Part shown: in pieces, positions 1-64,000 of the stretch
How the letters are laid out: every line of letters begins with the position of its first letter
Position numbering within the stretch: the first letter of the stretch is position 1
DNA from: Alloascoidea africana
Lineage: Eukaryota; Ascomycota; Alloascoideomycetes; Alloascoideales; Alloascoideaceae
Reading direction: 5' to 3'
Length of the DNA stretch: 64,000 nucleotides
Assembly: GCA_030581615.1 (NCBI GenBank)
Contig: JAKTTT010000006.1
Span: 432,145-496,144 of the forward strand
The notes under the pieces: generated by a model
Database searches by the model: none
Seen by the model: only the letters and a program-made list of their open reading frames with translations
What the model was told of the DNA's origin: nothing
Translations under genes and position numbers: made by a program

Positions 1-114
1 GGACCAGAATTAGAAAGAATGGTTAGTGGTTACCAATTACACGGACCTGAGATGGACAGAATAAACCTACAAAAGCAGAACGAAAAGATCTTGCAAACAT
101 TTTTCTCTTTGTAA
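1..114 (+). CDS. C-terminal end of an unidentified protein (cut by left edge)
   Basis: Frame 1 is open from the first base to a TAA stop and encodes 37 residues that look protein-like: charged, amphipathic, with an ELERM start and a QKQNEKILQTFF end. It is read convergently with the PPR gene that follows. The start and most of the protein lie outside the window, so no family can be assigned. A chance open frame of this length at an edge is possible, but the composition resembles a coiled-coil C-terminus. Confidence 0.45.
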   Translation, partial: GPELERMVSGYQLHGPEMDRINLQKQNEKILQTFFSL

Positions 115-404
115 ATGTTTAGAATGCCTCACAATGAAAGAATAATCGATTCGTAATAGACCAAGAAGAGAGTATTTAAGATCCAGGGCACCTTACTTCA
201 CGCCAAATGTTACTGGTCGGGCTCTGGTCAGTGTTAAACTCAAACACCCAAACATCTACATAAGATGACCGCTCGTTGGTTACCCGGAACAGAATACTGA
301 GAGACCAATTCTGTGTTGACCTTCAAGGAGCAAAGAAAGCTGGTAGTTTGTAAAAAGCCAAAATAATGCTAACCAAAATGATATTAAAAAGAACCCTATT
401 AGTT

Positions 405-2846
405 CTATTTGATGTCCTTGGGCTCCTTTTCCACATTCTCCAAAAATGCTTTTCTTAATTCCTCTAAAGAAAGAGCTTGCTCATTTGCCAATGTCTGTTT
501 TCCTTGGGATCGTTTAGCAGCTCGACGTAGCTTTCTGTTTCTGTTATATCTCATGGTACTCCACCGTCTTTTCAATTGTTGGCTGGTCCAAACTTTCTTT
601 CCAAACCGATCTATAGCTTTCTCAAAAATCAGTCCCATAGTTCCTGCATCTATATCTGTTAATGGCTCTTTGTCCGCGCTACCAGACGGCTCTGGAGAAA
701 AATCAAGGCTCTGCTTTTCACCGTTGCCTTGCTTATTAGTTTCTGCGTTCAGTTCCACCCAATCTGCAACTTGTGGCTTTTCCCACTTGTGTTTTCTAGC
801 AATGGCCATAATCAGATCGCTATTTTCCACTGGAATTTTAGCTTTTAGCGCAATGGTATACCATTTTTCTGCTTCTTCAATTTTGTTACTATTGTGAAAG
901 CTAATGATTGTTGGTTTCACACAATTTAAAGTCAGTGGCAAGTTGTGCTTGTGTGTCATTAAAGTGCACACCTCAACGCATTTGGCGGTGTTATTTGCGA
1001 GGGAAAACCCATATATCAAGCTTTCAAAAATCTTTTGGTCGACTCGTCGTAAAATGACATCACTGTTTTTGCTAAAATCCTCAAATAAATGAAGAGCAGA
1101 ATCTGGAGATTTGAATCTTTTGCAAAGCTCTCGGACAAACAGAAACAGAATGTGCGTATCTATATTCTTAGAAAGCTTCTTCAGGTCGGGGTTGGCATCT
1201 GTACCAGTTTGAACTTCCCACATCACTTTCTTAAACTGCTCATATAATTTGAATACCTCCTCTTTTGTTCTGGTTTTGGGAATAACTGCTTTGTAAACAA
1301 TTGCTAATGATCTCAAATCTATGGTCTTATCTGTAAAATTGCTCATAATTTCTGCCTGAGGTAGTTGCCTGATCAATTCATCATAAGAATTCTCTTTAAC
1401 TCCTAGCCCTTGTACAAGCGTTACTATGCCTAGTTTCTGTAGCAATTTATCCCCACCCTTAAACATTCCAATGAAATAGGAACAAACAACTTTTTCGTCT
1501 TTGAAATAATGCCAAATGAGCTTTAAAAGATCGGTACAAACGACAGTATTTGGATTGTATCCCATTTTGATAAAGACTTTTAGTACCCCCAGAGATTCTT
1601 CAAGCATGCACAAATTTATAAGACCATGAATTAAGATTGAAAAAGTTCTCAAAGTAGGCTTGAAATTATTGTCCACCATATAATTGAAAGCAGCTAGTGC
1701 TGAGTCCATGTTGCTGAACTTGACCTCACTGAAAAGAATTAAATTAAACAGTTTCTGTTGCACTAAAGAGTCTCCGCTGGGTGCATTCTCAATTGCTAAT
1801 CCTAATAGATGTTTGTACTTGCTTTCTTCATGCCTTCTAACCGCAAGCTCACTAAGCTTAATCAGCCAGTTGAAGTATTGGATTTTGTCATAATCGATAT
1901 TTTCTTTCGATAGAGAAATAAACTTGGTTTCAACAAGTGTCCTTTCTGAATCAGACCCTCTCAGTAACACGCTCACTAGTTTCGTAAGTGACTTTGATGT
2001 AATGTCAACATGCAGTGCTGTGAGATGATGAAATAGAGAAGAGTATAGGTAACGAGGTGTGTTTTCCAAAAGTAAATTTATAGTCTTCCCTGAAAGTTTT
2101 AATGGCAAAATATGGTGTTTGCTTTGTTTTAGTGCTTCATGAACCATGGGTAGCATCTGAAGCACACGCTCTCCTCCTCGCTTGTCCAAACAAGAGAGGG
2201 AGAGAATACTATAGTTTAAGCACTTGTTGATCTCTTTTCCAAAATAGTCATTTGGCCTGTTTGGAAAGAACTCATTATGAACATCAATTAGGAATAGTTG
2301 CGTTCTGACAAAAAACTCTGTTAACCAGTTCTTGTTCTCAAAGTTTTGTAGATCATTCTGTCTTTCGGATATGATCCGGAAAGCTCTTGAAAGGATTCGG
2401 TTCGGCCGTTTAATCTCCTTCATTTCAATAAAGAAACTCTTCAAAGAACCTAAATTTCCTGACACCATACAGTCATATAAATAACACGCAAGCTCACTAG
2501 CTGCCGTGGCATCCAAAACTTCACGGTTTTCTTTTGCCAAGGCACACTGGGCTACTATCTTTGTCCATTCTATGGATGGTTGAGGTAGAGAGAATGGTTT
2601 CTGGTGCTGAAGAGCTTCTGTGTTTGGGGGCATTTCAAGACCATAACCATTCACGGTATTTTGCTCTTTTATGTTCAGAGTTTTCTGGTCGCTAATAATG
2701 GCTGTTGAGGTTGATAGGTATCTACATGTGCATTCTGTTGTGGCTGTTGGGTGAAAAATGCCCAGTGATGATAGAACCAACGAAACGCTATGGGCGCCGC
2801 TTAAAGGAAATTGTTTCCCTGATATACGGCGACATAGAACTATCAT
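405..2846 (-). CDS. mitochondrial pentatricopeptide-repeat (PPR) protein
   Basis: An 813-residue protein. The first ~50 residues are rich in Arg/Ser with few acids, as in a mitochondrial presequence. The middle (about residues 375-450) holds helical pairs of the PPR type, with patterns such as AFNYMVDNNFKPTLRTFSIL and VLKVFIKMGYNPNTVV, which have the usual ~35-residue spacing. The C-terminus is very basic (NRNRKLRRAAKR). Yeast PPR proteins bind mitochondrial transcripts and control their stability, processing or translation. Length and layout fit the CCM1/AEP3/PET309 kind of organellar RNA factor, but PPR proteins diverge fast, so I do not assign an ortholog. The ATG start is the first in frame and begins the presequence. 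Confidence 0.8.
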   Translation of the reverse strand: MIVLCRRISGKQFPLSGAHSVSLVLSSLGIFHPTATTECTCRYLSTSTAIISDQKTLNIKEQNTVNGYGLEMPPNTEALQHQKPFSLPQPSIEWTKIVAQCALAKENREVLDATAASELACYLYDCMVSGNLGSLKSFFIEMKEIKRPNRILSRAFRIISERQNDLQNFENKNWLTEFFVRTQLFLIDVHNEFFPNRPNDYFGKEINKCLNYSILSLSCLDKRGGERVLQMLPMVHEALKQSKHHILPLKLSGKTINLLLENTPRYLYSSLFHHLTALHVDITSKSLTKLVSVLLRGSDSERTLVETKFISLSKENIDYDKIQYFNWLIKLSELAVRRHEESKYKHLLGLAIENAPSGDSLVQQKLFNLILFSEVKFSNMDSALAAFNYMVDNNFKPTLRTFSILIHGLINLCMLEESLGVLKVFIKMGYNPNTVVCTDLLKLIWHYFKDEKVVCSYFIGMFKGGDKLLQKLGIVTLVQGLGVKENSYDELIRQLPQAEIMSNFTDKTIDLRSLAIVYKAVIPKTRTKEEVFKLYEQFKKVMWEVQTGTDANPDLKKLSKNIDTHILFLFVRELCKRFKSPDSALHLFEDFSKNSDVILRRVDQKIFESLIYGFSLANNTAKCVEVCTLMTHKHNLPLTLNCVKPTIISFHNSNKIEEAEKWYTIALKAKIPVENSDLIMAIARKHKWEKPQVADWVELNAETNKQGNGEKQSLDFSPEPSGSADKEPLTDIDAGTMGLIFEKAIDRFGKKVWTSQQLKRRWSTMRYNRNRKLRRAAKRSQGKQTLANEQALSLEELRKAFLENVEKEPKDIK

Positions 2847-3018
2847 GTACTATGATTTCAGACCTGGAGTCAAATGATTGAAGAATTAGCTGCTGGTTTC
2901 ATGGACTTGACTTCTCTCCATACTCAAATGTACGGCATGTGTATTTTGAGAACCTACCCATGGAACAACTAACTAAACTAGATAGCTACGCTGCAAGCCT
3001 CTTCTATTTTCTCTATAG

Positions 3019-4677
3019 CTAGCATTTTTCTCCGTATGCCAAAGAATGAAAGTTTATAGTCAATGCTCTTTCAAGAGAGAGCTTTTCTGTTCCAACAGTT
3101 ATTAATGCCATTTTCTTGCGTATCTCGTTTTCTGGTAGCTCATCTATCAGCTTTCCATACTCTTCCGAAGTTAATCCCCCATCTCCATACTGTTTCCACC
3201 TCTCTCGAATCCAAAATTTTACAAGATCTGTTGTTTTTTTCTTGTAAGATGAGAGAAGTGATTCTATCATCTTCTTACTGTTCTGGGATAGTCCGGTCAC
3301 CAAATTGTTGTATTCTTGCCGCTTCATTAAAAGTACTTTGGCAAGAATCATTATGAATGGCATAGGCATGCCACTTGAGGAGATGAAAAGCAGCTCACTC
3401 CATGATAGCTCATCTGACTCATCTTCATGATCATTATATTTCTCAAAGAATTTGCTGTGCTGTCCCCTAATGTATTTCGAAGTAATTGGGAATCCTTTAC
3501 TTTTCCACCACTTTAGCTTTCCCGTGAGATTATTGTCCTTAATATATTTATAAATAACCTGTCCCAAGCTGATCTTCCCGTAAGCGTTGTCCCATATGGC
3601 AAAACCATACTTTGATAATAGGGTAGTATTGGTATAGTCCCCATAAGAGCTATATATCTCTTGGCCCTTATCCAATCTTAGCTCACTTGAGTCCATCACG
3701 ATTTGACAGGTTGTCTCTAAATTTAAAGCATCATCATCATCATCATCGTCGTCGTCGTCGTAGTCTTCACTGTTCCAGCTACCCGAACTGTCTTCTTCGT
3801 CATCGGAGCTCGCTGCATCTTCATCAACATCTGAGTATGGTATCGTTATCTCATCACCACATTCTGCATCAGAGTTATATGCTCCTCTCACTGTGCGGGT
3901 ATTTTCCTCATTCTCTTTTCTCTGGTCTGAGATCATAGAAAAGAGGGGATCGTGATGGCAGTCAAAAAAATTTCCACAATCGAAGCAGACATCTCTTGTT
4001 GTGTGGAATGCGACATCTGGAATATCGCCATGGTTGAATAGATCGGCACCAGGGACTAATGCCAAATCCAAAAACCAGTCTACCCGAAATCCTCTAGATG
4101 ATGTTACAACAGTTGCCTCACAAAACGTTTCTAAATCGACAGATAAATGAATCAAATGGTTATACTTGGTGAGGAATGGAAGCACAACATTTTTATACTG
4201 GATTTCAACCGAGCTCTTGTCCATACCGCCTGCAAACTCTAGGTCCGTACCTTTCAAGAGTGACTGCTCCTCTTTGTTCCAGAATTGGGGGATAGATGAA
4301 ATTTTATATGCTTTTTCGTCAATTGTATCAAGGTATGGCCCCCACAGTGAATCGGTACCCAGGCTTTTCTCGTAGAGATATGCCAAAGTTAACGCAGCCA
4401 TTCCATTGATATTTTCATCTGATATCAAATTTGAGATGCCACAAGTTTTCCCAGTAAGCACAACATCCTTTGGAACAATTATCAAAGGTACAACCTCGCT
4501 ATATCCGCCTTTTCCTTCGTCAATAATGTCAAAAAGTCTTTCGTATTCTGGTTCGATGTCTGTGGTTGCAAATATTCCTACACCACCCGTATCAGATTCA
4601 GCAATAGTGACAGACTCATGAAGCTTGATGCCATATTCCTTGAACCACACCAACAGCTTCGCATATTCGTCTTTCAT
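3019..4677 (-). CDS. SET-domain protein lysine methyltransferase (RKM/EFM, SETD6-like)
   Basis: A 552-residue protein. The N-terminus has the GGVGIFATTDIEP motif typical of the first SET strand (about residues 30-45). Residues ~205-220 read LVPGADLFNHGD, matching the conserved NH motif of split-SET enzymes. A CFDCGN segment and GQEIYSSYGDYTN (about 350) complete the AdoMet and lysine channel signature. The family methylates ribosomal proteins or elongation factors in the cytosol; Rkm1 and Efm1 are the closest in size. A long acidic insert, including a run of ten Asp near residue 310, splits the SET domain. Which substrate is used cannot be read from the sequence. Confidence 0.75.
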   Translation of the reverse strand: MKDEYAKLLVWFKEYGIKLHESVTIAESDTGGVGIFATTDIEPEYERLFDIIDEGKGGYSEVVPLIIVPKDVVLTGKTCGISNLISDENINGMAALTLAYLYEKSLGTDSLWGPYLDTIDEKAYKISSIPQFWNKEEQSLLKGTDLEFAGGMDKSSVEIQYKNVVLPFLTKYNHLIHLSVDLETFCEATVVTSSRGFRVDWFLDLALVPGADLFNHGDIPDVAFHTTRDVCFDCGNFFDCHHDPLFSMISDQRKENEENTRTVRGAYNSDAECGDEITIPYSDVDEDAASSDDEEDSSGSWNSEDYDDDDDDDDDDALNLETTCQIVMDSSELRLDKGQEIYSSYGDYTNTTLLSKYGFAIWDNAYGKISLGQVIYKYIKDNNLTGKLKWWKSKGFPITSKYIRGQHSKFFEKYNDHEDESDELSWSELLFISSSGMPMPFIMILAKVLLMKRQEYNNLVTGLSQNSKKMIESLLSSYKKKTTDLVKFWIRERWKQYGDGGLTSEEYGKLIDELPENEIRKKMALITVGTEKLSLERALTINFHSLAYGEKC

Positions 4678-4844
4678 GACTTAGCTGGGCAGAACTGCCT
4701 ATTCTTTAGCCATCTCCTTTTCCATGTTTTTCAGTCCAAGAAATATACACCCATACACCTCTTCTCTTGGAAGACAATGCCCAAACCTTCAGGTACAATT
4801 CACATTGAGCTGTAACCACACTCTGCGGCATACTTAGATATACA

Positions 4845-7800
4845 ATGGATGAAGATAAGGCGCTGTCAACGCCTCGCACGACAGGGGACAAACCAATAAA
4901 GACTTGGTTTTCAACTTCGAGAAAGCGTCAGTATGCTGGAGTTTCGGGCCAAAGGACGCCAGTAAGACATTCTGCTGTTAAGAGACTATTATCAAGACCC
5001 CGAACGCCAGCTCTGGGACCTGGCCATTCTGCCATTCCAAACACTTTTCAAGTTTTATCAGCAAAGTCAAAAGATGATAATGATATTGTGTCATGGCTCA
5101 AAGACTTGAAAACCCGAGCCAGTGACGTGTTGAGGCTCACAAAGCAATATGAGATAGCTGGGCAAAAGGAAATTCGAGATTTTGTGAAACAACAAGAAAT
5201 ATTGAATACACCTAGGACGACTGTATTCGAAAAAGTTGGCCAAATTTTAGAAAAGGAAAGACTGTTACATGAATCTGCGCCTTCTCAGGTCATGGAAACG
5301 CGAAAACGCGCTCCGTACGAACAAATCCAAGGGCCGTGGAGGAAGCGACTTCAACTTGTAAGTTTTTTTCTAGCTACGATTGCTTGTTCTTGTTATTAAC
5401 ATTAGCGTTCAATTCTAGTACCCTAGTGATAACTATGATGAACAAGCGAATCCAACAACAAGCAAAGCATCTTCAAGAAGCCAGGACGCGGATTTGGATC
5501 ACCCCGCCATTCTAGAAAATGACGTTAACATACCATCCTCCAACAACTTAGCGAATTATGCCCAGTCGGAAGAAAATGCTGATGCTGGGTATGAGCATCG
5601 CGAAGAGCAGCATGACAGTGTACAAGAAGAGCCTCCAATGAATAGTTCGCAATATCCCTCTGCCCTAGTGCAGAATCAGGACCAAGAGCCATTTGAACTG
5701 TCGAGTGAAGCTGAAGAGTACGGTGTGGGGAGCGAATTAAGGTATCAAGACGACAACACTACCAATAGTGATGATGATGAAAATGAGTCTGGTAACAATA
5801 ATATGGAAGACAACCAATCAGCTGAAGAACGGCGTGACAATTCAAGTTCGGACAACAGTATAGACTATGGAAGTGATTTAGATGCCATTAACTCGAGTAT
5901 GACGTTATCTGACTCCAAATTCCTTCGTCCCAGATATGGAAAGGTTGAACATCAAGAAGAAGATAGTGATAGCAACCAAGAGGAAGAAGAGGAAAATGAG
6001 TTTTATCGGGAAACTGAAGAGAGAAACGTTTCTCAAAGTCCAATCCTGATAGACTCTGATGATGAGAGCGACACAGGAAGCAATAAAGAAGTAGAGCAAG
6101 ACGACAATGACGGCAATTATCCTCAATCAACCTCTGATGAAGAATCTGATTATACCAAAACGCCTTTTAATGAGGACGAATCTATAGATGATTCTCGTGA
6201 TCTGGAGGACGAGTATGCTGTAAACTTGGATGATAATGCTCACGGCTCTGACCGTGAGAGTTATGACAGAGTCGTCGAAAGGGAGGAGGAATCAGAGGCC
6301 AGTGATGATGAAAATGAAGAATACAATAACTATGGTTACAGCGACAACCACTTACGAGAATCAGAAAACTCTGAAAGATTTTTAAAAGAAGCTCAAATTT
6401 TGCTGCCTGACATTCACACCGACTATAATGTTGACAATAGCGGTAATGGTGTAAAGCATAATGCACATAATCTCGGCGACTATTCTGAATTTTCGCACTA
6501 TCCGCTACCATCTTCAAGCACCGGCAACTCTTCAACCATCCCTATAGATCCAGAATTTGCTAAAATCCAGTCGAACAATGAAGAATTCAATTATTCTTCT
6601 ATTAAACCAGAGAAACAAAACGCTTTGAACTATCCATACGACAGTGACGGCCTTCCAAAGCATGATGTGAAGATCGAGGGAATGCTGAATGATAAAGATG
6701 AAGCGATGTCCACGATTCATGAAACCGTAGGACCTGTTGAAGGTAATCTGGTTCATTCTGACGCTGCCCATCCCGAGAAAATGGAATTTGAAATGTTTAA
6801 TTTTCCATTTACCTATGATGCCGGTTCAGTTCTGAATGCCGCAGAGGCCAGTAACCTGATCAATGTTATTGAGAAACTGGATCAGCCAACGGTTTCAGCT
6901 GCAGTGTCAGGACCATCTTTGAGTGCCAGTTCAAGGGAAGAGACGATTGATGGCCAGTCTACCCAAGCAACTTCCAATACATTCGACAGCAAAGAGCCAT
7001 ATGACGAAAACTGCGATGATGAGAAGGCTAGCACGGGACATGCTGGTTTAAGCGACGGTTCTCAATCTTTGGGGATATCTTCTCTGGAGTCTAAGTTGGT
7101 CGAAAATAAACCTAAATATCAGACCAAGGATGTGCCAGACATAGATGACCCAGTAAGTGGGGTTTCACAAGAAGAAGCAACAGGGGAATCTCCGAATGTT
7201 TTTGGTGTATCAACCGTCGAACTATTTTCTAATGTCGTCAGCGCATCTGCTCATTTACTTGAGGAAAGTGAGGCTCGTGCTACTTCTAACGTATCTGAAT
7301 CTGAACAACAAGCGCTAGACGCGATTCACTTTGACGCAAATCAAAAGGCCCATGAAGTTGAGGATGAGATAGTGGTCAAAGAAAGTGATGCCCAAAAGGA
7401 GAGCAATACAACACTGGGAGAGACAGGCAGTTATGCTGATGAGACTCTAAAGACTACTGATATGCTGGATATGGATATTAAAAAAGGAGTTGACGAAGGA
7501 ACGCTGCAGGTCCATGTTATGGAAGATGTAGAGGAAGCTGGTGGAGCGAATATGCCTGCTAATGAGCTTCATCGTCAAAAGCCAGATCTTGTGGCAGTTG
7601 ATGTGAATGACAAGAGTTTGGATACTTCTACAAATGATAAGAATGCTGATCAATTAGCCCATGTTGAAACAACGCCGACTATGCGAATCGTCCCAGAGAG
7701 TGGAGACACAATAATGCAGGATTCAGAATCAATCAATGACAACAACAGAGTTCCCAACGCCGATGAGCCTGCCACAGCATCAAAAGAAAACAAGTCAAGC

Positions 7801-9645
7801 ATTGAATTGAAATCTTCCGATTTTACAAGATTTCCTGATGATCTTCCAAACCAGGATACAATAGAATCTCATTCTAATGAATTTATCAAAGAGTCAACAC
7901 AAGTTGATGAAGAAAGTTTACATGAATCCGAAGTTAAAGAGGAAATTGATTTTTTGGAAGCTAAAAGGTCGTATTCGAAAAATGAATCAGATGTCACCAG
8001 TGAGGCAGGTGATGCTCACCTAAGTGGAAATGTCAATAATGAAAATATAATGCACGGCGCTAACAAATCTGAAGACGTTGCAACACCCATCAATGATATC
8101 GAACAGATAACCGAGTGTGAAGATGAAGATGAAGATGAAGTTGTTTTGATGATGAATGATAGTAGTGATAATAACGTTTCTGCGAGTCCGAACGGCCATA
8201 AAAACGTTGATGATTTGAAGATGGATCACACTGATAACAAAGATCTGGTTTTATCTAAAGCTGGCTCCGAGTATAACTTGAAAAATGATAGTTCAGCTGT
8301 TAATAGCAGTCCGCCTGCTCAAGAGAGTCTCGCTAACCCAGAATCTGAAGCTTTGGTTGACAAAGGAGCAATTGCTCATGAACAGGATGGCATAACGGGG
8401 GACACTACATCCGATATTGAAGATAAGCCATCTAGTCCTTCGGTCCATGAAGCATCTGTGGAGGATGAAACATCATTAAAACCTGATAACGAGACTGATA
8501 CGAAGATTCAGGATGTGGGAAAAAGTGAACCAGATATACCAGACTCTGAAGATGAAACGCCTAAGATGAAAGTGACAAGCACTCCACCCCAAAAGAAAAA
8601 GCACAAAACGTCACCCAGTTCTACAGGCGCATTTGAACCTTTGAATATGGTTTTGCGAGACGGGAAAGTTTTAAACGGGTCGTCTCCGTTAAGCCAGCGT
8701 CGTGAAAAAGAGGTAACTGAAAAACAGACGGGACCGCTCTTTGAAGAAGCGAAAGACGAACCAGGCTCGGGAAGTGAAGAACAAATTCTCAGCTCAGAAG
8801 ATCAAAAAAGGCTACTTCCTTCTTTGTTGACCAAGTCGCCAACATCGACAAAGGTGAAGCAAGAAATGCCAAAGAAAGGAAATGATACTAATGCAAGAGT
8901 TCTGAGGAGCAAATCCTCAAAACCCCAACAAGATGATTCTACTAATAACCTTGAAGAAGTGGACTCACTTCTAACAAATAGCCAGAAGAGCACTAATAAA
9001 ACGAAGCAAAAGGCGAGTCCAAACGAGAAATTGGAAAGTGAGCTACCTGCTACTCCTGTGAGGCGTTCCAGTAGGTTAAATAGGTCATTGGATTACGCTG
9101 AAGAGATTAAAAACGAGATGAAAGATGCTGATTTAGATCATAAAGAGGAAGTTACCCAGACACCTAATAAGGAGGGAGAAGCTGAAAAATCTCACGAAAT
9201 AGCAAGGCAAAATAGGCGTTCTAAGAGGAATATTGAAAAATCGACCGAAAATCATGTTAACGAATTATCGACAGCTTCAAAAATTGTTAATCCTCACAAT
9301 ACTAGATCAAAATCGAAAATTTGGGCCGAAAAGGCTGATCAAGAGTTTCTTGCTGAATTTGAAGAGACAGTCGGCTCGAAAAATGAGAAAGCAAAAGGGG
9401 AGCTGTCAAATATGAAAACAGAAGTTACAGAAACAGAAGCTATTAATCACGATGATGGTAGTGATAAGCAAGAAGAACTCTCAATTAAAGTTGCTCAAGG
9501 CAAAAAGAAGCAAATGCGAAAACGGAAAGCAGATCAAGCAAGAGAGTCAGAAGATTTGGAAGCTGGGCTTGTCTCAGAAGAGCTGCAGCCAACCAAGAAA
9601 GGCAAAGCCAAAAGGAACAAGAAGAAACGCTCCCGAAAAAAATAA
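4845..9645 (+). CDS. large acidic nuclear-type protein, spliced, function unknown
   Basis: Two exons, 4845-5357 and 5419-9645, join in frame across a 61-nt intron (GTAAGT donor, ATTAAC branch, TTCTAG acceptor) to give 1579 residues. Exon 1 is basic, with several TP dipeptides and a predicted helical stretch (about residues 85-145). Exon 2 is long, disordered and very rich in Asp, Glu, Ser and Asn. It contains two hydrophobic-acidic motifs like SUMO-interacting motifs, PILIDSDDESD (~residue 379) and DEVVLMMNDSSD (~1079). The last 300 residues carry basic motifs (PVRRSSRLNR, QNRRSKRN) and end in a KR-rich tail resembling a nuclear localisation signal. Overall style recalls large acidic nuclear-periphery or chromatin proteins such as Esc1, but I see no alignable domain. 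Treating the two reading frames as separate genes would be an error. Confidence 0.7.
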
Positions 9646-10211
9646 ATTTGTAGAAATAATAATTGGAATGGATAAAAAATCCAGGAGAGATGTAAAGACA
9701 AAGCTAAGATCTTTTCATCTAGTTCAACACACTCAGGGACAAACTACCGGGCAGATGATCTAGTTTTAATGAAGCTGGCTGTAATGATAACGATAAATGC
9801 CAAAAAATGGCACAAAACTGCCTAACGTTAGCAGAGGATAATGTCCAATGCATGACAGGTAATTTCAGTGTAATTTTAGCCGTGTATGGCAGGTTTGGGG
9901 ATTTGAAATTTTGTATCTTAGGTGTTGTTTGTATATTGTATTAAGAATTTCTGTTTAAACTAGTAAACAGATATTGTATGTATTTAGAGACAAGTATCTG
10001 CTTTTCTTCGCGTCCTTTTTTTACTTTTTGATCGTGAACAGCATGTTTAAGCAATATCTGAAAGTCCAAAGCTGTAAGAAATATGATCTAGATACAGCCT
10101 TCTTTTTAATCAGAGGAAGTCAGTGGTAATATCGCGAAACATTCATATGCTTTAGTTGACAATTACAATCTATGCTGTCAATTAAGTCGAGATGAAGACT
10201 AAGCTAACTGA
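9646..10211. other. intergenic, no gene seen
   Basis: Region between the acidic-protein gene and the decayed ORF cluster. It is AT-rich, with no convincing ORF, RNA gene or repeat recognised by eye. Confidence 0.5.
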
Positions 10212-10800
10212 TCAGACCTTCCTTTTCTTTTGGTTCTCCATTTGAGCGAGATATAAACCACATAAGACACAAATATAACGCTCATATGGAAAGAATTGTT
10301 TTTCGATTGTTGGCATTACCATAACAAGATCTTCATTTTTCCTATTCTCTTCAGCATACTTGACATCAACAAAATCCCAGTCACTTCTTTTGACAAGGCT
10401 TGGAGCTTCCCCTGTCGGTAGAACCATTTGAATTATTCATTCCGTTTGTAGGACTAGTTACACCAATCGAGCTCCGATTCGCTAAAGTTCTTGTATCGTA
10501 CCTTTTACCCCTCGTTCAATTAAACTTATGGCCACTAACGTTGTATCATGCTATAGAATTACGAACTCTTCTTCCTTGGCTACAATGCAGGCTCCTTCAC
10601 CCGGCCCGTGAAATGGTCTTGGCAAACGCCAGCCAGGCTATATTATCATCGAGATGGCATGCCATCGGGCCTGGCGCCTTTTGCGAGCATCCCAAACATT
10701 CAATTTTCCTCTGTCTAGGTAGTGTTTTGTAACATATCCCAGAACCAGTAATGATCATGCTATTTGTTTCCTTGAGTAAGTCCCTTCTGTTAACTTTCAA
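10212..10800 (-). pseudogene. possible decayed gene, several frames, Cys-containing end
   Basis: Protein-like pieces lie in order on the minus strand but in different frames. One is a Cys-containing piece (IECLGCSQKAPGP, about 10700-10640). The next reads GEGACIVAKEEEFVIL, then a stop, then HDTTLVAISLIERG (10590-10500). The last ends in YICVLCGLYLAQ and a basic KKRKV tail (10427-10212). The frame changes near 10600 and at a GGGG run near 10407, and there is an internal TAG. This pattern suits a degraded gene. I could not find consistent introns joining the pieces and do not recognise the family. Chance ORFs are the alternative. Confidence 0.3.
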
Positions 10801-11053
10801 TATTAATTTTCAAGTATTTAGAAGCAATTTTAGCAAATATTAGGATGGCACGGCGTTACTATAAGCATTTTTATAGGCTCTTTTTAAAAATGATTCTGAT
10901 ATTCGCCCGCTTTAGCTACAACACCAATTATGCACAGTCAATATCTTTCCTCATTATATCTCAGCGGAATAAAAAAGGGAAGAGACCCTTTTAGGTGGTA
11001 AGTTCGATGTTTATCTAATAAGCTGTGGTCTTCATAATAGTTCATACTAAGCA

Positions 11054-11272
11054 TTAACACCAGACATTAAATTTGGAAGCTTTAAAATCGTCTGATTTTG
11101 GTTCATGAAGCCAACTTTCTAACAAAGCTTGAGGTTCATGTTTGCACAAAAACTTGTCGAGAGAATCAATATCAGGCATGACATTAGAGGACTTTAGAAC
11201 CACTGGTCGATCATACAAATTGGCCAGTAGAATAACTGTCAAATACAGTTCAAGTCCTTTTGGAGTTTTCAT
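11054..11272 (-). CDS. possible small protein of 72 residues, unknown
   Basis: An ATG-started frame whose product has a hydrophobic N-terminal third (GLELYLTVILLANL) and a charged C-terminal half. It lies upstream of the decayed cluster on the same strand and could be a fragment of it. A pyrimidine-rich stretch ending in AACTAG sits immediately before the ATG and could be a 3' splice site, but no upstream exon is evident. No homolog recognised. Confidence 0.25.
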   Translation of the reverse strand: MKTPKGLELYLTVILLANLYDRPVVLKSSNVMPDIDSLDKFLCKHEPQALLESWLHEPKSDDFKASKFNVWC

Positions 11273-11946
11273 CTAGTTGGAACAAAAAAGAGAAAGAAGC
11301 TTTTTATCCCCACGCATTGGTCTTGAACAATATTAATAAGAGCGCCTGCTTCTATACGTCACGAACCTGGTGATTCTCTAACGGAATTATCCCGCAAAAA
11401 AAGAATAATTTGAAAGCGCAAATGGTAATGAAGTGAAGAAAATAATTGGATCTTCTTTTGTGAATGATAGCAACGCAGGCCCGAGCATGAAAACCTTTCA
11501 GATTAGTTTTTATAGTCCTAAGTTTTATATCCGAATAACAGGGTATTCTGTTTACTCGACCTCCCTTGTTAAACAACCAAAGCTTGGCGAAAAATTATTG
11601 CCCTTAATTATTCAGAATTCGCCGTGTTCGCAGTTTCAGAAGGGGTGGGGAGAAATGTGATATTCCCTTTCCGGCACTCCCCATCTTGTCTAAAAACGGC
11701 TTGCATTTGTCAATGAAAGTGGGCTTATTCTATGTTGGAGGGACCATATATTTGATTATGTTCCCCATAAAATGTTGCAGAATTTCGGCTTATCTTTGAA
11801 CCTCGAATCTGTGAAATTTTTTGCATTGTTCTTTAAACATAATAATTTTGGTACTGGGCCTTATGAATCAATTTTGAAAGTAGGACATATATTAGAAAGA
11901 TTTTGACCTTCTGGCTGAAAAGCAAGAATCTGCTTCACCTTTACAA
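11273..11946. promoter_or_regulatory. upstream region of the sugar transporter
   Basis: About 670 bases without a convincing gene, AT-rich, with short pyrimidine tracts. It probably holds the transporter promoter. No specific operator can be named from the sequence. Confidence 0.35.
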
Positions 11947-13497
11947 ATGCTGCAAATTCCAAAGTCAAAGAAAAGATTTAGAGGAAAGTTTCTCCGGTTT
12001 GCGATTACATTTTGTTCATGCACTGGATTCCTATTGTTGGGATATGATCAAGGTGTAATGGGGAGTATCATTGGGGCAGATAACCGGTTTGGGAAGGACT
12101 TTAACCATCCAAATTCCAGTCTTCAAGGGCTAATCACGTCCATTTATGATATTGGTTGTGTTATAGGATCAATTGTTGCATTTTTCATTGGAGAGAAAGA
12201 AGGACGTCGTACAATGATGTTTCTTGGGGGTGCGACAATGATAGTTGGAACAGCTGTGCTGACATCTGCTACAACAGTTGCCCAGCTCATTGTTGGCAGA
12301 ATTGTCACGGGTATTGGGAACGGCTTCAATTCTAGTACCATTCCTGTTTATCAATCTGAATGCGCCTATGCAAAAAACAGAGGTGAACTACTAACCTGGC
12401 AGGCAGTCCTTACCATCACCGGTGTGGTGATATCTTACTGGGTTGGCTATGGTACTTCGTTTTCAGATGAGCCTTTTCAATGGCGTTTCCCTATTGGTTT
12501 TCAAGCCGTGTTTGCATTTTTCCTATCAGTTGAAGTGTTCTGGCTTCCAGAGACTCCTCGTTGGCTAGTCGCAAATAAGCGGGTTGAAGAAGCCAGTCAG
12601 GTCCTATCAGACATAGCTGGTGGAAATTCTACTCCTGAAGACACTGAGATAGTCTATGCAAGACTTGAAATAGAGAAATCAGTTGCAGAACTTGATGCAG
12701 ATGGTCCATTCAAATTGAAAGAACTTTTTGAAGGCGGTGAAGTTCAAAACCTCCGGCGCCTAATCCTGACCATAGGAATCATGATTATGCAACAGTTTAC
12801 AGGCTCGAATATGATTAACTATTATGCCCCTATTGTTTTCCAAACAACGATGGGATTGGATAGAAACACTTCCTTGATTCTTGCCGGCTCTACTGAAATT
12901 GTTTACTTGTTATCATCGTTCATACCGCTTTGGGCCGTTGAACGTTTTGGGCGCCGAGGCCTTCTCCTTTTTTCGTCTGCTGGTCTTAGTTTTTGCTTTG
13001 TTCTCGCTTCTATCTTTTTATCCTTTGATACAAAGCCAATGGCAATAGCTGGTGCAGCTTGTATCTTTTTGTATCAATTCTTCATGGGATTGGGTTGGTT
13101 GCCAGTTCCCTGGTTCTATCCTTCAGAAATCAATACAACAAGACTAAGGTCAAGAGTAATGGCAATTGGTTCAGCGGTAAACTGGATGTCTGTTTTTGTT
13201 GTGGTCCAGATAACCCCCACTGCGATCTCCAACATCAAATGGAGAACGTTTATCATATTTGCTATTCTTAACGCTCTTTGGATTCCAATCGTCTATTGCT
13301 TTTATCCAGAAACTCAAGGTCTTATTTTGGAAGATATAGATCATATCTTTCATGAAAAGGGTATTACGAGAGGGGTCTTTTCTAATAAAGGTCGCACTAT
13401 TAAACCAGGGTCGCGTCATCAAGTTGGATCTGACGATAAAAGCTTTTTGAAGGATGAAGAGAAAGGCTCTGAAAAATTTGTTGAGCTGAAGCTCTAA
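11947..13497 (+). CDS. MFS sugar/polyol transporter (sugar porter family)
   Basis: A 516-residue plasma-membrane protein with about 12 hydrophobic segments. Sugar-porter signatures are visible: GYDQGVMGSIIG in helix 1, a GRR-type loop (GEKEGRRTMM), VGRIVTGIGNG, PETPRWL before the central loop, QQFTGSNMINYYAP in helix 7, ERFGRRG, WLPVPWFYPSEI in helix 10 and a PETQG motif after helix 12. GYDQGVMG and the overall pattern are closer to the Stl1/filamentous-fungal branch (glycerol or sugar:H+ symport) than to hexose facilitators. The substrate is not determinable here. The short N-terminus and the 55-residue hydrophilic C-tail are cytosolic. Confidence 0.85.
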   Translation: MLQIPKSKKRFRGKFLRFAITFCSCTGFLLLGYDQGVMGSIIGADNRFGKDFNHPNSSLQGLITSIYDIGCVIGSIVAFFIGEKEGRRTMMFLGGATMIVGTAVLTSATTVAQLIVGRIVTGIGNGFNSSTIPVYQSECAYAKNRGELLTWQAVLTITGVVISYWVGYGTSFSDEPFQWRFPIGFQAVFAFFLSVEVFWLPETPRWLVANKRVEEASQVLSDIAGGNSTPEDTEIVYARLEIEKSVAELDADGPFKLKELFEGGEVQNLRRLILTIGIMIMQQFTGSNMINYYAPIVFQTTMGLDRNTSLILAGSTEIVYLLSSFIPLWAVERFGRRGLLLFSSAGLSFCFVLASIFLSFDTKPMAIAGAACIFLYQFFMGLGWLPVPWFYPSEINTTRLRSRVMAIGSAVNWMSVFVVVQITPTAISNIKWRTFIIFAILNALWIPIVYCFYPETQGLILEDIDHIFHEKGITRGVFSNKGRTIKPGSRHQVGSDDKSFLKDEEKGSEKFVELKL

Positions 13498-14037
13498 GTT
13501 TACAAGGTATTCTTTGAATGGGTCAATTCTTTCAGATTTTTTTCATAAAGATCTAGAAAATCACTTCCGATATATAATCGCTTCTTATTTACACATTTTT
13601 TCCAAGATCTGGATCATCTCGTAGGCTTGCAAGAAGTAAAATAAAACTCCAGCGTTCTTATCTACTCCAAAATATATAAAGATATAGAAAGCGAAAATTT
13701 TCACTCTTGAACCTCAAGGGATGGAAAGGAGTGTATGAGCTTTCACCTTCAATCGTTCATTTATCTGATCCCTATCTTATCTAAATTTAGTAGCTTTGGC
13801 CAAAATAATTTCAAGGCTTTCTACTTGGCATTTCTTAAATCTCAACCTTTCATGAAAAAGGGTAAAACCACCCAAATCTACACTCCTAGTTATCTTTCTA
13901 TATTTCTAGTTTACCAAAAGCCTGATGGATGTTTCAGTATGCAGGATTTGTCCAACCTTCATACATCCATTCACCCAACCATACTTTTTTTCCTTCCTCA
14001 TCACAGCTTGACTAGTACTGCCAAATCTATTAGGAAC
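13498..14037. other. upstream region of CWC22
   Basis: Open in the CWC22 frame for its last 300 bases, but the residues there are not conserved-looking and are rich in Phe, Leu and Ser. I take it as 5' leader and promoter. Confidence 0.4.
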
Positions 14038-16128
14038 ATGGAAAATCGCGGGAGATATATTCCTCCTGCTAAGCTTCGCGCATTACGGGAGCAGGAGCAA
14101 CAAAATCTTTCAAAGTCATCAAAAGAGTACCAGCGATTAGAATGGGAAAAGCTGAAAAAAGGAATAAACGGCTCTATCAACAAGGTGAATATTTCAAACA
14201 TCAAGAGCATCATCACAGATATATTCAACTATAATCTTTACAGAGGCCGAGGGATATTTGTAAGAAGTGTTATGAAGAACCAGGCTCTTAGTTTACCATA
14301 TACAGATGTTTACGCGTCGCTTGTTTCGGTTATCAACAGCAAGCTTCCATATATTGGAAGTTTATTAATAACGCGACTCATTCTTCAGTTTCGAAAGGCT
14401 TTCAAAAGAAATGATAAAGCAATATGCATCAGTTCAACTACTTTTTTGGCTCATCTATGTAACCAGCAAGTAGTTAATGAAATTCTCATACTTGAGATCT
14501 TATTACTGCTTTTACAGCACCCAACAGATGGGTCTGTAGAAATTGCAGTTGGGGTGATTCGGGAAGCTGGTGCCTTTCTCAGTGATTCCAGTCCATCTAC
14601 AACCAATACAGTATTTGAGCGCTTTCGAGTGATACTGCAGGAAGGTGATCTATCACCTCGAGCTCAATATCAGATTAGTGTGCTCTTTGAAAATCGGAAA
14701 CAGGGCTTTCAGGGACTCAAACCGGAGCTAGATCTTTGTGAAGAACCAAGCACGCACGTATTTGAATTGTTGGACGAGAAAGTGAGGAAAATTGGTGCCA
14801 GTAATCAATTGAATGTGTTCCAATACGATGCAGATTACGAGAAAAATGAAGCAGAATATGAACAGATAAAAAAAGAGATTTTGGGTGACGACAGTGATGA
14901 TGATAGCGAGAATGGATCCGAATCAGAATCATATAGCGAGTCTGAAAGTGGCAGCGACGCAGAAGACGAAGAAGCAGAACACGAGCAAAAAGATGGAGCG
15001 AAACAGACTGTTGAAATTCACGACATGACTAAAAGCAACTTGACCAGTCTTCGTAAGAGCATTTACCTCACAATAATGTCTACTATGTCACACGATGAAG
15101 CTTGCCACAAATTGATGAAGATACGACTTCCAGAAGGACAAGAAATTGAACTTGTAAATATGATTGTTGAGGCTTGTTCTCAAGCGAAGGTTTATACCAA
15201 GTTTTTTGGACTCGTTGGCGAGCGGTTTTGCCGGTTTAATCGAAAATGGGAATCACTGTTTGCCACGTCATTTGAACAATATTACACAACTATTCACAGA
15301 TATGATAGTAACCAGATACGGAACATTTCTCGTTTCTGGGCACATTTGCTTGCATCCGATGCACTTGGATGGGAAGTGTTTTCATGCATTCATTTAAATG
15401 AAGATGAAACAACATCTTCTTCAAGAATTTTTATAAACAACCTGTTTATTCAAATGAAGACAGAAATCGGTCAACAGGAGATGGTGAAAAGGTTTAGCGA
15501 GCCATATATCCAGCCTTATTTGGTCAATATTTTCCCTATGGATGAGAGTAATAGAGAGGATACGGTGTTTGCAATCAACTTTTTTACTGCCATAAAGATG
15601 CCGGTGTTTACCGATAAAATGAGAGAGTTTTACAGCAAATTGCCTCCAAAAGAGCAGCCACGGTCCGGATCTCCGCCTGATTCAGACTACTCTTCTAGGT
15701 CACGAAGCAGGTCTTCTGATTCCATGTCCCGCCGCCGGTCATGGTCGCGATCAAGGTCGAGATCCAAGTCTAGATCTAGGTCAGAGTCAAGATCAAGGTC
15801 TTACTCTGACAGATCGCGAAGGTCCTTTTCTTACAGCTCTCGATCAAGATCGCGGTCTTCCTCCCTTTCTCGATCTCGCTCTGGGACCCGGCGAAGATCT
15901 CTATCTAGGTCTCTGTCTAGGTCGCGATCTTATTCATCTTCTAGATCTAGATCACCATCCCGTTCACGAGGCAACCCCTCTGGCTACTCTCGTTCGCGTT
16001 ACGATACACGGCGTCGCTCTTATTCGCCAATACGACGAAGAGCAGACTCTGAATCAAGATCGAGGTCTCGTCCCAGGGGTTATTCGAAACCATATGGCAA
16101 CGGTAGATCTCGACCAAGGGATAAATAG
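14038..16128 (+). CDS. CWC22: CWC22-like spliceosome factor with RS-rich tail
   Basis: A 696-residue protein using the ATG at 14038. The open frame runs 101 codons further upstream, but the family's conserved beginning, RGRYIPPAKLR, follows this ATG directly. A MIF4G helical repeat domain covers about residues 30-250 and an MA3 domain about 330-450, separated by an acidic Ser/Glu/Asp linker. From about residue 545 to the end the protein is a long Arg-Ser repeat tail. Cwc22 binds eIF4A3-like or Prp2 partners and is needed for the first catalytic step of splicing. S. cerevisiae Cwc22 (577 residues) lacks such a tail, whereas metazoan and S. pombe relatives are more RS-rich. The tail suggests SR-protein-type regulation in an intron-richer genome. 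Confidence 0.88.
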   Translation: MENRGRYIPPAKLRALREQEQQNLSKSSKEYQRLEWEKLKKGINGSINKVNISNIKSIITDIFNYNLYRGRGIFVRSVMKNQALSLPYTDVYASLVSVINSKLPYIGSLLITRLILQFRKAFKRNDKAICISSTTFLAHLCNQQVVNEILILEILLLLLQHPTDGSVEIAVGVIREAGAFLSDSSPSTTNTVFERFRVILQEGDLSPRAQYQISVLFENRKQGFQGLKPELDLCEEPSTHVFELLDEKVRKIGASNQLNVFQYDADYEKNEAEYEQIKKEILGDDSDDDSENGSESESYSESESGSDAEDEEAEHEQKDGAKQTVEIHDMTKSNLTSLRKSIYLTIMSTMSHDEACHKLMKIRLPEGQEIELVNMIVEACSQAKVYTKFFGLVGERFCRFNRKWESLFATSFEQYYTTIHRYDSNQIRNISRFWAHLLASDALGWEVFSCIHLNEDETTSSSRIFINNLFIQMKTEIGQQEMVKRFSEPYIQPYLVNIFPMDESNREDTVFAINFFTAIKMPVFTDKMREFYSKLPPKEQPRSGSPPDSDYSSRSRSRSSDSMSRRRSWSRSRSRSKSRSRSESRSRSYSDRSRRSFSYSSRSRSRSSSLSRSRSGTRRRSLSRSLSRSRSYSSSRSRSPSRSRGNPSGYSRSRYDTRRRSYSPIRRRADSESRSRSRPRGYSKPYGNGRSRPRDK

Positions 16129-16868
16129 TGACTATAATCAAATGTACTTCTTTTGAACAACCGCCCGCCACTCTGTTTCCATAGCCAGACATTTTCCTTT
16201 GACTGGATAATGTAGCCTATAGACCTAAAATTCAATGTAATGAAAATTGATAATTTTTGGTGTTCAATGGTGACCAGTGCAAAGCCGTATGTTTCTGAGC
16301 ATTTGGATTTTTTTGACGTAGCAAACACACAATATCAAATCTCGATAAATCCATTTGAATTTTACATTTTAGTTGTATATGTGTAATGGAAACTGACTGT
16401 GTTTCTTAATGGATCGAAGGCATAATCAACTCAAAATGTTCAGACTTCGCTTACGACATTATATCTATGCATACTGAACATTGAACAAAAAGACTATATA
16501 CCACAGGAATCATGACAAACTGTAGAATTTGTCCCTAGTTTTACATTTATAATAAACAACAACATGTGGTTAGGATACTCTTAACTGTGTTCTTCACAAT
16601 TGAACCTTAATCTGCAAAAGAACAATCAATGTACGGGCATATGAGGAATATGTGAAAAAATGGTTCCAATTTTCTCCAGGTCTAACGTCTTGATTAGCCA
16701 AACCACAACATCAAGTGTCCTGATGCTCTGAGTAGTTGTAGTCAAAAGCATGGTGACTATTTATCCAAAGTGGATAACGGAAGCTCGAAGCTTCTCATTG
16801 TATTCCCCAGATGCCCAACAATCCTCACCGGCAGTTGGCAAACATTTGTGTAATGATTTGAATACTAT
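16129..16868. other. convergent intergenic region, no gene seen
   Basis: Lies between the 3' ends of CWC22 and the zinc-finger gene. AT-rich with no convincing ORF, RNA gene or repeat. Confidence 0.5.
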
Positions 16869-18659
16869 TCACATGCTATGGCCTCTTGTCCGCATATGTT
16901 GGGTTAGATTGTCACTTCTTGAAAAACGTTTCCCGCAGACAGAGCATCCAAAAGGCTTTTCATCTGTGTGCAGTGATCGATAATGCCGTTTTAAATGTTC
17001 TTGGCGCTTAAATCTCCGAGAGCAGAAATTGCAAACAAATGCCTTTGATGCATCCTCTACGGTACTAGGCTTTCTCCCACGACGAGGCTTTGTGGCACTT
17101 GCAGGTGGTGAGGTCCGGCTTTCTGATGCGATAGTTGGAGATCTATGAGATGGTTTCGGGGACCTGGGGCTCCAACCGCCTGGTCCCGGATGAGGTGGGA
17201 TTAAACGTTTGGCTTTAGGTCCATCTCTCTCTTTCAATGCTTTCGACACCATGTCTGATATAGATGTCGACACGTCTTTCCAAGGCTCAACAGAGCCCAA
17301 TTCTTCTTCGGAAGAGCAGATAGAATTCACATTCGCGGGGACCGATGGCCGCTTCAAAGTGGCACGTTTTTTTATTTTCGTTGCTATGTTAATACATGAA
17401 TTTCTGTCACCTTGACAGGAGTCATTCGGAGAATTGTGATCGAGTTCTGCAGAATTGCGAAGAGTGGGTAATTCAAAGACAGACTTGGACCTCTGCTGGG
17501 ATTTGTATTGTTCTATACTTTCGTAGTTTGGCTGTCTCCAAGATAAGGTTTCCTGAGTTTGTTTTATAGGGCTTCTTCCTCCACCGGCGCTGATGGATCG
17601 AAAAAGGGTCATCAGGCTATCCTTGTTGCTGGGAGAGCAATCTGGTTTATGGGATGGCTGATTAGCTCCGATGGCCAGCAGTGATATGTCATCCTCGTCC
17701 TCGTTGTCCTCCTCAGGAGTTGTTGCAGTAACATCCAGCGGGTCAACGACAGCCTCGTGTGAAGACGAAGCTGGAACGAATCGCGAATTGCCGCTCTCAC
17801 TCACAGACATCGAAATGACTTTGGAAATTTCATCGTTGTAGTTAAAATCAAATTTTGTAAATGGCCGTGAGTCCTGGTCGCAGTGACCCAGAGATTCTTC
17901 CTTCGCACTTGTGTCATCAACGAATGAGAATATCTCTGGATTGACAGTGCGTGAATCGCCGTTCTCAGCTGCCTCGCGGTAAATATAACCAAGAGAGTTG
18001 GAATGGGGCCTTACGAGCAACGGCTCAAGGCCATCCTCAAATATTCGAGACCCGGAGAAGGTGGGTGTGTATGAAGATCGTCTTTCTTTGAATTTTCTAC
18101 TTTCTGCGATCCGTAGAGGGTGTTTCATAGAATGTGGGATTGTCGAGGCATCGGCGCTGGCATCGTTACAATTTCCTGAAGAAACTCCAACGCCATTTTG
18201 AACTGTTTCTGTGATGTATTTGACATTTTGTATGAGCATAGAGACCTCGTTCGCTGCCGTCAAGACTGCTTCATTTAGGTCTTCGCTGGAGATGGAATCA
18301 GAGGGCTTGATAAGACTAAACGGAAAGGCCTCTCCGTCTGGAGTTTGCAAGCTATCCGTCATGTGGTTCAAACTAAGACCTTTTTCGACTCTTGTTTCGG
18401 GCCCTGAAGGTAAAGTGTGCTTCAAGTGCGCATTTGTTTGTTGCAAACTAAACAAGTCGCAGCCACGGGGCACCACTGGATCGTCGTTGCATGTGGTGAT
18501 AGACACCGGTGAAGCTGGCAATGTCTGATCTCTAAATTCTAAGCCTGGGCTTGAATTGGATGAGCAGGTGGACATGGATGGACCAAACCCAGTGCTTCGA
18601 GATGACAATGACATGGATTGCGTGTCGTCCCAAAAAGCCACAGAGTCAACCAGCACCAT
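16869..18659 (-). CDS. C2H2 zinc-finger transcription factor, Msn2/Msn4-like
   Basis: A 596-residue protein starting at the first ATG of the frame (18659; four more open codons lie upstream without an ATG). The last ~55 residues hold two adjacent C2H2 fingers: [17 protein letters not shown] and [14 protein letters not shown]. The Arg/Glu/Arg and Arg/Asp/Asn helix positions are those of Msn2/Msn4/Com2-type factors that bind AGGGG stress elements. The rest is disordered and Ser-rich, with acidic patches ([16 protein letters not shown]) that could activate transcription. A basic, Pro/Ser-rich region with an RGRK AT-hook-like piece precedes the fingers, and several SP sites could be kinase targets. 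The exact ortholog is uncertain because fungi have many such two-finger factors. Confidence 0.78.
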
Positions 18660-19747
18660 AGAAAGCACCAAAGCTAGAGGCTGCTGTGTAGGATACTTAG
18701 GAGCTGGAACTGAGGACGAAAGTGCTCATTAGGTGTTGGAGGACAAAATTTGCACACCATCTCCACCCAGCAGATTATTATTTAAGTAGTCATGATTTCG
18801 TATACTTGGGTTGTACCTGAGAAAGTCTCAGATTTCAGAATTGGGCTTGGCTCCAGAATGTGCTGGTGCTATTTGTTTTTTCACCAGTAGGAATCTTGAC
18901 CAATACGGCCTGGATAATTCGGGATCATTCAAGAAACTGCTTTTTCGTCCAGATCCAATTGTTCTTTAAAGGCTGTATGGAAAGATATGTTCAAGGTTAA
19001 TTTCCCATCTCATGCACTTGCACAATGCATGAGACTCTATTCATTTGACCATCCATCTTCTGATCGCTTTCCAGAGAATGCTGTTGTGGTTGGAAGCAAA
19101 TATTCCGTTCTCTTAGCTGTTTTTGTGAATGGTATGCCACAGGCGAATTTCAGAGTACTTCCGGCTCGTAATTAGCACTATACCACTGCAGCCCAATGAG
19201 AGGCTAAGTGGAAATCGAAGATCGTTAGGAATGTGATATTTTCTTCAAGACCCATTAGCGCGAGAGAACGCTATACAAAGGCTTGACTGGAACGTATAAA
19301 ATGTATTTAGTTCAAAATGCTCTCTATCCAAACTACTGAACCCATTAGATACTATTTTGTGCGAATGATTCAAGCCTTTGATTATACAATGCTTTCCCAG
19401 CTGTCAGGTAGACACCAGACAATAACAATTTCTTCATTCCTTTTTTCATTACATCTCTAAAAGATCATTTAACGGCTGGTCACTTGCTTAAATCGCCATG
19501 TGATGCGCTTGATAAGGAATCTCAAGACGGCGATTAGCGAAATTCTACAAAGTTGTCTTGTATACTTGGTAAAATGCTTAAATTACCCTTGAACACAAAA
19601 CCAAAAGTAAGACTCTAATTTTCAGCACATAGTTTCTCCAGTATGAAACATTAAATAAATGCTCCGAGAGAAAAATACATCCTGACCTTTGTGATGGTGG
19701 CTAAACAGACATCTGATCGTGCTTTCCTTTGCTGTACCGACATCCAA
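18660..19747. other. intergenic, no gene seen
   Basis: About 1.1 kb between the start of the zinc-finger gene and the end of SF3b14. It should contain the zinc-finger gene's promoter. Short ORFs here have no protein-like character. Confidence 0.5.
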
Positions 19748-20165
19748 TCAATCAATCCCATGCTCACTCTTCAATGCCTCCAGCTTTGCCCTTCGTGCTT
19801 CCAGATCCATCTCCATTTCAATATTTTTCATCCTTCCAACAGAATGGAACAACAACACCAAATACCTCCCTTGTATTTGAAATCCGGAAAGCTTCTCTTT
19901 TGCCAGTTTCGCATCACTCAAGTTATAGTAAACAACATATGCTGTTCCCTTTGTGTTTTCTTCATTGCCTAGTCTGATCTGTCGAATGCCACCAAACTTG
20001 CCAAACAGATTATAAAGGTCATCAGCGGTTATGCTGTATGGCAAGTTCTTCACAAACAGGATAGGGTAATCATCAGTTTGTCTTAGCTTCAAAAGCTTTG
20101 GTTAGTGACTTCCAACTTGATGTAAAAGAGGGTTTGATAACGCCAGTACTCACCTTTGTGGACAT
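19748..20165 (-). CDS. SF3b14/p14 (SF3B6) branch-point-binding U2 snRNP subunit
   Basis: Exon 1 is only 12 nt (20165-20154, Met-Ser-Thr-Lys). A 58-nt intron with GTGAGT donor and CACTAAC branch six bases from its CAAAG acceptor leads to exon 2 (20095-19748), giving 119 residues. The product is a single RRM: RNP2 is ILFVKNLPY and RNP1 is GTAYVVYY, flanked by SITADDLYNLFGKFGGIRQIR and ending in a helical tail. These are hallmarks of SF3b14/p14, which contacts the bulged branch adenosine and SF3b155 in the U2 snRNP. S. cerevisiae has no p14 ortholog, so its presence here marks a more complete SF3b complex. Confidence 0.88.
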
Positions 20166-20267
20166 GCTATTTCCAATTGTGTTTCACAGAACTAGGTCAC
20201 CAAAACAGAAAAAAATGTGGTTGTAAGATCTGATCACGTGAAAAAGAACACAAAAGGCAAAAAGAAA

Positions 20268-20338
20268 TGCGTCAGCCCGGAGTCGAACCGGGGGCTCGTC
20301 GATGGCAACGACGAATTTTACCGCTAAACCACTAACGC
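20268..20338 (-). tRNA. tRNA-Gly (GCC)
   Basis: A 71-nt cloverleaf without intron on the minus strand. The acceptor arm GCGTTAG pairs with CTGACGC (one T-G pair). The anticodon stem CGTCG/CGACG encloses the loop TTGCCAT, giving anticodon GCC. The T arm contains GGTTCGACT. The gene is followed in its own direction by a T-rich pol III terminator (TTTCTTTTT). Confidence 0.95.
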
Positions 20339-20390
20339 TTATTTTTGATTTTAAAAAACCCTACTAAAACAAATCCTCGGGATGAAATCA

Positions 20391-20432
20391 TGTACTTGTA
20401 CTTGTCCTTGTCCTTGTCCTTGTCCTTGTCCC
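20391..20432 (+). repeat. short tandem hexamer repeat, (CTTGTC)n
   Basis: Five or more tandem copies of CTTGTC, preceded by two variant CTTGTA units, 55 bases from the tRNA 5' end. It is non-coding. tRNA-flanking positions are common landing sites for yeast LTR elements, several of which lie just beyond. Confidence 0.85.
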
Positions 20433-20829
20433 CTTTTCCTTTAAGGAGATTAGGCTCTTTAAGTAGTGCTTCCAAAATATCTAAATCAACTATACATTAT
20501 CCTAAATGCGCTTAAAACAAAATCGATATTCTTCTTATCGAAATATTAAGATCTTGCTACTGAAAATACTACCACGGTGCAGGTTCTCTTTCAAACAAAC
20601 ACTTCATGATTGCATATTCTGAAGCAACATCACATCCAGTGGATCTGGCTCAGTAGGTTTTCTTACATAACTTTGTAAGAATTCTGATTCTTACTCTTTG
20701 TTCCGATAGAACAACTGCTCACATGTGTAAAATGAATACTGATTGATATGCCTTTAAAGGCAGTTTCTGTAGCTTCTTTGTTCTTTTCTAAAAATTTCCT
20801 TAATGCAAAATTTATGAACCAACCCACAA

Positions 20830-21101
20830 CCCAAGAGTTCAGAACTGAGGTTCTATTCTCTTACATGTTATAGTCGCTGGATGACAGAATCTAGTTGTTA
20901 GGAGTTTGGTCCGTGAAAGTAGTCTGTATAAAGCTTTTATCTATTAGAAATGAGCGAGAGACTCCTCTTATATAGACAGAACTATGTAGCTAACAATTAA
21001 GGTGGTTGGTAAGAGGTTGGCTTGGTCTCAGAGAGTGGCTGGCTTGTATACCAAAAATAGTAAGACCGTCCTTGTGAGTGATAAGCCATCTCATTGTAAC
21101 A
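20830..21101 (-). repeat. LTR-like segment, minus orientation
   Basis: Read on the minus strand it begins TGTTACAATGAG and carries a TATA-like TATATAAGAGGAG near its middle. It ends near the AGAACCTCAGTTCT palindrome. A diverged copy of its first ~70 bases occurs on the plus strand near 24080-24150, which supports a repeated element end. Boundaries are approximate. Confidence 0.5.
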
Positions 21102-21150
21102 TTACAGACTTTAAAAAATGTGATTCCTATGAAGAAATGGCTCAAAATAT

Positions 21151-21272
21151 TGAGTGAAGGTATCAAGAAGGGGTATGGTTCTTTAGCAATGTATCATATT
21201 ATTCACCATCAGTGGTTTCCGGACAAGAGTAACAACTTGCATCAGTAATAGCATCAGAAGTTAGTCCTAGAG
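21151..21272 (+). repeat. left arm of an imperfect inverted repeat (element leader)
   Basis: Nearly identical to the reverse complement of 21553-21650, except for an extra ~19-base insertion close to the inner end. It runs directly up to a gag-like ORF, so it looks like the 5' leader of a retroelement. Confidence 0.8.
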
Positions 21273-21283
21273 CACAAGTGATT

Positions 21284-21532
21284 ATGTCTGACAGTCAGAA
21301 ACCCTTCACCATCAACGGCTCTACTACAGCCGGGGGAAGTCATGTGTACAACACTGCACAGAAGTCCAATATGATCAGAGAGGAAAAGGAGCAGATTTCG
21401 AGTGATCATGCAGTTCGGGAGAAGGAGCGAGATGAGACCAATAGAAGGTTTGACCAGCTTCAGGTGGCAGTGAAAAGACTCCCGGCACTCGGATCTTCAC
21501 CCTCGATGGGAAGGAGTGACGCCCGAAAATAA
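21284..21532 (+). pseudogene. truncated gag-like ORF (82 residues)
   Basis: Follows the leader repeat and starts MSDSQKPF. It contains a charged heptad-rich stretch (REKERDETNRRFDQLQ) that could form a coiled coil. It ends abruptly beside the inverted copy of the leader. The position after an element leader suggests the N-terminal part of a gag protein. No zinc knuckle or protease is attached. The assignment is by context only. Confidence 0.4.
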
Positions 21533-21552
21533 ACTAGTCAACATGTTTTTGG

Positions 21553-21650
21553 TCTAGGACTAACTTCGGATGCTACTCTTGTCCGGAAACCACTGATGGT
21601 GAATAGTATGATACATTGCTGAAGAACCATACCCCTTCTTGATACCTTCA
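21553..21650 (-). repeat. right arm of the inverted leader repeat
   Basis: Inverted partner of 21151-21272. Read on the minus strand it is preceded by an AGAACCTCTGTTCT-type palindrome, as expected if it follows an LTR end. Confidence 0.8.
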
Positions 21651-21726
21651 TTCATTAGATCCCAACTCCCAGTCATGTAATTCCACCAACCAACACAGAA
21701 CAGAGGTTCTGTTATCTCATAGACTT

Positions 21727-22093
21727 TGTGAAGGAACTCCTATTTTACAAATATCAACTTTCTTTTATTCCTTTACTTTGATATATTCTATTTATATCAC
21801 TATTTTACTGTAAAAGACTCTATTTATGTGTATCTGTTTGTTTTTTAAAAAACCTTGTTATGAATGATCCGTTTGTTCATTCATTTCAATCATTCATGTC
21901 TTTATTGGGATATCTCGGAATTTTTCAACAAATTTTCGATATACTCAACAATTCTCGTAATTTTATTGAAATTATTTTGTGTATGACTTGGAAGTAATAA
22001 GAAAACTATATAAAGCAGGGAGATTCCTCTTTTTTGTAGAAAACCAATAAGAATATTTTCATAAGAAAATTCCCTTACATTAGAATTGTTACA
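21727..22093 (+). repeat. 5' LTR of a Ty3/gypsy element
   Basis: Starts TGTGAAGGAACTCC and ends TTGTTACA, followed after two bases by a primer-binding site. A TATA-like ACTATATAAAG lies about 80 bases before the end. The same start (TGTAAAGAAACTCC) recurs at 23390, after the integrase region, as the truncated 3' LTR. Length is about 367 bp. Confidence 0.75.
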
Positions 22094-22095
22094 AT

Positions 22096-22115
22096 TGGTA
22101 GCGACACTCGATTCG
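22096..22115 (+). other. tRNA primer-binding site
   Basis: Begins TGGTAGCGAC. Its complement reads as a tRNA 3' end: a T-arm with GAATC loop part, a GAGTG stem, then GTCGCTA and CCA. It sits two bases after the LTR, as in Ty3/gypsy elements primed by a full tRNA 3' end. The initiator-Met PBS of Ty1/Ty3 differs after TGGTAGCG. Confidence 0.7.
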
Positions 22116-23389
22116 CAAAAAGCAAAGAATTGATGGCCGAGAACACCATTCTTGGAGATAGAAACTGGAGATTAAATATTCCTGTCTGTGAGGTTTGATC
22201 CAAATTGTTATTAGATTCTCATGGTGCCCCAATCACTGGACACAACGGATTCTGCAAAACCTACAAACTATTGCCCAGGGCTTACTATTGGAGAAATATG
22301 GCGAAGAATATGTCAGAAGTCATCACATTTGTCAAACCACGAAATCCAGCAACCTAGCAACACAGGGCCTTCTCAAGTCACTGCCAATATCCGAAGGAAG
22401 ATGGCAGTCCCTAGGTATCGTTTTTGTGGCCGACCTCCCAAATACTCCAGATGGTTACAATGCCATTATGGTGGTTCTAGACCAATTGACAAGGAGCCCA
22501 CTTTATTCCAACTACAAAGGGCATTTTGGAAAACTATATATGCGAAACTTGGCACAAAAATTTCTCCACAACGAACCATCCTCAGACAGATGAACAAACC
22601 GAATCACACGTCAATTATTACAAGCATATGTTCGAAATAGATTGAATACCTGGAAATTGTATTTACCGCTTGCTGAATTTGGATACAATTCTTCTCAACA
22701 ATCAATTGGCTGTAGTTCCTTTTTTGCAGACTTAGGATGTGAACCGCAACTCGCTGGACTACATGCGACATGGAGTGTAGAAATGTTTTCGGATAGAGCT
22801 AACGACTTTGGAGAACAGATACAAGCTATATTACACCAAACCCAAGACGCCATGGTAAATGCTCAAAGGATTCAGGAAGAGAATTACAACAAAAGTCATC
22901 GCGAGGTAAAGTATGAAGTTGGTCAGTTCGTCTTATCACATAAAAATGCTTACATGACAAGAGGTAAGTTTTACAAGTTAAAACCTGTATACTTTGGCCC
23001 TTTTAAAATCGTTAAAAAGTGCGGTGACAATGCTTTCGAACTAGATCTCCCTTCCATGAACAAGAAACACAGGATAATAAACCATAAATGGTTCAAACCA
23101 TATCAAAAGTCGGCGATATACCACAAAGTTCCGCCAGTTATTGATGCGGAAATCCTAGAAAGAATAAATCAGATGACAGCCATTTTAGGAGTAGACAAAC
23201 AAGAAGGAATCATGTTCGTTACGTGAATGGATTGTGACCCCACCATAGTCTCTCAGGTCTCATTCAGATTATTTGCTGAAGCTGAAGATGAATTACTATC
23301 AGCATTACTTGAACAATGGAAGAGCTTTGTCGAAGGAACAGAGAACCAAGAGAATACTGAGGACAGTATTGATTCTAACGAGGGAAGAA
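22116..23389 (+). pseudogene. Ty3/gypsy integrase remnant, gag-PR-RT deleted
   Basis: Just after the primer site the sequence passes almost directly into integrase. A zinc-binding HNGFCKTY-like region (about 22215-22330) is broken by frameshifts. A core segment reads GRWQSLGIVFVADLPNTPDGYNAIMVVLDQLT (first catalytic Asp region, about 22400-22480). The C-terminal part (22642-23226) contains NTWKLYLPLAEFGYNSS, a YEVGQFVL segment and KLKPVYFGPFKIVKK. That is the usual Ty3/gypsy end. gag, protease, reverse transcriptase and RNase H are absent and the core is frameshifted, so this is an internally deleted dead copy. Confidence 0.85.
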
Positions 23390-23410
23390 TGTAAAGAAAC
23401 TCCTATTTAC
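23390..23410 (+). repeat. truncated 3' LTR (about 20 bp)
   Basis: TGTAAAGAAACTCC matches the start of the 5' LTR, then homology stops abruptly where an inverted integrase copy begins. Confidence 0.6.
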
Positions 23411-23411
23411 T

Positions 23412-23905
23412 TTGCGAGATTCAGCTTCAGCAAATAGTTTAAAAGGAACTTGCAAGACTATTGTTGAATCGCAATCCATCCAGGTGACAAACATAATTTC
23501 TTGTTCTTTGTCTACTCCCAAAATTGCTGCCATTTCATTAATTCGTTCCAGTATTTCAGCACCAGTAACAGAATTTTGTGGTACATCAGTGATTTGTTGT
23601 ACGCTTTAAACCATTTGTGGTTGATAATTCGATGTTTCTTGTTCATTGAAGAAAGACATAACTCGAACGCACTGTCGCCGCACTTCTTGACAATTTTAAA
23701 GGGACCAAAGTATACAGGTTTTAGTTTATGAACCTCTGGTCATGTACGTGTTTTTGTGCAATAGTACAAACTAACCAATTTCATAACTTACAACGCGATG
23801 ACTCTTGTCGTATTGTTCTTCCTGACTTCTTTGCGGGTCTACCAGAGAGCGTCTTGAATTTGACGCAATATAGCTTGTATTTGTTCTCCAATGTTTCTTG
23901 TTCAT
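23412..23905 (-). pseudogene. second Ty3/gypsy integrase fragment, inverted
   Basis: Reverse-complement homology to about 22815-23280 of the first copy: the GENKYKL-like helix, the GPFKIVKKCGD motif, the HRIINHKW motif and the tail with ILGVDKEQ. It contains in-frame stops (for example in the GQFVL-equivalent segment). Its C-terminal end abuts the truncated 3' LTR, so the two copies lie tail to tail. A 19-base stretch (ATGTTTCTTGTTCATTGAA) occurs both inside it near 23632 and at its far border near 23890, a likely recombination scar. Confidence 0.8.
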
Positions 23906-24059
23906 TGAACAGAACCTCAGTTCTGAACTCACAAATTTATGGCTTAAAGAAATAACATTGAGTAGCTTGAGAAGAAGAAAACTAAAAGTGCAGGCATATT
24001 TATATTTATAATCCTTGTCTCCAGTCTCAATATTGCACTGTTCTTCAATATACAGAGCC

Positions 24060-24860
24060 TTTACTTAATATGAATTATTATAATGAGATGGTTTATCATA
24101 CAAGGACTGTCTCACTATTGTTGGTATGGCTTGTATACCAACAAGCAACTCTTTCAAACATTGGCAGACCTGGAAGCGGCCATTTGCAGAACGCTTTTTG
24201 CCCGCCATATTACTTACGGGAGATCTATACCAAGTTCTTCAACCTCCGACAAAACTAGGGACGTACAATTCTATGCAGCGAAGCTTCAATCACTCAGAGT
24301 TTAGCATGGTGAAGAGTGGATGTCCAACGAGGCAATGTTGGAACACTTCCTGGGTGGACTTAAGCTTGATGCCCCAAAACAGGTACGCCTTTTTAAACCA
24401 TCAAACATAAATGAGGCTTTGGAAAGCTCTATTGAAGTGGATGCGTTGAAAAAAGCCGGCTAAAACCAAAAAGGCCTCTTACAATTTCAGCATTAACGGC
24501 CGCAATCAAAGTTTCAAGTTTAGACACTCGCGTCGTCCCAACATCTCTATGGTCGACCACGACACAGCGATGGAGTCCAACCATGGGGATTCAAGGAGGA
24601 CATCAAAGACCAACAAACGAACAGTCAAACCGCCGCTGCTTTGGATGTGGCCAGACTTTTTCACAAAGAACAAGACAGCTAACAACGTTGATTGTTTGTA
24701 CTCGGAGTGTGTCCTCTTTGGTCTTCAGCTTCCTCCTGGAACCTATCCAGTATTGGACTCCATCACTGTATTACCGATTTGCTACATTTTACAATTGGGT
24801 TTTGGTATTGATGTTTGGATTGTGATCTTTTTGATGAGCGAACATTAAGTGATCCTGATG
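24060..24860 (+). pseudogene. gag-like remnant with decayed zinc knuckle
   Basis: Begins with an LTR-like piece shared with the minus-strand LTR near 21030-21100. It continues with overlapping short ORFs in changing frames. Near 24640 a NRRCFGCGQ stretch, followed after a one-to-two-base frame change by FHKEQD, approximates the CX2CX4HX4C knuckle of gag, with the last Cys changed. No intact frame exists. The assignment rests mainly on that motif and context. Confidence 0.4.
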
Positions 24861-26629
24861 ATATCGGGCTCCAACAGCGATACCCGCTCTTTGGTCCGAG
24901 GTTTTCATCGTGCTCAGAAGTACAACATTGAATTTTAGATCTATCTCCATAGCTGCTTTCGACACCTTTTTCCATTTGTGTTCATTAATTAGTCTGAGCA
25001 CATTCGTGATAGCCTTTCCTAGTTCTTTGTATCCACCGCTGCACATTTCCATTTTTTTTGTCAGCTAATAAAGGGTGTTTATTTTTTACAAGTGTTTAAG
25101 CAGCTATTCTCATGAAGTATAAAAAACGGTTAACAGGGATTTGGACACACATTATAGGAGACTTGAATAGTTGTAAATTGGCAGTATCTAACAATTAAAC
25201 TTTTTTTTTGTGGTTGAGTTGATTCATTGTTCCTAAAACGGTTCGCTTTATCCGAGAGTAGAAGTAAACTTAAAATGAATGAGTTGCCTAGAAGTTACCA
25301 AAGTAGCAAGTTCTAGGTTTTGCAAGTGGTAAAGGGAATGACTCGAAAGAAGAACAATATCTCAACCCTTAATTGTGGTGGTTTTTGAATCCTAATGTGT
25401 TGTGTAATAGATATCGTCTAGTTTTTACAAAAGTTGGCGTGGCGGTTAGATTTGTGTTGGCATTTGAGAAAGGATAAGTTCATGATTTACAAGAGGAGAA
25501 GAGAAAGGAGGCATATTGACCACTGAGAAGATTACTACATTTATTGCAATGCAAAATGATCAAACAGAATAAGTAGAGCCTTTACGAATTTTTACTACCG
25601 TCTAAAGTTAGATCTATAAGCTGCGGTACCCGATTAAAAGCAAATGACATGCTTTAAAAAACGGAGTAACGGCGGTTCAAAGGATGACTTTGCGGGGCAA
25701 TTTTAAAACATTCGTTATCTCGATTTGGTACCTTTGCATATTTTAAATTAACTTATTTGTTTGATCTTATTAACCAGATTGGGCATTGACAAATACCTCG
25801 CGATGGCTGTTCTCCAAGCTTAGCCCGCAATTTGCAGTAGCTGTGGGGATTTACATGCGATTCTCTCGATCGAGTCTATACAGGAACACCCCAACTATAC
25901 CCGCTGAGAAGTTCTTATGGGCTGCTAATAGCGGTTATTGTGTGAAAACTGAGCTGCCAGTGTCTTGGGCAGCTTGCTAGAGACGAGCGGCGTGCGAATT
26001 CTGATGGAAGAGCCTCGAGGCGACTTAAGGCCGGTGCTGCTGTCTGCCAGGTCACCCAGGTCAAAAAACCCTCGGGAAAACTTCCTGGGAGTTTGAGTCC
26101 ACACGACAGGCGAGCGAATTCGGTGAAAACGGACCAGCTACGCTCCGTAATTAGCCGCTCTCAAATCCCAAAGTGCTCCGGGAAGTCGAATGTCGGGGTT
26201 TCGCACAAGACACAATTGCGTAATCTCCTAGCAGCCGGTGCCCGACGTCCAGAGCCGCATTCGTGCTTTCCCCAGACGAAAACACCGGACCAGGGCATTT
26301 TCCACTTCGTCCGGCAGCCAGACGGCAGCCAAACGGCGGGGACAGGCGGGATTCGGAGGGGCCCCGGGCTGTTTGGAGAAGCTGGGGCCCGCAAGCTGGA
26401 CAAGGTGGGAAGAAAACTTTGTTTCCACCACCGACTTTTTTTCTTCTCTGCCGCAGCCCGGGCTTTTTCTTCTAGACACACACGCTGAGAGGCCTTCTTG
26501 CGATCGCGTAGAGCAGCCAGACACCGCCGTCAATCGCAGCTTCCGGGCCCCAGCCAGTTCTCCAGCTCCAGTTCTCCAGTGCTCGCCCCAGACCCGATCT
26601 CGCCCCAGAGCTCCGCGCGGTGCGCCCGA
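24861..26629. other. long intergenic region, GC-rich toward its end
   Basis: From 24.9 to 25.9 kb I see AT-rich sequence with only weak ORFs (one minus-strand frame at 24789-25052 might be another element scrap). From about 25.98 kb composition changes sharply to GC-rich and stays so through the start of the carrier gene. Overlapping ORFs of up to 131 codons there occur on both strands, which is expected from GC-rich DNA with few stops; none has a recognisable domain. It most likely contains the carrier promoter and leader. Confidence 0.45.
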
Positions 26630-28285
26630 ATGACATCCGGCTCGTCAGGCCCTCCCGGGAACCCACCCGAAGCACCCTCGTCCTCTGCTGAGAGCCACCA
26701 TCCTCACTCCCGCCAGAGCTTGCACCACAACCACTACTCACTGATCGAGTCTGCCATCTCAGACCCTCCAATCTCAGTGCCCAGCTCCAACGAGAATGCC
26801 CTGGAACCGTTGACCTACTCCAAGTACAGCCAGCCGTTTGAACGAATCAGCGACTCCACAAGAAACCTCTCCGATACCCGCAACCATTCAGAGATCGTCC
26901 GTTCCCCTGCTGCTAGCCCTACTCACTGCTCTTCAACCTCTGCCAACGGCCTGGGGACTTCTGCCGCATCCTTCGAAGCTCCGCTAGGCAATCACTATTA
27001 CTCCAGTGCTGCTGGTTCCTCCTCTCCTTTATCATCGTTACACCCTTTTCCCTCCTCCGTAGAAGCCACCTCCAGGACCATGTCCGGCCATCACAATTCA
27101 ATCCTGGCAAACTGGACATGGCTACACAACCTATCAGAGGCCTCGATAAACGCCATGTCTGGCGCTGCCGCTGGCTTCCTCTCCGGAATTTCAGTATGTC
27201 CCCTGGACGTGGCGAAAACAAGGTTACAAGCTCAGGGTGTCAAACTGCAAAACCTGACTAAGACACAGCGGGCAATGGTAGTGCCGAAATACCATGGTCT
27301 ATGGGGCACTTTATCTGTGGTATTCAAGGAAGAGGGTGTGAGAGGACTATATCGTGGACTTGTCCCCATCACAATTGGTTATTTACCAACGTGGATGATT
27401 TACTTCACAGTTTACGAGAAGGCGAAAACAATCTTTCCAAATACCCTGAAAAATACTTCTTTGGAAGGAAATGAAACCGTTCCTCTCGTCATGTCTGCGA
27501 TTGCTGCTGGATGTACTTCTTCTGTTGCAACAAATCCAATATGGGTGATCAAAACGAGACTCATGCTGCAAACGGGGAACGGAAGGACGAGTTTTTCACC
27601 TCCAATACCGTACCCTTCTTCCTCGTCAATAGTGGCAAACTCAAGGGTCCCTGCCCCAGCTCCAACAGGGGTGAATGCCGCATCCTCAACCTATTACAAC
27701 GGAACAATAGATGCATTTGTCAAAATGTTTAGAAATGAAGGAATAAGAGTGTTCTACGCTGGACTGGTCCCCTCGATGTTTGGCCTACTCCATGTAGCTG
27801 TACACTTCCCCCTGTGGGAAAAAATGAAAATCTGGTTGAAAATCAAAAAAAGTGATGAAAACTCGTTACACAAATCAAGGGACAAACTGGTAAAACTACT
27901 TTTTGCATCGTGTTGTGCGAAAATGACTGCCAGTTTAATTACATACCCCCATGAGGTGCTTAGAACTCGAATGCAAATCCAATCAATTGTGCTCCGAAAC
28001 CAGTTAAATGAGATTGATGAATCTGTTCAACCAAAAGGACAAAAAACGGGACAGAATCCTTCGACATCCAAATCTGTCCCCAAGCAATTGGGACTGATCA
28101 AGGTCGCCAAAAACATTTATAAATTGGAAGGTTTAAAATCGTTTTATTCAGGTTTGGGAACAAACCTTGCACGAACTGTTCCTGCAAGTGCCGTTACTTT
28201 AGTATCATATGAATATATCAAGGAATACTTGGTAAATTTGAACACTTATTATGGTTCTAACGATTCTGACCAAATCTTTGAGTGA
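26630..28285 (+). CDS. YIA6: mitochondrial NAD+ carrier (Yia6/Yea6, Ndt1-like)
   Basis: A 551-residue inner-membrane carrier starting at the first ATG of the frame (44 open codons precede it without ATG). Residues 1-~160 are a Ser/Pro/His-rich extension without membrane segments. Three mitochondrial-carrier repeats follow. Each has its signature: CPLDVAKTRLQ with GLYRGLVPITIGYLPTW, NPIWVIKTRLML with FYAGLVPSMFG, and YPHEVLRTRMQ with FYSGLGTNLARTVPAS. The W in NPIWV and the PTWMIYF segment are typical of the Ndt pyrimidine-nucleotide/NAD+ carriers that import NAD+ into the matrix. Yeast Yia6 is 373 residues, so extra length comes from the N-terminal extension and Ser-rich loops between repeats. 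Confidence 0.88.
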   Translation: MTSGSSGPPGNPPEAPSSSAESHHPHSRQSLHHNHYSLIESAISDPPISVPSSNENALEPLTYSKYSQPFERISDSTRNLSDTRNHSEIVRSPAASPTHCSSTSANGLGTSAASFEAPLGNHYYSSAAGSSSPLSSLHPFPSSVEATSRTMSGHHNSILANWTWLHNLSEASINAMSGAAAGFLSGISVCPLDVAKTRLQAQGVKLQNLTKTQRAMVVPKYHGLWGTLSVVFKEEGVRGLYRGLVPITIGYLPTWMIYFTVYEKAKTIFPNTLKNTSLEGNETVPLVMSAIAAGCTSSVATNPIWVIKTRLMLQTGNGRTSFSPPIPYPSSSSIVANSRVPAPAPTGVNAASSTYYNGTIDAFVKMFRNEGIRVFYAGLVPSMFGLLHVAVHFPLWEKMKIWLKIKKSDENSLHKSRDKLVKLLFASCCAKMTASLITYPHEVLRTRMQIQSIVLRNQLNEIDESVQPKGQKTGQNPSTSKSVPKQLGLIKVAKNIYKLEGLKSFYSGLGTNLARTVPASAVTLVSYEYIKEYLVNLNTYYGSNDSDQIFE

Positions 28286-29671
28286 AAAAAACTTGAGATT
28301 ACACATTTGCAACCTCAGTTATGGATTTTAAACCCCAATGAACGAGAATCATTATGGTGTGTTTATGCCTTCCAAAGGTGTATGAGCATTTGAAAAGGTA
28401 AAAAAGTCAATGGGTGGACACACACAAAAAAAAAAGAGAAAAGAAATGGGACAGTAACAGACAAAACCGATACCGATCTGCTAGTTTCCATTTTTCTTTT
28501 TTTTTCTCTTGATTTTAAGGGTATTTGAGCTTTATATTTTTTGTCTTTGGATTCGTCATTCATCATTTTATCATGATTATACATGCTCTTTGTCTAACAA
28601 CTTTTTTTTGTTCAACATAAACTTATAAGGTGGGTCCTTCAATTCAATTCGTCTTTTTTTTCAATTTTTTTCAATTTTTTTTTTGTTTGGTTTCAATACT
28701 TTTTTGGATTCCCAAAACACAAATGTTGTGTTTTGCCATATTCTCTCCTAAACTCTTTTCATAGACCTGTTTTCTTTCTCCTCATCAATCAACCAATCAA
28801 TGTTACAGAGTTTGTACTAACTAGCAATGACATGTAAACCGATATTCTAGATCATCTATGAAAGGAACATGAACCCTTTTTTTTTTTATTTAGAATAGAC
28901 TAGATATAATTGTTAAAGCATTGTTTGTGTAAAACAGTATAATCTTTAGATATTTTGGCTCTAATCACACTTGGAACTTGAAGTTTGTACTAGCTTAAAA
29001 CTCGCCACGATGAAATTTCAATCAAATACTTTTAGAACTTTGCAAATCTGTAAGAGTCAATGGGACGTAGAATGATGACTGTTCAATCTAAAAGTCTGTG
29101 TCCCATTGACGCTTATCCCTTGAATAGATGGGAAATTTGAAGCAAGTTTTGCCTAAACATTGCATAGAATTAAAACAAAAAATTTCAAATCAATGGCAAA
29201 AATGATTACTTCAAATGAAAATCCAAAGTTGTAATGCAACCAAAGCAGTCATTGTTATGATCCACCAATACAGGAGTAGTCCCTATTGTGAGTTAACTTT
29301 TACAACCCTCCATCATTTACATGTATTCTTGTATTCTAGTGAGACGATCTTTTCTCTACTTGATTCTCAGGGTATTGAAATCACATTTGCAAATGCTTAT
29401 CTCATTCATTTAATTTCATATCCTTATAAGCCACTTATTTCCATCAAAATTTTTATACACTATAAATAACACAACAGTCTTTTATCAAAATAGCATATGC
29501 ATAGGATTCGAGAGTGGGAGCATCATATACAACACACTTCAACACAAAACCCGTTTCCCTCTATTCATGTTACATCCATACACCTTTCAAAGAGATATCA
29601 AGCATCACGTGAAACGGGATAAACGATATCAATTTGTCATCTCCTTTTGATTACCAATAAATCCCCCCAAA
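28286..29671. other. long intergenic region with poly-A/T tracts
   Basis: About 1.4 kb between the carrier and CFD1 on the same strand. It has several runs of 8-10 A or T, CAATCAACCAATCAATG near 28785, and a perfect 11-bp inverted repeat GTCAATGGGAC...GTCCCATTGAC at 29057-29110. No convincing ORF or RNA gene was recognised. Confidence 0.45.
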
Positions 29672-30568
29672 ATGAGTGAAAAACAGCCTCTGACAGCATT
29701 AAAAGATGTCAAACACATTATGCTGATATTATCGGGGAAAGGCGGAGTTGGTAAATCGTCGGTTACGACACAGTTTGCTCTATACTTGGCGAAAAAGGGA
29801 TTTAAAGTGGGTGTTTTAGACATTGATTTAACTGGACCTTCGATACCAAGGATGTTTGGTCTCGAGTCCAGAAAGATCCATCAATCGGCTGCTGGCTGGA
29901 TTCCAGTTTACACGGATGAGACAAAGCAATTGGGAATCATGAGTTTGGGGTTTTTGCTTTCGAATAGAGGCGATTCGGTGATTTGGAGAGGTCCAAAGAA
30001 AACAGGCATGATACGGCAATTTTTAAAAACTGTCGTATGGGGAGAATTGGACTATTTACTGATAGATACACCTCCCGGAACAAGTGATGAGCATATAAGC
30101 ATAGCGGAGGAGCTCAAAGTGGCGAATCCCGATGGTGCCGTTCTCGTTACAACCCCACAAAAGATTTCAACGTCCGATGTTCGAAAAGAACTGAATTTCT
30201 GTAGGAAGGTTGGTTTTAGAGTTCTGGGAGTTGTTGAAAATATGTCTGGCTTTATTTGTCCTTGCTGTGGCGAAGTCACCAACATTTTCTCCTCTGGGGG
30301 CGGCGAGGCTCTTGCGAATGAGTATAATCTACAGTTTCTGGGGAAAATTCCTATAGACCCGAGCTTTGTTCTCTTGGTTGAGAGTAATAATAGCAAGCTT
30401 GCAGTTAGTAATGGGAACAATGGCACCGATGCTGAAGCTCTGGAAAATCAAATGAAAGATATCGAGATTGAAGACAAGAAAACATTGGTTGAGAAATATA
30501 GCGAGTCATATCTGTTCCCGATACTGGGGGACATTGTTGACAAAGTCCTACAACAGGAAATTAGATAA
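29672..30568 (+). CDS. CFD1: Cfd1, cytosolic Fe-S cluster assembly scaffold NTPase
   Basis: A 298-residue Mrp/NBP35-family P-loop ATPase. The deviant Walker [11 protein letters not shown] is at residues ~21-30, [14 protein letters not shown] follows, and a Walker [13 protein letters not shown] lies near 130. The bridging-cluster motif Cys196-Pro-Cys198-Cys199 is present. Cfd1 lacks the N-terminal four-Cys ferredoxin-like motif of Nbp35, and that motif is absent here, which separates the two paralogs. Cfd1 forms a heterotetramer with Nbp35 and builds a transient 4Fe-4S cluster for cytosolic and nuclear Fe-S proteins. Length matches yeast Cfd1 (293). Confidence 0.93.
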
Positions 30569-30852
30569 CAAGCGGATATTTGTTGAGGAGTTTACTACTG
30601 CATATTTCTGTTGCTTTGTTTGCTTTCATGTTGTTTATTTTACCTCTGATAAAAGCATTCTCTAGCAATGTATGAGAATGTCAAGGACATTCACTGTTCA
30701 AGTCAGAATTCATTCGATGCGTTTTGGAAGGCTGTGTATATATTCTATTGTATAGCTCCTAGGGTTATGAGCAAAATTATGGAAATTCTGGAATTTAAAG
30801 AAAATGAGTGCTTCTCATTGATAAAAAGTCAAGGTTTTGGTTCTTTTGGCGT

Positions 30853-31201
30853 CTAAACTATATCATCCCGCCCGGTACCTTCTCCTGGTGTGTTTTCTCT
30901 TGAAGGAATCGCACCATGGCGTTGTTCAACTGCCCGTAAAGGATCAGTTTCATCCTCTGGTAACTGTATTCCCTCCGTTCTGTTGAAGAGTTTCAGCGGT
31001 ATTCTTTGACCAAACAAGGGAGCAATAGCCCATAGATAAGTCATGTACAGTATCACTGCGCAAATGCCCGCAAGAAGTGTTGTCTAGATTATAGAAGCGT
31101 TAGCTTTAAACCCCTGGTTTGAATAAGTTTTCTATTATGCTTCTCTCAAAAGTCATTCTACTGTCACTTACGAAAATGATGTTTATAAACCTTGGTATCA
31201 T
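30853..31201 (-). CDS. small spliced single-pass membrane protein (86 residues)
   Basis: Exon 1 is 31201-31172 (30 nt, ten codons). An 88-nt intron (GTAAGT donor, GCTAACG branch, ATCTAG acceptor) leads to exon 2, 31083-30853. The product starts MIPRFINIIF and continues TTLLAGICAVILYMTYLWAI, giving one hydrophobic span of about 25 residues near the N-terminus. A hydrophilic, acidic and polar tail follows. The layout suits a small mitochondrial inner-membrane or ER protein. I do not recognise the family. Splice signals and the in-frame join that completes the membrane span are the main evidence. Confidence 0.6.
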
Positions 31202-31927
31202 TTTACTTATGATATAGTAAAGTACCTGTTAGACAGGATGCTGAATGCAATTGCTGGTGGAATGTGGTAGCGGTTTGATCCAAATCCAGTCTTCCATTAT
31301 GTCCCGTAACCGAAAAGCGCCAACAGAGCGTTAAATCTTAAGCTAGCAACTTCAAATACATTTAACATCTAACAGTACTAGAAATTTGAACCCTACAAAA
31401 TCCAATTATGGATATTTTAAGCTTTTGATGCTATCGGGAATCCAAGCAGGCCAAGAGCTGGGCCCATGAGACGTATCTGGGCTTTATAAATATCGTAGCT
31501 TCCATTCACTACTCTTTGAAAAAGACCTCAATCGTGCTTTATATATATATATATATATATATTGTGCACCCTTGGGATTTTGGGAAATGAAAAGGGGGAT
31601 AAAGTAGAAGGAAATATAAACACAAAAGAAACTCAAACAGAGTTTTGCTGCCAGATATTACATTCCCTTTTCCTGGAAAAACCACCCACCTGTCACAGCT
31701 TGCATCCGTCTTTAGCAAGAAACTAAAGGCCCTTTATTGAATTATTTAGGATTTGCCCGGCCAGTAAAATTTTTTTTTCTCTCTTTCTCTGCTGCCTGTT
31801 TTTTTTTTGGTTCTTTTCGTCTAGTGCGCCTGTCCTTAATCACAAGCTAGCATTTACCCGCCCTAGGTCTGGCTTTGAGCCATCAAGCAATACTATCACC
31901 AGCTCCCACTACATAGGCTACGGCACA
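31202..31927. promoter_or_regulatory. divergent promoter region with (TA)n tract
   Basis: About 700 bases between the small membrane protein and the SIP5 gene. It contains a perfect TA microsatellite at about 31540-31562 and poly-T tracts at 31770-31810. No ORF seen. Confidence 0.5.
31540..31562. repeat. TA dinucleotide microsatellite
   Basis: About eleven uninterrupted TA units in the promoter region of the SIP5 gene. Confidence 0.9.
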
Positions 31928-33619
31928 ATGGGGAACGCTCCTACCAAGGAAGAAAGCGATTTACACTCACGGTACCGATCTACGGGATCGCTTGCAAGGC
32001 CAAGTTCTAGCCTGACCGTGGGCCAGAACTCTTCAAGAGCTCGTGCTCGTTCTCTACAATCTGTCCCAATCAATACCGAAACAAGAAGACCTTCTGCTGG
32101 ATTTCTTGCGGCTGTAGAAGGCTCTCTGGGAAATGGTGATAATAGTGCCTCCCAGAGGACGGCCCACAGAGGTTCGGGACTTTTAAGTGGCAGTCCAAGA
32201 ATATCTTTACTTGACAGGCATATCGGATCAAGCATGACCTCTACTTCGACAAAGAGAAAACGGAGAAAGGAGAGAGACAAAGAACGTGAGCTTGAAAAAG
32301 AGCGCGAGAGAGCTGCTGCTAGAGAGGCCATAATCAAATGGGATGAAGTGGTTGATGGTGGCTATTTGGGCCCACACGGCACATACACCAGAACCCAGGA
32401 TTTCAACATTTATGTCGTTAAGCAACTAATTCTGGACCGAAAATTGGCACCTTTTTTCAAGCCTTTAGAAGATTACGATGATTCTATGACAGACTTGGAA
32501 CTTTTCAATGCTATTCATGAGAAGGAGTTGGAAGAAGCTAAAAGCTCGGCGACGGAGGAAGAGGAAGAAGAGGAGGCAAAGAGCAAAAGTTTAAAGGGGA
32601 AGGAAAAAGCTACACTAGTTGCACCAAATCCAGAAGCACAGGCAAACGGCGATGTAGAGTCTGATTTTACAAACGGTGGCATAGCATGTGAAGAAAAGGT
32701 TCAGTCTGCATTCAAGAATGGTGTTGTTCCTCCAGAAGTCTCTATTTACCGCAATGGCATTGAATGTCCTATATGTTTCCTTTATTATCCGAATGCATTG
32801 AACATATCCCGATGTTGTGGCCAACCTATTTGCACGGAATGTTTTGTCCAAATCAAGCGCGAAAACCCCCATTATCCACACGAAAACGATGGAAACAACG
32901 ATCCAGGCTCCAGCACCTCTGAAGAGCAGAAAGAACTGATTTCAGAACCTGCATGCTGCCCTTACTGTGCTGTTCCTGACTTTGGAGTCACTTATCAACC
33001 GCCTGCTAACCAGTGGGGGTTGGGTACAAAAAGCAATGCTTCGAGCAATAATCAAGATGCATCAACCTCTTCTTCATTGGCGCCTCCTTCTCAGCCAACT
33101 AGGAGAAGAGGTTCTGTTCCACCAAATGCCCCTGGCGTTATTACAGTTGACCAAGTTCGTCCAGATTGGCAATTGAAACTGGTACAGGCAAAAGCAAAGC
33201 TAGCAAGAAGATCAGCAGCTGCAACTGCCATTCATGCGTCCTCTTTGCTTTTAACCAGCGGAGGAGGTAACCGGGCTAGAAGACAAAGCCGTTTGTCTTT
33301 GGCATCGGGAGGAAGAAGAGGTTCCTCACAAAGCGGTGGCCACTCTGGATCACAAAACGATCGAGCTTTGGCGGAAATGGAAGAGAGAATGATCATGGAA
33401 GCCATCAGAATATCTTTATTAGAAGAAGAGACTAGAAAGTTGGCACTTAAACCACAGGATGAAAACAAAGCTGAAGGTTCTTCCGGCCAGTCTGTGGCCG
33501 CCTCGGAAGAAAGCAATGTGAGTCTTCAACCACCCGAGTCTGAACGAGCCCAAATTGAAATTGATATCCAGGAGGCACAGCAAGATAATAGCAACTGTTT
33601 TTCAACAGTGCAAAGTTAG
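31928..33619 (+). CDS. SIP5: Sip5-like RING-type zinc-finger protein
   Basis: A 563-residue protein. It starts MGNAPTKEES, a likely N-myristoylation site. A basic coiled stretch is followed by VDGGYLGPHGTYT and LAPFFKPLEDYDDSMTD, which match the Sip5 N-terminal conserved block. The RING-like core is GIECPICFLYYPNALNISRCCGQPICTECFVQIK (about residues 277-312), completed by EPACCPYCAVPDFGVTYQPP. Conserved blocks IRPDW-like (VRPDWQLKLVQAKAKL) and MEERMIMEAIRISLLEEE (UIM-like helix) follow. In S. cerevisiae, Sip5 interacts with Snf1 kinase and Glc7/Reg1, and filamentous-fungal relatives are SipE3-type proteins. The RING suggests ubiquitin-ligase activity. Confidence 0.9.
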   Translation: MGNAPTKEESDLHSRYRSTGSLARPSSSLTVGQNSSRARARSLQSVPINTETRRPSAGFLAAVEGSLGNGDNSASQRTAHRGSGLLSGSPRISLLDRHIGSSMTSTSTKRKRRKERDKERELEKERERAAAREAIIKWDEVVDGGYLGPHGTYTRTQDFNIYVVKQLILDRKLAPFFKPLEDYDDSMTDLELFNAIHEKELEEAKSSATEEEEEEEAKSKSLKGKEKATLVAPNPEAQANGDVESDFTNGGIACEEKVQSAFKNGVVPPEVSIYRNGIECPICFLYYPNALNISRCCGQPICTECFVQIKRENPHYPHENDGNNDPGSSTSEEQKELISEPACCPYCAVPDFGVTYQPPANQWGLGTKSNASSNNQDASTSSSLAPPSQPTRRRGSVPPNAPGVITVDQVRPDWQLKLVQAKAKLARRSAAATAIHASSLLLTSGGGNRARRQSRLSLASGGRRGSSQSGGHSGSQNDRALAEMEERMIMEAIRISLLEEETRKLALKPQDENKAEGSSGQSVAASEESNVSLQPPESERAQIEIDIQEAQQDNSNCFSTVQS

Positions 33620-34162
33620 TTTTGGTCTTTACTGGGCTATTTAGGACTCAAAGAGTTAGACTTCCTGGCAGCCCATCACATCCACTCTCTTCAGTTTATT
33701 CCATTTTTTACAAGTATGTTTGCGGCTTCTATATCTTTAATTCTTCTCCTCTTTTTTTTTTCTATTCAATTCATAACGTACATTGATGTTTTATATTTTT
33801 GCCGGAATTTTCTATTTATTTGCTTGGGAGCTAGTCGTCATGCTTTTTTAGGAGTGAGTATAGGAATACACAGAACGCTCAATTTTGTTTGTTAGTACTT
33901 TTGGTCTTGCCGTTAAAATTCACTCCCTTGGAGAATAGTTTTACTCTTGAAGTAGAAACTACTTCGGACTTGTTGAAGCATGAGCTTTTGTAAACATATA
34001 ATTGGTAGTTGGAGACTTACTATTTCAAATAGATTGCAGGCTAGGGTTGGCGATGAGCTGCTGACCATTATTAAGCAGACAGTGCCTCCACACTCCAACA
34101 CCAAGACCCTTCTACAAAAACAGACCCTTCGACTTTAACACCAAAACTGTTGTGCTTGCTCA
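33620..34162. other. intergenic, no gene seen
   Basis: Terminator and promoter region between SIP5 and the peroxidase gene. It has poly-T tracts and no convincing ORF. Confidence 0.5.
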
Positions 34163-34654
34163 ATGTCATCTTTCTACAGTCTTACATCGAAGGATAAAAA
34201 GAACCAGGACTTTCCATTCAAGCAGCTCAAAGGAAAAGTGGTGTTGATTGTGAACGTCGCGTCAAAGTGCGGTTTCACACCTCAGTATAAAGAACTCGAG
34301 TCTCTCTACGAAGAGTACAAAAAGGATGGCTTTGAAATCATCGGCTTCCCCTGCAACCAATTCGGAAACCAGGAACCTGGAACAGATGAAGATATAACTC
34401 AGTTTTGTTCTGTGAATTTCGGCATTACATTCCCCGTCTTGAAGAAATTAGATGTGAATGGGAGGCACCAGGATCCAGTGTATGAATACTTGAAGAGCCA
34501 GAAGAGTGGCACTTTAGGGTTCAAAGGGATCAAGTGGAATTTTGAAAAGTTTTTGATTGACAGAAAGGGAAATGTTGTGGATCGGTTTTCGTCATTAACA
34601 ACACCAGTTAATATAAAGCCCCGGATTGAAGAACTTTTGAAGGAAAGCGCGTAA
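34163..34654 (+). CDS. HYR1: thiol peroxidase of the glutathione-peroxidase family (Hyr1/Gpx3-like)
   Basis: A 163-residue thioredoxin-fold enzyme that is the usual length of yeast Gpx proteins. Peroxidatic Cys36 is in NVASKCGFTPQY. Cys64 is in the FPCNQFGNQEPG motif, and the resolving Cys82 is in DITQFCSVNFG. Numbering of Cys36 and Cys82 coincides with S. cerevisiae Hyr1, which senses H2O2 and passes oxidation to Yap1. WNFEKFLIDRKG completes the Gln/Trp/Asn active-site set. The Cys rather than selenocysteine and the missing dimer loop indicate a thioredoxin-dependent enzyme. Whether it also acts as a Yap1 sensor is inference. Confidence 0.92.
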   Translation: MSSFYSLTSKDKKNQDFPFKQLKGKVVLIVNVASKCGFTPQYKELESLYEEYKKDGFEIIGFPCNQFGNQEPGTDEDITQFCSVNFGITFPVLKKLDVNGRHQDPVYEYLKSQKSGTLGFKGIKWNFEKFLIDRKGNVVDRFSSLTTPVNIKPRIEELLKESA

Positions 34655-34820
34655 TATTCATATGGTTCGGAACGCCATCTTAGCTACATGAAGAGCTCTT
34701 GCATTACAATGTACCAATAACTGTTTACTATTCTTTTACATATTATGAATCAAAACAAATCTAGTTTATAAACGAGCTTTTCCTACTGTACACAACATCA
34801 TCAATCAAAACTTGTCCTCC

Positions 34821-37800
34821 TCAAGCTCTCTTCTTTCTTCTTCCACCTTTCGTAGCCACCTTTCCATTCGCCGACTTCTTCCCCGTCTTTTGCCTTTTCG
34901 CAGCGGGCTGCTCAATCTCTTCGACCTCTGAAAGCTCGGAGTCTTCATCGTTTATAATATCATGCATTGCTACATCTTCGTTAGAGGTGAACTCGCTCTC
35001 CTCGCTTTCAACAACTCGGGATCGTTTCCTCAATGACCGCTGCTTTCCAGAGCCCGTAGACTTTCTTGAGCGCTTTTCTGGTTCTTCGGTTTTAGTTTTG
35101 GTTGACTTTCTACCAGTCTTGGCAGATTTTGATTCTTTTTGTTCAGTAACCTCATACTCTTTCACCAGCAGTTGCAAAAGGGTAGAACACCTTCTCGATA
35201 TCTCAATTGACGTTCTGGAAAGGAAAAACCAATCAAACTGGAAAAGTGGTGACTGCCTGATCCGATCTCGAATTATATCATAAACGTTGATATCACTGTA
35301 CTCAGAGTCTTTCAGTCCTAGTTTGTTCAAACATATCAGCAAGTACCTATCTTCTTCCTCGCTGTACAAACGACGTCCAGCGCTGGTAGGATATTGAATA
35401 ACCAGTTCTTGCAGAGGATTCTCATACATTGAAATTTTCGCGTTTAGCGCTTTTTCCTGTTGCTCCAGTTTTCGGTTTTTGGACTCCCCTGCCTCAATTT
35501 GTGCAATATATCGGTCATAACCGCTAATCTCTGTGTACCTTTCCCAAAATACTTTCGCGTACTCCTTCACTTGATCTAGAGTCTTCACTTTAGAAGTAGA
35601 GCCAGTCTCCTCGCCTCCAAACTCAGAAGCAATCGCCTTTATACTGTTGCGCCCATGTTTGGCACACATCTGGATAAAATGTGTAAAGTCACGACGGGAC
35701 CAATTACTAAGTCCTTGAAGTAGCAACTCTTCCTTTAGCTCTTTCTCCTTGTCTGTTAACGGCTCTGAATTGTCTATTTCTTCTTGCTCTGCCTTTTGTT
35801 GAGCTTTTAGCTCCTCTTTATCTTCTTTTTGGCCATCTCCCAAAGGAACTTTGTAACCAATTTGCTTCCTGTAGTACGCCTTCTCCTTGTCATAAATGAC
35901 TTTGAGCTCTGGTGGGTAAAACTGGTGGTCATGGATATGGATTTGCTTCGGTGGTCTAGGACCAGGAGCATTCGCAGTTCGTCCACCAGTATGTAAAACA
36001 TCCTTGTAATACATATCAACGGAGTAATTATCTTTTCTTTCTCGCTTAGCTGGGTTGATCCAGAACAGACCGCCACCAAGTTTCTTATTGCCACTTCCAT
36101 TTTCATTCTTCTTCTTAAAGTCTTCGCCATTCCATTCGTAGGCAGAGTCGGAGGTAAACTTTTGAAGGTCATCAAGGCCTAGCTTTTCATATCTAGAGTT
36201 TAATTTTGCTGTCTTTTCTTCACCCTTCTTCAAAATTTCATCAATATTAATGTCATCGTTGGCATCTTCTGTGGAATCTCCACCCTTGCCATCTTTTTCG
36301 GCCTTTGCGCTTTCTTTTTTGTTTGAAGCAGTTTGGAAAATCGATGCTGCTCCGTGCTGAATCATATTCAGCAGATCGTCCTTGGAAGCGGCTTTTGATG
36401 CCTTTGATTGTGCTCTGCCTTGCTGAATGACAAGCTGGTCAAGTCTCAGTTTCTGTGTTGCTCGTTCAAGAACCTTTTCTTCAATCGCATTCTCGGTTAC
36501 AAATCTGAAAACCATCACCTGCTTTGTTTGCCCAATTCTATGGGCTCTGTCCATGGCCTGTAAATCTGCCTGTGGGTTCCAATCAGAGTCATAGAGAATG
36601 ACGGTGTCAGCAGTTGTTAAATTGATACCTAAACCACCAGCTCTTGTCGTCAACAAAAAGACAAACTTGGATGAATTTGGCTTGTTATATTCATCGATAG
36701 ATTTGATACGGTCTTCGTGATCAGTAGAGCCATCGATTCTGCAGTACTCAAATCCTCGGAATAGGCAATAATCCTCCAAAATATCGAGTAATCGACTCAT
36801 CTGCGAAAAGATCAAAACGCGTGAGCCTTTAGATTTCAACTTTTTCAACAACTTGTCAAGGATCTTCATCTTTCCAGCGTTATACACCAAATGTTCATCT
36901 GTGGTATACGGTGGACCCGGCTCCGCTCCTTCAAACAAATACGGATGATTACAGCATTTTCGGAGTTGCATAACTATATTCAAAAGTCGGGTTTTAGATT
37001 CCTTTTTCCCATTGGCCCCGTTCACAGCGTCAATATCTTTCTCCAGAATCTTTTGATACCATTTTATTTGCATCTCAGACATCCCGACATATAGGTTGAT
37101 CTCCTTCTTTGGCAGCAAAGATTTTTCAACATCGGACTTGATTCTTCGCAAAAGAAAAGGCTGCAGCACTTTATGCAATTGCTGCACGACCTGATCCTGT
37201 TTCTTTTGCTTCTCCTCCTCAGTTAAGTTGGTCTCTGAGTTTTTACCAGTATCGAACCATTCGTCAAAAGTATCTGCATCGGAAAACACATCGGGCAGGA
37301 TGAAATTGAGCAAAGCCCATAATTCGTGTAGATTATTCTGAAGAGGTGTGCCAGTTATCAAGAGTCTATTTCTGGAAGTGAACACTCTGATAATCTGTGA
37401 GAGCATCGATTCCTCATTTTTGATTCTATGTGCTTCGTCAATAATGATATATTCCCAAGCAAACTTGTTAAATTGCGCTTTTTCCCTGATGACAATCTCA
37501 TAGGAGGAAATGCACACGTCAAAGTCACAGGCCAACAGACGGTTCTTCACTAAATCTGCTCTTGTTTCTTTATCTCCTTGAAGAATGAAAACATTAATTT
37601 CAGGTATCCATCTCGCAAATTCCCTGGCCCAGTTATCAAGTGTAGATTTGGGTACAATGATCAAATGTGGCCCTCCGATACCTCTTATGAAACGAAGGTA
37701 TCCAATAAACGAAATAGTCTGCAAAGTTTTCCCAAGACCCATTTCATCTGCTAATATACCAGAAATATTATTCTCGTGAAGAGATATCAGCCAATTAAGA

Positions 37801-38497
37801 CCATGAATTTGATAGTATCTTAGTTTTCCATTAATATAACCAGGACTTTCACCAAAAACCGTAGTTTGCGCCGAGGATTGTTCATCCAAAAGAAGTTCGG
37901 CATCTTCTTCTTTTTCTGTTTTCCGGTGGCGATTATCTTTAACTACCGCCCCATCATTTGTCAACTCCTTGGAATTAATAGCATCGACAATCTTTTTGAA
38001 ATCAGGATCTTTCTTTGCTTTAGCATCAATAAAGTGCCGAAACAAGTCGGTAAGACCAAGTAAATAGTTGAATCTTTTTGCAGATTCTTCGACCTAAAAT
38101 TACATCTCAGTATTTCGTCAAAATTTGTTGCAATAAAACAAGCCAACATACGTTTAACTTCTTTTTCGTGTTTTCAACCAAGTACTTGGCCTTTTTCTCT
38201 TCTATGGGTAGTGGTGTAAAGGCTCTGAAAGGTGTAACGTCCTGTAAGCAAGTTAGATAGGTGAAAATGAAATTGTAAACAATCTTCCTGGCAATTCAAG
38301 TGACCTACATAGGAAGATTCCATCCCAGACTGAAAACAAATAATTAGTATCTTTCTTAGTTGGATGCTAACGCGACATTATGAAGAACCGCATACCTCTG
38401 ACGGAGCGGGACTGGGCGAAGAGCGATCCATCACTCCAGCTGCTGATTGAAAGCGTTCGACAACAGATTTTTTTTCCGGTAGCCCCTCTGTAGACAT
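34821..38497 (-). CDS. ISW1: Isw1, ISWI-type chromatin-remodelling ATPase, four exons
   Basis: Exons 38497-38396, 38329-38309 (21 nt), 38241-38152 and 38093-34821, all joined in phase 0 by introns of 66, 67 and 58 nt, give 1161 residues. The spliced N-terminus restores the family's [15 protein letters not shown] region and [15 protein letters not shown], then [12 protein letters not shown]. The Snf2 ATPase has [12 protein letters not shown] (~185), [11 protein letters not shown], and helicase-C motifs [19 protein letters not shown] and [10 protein letters not shown] with [19 protein letters not shown] ([19 protein letters not shown]) and SLIDE ([17 protein letters not shown]) domains follow. 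A Lys/Arg-rich tail ends the protein. Isw1 spaces nucleosomes. The first exons and the 21-nt exon are invisible to plain ORF calling. Confidence 0.93.
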
Positions 38498-39734
38498 GTT
38501 TGTAGGATCCTTTAAACAAAAAAATGGAGAAACTACGGTGTGATGAAAGGTCTGGATGAGGGAAGACTGAAGTATCATAGACGCGTTCATATCACGTGCT
38601 AGTGGTGAACAATTTGAAAGTAGGGTAACAATCGTGTGGAGCGTGGAAAATGTCACCGCAATCGCTCACAAAACCGTGTCTATGACCATTTTTGATTTTT
38701 GGAACAGCCACCACCACTCCATTTTCATAATTACACATTTACTTTTTGCTAGGTTGACAAGGTTGGTAAGTTTGGTTTAGAACATAGTTAAAAACCTCTT
38801 GCTTTTGTGTGCAGAGCAAGAGGATAAGATATATTGTATGAACTTGGACTCAGTTTTGTGGCTGGGTATAATAGATAAAACAAAATGGTGACTCTCGTGG
38901 CCATCAATTACTAACAATCGAAACATGCCTTTTGCTCGGTCAATAGTGTGTTTATCTAAATGCTGTATCCATTGGAGCAAAAGGCACATTTCGAATGTTA
39001 GTGATTGATGGCCACGAGAGTCACCATTCTGCCAAATCCTCTAACACTTCATTGATTATTTAGTAAGATAGATAGACATATATAAATGGCAACATGAGTT
39101 TCTTTTTACTTGAAAGGGTCGTCATAAGGCCAATTCTCACATTATTGAAGAGTCAAGCCATAAATGGTCTTCAAAAATAGCAAACCACAGGAGAACTGAG
39201 CTCTAAATTAGCTGTAGCACAGTAGATTATGTCTAGAACTAGGAGGAAATTAGTTTTCGAGATTTAAAACCCGAAATTGGGGAGATTAGCAAGGGTGTTC
39301 TCAAGCCAACTATAACTTGCGATGAGATTTATCACTTCTCAAAAGCTAGACAACGCTGAGCAAATCCAATGTTTTTTGATCAATATGATTATTAAACATG
39401 TCTCTATCGAACTAGTCGGAAGATAGTTCAAGCGCCATGGTGTTAAGGATGTTGCGGAGCTAAAAACACATGAGCTACGTTGGGTAGTTCCATAGAATTT
39501 TGCTTTTCTTTATGAATTGGTTGTCTACTAGGCTGTAGCAAAAATATGTTTGATTCATAAAAAGCACCAATTAATAAAAAAGCATAGAGTATTTTGACCA
39601 TACAACATAGAATCACTGTTATAGATCTAGAGACAATTCGTTTGTCTCATGGTTACTACTTTTGAATTCCCTAAATCCATATTTCGTACCACATGCAAAA
39701 AGTAAACACAATCTATAAACAAAATAGTAAACAA
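38498..39734. other. intergenic region carrying a long inverted repeat
   Basis: About 1.2 kb upstream of ISW1 and downstream of DUN1. No ORF is convincing; the inverted repeat is listed separately. Confidence 0.5.
38884..39028. repeat. 54-bp inverted repeat with 37-nt loop
   Basis: Left arm 38884-38937 and right arm 38975-39028 are reverse complements at 50 of 54 positions. The shared core includes GATGGCCACGAGAGTCACC and GAGCAAAAGGCA. As RNA it would fold into one long hairpin. No ORF or splice site lies within it. It could be a small non-autonomous element (MITE-like), a hairpin RNA or a terminator-like structure. I see no clear target-site duplication. Confidence 0.85.
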
Positions 39735-41510
39735 TCATCCTTTAATGTTCATCCAAGGATGACTCAAGACCTCATCAACGTCTAACCTTTGTAAAGGATC
39801 AACGACAAGCATTTTAGAAATCAAATCAAGGGCAAAGTCGGAAATATTATCCCACCAAGGAGAATAAAAGTTGTAGATGCCACATAAAATCTGCTCCTTC
39901 ATACTGGGTGGGCCCAACTCCTCGCTGAATGGCTGGAAACCACAAAGGGTGATATAGAGAACAACGCCTCCACTCCATATATCAACCGCTTTTGTGTACT
40001 TTCGAAATTGATCAGTCCCAATGATTATCTCGGGTGCCACGTAGCTAGGTGTTCCACAAAGCGTTTTTGCAAAAGAGGATTCTCCAACAAACTTTGCAAG
40101 ACCAAAATCCGCAAGTTTGACGATCAATTGACCCGTTTCTGCATCTCGAGAAAGAAGAATGTTTTCAGGCTTTATGTCTCGATGCGTTATCGACCGATCA
40201 TGTAGATGTTTTAGTCCCTCCATTACCTGGACAAACAGATACCTAGATTCTGACTCGGATAACCGTTTATTCTTGACAATGTATTCGAAAAGCTCTCCGC
40301 TATTTGCGTATTCGAGAACCAAAAATGTGCCATCTATTTCTTGAAACGCTTCTTTCAACTGGAGTACGTTTCGGTGTTTGACACTCAGTAACAGTGAAAT
40401 TTCGTTCTGGATATCGGTAATATACTTTGATTCGTCATCTTCTTCGTTCCCCGGAGTGGCATTATTAATCGAGGAAAACTGTTTCCTTTGAGGGTGGAAT
40501 ACTTTGACAGCATACTTGTTCCCGGTTGCTTTTTCAACTGCCACTTTGACCTGAGCGTAATGTCCAGATCCAAGGTCTTCCCCCACAATATAATGATCAA
40601 AAAAAGACCGCTCGTGGATAAACGTCTGTCCATTGTTGGACGACATTGAAAAAAATATTGAGTTCTTCCCCGTACATTTTCCATTGTCATTTTCGTTTCG
40701 GAATGGGTATCTAAATATGTATTTAACTGTTGGAGCTAATTGTATGAGGTCTCCATTTTTGAGCCTGACTTTATTGTCTTTGCCTACTCTGAGACCATTG
40801 ACATATGTACCATTGGAGCTAAGATCAAGGAGATAAACAAACTTTTCTTCACTCGACGTTTCGTTAAATCGGGTGGCTTCGAGTGTAAATAGACAATGCC
40901 TATTCGAGACCTGGAGGATTTGAAAAGTATAATCGCATTCACTTGAAGTATTAAAGTTAGCATCTTCTAATAAGAGGAAAAAACAACGCCCATTCCAACA
41001 CACTTACATGCTTCTCCCCAAAAGTATTCCTTTTGATTGGGGATTACTAGGGGTTGTTAACTTGATATGCGGCTGCTCTGTGCTAATAGAAAACAAATCT
41101 CCCCATACACAAGGTGAATCGCATTTGCTTTCTTCTGATTCAGAAATGTCGACAGACTTTTGCGTCAACACAAGGTCGGGTCGTCCGCTTTCTATCGGTC
41201 GTGAGCGAGAGAGAAAAGATTCATCAAAGTTAAACACAAACTCATCAGCAATGCTGACATCTCCATCTTCGTCATATTCCTCGTCTTCCTCAGGCTTTTT
41301 GGCGTAGTCAGAAACTTTTTTGTCCAGCTCCATTTGTGAAAGTGAGGAAGAATTTTCAGCGCGGGATGGAAAAGCAGGAGGTTGAATCCACTTGCTTGAA
41401 GACGGCTGCCGGTTTTGGGGAACTGGTCCTGTAGTTCTTTGCATCTCTACCTCGTGTGTCATCATTTCTCTGATGGGGGATGAACAATCTATGAGACCTC
41501 TGTTATCCAT
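39735..41510 (-). CDS. DUN1: Dun1-like FHA-domain checkpoint kinase, spliced
   Basis: Exon 1 41510-41008 and exon 2 40941-39735 join across a 66-nt intron (GTAAGT, GCTAAC, acceptor CAAG) to 569 residues. The join restores the FHA start: LLGRS, then IECDYTFQILQVSNRHC and DLSSNGTYVNG. Without it the FHA domain is split. The kinase domain has GSGHYAQVKVA, AVKVF, HRDIKPENILL, ADFGLAKF and GTPSYVAPE. It then has ELGPPSMKEQILCGIYNFYSPWWD, as in Dun1. A single N-terminal FHA and no C-terminal FHA separate it from Rad53. Dun1 acts below Rad53 to raise dNTP levels after DNA damage. The N-terminal ~150 residues are acidic and Ser-rich. Confidence 0.87.
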
Positions 41511-41679
41511 CTTTTGCTGTGTCGAGAGACAATAGGAAGGAACAAGGCGGTCAAGGATAGATGAATCCTGAAGTAACCAAACCAGGTCACTTGACAACTA
41601 TGAGTCGTTGAGAGTGATAAAGTAATGGAGGTTAGGTTTGTACAGTGAGACAAGCCAAGTTTTTCAGGAAGTAGTGACG

Positions 41680-41892
41680 ATGTCTTCACAGCACACCATT
41701 TACTTCGGACAAACTCAGCCAAAACAGGCCCACAACGCAGCATACTTACTTGACCATGGTTCAATTGAGAAGGTGCTATATCAGTCATCTATGCTCATCA
41801 AAAATCTTGCGACACAAAGAGTAGCAATTGTGGGCAATTTTGACTTTATTTATTTGTTTTTTTTGGTAGTTTTCTTAGCGCGTTTCATTTGA
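41680..41892 (+). CDS. possible small protein, unknown
   Basis: Starting from the ATG at 41680, a 70-codon frame begins MSSQHTIYFGQTQPKQAHNA and has good codon variety for its first 50 codons. It then becomes a hydrophobic low-complexity tail (FIYLFFLVVFL). The tail may be read-through into intron or UTR. It lies just upstream of DUN1 in the divergent direction. I do not recognise it, and it may be spurious. Confidence 0.3.
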   Translation: MSSQHTIYFGQTQPKQAHNAAYLLDHGSIEKVLYQSSMLIKNLATQRVAIVGNFDFIYLFFLVVFLARFI

Positions 41893-42203
41893 ACTTCACG
41901 TGAGAGCGTGTTTATTTCGTGTCTCATTTCAGAAAAAGACGCGTCACACATTCCGCGTTTCTCAATCAACAGACAAAAATTACTGTGACTTTCCAGTTTT
42001 TTTCTCTATTTCAATTAGTCCCCTTGGGTAGAAATACGACCTTTTAGGTTTAAAGGCGTATCATAATTGCAGATGTTTTAATTAATTACAGGTAAAAAAA
42101 GGCATTCATTCTACCTAGATCTATTTACATCAAGTCATGTCTGAAGATCCTCAGACCCTTTCTTTTTTTTTGTCCTCAACCACGCCAAATGAGGAGTATT
42201 GTT

Positions 42204-43985
42204 TTACGGGAGATCAACAATCGGGAGGTCTCCCTTGCGATTTACACCAACGCCGTAGGTCATGTCTGCGCCAAATCTGGCCCAGTGCGCTACATTTGAC
42301 CTCTTTTCTGGACTTGTTCCGATTCTATCTAGGAACTTGGAGGATAGTTCTGGCATAATTGATTGAAGTAGGAGTGCAGAAACGCGTACTGACTCTAGTC
42401 CAGTGAATATAATAAAGTCTTGTACAAGGGTAGGATCAGAAAGAACATCTTCGTTTTGTGAAACAGCTTTAAAGTTCCAAGGTTCGGTATCTTGGACAAA
42501 CGCATTGGAGTTGTTGATGAGGTCCCAAAACGCTGATATTGCCGTGGCGGTTTTAAATTGGGATATATTTTCGTTAAAGATTTTATACAGACCATCGATT
42601 TGGGCTCGAATTAGCATGTATTTTTCGCTTTGCTCTTTTGGTAATTTCGAAAGGATAAAGTCTAGATTTTCGTTGAATAGGCCACTTTCATGCCTCTTGA
42701 TTGCTCTCTCTACGTTAAACTTGGGTCCACAACAGCGGATTGTCAAATTGCCGAATTTTTTCAAAAGAAGCTTTCTCGTCACTTGTAGTTTTTCTTCTGA
42801 GTAATCGCCATCGTGGGTCAGTCGGCTATTCTCACACAGGAAAAATCGGACCGGGTCAACGCCGTACACGTTCATCGTTGCAATTGGGTCTACTACATTT
42901 CCCTTTGATTTTGACATTTTTGTTCCCTCGCATAGCCAATGGCCGTGGACAACAACCTGTTTTGGAAGAGGCAGTTTTGCAGCAAGCAAAAACGCAGGCC
43001 AGAATATTGCGTGGAAACGAACAATGTCCTTACCAATCACATGTGTGGCTCCGAGCCATGGACTCAATGGGGGAGGTAGAGTCGGATTTCCAGACCATGG
43101 AAATCCAACAGACGTGAGATAGTTTACCAAAGCATCAAACCAGACATAGATCCGTTGAGATGGGTCATTCGGCACTGGAATCCCCCATTCTAACCGAGAA
43201 ACTGGTCTGGATATGCTTAGATCCTCCAGTCCTTGAGATACCTCTTCTACAAGTTCATCAAGCTTTTGTCTGGGTATAACAAACTGTTCGTTTTGGGCAT
43301 AAATATCAAGAAGCTGGTCTTTAAAAGCAGACAATTTGAAAAAATAGTTTTCTTCAACTTCGTAAACAACAGTTGCACCAGTTTCCTTTGAGACCATTTC
43401 AGTTTCGCCATTTTTCAAAACAACCTTCTCAACCTGTGTTTCTGGATAAAAAGTCTCATCGGATACTGAATACCAGCCTGAATGTTGACCTTTATAAATC
43501 CAGCCATTCTCCTCGACAATTTTCCAAAATTGTTTTACCGCCTCGTAGTGGTCCGGATCTGTCGTCCTTATAAACCTGTCATAACTAATGCTAGAATCAG
43601 AGGCCAAGTTTTTGAATACCTTTGAAATGTTGTCGACAAACTCTTTTGGCGACAGTCCTGCTTTTGAAGCAGCCATTTGAACTTTGAGTCCATGTTCATC
43701 TGTTCCCGTCGTGAAGAATGAAGGTCGGTCCTGCAGTTTCTCCCAACGGTGTCTCACATCGCACAGAAGCATGGAGTATAGATGACCCAGATGAGGAGCA
43801 GCATTGACATAGAAAATGGGGGTTGTAACGTATAGGCTGGGGGGTTTCGTCTTTGAATCTGGAGGTGTAGAATAAACCCGCGAGACGGATATTGAGGCGG
43901 GCCATGGCCGAGGCCACGATGGCCAGGATCGCCGAACCCTGGAGAAGCTCCTCGCGGCCGTCACGAGCCCACGCTCTACTGCCAT
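42204..43985 (-). CDS. MSM1: mitochondrial methionyl-tRNA synthetase
   Basis: A 593-residue class I synthetase, close to yeast Msm1 (575). Residues 1-~40 form an Arg/Ser/Trp-rich presequence without acids after the start. The HIGH motif appears as HLGH (65-68) in TPIFYVNAAPHLGHLYS, followed by TGTDEHGLKVQ. The tRNA-contact and WF segments (RLEWGIPVPNDPSQRIYVWFDAL) and GKDIVRFHAIFWPAFL follow. The KMSKS loop is intact as GTKMSKSKGNVVDP (~355). A C-terminal anticodon-binding helix bundle ends the protein. It charges mitochondrial tRNA-Met for matrix translation. No zinc-knuckle insert is visible, as is usual for the mitochondrial type. Confidence 0.93.
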   Translation of the reverse strand: MAVERGLVTAARSFSRVRRSWPSWPRPWPASISVSRVYSTPPDSKTKPPSLYVTTPIFYVNAAPHLGHLYSMLLCDVRHRWEKLQDRPSFFTTGTDEHGLKVQMAASKAGLSPKEFVDNISKVFKNLASDSSISYDRFIRTTDPDHYEAVKQFWKIVEENGWIYKGQHSGWYSVSDETFYPETQVEKVVLKNGETEMVSKETGATVVYEVEENYFFKLSAFKDQLLDIYAQNEQFVIPRQKLDELVEEVSQGLEDLSISRPVSRLEWGIPVPNDPSQRIYVWFDALVNYLTSVGFPWSGNPTLPPPLSPWLGATHVIGKDIVRFHAIFWPAFLLAAKLPLPKQVVVHGHWLCEGTKMSKSKGNVVDPIATMNVYGVDPVRFFLCENSRLTHDGDYSEEKLQVTRKLLLKKFGNLTIRCCGPKFNVERAIKRHESGLFNENLDFILSKLPKEQSEKYMLIRAQIDGLYKIFNENISQFKTATAISAFWDLINNSNAFVQDTEPWNFKAVSQNEDVLSDPTLVQDFIIFTGLESVRVSALLLQSIMPELSSKFLDRIGTSPEKRSNVAHWARFGADMTYGVGVNRKGDLPIVDLP

Positions 43986-44283
43986 CTTGATCGTCTGCCG
44001 TGGAGTGATAGGAATCGCCCTTTTCAGTTCTTTTAGTCCCGGCTGAAGCTTTTCGCATCATTGGCCGATAAGAGAGGGTGTCCGGGTGGCCCGCCCCGGG
44101 GCAAAACGTGCGCTTAAGTATGGCCCGGTCCCTGGCAGCACGCCCCGGTCTCCATTGGTGCTCAGGTGGTGTTTGTGCGCATCATCCTCCAGCTTTTAGT
44201 TCTTTCTCTCCATTCACGGCTCTTTCTCTTCTTTTCCACACCCCCCTCTTCATCAATTCCTCATAGTTTAGGGAATCAAAGAC
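43986..44283. promoter_or_regulatory. divergent MSM1-PFK1 promoter
   Basis: A 298-bp divergent intergenic region, GC-rich near MSM1 (a CCCGCCCCGGGG block near 44090) and pyrimidine-rich near PFK1, as in strong glycolytic promoters. Specific factor sites cannot be assigned. Confidence 0.45.
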
Positions 44284-47200
44284 ATGTCCTTAGCTCCGTT
44301 TTCGTCAGCTCTTGGGTCATCGTTGATCCAGGCAGTGGCATTCACTTCCTTTGTGACCTGTGATGAAACAAAGTTTGCACAGGCATTGACGTTCTACAAG
44401 GCTTTGGGTTTTGTAGAAACCCGTTCCTTTTCCCAAAGTGGACCTTCACCCAGTGCCCAGCACTTAAAAGATGATAGCGGATTTGCAATTGAATCTGTAC
44501 GTGAGGTATGGCTAGAGGCCTTTCCTCTAGGCGAGGTGGATGAGGCCGGATTCCGATTACCCGTTCAGCAATCCAAGGTTGAACAAAGTGAAGGTGCGAC
44601 TATAAAGCTACGGTTGGTACCCAAGGTACTTTCGAGTGAATTGGACTCGATCAGAGAGAAAAAGCCTTCCACAACTCCAGCACTTGTGTTCTTCTCTGTC
44701 TACGTTTCCCAGATCCGGGAGAAACTGGTGGAGTTGAAAAGCACAATCATCGACAATGGGAATAAAGACGAGGTTTATACGATCGACCCGCTGGACAATC
44801 TGATTGGCTTCTCCCCCCGCCCAAACCCTTACCACGAGCCTATCGAGGATCCTCTCGTTTTTTTGGAGAAAAAAGCTTCGTCTTCCGCTCTATCCTCGCA
44901 CGCTGGAACAAAAGAGGTCTCACCTGCTGCTGATAACCTCAGGGCTTCTAGCGATTATGGCGAGACACCCAGGAAGAAGATTGGGGTGATGACGTCTGGA
45001 GGAGATTCTCCCGGTATGAATGCCGCAGTTCGGGCTGTTGTCAGAGCAGGCATTTTTAAAGGATGCGATGTATTTGCAATTTATGAAGGCTACGAAGGTT
45101 TGGTTAAAGGCGGAGACTACATCAAGCAGATGAAATGGGAAGGTGTTAGAGGCTGGCTGTCTCTTGGTGGAACACTAATTGGAACCGCCAGATGTAAAGA
45201 GTTCCGGGAACGCGCTGGACGGTTGGAAGGTGCGTATAATATGATTGTGAATGGCATTGATGCGCTCATTGTTTGTGGAGGAGATGGATCTCTCACCGGT
45301 GCGGATCTATTCCGATCCGAGTGGCCCAGTCTGTTGGAAGAGCTTGTGTCCACGAATAAGCTCACCAAGGAACAGGTCCAGGGTAAAGAGAACTTGACAA
45401 TTGTGGGTCTTATCGGTTCAATTGACAACGATATGGCAATGAGCGATGCCACCATTGGAGCCTACTCCTCGCTAGAACGTATCTGTGAGATGGTCGATTA
45501 CATCGATGCAACAGCCCACTCGCATTCACGAGCCTTTGTTGTAGAGGTTATGGGCAGACATTGCGGCTGGTTAGGTCTTATGGCTGGCATTGCCACTGGA
45601 GCAGACTATGTCTTTATTCCAGAGAGACCTCCAATTGCAGGCAAATGGAGCCAAGAGCTTTCAACCATTTGCAAGCGACACCGCGCGAAGGGTAAAAGAA
45701 CCACAATTGTGATTGTGGCCGAAGGCGCTATCGACTCGGAACTCAACCACATTAGTCCAAAAGAGGTCAAGGACATTCTTGTTGATCTGGGACTGGACAC
45801 CCGTATCACGACCCTTGGTCATGTTCAACGTGGTGGAACAGCCGTGGCCTATGATAGGCTGTTGGCGACACTTCAAGGTGTGGATGCCATTGATGCTGTG
45901 TTGGAATCTACCCCAGACAAGCCATCGCCCATGATTGGAATTACTGAGAATCATGTTTGCAGAAGACCCTTGATGAAAGCTGTCGAAATGACAAAATCTG
46001 TTGCAACTGCTATAGAGTCAAAGGACTTTGACAAGGCTCTTTCGCTTAGGGACACCGAGTTTGCAGAGGCATACAACAACTTTCTCAGTATTACTTACGA
46101 TGACGATGATTCCAAGCTTGTCCCAGAAGCAGAGAGACTGAATATTGCCATTGTTCATGTCGGTGCTCCATCGGGAGGAATCAACGCTGCTACCCGTGCC
46201 GCTGCTCTTTACTCCTTGAGTCGTGGACATCGTGTCTTTGCCATTCAAAACGGTTTCACGGGTCTGGTTCGTCATGATGCAGTTAGAGAGTTGAAGTGGA
46301 TCGATGTCGACGGATGGCAATTGAAAGGTGGATCCGAGATCGGTACGAATAGAAACCTACCCAGTGTGGACATGGGCACGGTGGCTTTTTACTTTCAAAA
46401 GTACAAGTTTGATGGTCTTATCATCATTGGAGGCTTTGAGAGCTTCCATAGTTTGTATCAGTTACAGCAGGCCCGAGAGACGTTCCCCGTTTTTAGGATT
46501 CCTATGATTTGCCTGCCTGCTACGATTTCAAACAATGTTCCAGGTACGGAGTACTCTGTGGGCAGCGACACCTGTCTTAACCAATTGGTGAATTACTGCG
46601 ATGCAATTAAGCAGAGCGCTTCTGCTACGAGAAGAAGGGTCTTTGTTGTCGAAGTCCAAGGCGGTCGGTCCGGTTACGTTGCCAGCGTCGCAGGTTTGAT
46701 CACCGGAGCCCTCGCAATTTACACTCCCGAGTCACAGATCAACATTCGCACGATGCAAGAGGACATTGAGCTGTTGAAAGACACTTTTGCGAAAGACCGG
46801 GGTGAGAACAGAGGAGGCAAGATCTTGATCCGTAACGAGACCGCGTCTTCGGTTTTCACAACGGACTTGATTGCGAACATTATCATGGAGGCTGGGCATG
46901 GCAAGTTTGAGTCGAGGACTGCTATTCCTGGACATGTGCAACAGGGCAACATTCCTTCTTCGATGGACAGATGTCGTGCGACTCGTCTTGCGGTTAAATG
47001 CTGTGAGTTTATCGAGCAATGGAACGCCAAAATCGACGCTTCAGTGAAGCATGATTTGCGGTTGAGGTATGTTAATGGTAAGCGCCAACCGATAACAGAT
47101 GAGTTTGGCTCAGCTGCAGTTATTGGTATCGAGGGTGTCAAAGTCATTTATAACGACATTGCAAAGCTATTTGAGAAAGAAACAGATGTTGAACAACGTA

Positions 47201-47304
47201 AAGGTTACAAGATTCACTGGGAGCATATTGCCAGTATTAGCGATACCCTTAGTGGTAGATTGAGACTGAGACAGCAACACGAGGAGGAATTGTTACTTGG
47301 TTAA
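44284..47304 (+). CDS. PFK1: 6-phosphofructokinase subunit, fungal type (Pfk1/alpha-like)
   Basis: A 1006-residue subunit. Residues 1-~200 are the fungal glyoxalase-like extension. The N-terminal PFK half (~230-600) has VMTSGGDSPGMNAAVRA, CGGDGSLTGAD, the catalytic GSIDNDM and MGRHCGWLGL. It also has a GHVQRGGTAVAYDR effector segment. The C-terminal half (~615-985) repeats the fold (VHVGAPSGGINAATRAA, GGFESFHSL, NNVPGTEYSVG, PGHVQQGNIPSSMDR) as the allosteric half. It phosphorylates fructose 6-phosphate in the cytosol as a hetero-octamer with Pfk2-type subunits. RDTEF...NFLS and WIDVD resemble S. cerevisiae Pfk1 more than Pfk2, so the alpha assignment is an inference. CTG codes a conserved Leu here (VDLGLDT). 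Confidence 0.93.
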   Translation: MSLAPFSSALGSSLIQAVAFTSFVTCDETKFAQALTFYKALGFVETRSFSQSGPSPSAQHLKDDSGFAIESVREVWLEAFPLGEVDEAGFRLPVQQSKVEQSEGATIKLRLVPKVLSSELDSIREKKPSTTPALVFFSVYVSQIREKLVELKSTIIDNGNKDEVYTIDPLDNLIGFSPRPNPYHEPIEDPLVFLEKKASSSALSSHAGTKEVSPAADNLRASSDYGETPRKKIGVMTSGGDSPGMNAAVRAVVRAGIFKGCDVFAIYEGYEGLVKGGDYIKQMKWEGVRGWLSLGGTLIGTARCKEFRERAGRLEGAYNMIVNGIDALIVCGGDGSLTGADLFRSEWPSLLEELVSTNKLTKEQVQGKENLTIVGLIGSIDNDMAMSDATIGAYSSLERICEMVDYIDATAHSHSRAFVVEVMGRHCGWLGLMAGIATGADYVFIPERPPIAGKWSQELSTICKRHRAKGKRTTIVIVAEGAIDSELNHISPKEVKDILVDLGLDTRITTLGHVQRGGTAVAYDRLLATLQGVDAIDAVLESTPDKPSPMIGITENHVCRRPLMKAVEMTKSVATAIESKDFDKALSLRDTEFAEAYNNFLSITYDDDDSKLVPEAERLNIAIVHVGAPSGGINAATRAAALYSLSRGHRVFAIQNGFTGLVRHDAVRELKWIDVDGWQLKGGSEIGTNRNLPSVDMGTVAFYFQKYKFDGLIIIGGFESFHSLYQLQQARETFPVFRIPMICLPATISNNVPGTEYSVGSDTCLNQLVNYCDAIKQSASATRRRVFVVEVQGGRSGYVASVAGLITGALAIYTPESQINIRTMQEDIELLKDTFAKDRGENRGGKILIRNETASSVFTTDLIANIIMEAGHGKFESRTAIPGHVQQGNIPSSMDRCRATRLAVKCCEFIEQWNAKIDASVKHDLRLRYVNGKRQPITDEFGSAAVIGIEGVKVIYNDIAKLFEKETDVEQRKGYKIHWEHIASISDTLSGRLRLRQQHEEELLLG

Positions 47305-47887
47305 CTCCAAAGTTCTCGATCGTCTTTAGAAAGAATTTACACAAGCTTTTATGATTTAGTACCTTTCCTTTCCTTTTTTTTTTTTTCTTTTTTTGAGATA
47401 AATATAGTTTATAAATAGGCGGGAAAAGGCTAGCAGATTTTATTTTTGTACTTTCAGTTAAGTTAACTCTTTATGAAAACGATGCATTGCAACGAGGGTC
47501 TCCCGTTTATCCACTTAATTCCTTGTAAATGTGGCATGAGGCAAGCATGTGTAATGTAGAACAATCGACAATCTTCAATTGATAAACCTGGGTTTGCAAG
47601 AATGTACTATACCGCAAGTTTATATTGATCGACAAGAACAGGATTCTTGAGTAATGTTTTTCCTAGGTTGATGAATGCCTTTTTTTTTTTTTGGCTAAAC
47701 GGTGATGAACCTCAATTAATCCTGTGAACTTATTATACTACCTATTTGTTGTAAGGGATGCGCTTACTATATATCCAAAAAAACATTTCTCTGATTTTCA
47801 TAACGATGCTTAAAGATGCGGAAAACAAAATATCTTTTTCTCATTTTTTTTTATTTCATAAATGGTTTTATAGTTAGCTTAAAAGTC
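47305..47887. other. convergent intergenic region with poly-T tracts
   Basis: Lies between the ends of PFK1 and the wall-protein gene. T-runs at ~47375-47395 and ~47682-47692 may serve 3'-end formation. No ORF or RNA gene seen. Confidence 0.5.
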
Positions 47888-49060
47888 TTACAACAAGAAA
47901 GCAGCAACGGCGAAGATAGCGCCAATAAGAGCAGATCCGTGGAAAGATCCAGAGACGAGAGCAGCGGCAGCGTCTTCACTGGTAGAGTTGGCTTCACCGG
48001 TCTCGGAGGAAGTGGCAGAGGCGCTCTCAGTTTCCTCCTCGTCTCCAGTGGAAGAAGCTTTGCTGGAGGATCTGGCAGATCTGGATTGGCTAGAAGATTC
48101 GGAAGATGTGGCGTTCTTGGAAGCAGATGTCACAAGAGTGCTCTCGGATGGCTTGGCTGTGGCAGATCCGGTCTTCTTGGAGGACTCAGAATCATCTTCA
48201 TCCTTCTTTGTGGTGGAGGCCTTCTCTGTCTCAGTGGTGGAAACACCAGCAGGGACAGTAGCTGGCTTAGAAGCACCTGAGGCGACAGACTCGTGGGCAG
48301 CAGAAATGACAGAGACAGCAGACTCGTGGGCGACAGAGGCAGCAGCAGCTTCGGAAACAGCAGCAACGGAAGCAGCAGAAGCGGCAGACTCGGCGACGGC
48401 AGAGGCCTCAGCTGGAGATAGTGTAGTGGTAGGAGCTGGAACTGGAGCAGCCTCGGTGGTGGCAGCAGCAGCATCACTGGCAGCAGCAGCAGCGCTGGCA
48501 TCTGGAGCTGGGGCAGCAGAAGCGGCAGCGGCAGTCGCCTGCTCCTGGGCCACGGAGATGACAGAGATGGCGGAAGCGTGGGCAGCGGCCTGGGCAGCAG
48601 CAGCCTCGGAAGCAGCGACGGCTGGGTCCACGGTAGCAGGATCCACTGGTGCGACGGTCTCGGCAGCAGCGTCGGCAGCGGTGGCAGCAGCAGGGTCTGC
48701 GACGACGGTGGCAGCATCAACGGCTGTAGCAGCGGTAGCGGCATCGACAGCAGCGGTCTCAGCAGCGACGGTAGCTGGATCGGCAGCGACGGTAGCGACA
48801 CCGGCTGGTTCTGTTCTGATGTAGGTGTTGTAGTACGAGTTGTAGTCGTTCAACAGGGTATTGAAGTAGGCGGAATCACCGTTGGCGCCCAAAACACAGC
48901 CCTGGTAGACACAACCGATCAAAGCGTTCTCGCCGTTCTCGTTGACACCGTACTGTTGAACACAGTTGGAGGCACAGTCTGGGTATCCAGCGACCTCGAA
49001 AGCGGCGTGGGCCTTGAGGGCAGCGAAAAGGAAGGCTGGGACGAAAATAACTTTCTGCAT
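47888..49060 (-). CDS. GPI-anchored cell-wall protein, Ala-rich
   Basis: A 390-residue secreted protein. A signal peptide (MQKVIFVPAFLFAALKAHA) is followed by an ~80-residue head with four Cys (DCASNC and GCVYQGC) and many Asn/Tyr. The bulk is low-complexity Ala, Val, Ser, Thr and Pro sequence with repeated VDAAT, AVSEAAAAS and HESAVSVIS units. A Ser/Thr/Lys region precedes a C-terminal hydrophobic tail after a small-residue site (VSGSF/HGSA), as for GPI attachment. Such proteins are O-glycosylated and linked to the wall. The four-Cys head recurs in fungal wall proteins but is not CFEM (which has eight Cys). Strong Ala/Ser codon bias and an elaborate GC-rich promoter suggest high expression. 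Confidence 0.8.
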   Translation of the reverse strand: MQKVIFVPAFLFAALKAHAAFEVAGYPDCASNCVQQYGVNENGENALIGCVYQGCVLGANGDSAYFNTLLNDYNSYYNTYIRTEPAGVATVAADPATVAAETAAVDAATAATAVDAATVVADPAAATAADAAAETVAPVDPATVDPAVAASEAAAAQAAAHASAISVISVAQEQATAAAASAAPAPDASAAAAASDAAAATTEAAPVPAPTTTLSPAEASAVAESAASAASVAAVSEAAAASVAHESAVSVISAAHESVASGASKPATVPAGVSTTETEKASTTKKDEDDSESSKKTGSATAKPSESTLVTSASKNATSSESSSQSRSARSSSKASSTGDEEETESASATSSETGEANSTSEDAAAALVSGSFHGSALIGAIFAVAAFLL

Positions 49061-49560
49061 GGCGAATTACTTGTGTAAGTGTGAGTTGTAACGAATGACT
49101 GTTAAAGATTAAAGCGGCTCAATAGGAGAGTGCGATTAAGGAGCGAGTGTGCGACCGAGGAAAGAAGATGGAGATCGAGATGGAGAAACAAGTGAAGAAG
49201 AGGAACTGGGGCCTGTTTATATAGAAACGAGGCTGCTGCTGCGACCCGCGCTTGTTGCGGCCAGCTGCAGCGGCCGTGCAGCGGCACTCGCGCAGATCTT
49301 CCCAAAGCGGCCGTGCAGCTGCAGGCGAATAATTTTCCCTTTGCGCTGTTCGCTGTTCGAGTTTCGATTAATTATTGCAGCCGGAAACGCCTCGCGCGAG
49401 CAGCAAAGCGGCTAGAATAGAAGCGCAAGCACAAATCAACAGACACACAGTCTCGAGAACGAGAACGAGAACGGGAGTGAGTACGAAAGCGCTCGCGGTC
49501 GAGCCGCTGGGCCTCGAGAAACAGAAAGTGCGACAGCAGACGTGCATCGCTCGCCGGTCA
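49061..49560 (-). promoter_or_regulatory. GC-rich promoter of the wall-protein gene with direct repeats
   Basis: Upstream of the GPI protein start. It holds two identical 13-mers GCGGCCGTGCAGC (49270-49282 and 49307-49319) 37 bases apart. Each is next to a GCTGCAG, so the pair of GC blocks form imperfect inverted flanks. A TATATAAAC-type TATA box lies on the minus strand near 49217. A GAGAACGAGAACGAGAACG tract is at ~49455-49473. Confidence 0.55.
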
Positions 49561-49708
49561 GGTGACCATCCCTGTTCAATTAAGCGCCCATCCCAGATTT
49601 ATCTGCGAAGAAGAGAAAGAGAAAGAGACAGAGAAAGAGAAAGTGATGAGTATACGAAGGGTGTGTGATCTAAGGAGTTCTCCTGGACAAGCGAACGTGA
49701 TAATCGTC

Positions 49709-50044
49709 TCATCCTCCTCGGGCAGGGGAGAAAGTGTGGGATGCCCGTTTCGAGGAGGGTGTTGAATTATTACTACCGCCTACATTTCGCTCTTTACTGT
49801 TACAATCTTTGCAAACATCATCATTTGCTTTCGATCTCGTACTGAGCTTGCTTTTTTGATCATAGTGGGCATACTGCTCCTCACATTCTGACACCCGGAT
49901 AATAAAAAGCTCAGGTGAAACTGGACATGTAGGTTGGGATTCAATCTTTTGTGGCCTTGTTGTTGAATTCAACCCGAAAGAGCAACCTAGGGAGAAACAA
50001 AATGGCAATTGACTAATGTACACAATTTCAACGGGTTCTTCCAT
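49709..50044 (-). CDS. possible small Cys-containing protein, unknown
   Basis: From the ATG at 50044 this is a 111-codon frame. It begins MEEPVEIVYISQLPFCFSLG, has five further Cys including VCKDC, and ends in a Ser/Arg-rich tail. The frame stays open 30 codons upstream without an ATG and could be joined to another exon. It lies alone in the 1.7-kb gap between the wall-protein and deubiquitinase genes. It shows no family I recognise. A chance ORF is possible. Confidence 0.3.
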   Translation of the reverse strand: MEEPVEIVYISQLPFCFSLGCSFGLNSTTRPQKIESQPTCPVSPELFIIRVSECEEQYAHYDQKSKLSTRSKANDDVCKDCNSKERNVGGSNNSTPSSKRASHTFSPARGG

Positions 50045-50787
50045 TTTCTTTAGAACTTCAAGTTTGCTCCAAGAACTTTCAACGGTTTTGTTTTTTTGCT
50101 TGGATATTAAAGCCCAAGAACCTTTAAACTCCAACTTGCGTGCATCAAAGTTGAGTCAGGGTCCTTTCCCATCGATATTGAAAAAGAAGCAACCAGACGA
50201 GAAAATTCGATTCAACCCGAAGCTGAGTCCGAAACCCACCCGAACTAGTTCGAAGATTCTTCAAGCTGCGGTTCTCCACAGAAGAGGCAAAATTATAATC
50301 CCAAAACGTAATCTTACTAGCCGGAATTATCTCTCACTAGTGCTCACCCGACCCCCCAACCCCCCAAAGTATGGTGTCACACTTGTTTGAATTCTAAATT
50401 CCAACAGCTCCCACCTCGATCAAGAACTGTCCTCGGTTTGAACTAATCCAGGACTGGATAATTATCCAAGCAGAACCTCCAATTTTTCTTGCAACCAAAT
50501 ATTTTTCAGGGGTACTCTGCTGCCTGCATACGATTACTTGACGCAAAGAAAGGAATGTATGGTTTGGCTTTCCTCCTTTATTTTTCATTTAATTGGCTTT
50601 ACTTTTTTTTTGTTCCGCCGACGCTTTGAATTTTTGGAAAAATCTTGTTCTTTGAGAATGCTAATTAATGAGGTCTTTGCCGCATTTACGTCCACTACAA
50701 ACTGGTAGAGATGTACCTGCCTATAAAACACAACTCCAATACACCATTTCCAGGGTTATTTCAACGGTTTCAACAAAAAAGCATATC
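50045..50787. other. intergenic, no gene seen
   Basis: Downstream of the deubiquitinase gene. AT-rich with poly-T and C-rich short tracts; nothing further recognised. Confidence 0.4.
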
Positions 50788-53700
50788 CTAGATAGCTATA
50801 CCGACTCTTTCAAAAAACAAGACATACGCATCCTTGTTCATGACCTCTCGACTAGGAATGTTCTCCTTGACCACAGAATCGTCAAAAAGATACCAGCTGT
50901 TGGATATATCCCCCAACCCACGTCGTGCAAAACAGGTGTAATGACCATCCTTAAGTGTTCCCTTGTGGTTAACAACTCCAAAAAGCCTGTATTGGAACGG
51001 AGGTGTTTGCTCCCGCTTAGGTAAACTTTTCAGCTTTTCGAAATCACCATCGGCTAATGGTGGCCAAAACTCGGTCAAATCCAGTATCTCATCAACTGGG
51101 AACGTAATAAACGTTTCCAGTTTTGAAAATCGATACGATGTGGGTACACTGGTGGAAAATTCTTGTTTAAACCTTTTCAAGTGAATAATCAAAATCTTGG
51201 GGAGCCGTGATATGGTCATTTTTTTAATTGACCGTTGCAATGCATGGCAATGCCTGCAATTCCACATGTTGTCTCCATCCAGTACTTCAGGCTCTATGAA
51301 TTGCTGGAAGCATGATCTTAAAGAAGAAACATGTTCTGGAACAGGCAGACTCAAAAATGAAAACGTGTTATAAGAGGTTGAGGTCGAATTACACTGTAGA
51401 CATCTCAACCTGCTTTGATACTGACCTTGGAAAAGATGCGACACGATAGAAAAGTTCAACTTGATATACCTTTCCCATTCTAAAGTAGAGGCTAACCTAG
51501 TGGACCAGATTTCAAGTAACTTTTCCTGATCTGGTGTCAGAACCAAAGGTGTATGATCTTCACATTCGTTCAATTCTTCATGTAAACGATCCAACAAAAA
51601 CCCGAGAAAATCAAGACAGTCTTGTTGTTGATTCCCTCTAAAATCACTTTCCAATATGGAAACACGAACTTTAAAGTTCTGCACAATCTTTAAAGACTGC
51701 TCATCAGACCCTAAAGCTGGAACTTGATTGATATATAAATGTTTCATTAAATTCGACAAACTCAGGGCCAATTCTCCTCTATAACCCATCCCATTTGAAT
51801 AGTTGATCTTTTCTTTAAGAGATCTATCAATTATAAACTTCATAAACTCAGATGTGCTTGCAAGACATTGAATTATGCAGTTCATATAGCATGTATTTCC
51901 GAGATTTCGTAGTCCTGTGGTAAACTGTGGTCTATATTGTTTTAGCATATCAAGCCTCTCAGGTTGGATATGGGTATTGGTAATCTGAGATTCCCGACTT
52001 GGAGAGTGCTCAAATTGGTCAATCGTGCAAGCGGAACCCTGACTCTTTGGTGATAAAGGAGTTTTAATTGGGAGTGCTGGAGCCGATTGTGAAAATTCAT
52101 GATTTGGATAGGATGGTGATAGAGGTTTGTCCAAGATACTCAGATTTGATTGGCAAAATGGATTGTTCGTGTGCTGCATGTTTAAATTTCGAGGTTCCAA
52201 AGATTCACCGATAAAAGGATTTGGGAATGCATCAAAATTTGAGGAAACCGGTGGTGGTAATGCTTGATATGGAAAACGTTCGAATGCAGCCTGTGATTCG
52301 AAACTTTGCTGAGAATGGCTCAATTCAACCGATTGCAAATGCAATTCAGGAGTAGATAAGAAACGGGACGATGTATATTCATCTCCAAATGTAGTTGCTT
52401 CTTCGTAGGTTGCCGGAACTGGAGGTTGAGATTGAGGACGGTGACAAAGGTCAAGTCGGGGCACCATTAACGAATCGTAAAATTGATCCACAACCTCCAG
52501 ATCGCTGTCAACCCCAGATGTTTGATACTTGTTTATAACTTTATAGTTTTGGGGGGAAAGAAGAACTGGGGAATCGTCTATATACGCTAGTTGTTCTTCT
52601 GAAACCACAAGCTGTTCATCATCAATCTCACTTTTCACAGGAAGGTGCTCAGCCCATGCTTTTAATCCTCCGTTTAACAGACATGGTTTTCTTTTTAAAC
52701 TCTTTGAAGGTGGGCGATTTACTAATATTTGTATAATCGTTTTTATTGCCTCCAACTGTCGTCTAGATTCAGATTTAATCTGAAGAGTCTCTGTGTCGTT
52801 AGCATCAGTATCGACAATCGAGTTCATGTCGTAGATGACCACAAGTTCAAACTCCTTTCTCTTCGAGTACAAGGCTCTTTCATGTGCTTGTAGCAATTGT
52901 ATAACCCCTTCATCGTCGTTGAAACAGATATTGAGACGATTGGGATCCAGCACAATTGTTTGCAAATTTACACTGGAGGAAACATGAAGACAACGCTTTT
53001 CGTGCTCTTGTCTTGTTCGAATGTCCACCAGCAGTACAGACTCCGACGCTTCTTCTAGGAATCTGTGTAATAATGGGGCATCTATAAATTGTTTATCAAA
53101 TCCCCAAAATACCAAATTGTTGGGTTTGGGCTTCAGAGGAACAGGTAAAAGTCGGTTGGTGTTTGTCTTTCCACTCTCATAATGTGATGCTTCTGCAAGG
53201 GTCAAGCGCCCACTTGTGTCATTTCGCTTGCTTTCAATTGCCTGGCTACTCTTTGTTCGGTACAATTCCTGGTCTTTGATCTCCTCTTCATCCTTTTTAT
53301 CAGGTTTGGCTAACGGGATCCCAGAGTTGGAGTTTATTTGTGCTTCAATCATGGGTATATATTCTCTGTTTTCTTTGAAAAGTAGAGAAACGAGATCCCA
53401 ATACAACACATACATCGGTGATGATGTTTTCTGATCAAACTCGGCAAATTCTACTTTCGTGGGGATAACCGACATTGCAATGCCCTCTGCAACTTTGAAA
53501 TATATATAAGCCTTTTCCAGATCACACTCATTTTTCAAATGGTGATGAAACTAATCATAAATCTTAGCAATTGGTGTTTGTGTAAGGATTCCAAGCCATA
53601 AAAATACAAAAGCAAGAATCAATCTGATACAAAACGTACATTTTTCACCAATAACAGGGAATCTCCTATGAGCTGCTCAATAGTGCCTTCGCTGGGTCTG

Positions 53701-53861
53701 ACCTCTTTGGCAATGTCGTTCAGCTCTTCTAGAGTGTGGATCGGTTTCATACCGGTTGATCCGTCCAAATCAGAGTGGATATCCAGGGAGTTCTGGTCTT
53801 CACTATCTTCTTTTGAATAAGAACACTCGCTTGGTCCATAGGAAACAATCATGTTGAGCAT
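50788..53861 (-). CDS. DOA4: Doa4/Ubp5-like ubiquitin-specific protease with rhodanese domain, spliced
   Basis: Exon 1 53861-53640 and exon 2 53550-50788 join in phase 0 across an 89-nt intron (GTACGT, GCTAAG, GATTAG) to about 994 residues. The N-terminal helical part resembles the USP8/Doa4 dimerisation region. A catalytically silent rhodanese-like domain follows (about 190-330: VLLVDIRTRQEHEKRC ... CLLNGGLKAWAEHL). The C-terminal USP domain has the Cys box GLRNLGNTCYMNCIIQ (~Cys628), a QQDCLDFLGFLLD box, two CxxC pairs and the His box LKDGHYTCFARRG. Doa4 recovers ubiquitin from cargo at late endosomes with ESCRT-III. The first ATG of exon 1 is used; a second ATG three codons later is an alternative. 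Confidence 0.87.
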
Positions 53862-54458
53862 ATATATGAAGAGGGCCTCACAGCAGATTTGCCTTGCCAC
53901 CGTTTACAGTATTGTATGAGTAGCATGAGTGAAGGACTCATCCCTCAAAATCAGAGCCTGCGAAAAGGGGCGAAGACTTTTGGACACGCCGACTTCGCCA
54001 ACTTGCATATGCGGGCAGCTGGTTTGGGGAAGGCTCGATGCCAAGGGTTACCCGGTGCAATCATTTCAACATTAACATTGTGAAGTTGAGACTAGTATTC
54101 CAGGCACAGTATAATCATTTAAACGTGTAGAAAGGTCTGCTGTGAAACAAAACGTTTGGGTCCTACTGAATCTCTTACTCTCCCTCTTTATTTAACAAAC
54201 AGTTTTATTTTTCAAATGTTAATATAGATAATGTTCGTCATTCTGCGTTCCATTTTGCCAATCCCAAAAAATGCAGTATCGACTTGACATTTATCTTTTT
54301 CTATTCATAATTCATATATTGTAGGACTGTAAATGAACATTTCTGTTGTCACATTGTGTCAGTCGAGCATCAGTTCTTTCTATTTGAACAGATTATGCTT
54401 CAAAGCGTTAATAGGCACAAAGCCAAGATGCAAAAAAAAAAAGAAATCACAAAAGCTA
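53862..54458. other. intergenic, one weak ORF
   Basis: Lies between the deubiquitinase start and the end of the ABC gene. A 52-codon plus-strand frame near 53925-54083 (from MSEGLIPQNQ) is too weak to call. T-rich tracts lie around 54185-54210. Confidence 0.35.
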
Positions 54459-55943
54459 CTAGGAAGAAGTTATCTCGTATTTTCCTTCTCCAAGTAGTCT
54501 AATAGATTTTTCACAATGTGGAACTTCATTTTCCACATGCCCAACCACCAATACAGTACCATCCCAAGCATCGATAATTTGCTTGCATTGCTCAACTCGG
54601 GAATCCTCCATGGCGGATAGCGCTTCATCCAAAATCAAAATTTGTGGATACTTTGCAATAGCTCTAGCGAAAAGTACAGTTTTCTGATCACTAATTGTCA
54701 AATCTTTAAACCGAATGGTTGGTTCCAATCCAAACTCATCGATCAATTCGCAAACGCGTTCGTGTTGCTTCTCTGTCAACTTTGGAGGTATGAATATTCC
54801 TTCTGCAAACCCAGTTGCAATCGATTCATAGACACTCAGTCTGGTAGGAAACAAGGCATGTATTTCCGGTGCAGCGTGCCCTATTAATGCACTGTTGGAA
54901 AAGTAATCCGATTTCCCAGTTTGGCGAGGCTTTCCAAACATGACGATTTTCTTGTTCCAGGATTGAGGATGGTCTGCCGTGATCAATGAAAGCAACGTGC
55001 TTTTCCCAGTTCCATTGTCACCTCGAATGTGCCACTTGTCACCGGCCTTGACGTCCCATGAAATCTTATCGAGAACAGCCTGGCCCTTGTAACTTACAGA
55101 TATTTCATCCAGCTTTATAGCACTTTCACGGGATTCTGACTTTTTTGAACTGTTTTTGCTTTTCAAAGCCAGTCTTTCCTTCCTCAAAAGAGCGCTTAGC
55201 CTTTTCAATTCCTCGTCCTTCTGTCGTAGTTCCGTTATATGTGATTCAACAAGCTCTTTTTCACCACTAGCGATAATGCCTTGCTTGTCAACAATTGCAA
55301 CATGTGTTATCCAGTTGGGAAGAGCATCTTGATACCGTAGACCAACAATCACATGGGGAGATGGTGGCAGCCTTCCAAGCAAGTCTGTGATCTTCTTCAA
55401 GGCTATCGGATCAAGACCTAGGAAAGGATCATCTGCAACGAGAAGCTTGGGACGTCTGTAGAGCGCTTTTGCAAAGCGGGCCCGTCTCATCTGACCATTA
55501 CTTAGACCCATTGCCCACCTATCCTCAAACCCGTTCAAGTTCAGTTTCGACAGTATATGCTCGACAAAGTCCTCTTCGCCGGATTTTACCTGCCTCTTCC
55601 CGGTAATTAGTTCCAGGACAGTTTCGTCCTCCTGCAAGTCTTTGAAAAACTCATAACGGGCTGACAGATGAGGTGTTGGTTTAACCCCTTGGAATTGAAG
55701 CAGCTCGATCGCAGACGAAGGCCAAAACTGCTTATTCAGAAATGGGTAGGTCAATGATAATGGGTTTTCCGGAATGTACTTTGATGCCAAAACCTGGAGC
55801 AATTCCGTCTTGTGCGATCCAATTACAGCCCATCGCTGGCTATCCCGTATCGTGAGATTGAGAGCAGACACAAAAGGGAGTTTACGAATATGGGACACGG
55901 GCCGGACGACAAAGTTGTCCAGCTTCACCAGCACTGAAGTCAT
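54459..55943 (-). CDS. soluble two-domain ABC ATPase, YDR061W-like
   Basis: A 494-residue protein with two nucleotide-binding domains and no membrane segment. NBD1 (about 1-240) has an unusual Walker A (WAVIGSHKTELLQVL, no GxGK), an intact signature (GLSNGQMRRARFAKAL) and Walker B (LLVADDPFLGLD). NBD2 (about 280-494) has a canonical Walker A (IRGDNGTGKSTLLS). Its signature is degenerate (LTISDQKTVLFARA), and Walker B plus Glu read ILILDEALSAM. The complementary defects imply one competent composite site. The linker is Lys-rich. The layout matches the yeast YDR061W group, reported near mitochondria, whose substrate is unknown; relatives include bacterial PhrA/ModF-like ATPases. Confidence 0.8.
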   Translation of the reverse strand: MTSVLVKLDNFVVRPVSHIRKLPFVSALNLTIRDSQRWAVIGSHKTELLQVLASKYIPENPLSLTYPFLNKQFWPSSAIELLQFQGVKPTPHLSARYEFFKDLQEDETVLELITGKRQVKSGEEDFVEHILSKLNLNGFEDRWAMGLSNGQMRRARFAKALYRRPKLLVADDPFLGLDPIALKKITDLLGRLPPSPHVIVGLRYQDALPNWITHVAIVDKQGIIASGEKELVESHITELRQKDEELKRLSALLRKERLALKSKNSSKKSESRESAIKLDEISVSYKGQAVLDKISWDVKAGDKWHIRGDNGTGKSTLLSLITADHPQSWNKKIVMFGKPRQTGKSDYFSNSALIGHAAPEIHALFPTRLSVYESIATGFAEGIFIPPKLTEKQHERVCELIDEFGLEPTIRFKDLTISDQKTVLFARAIAKYPQILILDEALSAMEDSRVEQCKQIIDAWDGTVLVVGHVENEVPHCEKSIRLLGEGKYEITSS

Positions 55944-56085
55944 GACTAGCTGTGATTCTGTGCGGGCGGAAACTGACAGGTTTGTCCAGCTTCAGCTTCT
56001 GGGGGGCCGATTACCCGTCCCTGGCCGCGCCTGAAACCTCCTTCTCCAGCGCTCTTGTCCTCCTCGCCATCACTAGCTGCCCACC

Positions 56086-57724
56086 ATGAATGAAGAGTAC
56101 GATGTTATTGTTTTAGGTAAGCATCTCCTCTAGTCCCTGACCCTCTAGGATTTTCGGATCTAACCAACTACGCACATCTAGGTACCGGTAAGTTCAGCCC
56201 TGTGCCTCCAGCGAGTTTGATCTCAAAGTGCACACCCACCCTTTTTCACAATCAAGCAAATCACCATCAGGATCACACAGCTGCGCAATCTAACAGGACT
56301 CCACCACGCTTGTATAGGACTTACCGAATGTATTCTGTCCGGACTCCTCTCCGTCGACGGAAAGAAGGTTCTACACATTGATCGTCAGGATCACTATGGT
56401 GGGTAAGTAGTTGCTGTCATTTGCTGTGCAAGCTGTCCTTCTGGCGCCGCCTCTTATTTTGGAGCAAAACATGTCGTCTAACTGAACCAAATGATGCAGT
56501 GAGAGTGCCAGTTTAAACTTGACACAATTGTACGGCAAATTCCGTCCTTCTATGAAGCCTGATGAAAAGCTTGGTCGTGATCGCGATTGGTGTGTCGATC
56601 TCATTCCAAAGTTCCTCATGGCTAATGGCGAGTTGACAAACATCTTGGTTCACACAGATGTGACTCGATACATTGAGTTCAAGCAAATCTCTGGCTCCTA
56701 CGTTTATCGAAGTGGCAGAATTGCCAAAGTTCCAGCTACTGATGTCGAAGCAATCTCATCTCCTTTGATGGGCATTTTCGAGAAGAGACGTATGAAGCGC
56801 TTCTTGGAGTTCATTGCTGGATATCAAGAAGATGATCAGAAAACCCACCAGGGTCTTGATTTGGATAAAAACACTGCAAATGAGATTTATGATAAATTTG
56901 GATTGGAAACCGGGACGAAAGATTTCATTGGACATGCCATGGCTCTATGGTCTAACGACAACTATTTAAATGAGCCTGCCCGTGAGACCTACAATAGAAT
57001 CATCCTGTATGTACAATCTGTCCAGCGATATGGCAAGAGTCCTTATATCTATCCCTTGTATGGATTGGGAGAGTTGCCCCAAGGTTTTGCTAGGCTATCT
57101 GCAATTTACGGTGGAACCTATATGCTCGATACACCTGTTGATGGCGTTTTGTACGATGACAGCGGGAAGGCCATCGGAATCAAATCGGGGAATGATACAG
57201 CCAAGGCCCCAATCATTATTGGAGACCCTACTTATTTCCCAGACAAGGTGAAGAAGACTGGCAAACAGGTTATTCGAGCAATGTGTATCTTGGAACATCC
57301 TATCCAGAACACTGATAATGCTGACTCGACCCAGATAATCATCCCCCAGTCACAAGTTGGACGAAAGAATGACATTTATATCGCTGTTGTTTCAAGCGCT
57401 CATCATGTTTGCACCAAACCTCATTATTTGGCCATCATTTCCACAATTATTGAGACTGACAAGCCACACGTTGAGTTGGAGCCCGCGTTCAAGATCATCG
57501 GACCCAGAAAGGATGTGCTGATGGGAATTTCCGACCTTTGGGAACCAATTTCTGATGGTAAATCGGATAGTGTTTATATTTCCAAGAGTTACGACGCTTC
57601 TAGTCATTTTGAAACCACAACTGATGACGTCAAGGACTTGTATTTTAGAATCACTGGTAAACCTCTTGTACTAAAGAAGAGACCTACTGCTGAGGAAGAA
57701 GAGGCATTGGCGGGACTATCCTAA
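56086..57724 (+). CDS. GDI1: Gdi1, Rab GDP-dissociation inhibitor, four exons
   Basis: Exons 56086-56116 (31 nt), 56182-56187 (6 nt), 56318-56402 (85 nt) and 56500-57724 are separated by introns of 65, 130 and 97 nt. Each has a GTAAG donor and a TCTAAC branch. They encode 448 residues, against 451 in S. cerevisiae. The 6-nt exon completes the conserved [13 protein letters not shown] dinucleotide-like motif. Skipping it would keep the frame but delete Gly-Thr. [15 protein letters not shown], the SCR segments [61 protein letters not shown] and [16 protein letters not shown] follow. Gdi1 extracts prenylated Rab-GDP from membranes and is essential for the secretory pathway. Confidence 0.95.
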
Positions 57725-58168
57725 GCCAAATGTAAAACTACTCATTAATAATACATTTCTAAGATACCGCCTAAACTTTTGAGTTTCTTTAAATACTAAG
57801 ACAGATAATTTAGATCTCAATATAAGTGGGACAAGTTGTAATGGTTCTTTAGTTTTTTATTTTCTTGGCAAGTATCGTTGAGCCAATTTCCGACTGAACT
57901 GAAGTTCTGGTGCTTTTTTTTTTTTGAACAGATTCATTAGTCTGTTCAGACTATTAGCAAATCATCACACAATCAAATTACTTTAGTTTTAACTTTCGAC
58001 ATTATTTTGCATTTTGTGCTTTTGTGCTTTTGTGTTGCCATTTCCCCCCGCAGTAAGGCTCATAACCTGCGAAGGTATGCACGTTCCCATACAAACTGGC
58101 TTATCTAAGCTCTTTGTTCTTCCTTTTCCGGTTCTTCATCCTTTTTTTCGTCACTCCCTATCTAGGTC
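57725..58168. other. intergenic, no gene seen
   Basis: Lies between GDI1 and the ArfGAP gene, both on the plus strand. A poly-T run is at ~57915-57925 and a TTTTGTGCT tandem at ~58008-58030. Confidence 0.45.
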
Positions 58169-59894
58169 ATGTCTAAACGTCAGCACTTAAAAGTCGAAGC
58201 CGAGTTAAAGCGGGCTTTGTCAAGCTCAGGAAATAACGAATGTGCAGAGTGCGCTTCTCCGTTCCCTTGTATGTCCGATGGCCGTACCTGCCTTGGGTCC
58301 AGTCTCGGCTTTTTGCCGATAAGACATGAATTGATACTAACAGAGGAGGCATAGCATGGGCCAGTGTAACCGTAAGAGCCTAGGAAGAAATTTTGGATTC
58401 AGCAATGATCAATGACTCGGGGATTTCTAACCTGTTGAACAGTTAGGCGTGTTTCTGTGTGGGCGATGTGCTACAATTCACAGAAGGCTAAACTCGAATG
58501 TTTCTAGAGTCAAGAGTTTAACATTGGATGATTGGACAATGGGCGAGGTCGAGGTATGCAATTTTTAAAATTTTCCTTTGACTAAGCATTCTAATGGGGA
58601 GAATATATAGAAGATGAAAGCTATTGGGAACAGAAGGTCAAATGCACGGTGGAACAGCTATGGTCGGCCTTTCCCTGATGCGTTTGACGAAACAGACAAT
58701 GGGATGGTTGAGAGATACCTAAGAGATAAATATGAGAGAAACAAATTTCGAGACGGGGGCGGGGATGATTATGATTATGACTATCCTAGGCGGTCGGATA
58801 CTAGGAAGAGTCAGAGACAAGCCACCGAATTTGATGGAAATGATTATTACTCTGAGCGAGAGACGGACCACAAGGGAGACCACAATGGAGACTACAAGGA
58901 ACACAAGAAGAAGTCATCGTGGTTCAAGTCACGAAAGAGTAAAACTGATATTGATGAAATACAGAATAGCAGAGGGTCGGAAAGAAGAAATGGCTCTGGT
59001 AACCGTGAACGTCATAGTTCTGCAAAACGTAAATCTCGCAAGGTTCCCAATCTGACTCTTCGTGAACCTACGGACGATGAGATTCGAAAGTATTACTCAG
59101 CTGCAAAAGCGATCTTAGAGATGGGCTTCGACAATAAGAATGCTGTGTACGAGGCACTATCTCTAACCAAGGGTCGCTCTGAGCAAGCCATTGACATATT
59201 GGTGGCACACAATGAAGCGAATGATGACCAGGGACCTCCTCTCCCCACTCGTCCAGGACAGAGCAGTGATGAAAACAACTCGACAATTGAGAAAGCAGTT
59301 GAGTCTCCCCTTGAATGGTGGAGTGATAGCAATAACGTCAATGCTGGTCCTGCTCAAGCTGTTGATCCCCTAGTAAGCCAAATGTCTCAGTTACAAATCC
59401 AAGCCCAAGCCCAACCTCTCACTCAGACACCAACGGCCCCGTTACAGGTCCAAGCTACCGGATATTACCAACCTATTCAGGTCCAGCCAACCCTGGTACA
59501 GCAACCTACGCAGCAACTAGCCTATCTAAGCCAAGTTCAGAGCCAACCCCAATCCCTGCTCTACGGAAATCAACAGACCACTGCGCTTATCCAGCCCCAA
59601 GCAAGTTATCCCACTGCTGGAGGGTTTGGACAGGTAGCCCAGCTCCAGCAGCAGTTTCAGCAATTCCCCAACAATCCAACAGGAGTGGCTTCTCAGTTTG
59701 GGCAATTTGGACAATCTAGTCTTGTCCATCCCCAGGCGACAGGGTTGGGCAAAACAGACATTATGAGCCTGTACCAGCACCCTACCCAGTACACCTCGCC
59801 GGTCGCAGTCCCAACCCAGCAGACACAGCAATTTGCTTCCAACGGATTTGCCAACGGTCAGGTTCCCCAGAACGGAGTGTATAGGTTTCAGTAG
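58169..59894 (+). CDS. GTS1: Gts1-like ArfGAP with UBA domain, four exons
   Basis: Exons 58169-58268, 58355-58371 (17 nt), 58443-58553 and 58611-59894 give 503 residues. Introns of 86, 71 and 57 nt have GTATGT, GTAAGA and GTATGC donors and YTAA branches. Splicing restores the ArfGAP zinc finger: CAEC, then PSWASVTLGVFLCGRC, then IHRRLNSNVSRVKSLTLDDW, where each segment comes from a different exon. VERYLRDKYERNKF ends the GAP domain. A UBA domain is at about 235-280 (AILEMGFDNKNAVYEAL). From about 330 the protein is Gln/Ala/Pro-rich, as in Gts1. Gts1 acts in Arf-dependent and endocytic traffic and has other reported roles. The acidic/His middle part is low complexity. Confidence 0.88.
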
Positions 59895-60065
59895 TAAATA
59901 ACTCTAAGCGATATTCTTCTCGTATCCAGACCCGTTGCTCTGGCGATAAGAGCTGGAAGGGGCAGGAGTTAGCTATATGGTGGTTACCCGGCCGGGTATG
60001 GGGTGGGCCCAGTTGTTTTTCCTTATCGCCCTCATCATCTCTTTTCCTTCCGCATCACGTCAGTC

Positions 60066-62611
60066 ATGTCGCGATCCCATCAACAAAAATCGCGGCCTGT
60101 CGAAACTCTGATCGGAAACTACAATGTAGGGGCAGAAATAGGCCGGGGCAGTTTTGCTACTGTTTCCAAAGGCTTTCACGTTGTATGTTCTCACTTGGTT
60201 ATCATCGTCTTGTAAATGGGTGATGTGTCCCACACAGTTACTCAGCTTTTGGTGCGGTTTCTCCATATCGAATTCCCGATCTGTCTCTACAGCGGCCTCA
60301 AAAACCAACATTTGGGTTGAGAGATTGCTAGTAGTCCTTCCCTCCCATTGCCTTAGCCTTCTCTTGATCAGAAAATCCATGTGACAAGATCTGCAGACTC
60401 GCTTGAGTAGTTGTTCTATCTCCGCATATCTTTTGTTAGATACTAACAATACCAATCTGTTGGTACAAATAGGTAACTAAAAGTCCGGTAGCTATCAAAT
60501 CTGTTCTCAGAGCAAAGCTAAACACAAAGCTACTCGAAAATCTAGAATCGGAAATTGCTATTTTGAAGAGCATGAAGCACCCCCATATTGTCTTGCTGTT
60601 GGACTGCGTTCAGACCAACAGCTATTTCCACTTGATTATGGAGTATTGCGCACTGGGAGATTTGTCGTATTTTATCCATAAAAGAGAGGGCTTGGTCAAG
60701 TCGCTTCCCCTTATGGCATCGTTATTTGAAAGGTTTCCTTCTCCATTCGGCCATGGGCTCCACGAAACCTTGGTGATTCATTTTCTAAAACAGTTGGCCA
60801 GTGCGCTTCAGTTCCTGAGACAGCTTAATCTTGTGCATCGAGATATAAAACCACAGAATTTACTGCTTTGCTATCCTTCCAAATCCGAGCAAGAGTTTGT
60901 TGACAACTCTTATGTTGGAAGATGGGAACTTCCAATCCTAAAGATTGCTGACTTTGGGTTTGCCAGATTTCTTCCCAACACCAGTCTCGCCGAAACGCTC
61001 TGTGGATCGCCATTGTACATGGCACCAGAAATACTAAATTATGAAAGGTACAATGCTAAAGCAGATTTATGGTCAGTCGGGGCAGTTCTTTACGAGATGT
61101 CGGTTGGATGTCCCCCTTTTAAAGCTCAGAATCATGTTGAACTATTGAGAAGAATCGAAAAGACAAAAGATAGGATAAAATTCCCCCAATCCACAACGGT
61201 TGGCGAAGAAGTGCAAAGGTTGATCAAGGCATTACTAAAACGCAGTCCTACTGAAAGAATGGGGTTTAACGAATTCTTTGTTGATCCAATCCTGGTGTCT
61301 AACTTGGACTCTGGCGATAACGAGCCCTTGGATAGATCCGAGCTTGATGATCACATGTTTATCTCAGAGTATATTTCTCGTCCCACTTATGAACGACGCT
61401 ATAAGGCCACTGATCTAGAAACCAAAAAGATATACGAAGAGGAAGAAAAAGAACATTCTGAATCAAATTCAGCCGTAGGTGACACATTGGAGTTTACTGT
61501 TGGGAAAAGTACTGTAGAGTCTACGCAAACAATAGTTGAGCCTAAGACTGTGAAGAATCGAGAAACAGCAGCTGGATCAGACTCCCTGGTAGTTGAGCGT
61601 GAATATGTCTTTGTGGAAAAGCGTGCGGTTGAAGTCAATGCACTGGCTGATGAATTAGACCATTCTCCCAACTTTACAGGAGGAGGCCCTCTTGTTCGAA
61701 GAAGGCGATCTAGCGCTTCTAGAAGTTCGGGCAGTTCGCAAGGACGGCCATCGCTAGAAAATAGGCGTTATAGTTTGAGTCTCTCTCCGACAAACGCGCT
61801 CAGCAAAGCTTTGAGCCTCGCTTCTGCTAGACTCTTTGGTATGAAAGTGGATTCACAGGGAGAACCAGCTCCAATGACTCCGCCAAACTTTATCCAGAGC
61901 CCCTTGTCTATGAATATCGTCAATAATGCTTCAGCAATGGTTCCTTCTCCAGGTGACGACTACGATGAGATCATTAAAGTTTTGGAGAATCTTGCAACAA
62001 AGGCAAATGCAATAAACCTGTTTGCGGAAGTAAAATTCTCGCAATTGGTACCAACCCCTCCTTCGAGTACTGGCGGTGAGACCTGTTCTCCAGAAGGCGA
62101 GAAGCTTTGTGATGAAACCGTTCGGGTTGTGGCTGAAGAGGCATATGTTTTGTTCATCAAGACACTATCTCTTTTGGCAAAGGCTATTCAAGTGGTGTCT
62201 GACTGGTGGAGTGCAAATCATGCAAGAGGATCTACACCAAGTCTAAACGAAGTTGTTCAATGGATAAGAGGAAAGTTTAATGAATGTCTTGAGAAAGCCG
62301 AGTTTGCCAAGATTAGGCTGAACGAGGCACTCAAAAGTGAATCAAAGAATTTGACACACGAGTGCATTGTGGCAGAAAAGTTGATCTTTGATCGGGCCTT
62401 GGAAATGTCAAGAACCGCTGCCGTTAACGAGCTTGTAGGCGAAGATTTGCCCGATTGTGAAATGTCATACGGTACTGCAATTTGGATGTTGGAGGCTCTT
62501 CTTGAGCCCGTCAATGAAGGCGAGAAACTGGATGAAGAAGACCGTGCTATGATTGAGAAATTTATCTCCAGTATCAGTAACAGACTGGTGATCTTAAAGC
62601 AGAAGATGTGA
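60066..62611 (+). CDS. ATG1: Atg1, autophagy-initiating kinase, spliced
   Basis: Exon 1 60066-60182 (39 codons) and exon 2 60473-62611 join across a 290-nt intron (GTATGT, perfect TACTAAC, AATAG) to 751 residues. Exon 1 carries the Gly loop IGNYNVGAEIGRGSFATVSKG. Exon 2 begins with the VAIK lysine, then SMKHPHIV, HRDIKPQNLLL (~161), the DFGFAR loop (~199) and GSPLYMAPEIL. A Ser-rich linker (about 350-520) and a helical C-terminal tandem MIT-like domain that binds Atg13 end the protein. Atg1 starts phagophore formation under Atg13/Atg17 and TORC1 control. This intron is the longest in the window; the others are below 131 nt. Confidence 0.94.
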
Positions 62612-63772
62612 TTTGTGGATTGTCTTATCCACTTTGAACTCACAAGTTGAAGCTGGTCTTTTTGTTTCACTTTTCCTCCCCTCTTCACTTGTTTTATTCC
62701 GCTTAAGACAGAGAATATTGATGACTGATAGACATTGTTGTGATTCCTAATTGACCTCTATTGCAATGATCATGAATTATTACTATTACTATTTTTTTTT
62801 TCGCGAAACCAGCTCTTTTTATCTCCCCCTTTCTATTTTTCTTTTTCAAATTCTATATCTCACATTTTTGTTTTGCTTCTATATTTTTGCTTCACTTTTT
62901 TTTTTTCTTTTTTTTTTTTTCTTAATTTTTTTTTCTCTCTAACCGACTTTCAGAGTACAACCTCTGGAACTAGAGTGTCTTAATGAGACTGATGAAATGT
63001 GAGAACTTATTGGGTATAATGGTTATAAGTTTCGAATAACGTTAAAGAAGGTGTTTTGCATCATAAGAAAAAACGGTGGATTGGATCAATATGGGAAATC
63101 GTTATAAGTAGTTCTTGTTTTAGTTTTTTTTTCCTTTTTTTTTTCTTTCTTCTTAATATCTTTACTCCTCTTAGTTTGGCTTTTCGTTATATTTCATCTA
63201 TCTTGCCACAATTATTTGCTTTATGTAATTCTTTAGAGCAGCAGTATAACTCAAATATCAAAAAATATTTTTTTTGAGTAACCTACAAAACGTAGCACTT
63301 TGGCCAACCCCGAATAGAAAACCTGTGACTATGTACCAATTAGGAAGCCTGCATGATTTGTTGCGTTCCCCCTTCACTCAATAATACCGGGTAACCTCAC
63401 CGAACGGCCAGCCCGGTCCCACGGGCCAGAGGATGCTGGTACACATCGGGCAGGCCACTCTGCCCGGGCCTATGTGCTTTAATGATTGAATGATCGGTGT
63501 TGGAGGTCATACCGAATTTTGGTGCTCGGTGGTTGGTATAGACCAGCCATCAGTACTGAGCCTATATTATAGTGATCTGAACAAGCGTGACGCTACTCTC
63601 CTTTGCCCTGCATATCGTAAAAACCTTCAGCCCAGCTTCTCTTCTGGTACACAGTTAAACTTGAATCAACAATGAACACAGAAATAACCACGAATTCAGC
63701 AGATGTTGAAATTTTAACAGAAATTCAGAATCAACAAAATTTATTCAATTTTGGGTCACATTTGAAAGGGAA
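62612..63772. other. intergenic region with long T-rich tracts and GC-rich hairpins
   Basis: About 1.1 kb. Dense poly-T runs at ~62788-62940 and ~63125-63160 make low-complexity ORFs that are not credible. A GC-rich block at 63390-63476 contains two hairpins (listed separately). A short ORF from 63672 overlaps the next gene's start. Confidence 0.5.
63411..63476. other. pair of GC-rich hairpins
   Basis: First hairpin GCCCG/CGGGC (63411-63426, six-base loop). Second CGGGCA/TGCCCG around 63447-63466, extended by CACAT/ATGTG outside. They stand out from the AT-rich flanks. Possible roles are a structured RNA, a leader element or a factor-binding palindrome. Confidence 0.5.
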
Positions 63773-64000
63773 ATGTTGGGCATCGACCCCCATTCTCTCA
63801 GCAAAGAGGAACTGGTGAAAGAGTTCCTCAATGCACAACAATCTGTGAGAGCATTTATGTGCTTGATTAAAAAGGCAATGCGATTCCCCAATGAAGATGA
63901 CTCAGAAGGCCACTCTGACATGGACTGCATCCCTGTGCCCGATATCGACTTGCAAGAAGGTTCTTTGGAAGGCATAGAGATTGCAAACATTACCAACACC
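63773..64000 (+). CDS. N-terminal part of an unidentified protein (cut by right edge)
   Basis: Open from the ATG at 63773 to the window end, 76 codons. It begins MLGIDPHSLSKEELVKEFL and includes RAFMCLIKKAMRFPNEDDSEG and an acidic stretch. Composition is that of an ordinary soluble protein, with a helical start and varied codons. An overlapping 48-codon ORF (63672-63818, MNTEITTNSADVE) in another frame ends inside it. It could be an upstream ORF or reflect a frameshift. The family is not recognisable from this fragment. Confidence 0.5.
   Translation, partial: MLGIDPHSLSKEELVKEFLNAQQSVRAFMCLIKKAMRFPNEDDSEGHSDMDCIPVPDIDLQEGSLEGIEIANITNT

Follow-up and report, generated by a model that had tools for sequence, protein, structure and literature searches.

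We propose that the six bases at positions 56182-56187 of the window, the whole stretch of 64,000 nucleotides of Alloascoidea africana DNA that was analyzed, are very probably a genuine and constitutive coding microexon of a Rab GDP-dissociation inhibitor (GDI) gene, GDI1, and that the two flanking introns would be recognized by intron definition. The evidence comes from the sequence of the gene, from an enumeration of its possible splice models, from a second GDI copy and from gene models built elsewhere in the genome. The GDI microexon appears to be real yet not unique, because the diverged paralogue has it and similar exons were modelled in other genes.

Results

Structure and identity of GDI1

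GDI1 is a complete gene on the forward strand with four coding exons of 31, 6, 85 and 1225 nt, which join in frame to encode a product of 448 amino acids (Table 1). The junctions read TTA G|GT ACC G|GA CTT, corresponding to L-G-T-G-L; exon 2 provides the end of one glycine codon, the threonine codon and the start of the next glycine codon. Both introns flanking exon 2 carry a GTAAG donor, a CTAAC and a TAG, which places the exon within the definition of a microexon as one of at most about 30 nt between two introns with complete signals. Direct joining of exon 1 to exon 3 keeps the frame and changes the motif to LGLTEC. Retention of intron 1 introduces a stop at codon 16, and retention of intron 2 causes a frameshift.

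The spliced protein matched the Pfam GDI family (PF00996) with 745.4 bits against a cut-off of 23, covering profile positions 1-434 of 436. Its top PDB matches were 3cph and 1ukv (746.4 bits), which we take to be yeast GDI. On this evidence, the predicted product is a Rab GDP-dissociation inhibitor with a full-length GDI domain. When GDI was used to scan the viral contigs, no relative was found.

A preliminary description of this locus had given exon and intron coordinates that proved exact to the base. Its account of GTACCG lying between a 65-nt and a 130-nt intron with clear signals was likewise borne out, as were its assignment of the threonine and parts of both glycine codons to exon 2, the in-frame loss of motif residues upon direct joining and the identification of the gene as GDI. 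It had also called LGTGLTEC invariant, which was too strong, as the best-matching solved GDI reads LGTGITEC; the T-G that the microexon contributes is nevertheless identical.

Upstream of GDI1, 142 bp (55944-56085) separate its ATG at 56086 from the start of an open reading frame on the opposite strand (54459-55943). This reading frame resembles an ABC-type ATPase and may share a two-way promoter region with GDI1.

Table 1. Features of GDI1 (positions in the window) and the other modelled coding exons of 6-14 nt
Feature	Position	Strand	Length or sequence	Remarks
GDI1 exon 1 (coding from ATG)	56086..56116	+	31 nt	10 residues and first base of Gly codon; in-frame join
GDI1 intron 1	56117..56181	+	65 nt	GTAAGC...TAG; branch-site-like CTAAC 56160-56164
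GDI1 exon 2 (microexon)	56182..56187	+	GTACCG, 6 nt	splice-model uniqueness; paralogue exon GCACTG
GDI1 intron 2	56188..56317	+	130 nt	GTAAGT...TAG; CTAAC 56290-56294
GDI1 exon 3	56318..56402	+	85 nt	28 residues
GDI1 intron 3	56403..56499	+	97 nt	GTAAGT...CAG; CTAAC 56478-56482; paralogue equivalent 82 nt
GDI1 exon 4	56500..57724	+	1225 nt	includes stop codon
ERV14-like microexon			AATGTG, 6 nt	gene model
COX9-like microexon			CTCTGA, 6 nt	gene model
HRB1-like microexon			GGTTGTGG	gene model; protein match spans exon
Alpha-tubulin microexon			TTGGCCAGG, 9 nt	inside INVGQAG; gene model
Glutaredoxin microexon (gene locus L097)	within G000:C6:114800-115750		CTATTGCCC, 9 nt	first Cys of CPYC active site
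Cofilin microexon			TCTCGATCCGG	gene model
Mitochondrial carrier microexon			TCGGTGCTTGTG	gene model
V-ATPase c microexon, two copies			13 nt	gene models
DIC1-like carrier microexon, two copies			14 nt	gene models; match spans exon
Actin microexon			AAGAAGTTGTTGCT, 14 nt	gene model; match spans exon

Uniqueness of the splice model

With intron 3 fixed, we enumerated GT-AG splice models across 56086-56402 that contain one intron or two, each 40 nt or longer. In 87 models (9 with one intron and 78 with two) the reading frame continued through LTEC to the stop codon, and a single one of these, the proposed model with the six-base exon, produced VLGTGLTEC. The 201 bases at 56117-56317 were put through 20,000 dinucleotide shuffles. 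The arrangement AG-NACNG-GT arose in 148 of the shuffles, 6 also had a GTANG donor, and none combined both with a CTAAC branch site. When both strands of the window were scanned under relaxed conditions and hits inside stop-free stretches of at least 300 nt were dropped, the GDI1 site and one other, at 16246, were left.

Removal of the microexon lowered the Pfam score of GDI1 from 745.4 to 732.3 bits and that of the GDI paralogue from 735.2 to 722.1 bits. The conserved protein sequence thus needs exon 2, as judged by this fall and by the one model in 87; the score of 732.3 bits is still very high, and the Pfam profile alone does not demand the exon. Taken with the shuffles, the enumeration led us to reject a chance origin of exon 2.

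A diverged paralogue with the same exon

A search of the same genome with the GDI family returned five stretches, which we read as three genes: GDI1, another GDI on contig C26 and a less closely related gene on contig C10. Of 448 aligned columns, 352 are identical between the second GDI and GDI1 (79% amino-acid identity). The pair differs at 91 of 139 fourfold sites, so that silent sites are near saturation; this count was used because dS of the pair was saturated and incomputable. The plan of the C26 gene is an exon of 31 nt, an intron of 77 nt, the microexon GCACTG, an intron of 61 nt, an exon of 85 nt and an intron of 82 nt. GTACCG and GCACTG encode identical residues at the same site and differ only synonymously, and conservation of the microexon was therefore seen in the one paralogue compared.

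The introns of the two copies are 41-55% identical, with z-scores, computed against mononucleotide shuffles, of 2.9 for intron 1, 2.9 for intron 2 and 0.7 for intron 3. Shared splice signals could be the cause of the slight excess likeness of introns 1 and 2. At the corresponding place, the C10 gene, presumably a Rab escort protein, reads VGTGLVE and has no intron. From these comparisons, the GDI microexon would most likely be older than the duplication and held by protein constraint, that is, by its coding content.

Other very short exons modelled in the genome

The genome was searched with patterns in which a branch site (CTAAC or CTGAC) and an AG were followed, a short stretch later, by a strong donor (GTAWGT or GTAWGC), after which hits were read and gene models were built by hand. 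Because the patterns select for strong signals, signal strength at the microexons found is not interpretable. The searches returned 18, 68, 55, 32 and 29 overlapping rows, and the reversed-pattern controls returned 41, 221, 150, 69 and 94; with the controls more numerous, the raw numbers carry no weight, and the evidence lies solely in the gene models.

By eye, 42 hits were read, comprising the two GDI sites and 40 others. Fourteen gave coding models with an exon of 6-14 nt, two were 5′-UTR-like (both RPL43-like), three belonged to longer small exons, again judged by eye (ALG3-like, TMA19-like and ZWF1-like), and the remaining 23 were chance matches, continuous exons or cases with no clear call. 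The 14 modelled exons, with both GDI copies counted, fall into 11 kinds of gene (Table 1), and they are a lower bound rather than a census, coming from strict patterns and from the part of the rows that was read. We presumed the gene names from similarity, aided for some by Pfam or PDB. These searches and models led us to reject the idea that GDI1 exon 2 is a one-off.

Seven of the 14 microexon lengths are divisible by three and seven are not. When the in-frame microexon was left out, the Pfam score dropped in six of the seven proteins tested, which are all six that match any family; besides the two GDIs, the score fell from 173.2 to 158.1 bits in the ERV14-like protein, from 67.6 to 51.8 in tubulin, from 139.7 to 131.3 in the carrier and from 68.6 to 51.2 in glutaredoxin. 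The COX9-like protein had no Pfam match with or without its microexon, and what backs its model is that it aligns to solved Cox9 without gaps. The Pfam matches of V-ATPase c and cofilin start downstream of the microexon and do not cover it; both exons agree with the yeast proteins, and that of V-ATPase c is additionally backed by a paralogue pair. Across the three paralogue pairs (GDI, V-ATPase c and DIC1-like), the microexons show six differences in total, every one of them synonymous (P ~3e-4; 1.3e-3 if only transitions are considered).

The gene copies that share a microexon lie on contigs C6 and C26 (GDI), C23 and C29 (V-ATPase c) and C9 and C16 (DIC1-like carrier), and the 23-Mb genome may contain many old duplicates. 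The 5′ end of the alpha-tubulin gene (L074, G000:C21:262100-263300) is divided into exons of 25, 9, 32, 27 and 76 nt, and its fifth intron has a GC donor (GCAAGT); the best PDB chain for tubulin is presumably that of S. cerevisiae, in keeping with a budding yeast. In the two RPL43-like genes (L081, G000:C128:5300-6300; L082, G000:C31:162050-163050), the start codon is apparently split by an intron (AT|G), and in each case this follows 11 nt that may form a 5′-UTR exon. A 26-base pattern match with a would-be 2-nt exon, GA, occurred twice (G000:C41:12496-12521 and C62:536-561), once near a contig end, and may represent a repeat instead of a microexon.

Properties of the modelled introns

The 38 introns modelled in 12 genes range from 53 to 466 nt. 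Those that adjoin a microexon, 24 in number, measure 56-466 nt with a median of 80.5, against 53-253 nt with a median of 79.5 for the other 14. Of the 38 donors, 25 read GTAAGT or GTATGT, and the best CTAAC-like site is located 11-27 nt upstream of the intron's 3′ end. Upstream of the microexons, 4 of 12 introns exceed 180 nt; in GDI, every intron is short. Skipping of the GDI microexon would leave a fused intron of 201 nt in GDI1 and 144 nt in the paralogue, inside the modelled range.

Discussion

For GDI1, we infer splicing as modelled, constitutive inclusion of exon 2, intron definition and sequential intron removal. In this putative mechanism, each short intron flanking exon 2 would be recognized across the intron, through its donor, CTAAC branch site and AG. 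Removal of the two introns would probably be sequential, since around an exon of 6 nt the branch-site complex of the first intron would crowd U1 bound to the second donor. The resulting mature mRNA would read VLG-T-GLTEC. In yeast splicing, recognition across the intron is compatible with introns that are short and have complete signals, and exon size then matters little. The preliminary description had regarded exons this small as hard to define by exon recognition; this objection would have little force if recognition spans the introns, as the sizes of 65 and 130 nt in GDI1 and 77 and 61 nt in the paralogue suggest.

We considered whether the GDI microexon might instead be alternatively spliced, with a sizeable or regulated share of transcripts skipping it in frame and yielding a GDI of lower activity that lacks the threonine and one glycine of the N-terminal loop. 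Its length of six bases keeps the frame, both GDI copies have it, and the fused intron would be of an ordinary size for this gene set. However, half of the modelled microexons (7/14) are not multiples of three, which makes the class unlike a frame-keeping regulated set; the GDI introns are 41-55% identical between the copies, which seems little conservation apart from the slight likeness of introns 1 and 2, and the residues lost upon skipping are conserved in the matched solved GDI. We consider such regulation very unlikely. A broader speculation holds both that core genes of this lineage are unusually rich in 6-14-nt exons bearing invariant or catalytic residues and that the level of in-frame inclusion, in both GDI copies and in glutaredoxin, might serve to tune protein activity, which for GDI means Rab recycling; from the sequences at hand, we regard this combination as very unlikely.

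Two further readings would deny the six bases a place in the protein, or would grant it to them by accident, and both seem to us exceedingly improbable. In recursive splicing of a stwintron-like kind, intron 1 would be removed first and the newly formed donor G|GTACCG would then be used, leaving the six bases in no mRNA. Stwintrons do occur in filamentous fungi (PMC6616335), and the six bases of GDI1 begin with GT directly after the AG, but the paralogue exon GCACTG has no GT at that place, GTACCG is a poor donor beside the GTAAGT six bases downstream, and the product would lack the T-G of the motif. We rejected this model on the re-formed donor, which is GT in GDI1 but GC in the paralogue. 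That the six bases merely happen to restore the motif, with a different 5′ structure in reality, gains something from the little information that six bases carry and from raw genome-wide pattern matches no more numerous than their reversed controls. Against this, the full signal set never arose in the shuffles, no other enumerated model gives the motif, and the paralogue has the same structure with synonymous change. We therefore retain the constitutive coding microexon as our reading.

The preliminary description held that exons of this size are very rare in budding yeasts, a view that the paralogue exon, the 14 modelled microexons and a published case do not support. According to the accessible text of one report (PMC2911113), internal exons in multi-intron genes of Yarrowia lipolytica are mostly short, and the shortest exon, in YALI0E34170g, measures 4 nt and is backed by two cDNAs. 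Budding-yeast microexons being known from this example, the GDI1 exon would join an existing kind. The two cases share a very short coding exon in a multi-intron budding-yeast gene with short introns. They differ in that the Yarrowia exon lies in apparently another gene (GDI1 is unmentioned in the accessible text), in its cDNA backing, where the GDI1 exon is predicted from sequence, and in donors, which are GTGAGT in Yarrowia and mostly GTAAGT or GTATGT here (25/38). In the open-licence literature on introns of GDI1 or Rab GDI, we found no report of the six-base exon described here. For Geotrichum candidum, the available text gives 0.56 introns per gene with a median of 71 nt (PMC4479816).

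Outside budding yeasts, exons of a single nucleotide are described in Arabidopsis APC11 (PMC4674806) and Fusarium CYP621A (PMC12940212). As far as the consulted parts of these reports go, they are constitutive tiny exons within a conserved protein motif, as we propose for the GDI1 exon; they are, however, shorter still, break the frame if skipped and are backed by transcripts. The Trichoderma Xlr2 microexon, as presented in the text seen (PMC11121469), is also fungal and alters protein content, but Xlr2 is a transcription factor whose microexon inclusion is glucose-dependent, and nothing at GDI1 points to regulation. Stwintrons, as outlined in the accessible sections (PMC6616335), likewise bring two introns close together with hardly any sequence in between; in stwintrons a splice signal of one intron is broken up by another intron, whereas the GDI1 introns are each complete and the bases between them are coding. 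Excerpts of a further study note that Mago and Y14 are kept in several early-branching budding yeasts (PMC6351623). In the present genome, four stretches on the reverse strand (G000:C42:174117-174793) match Mago, an exon junction complex subunit, as in an intron-split gene.

Gene finders easily miss exons so short, and without the microexons described here, conserved parts would be lost or frame-shifted in GDI, actin, tubulin, glutaredoxin and V-ATPase. With several microexons, some of them in gene pairs with largely changed silent sites, this compact genome is a natural test case for how the yeast spliceosome removes two introns six bases apart. The benefit lies in annotation and in the study of intron definition, rather than in a new kind of biology.
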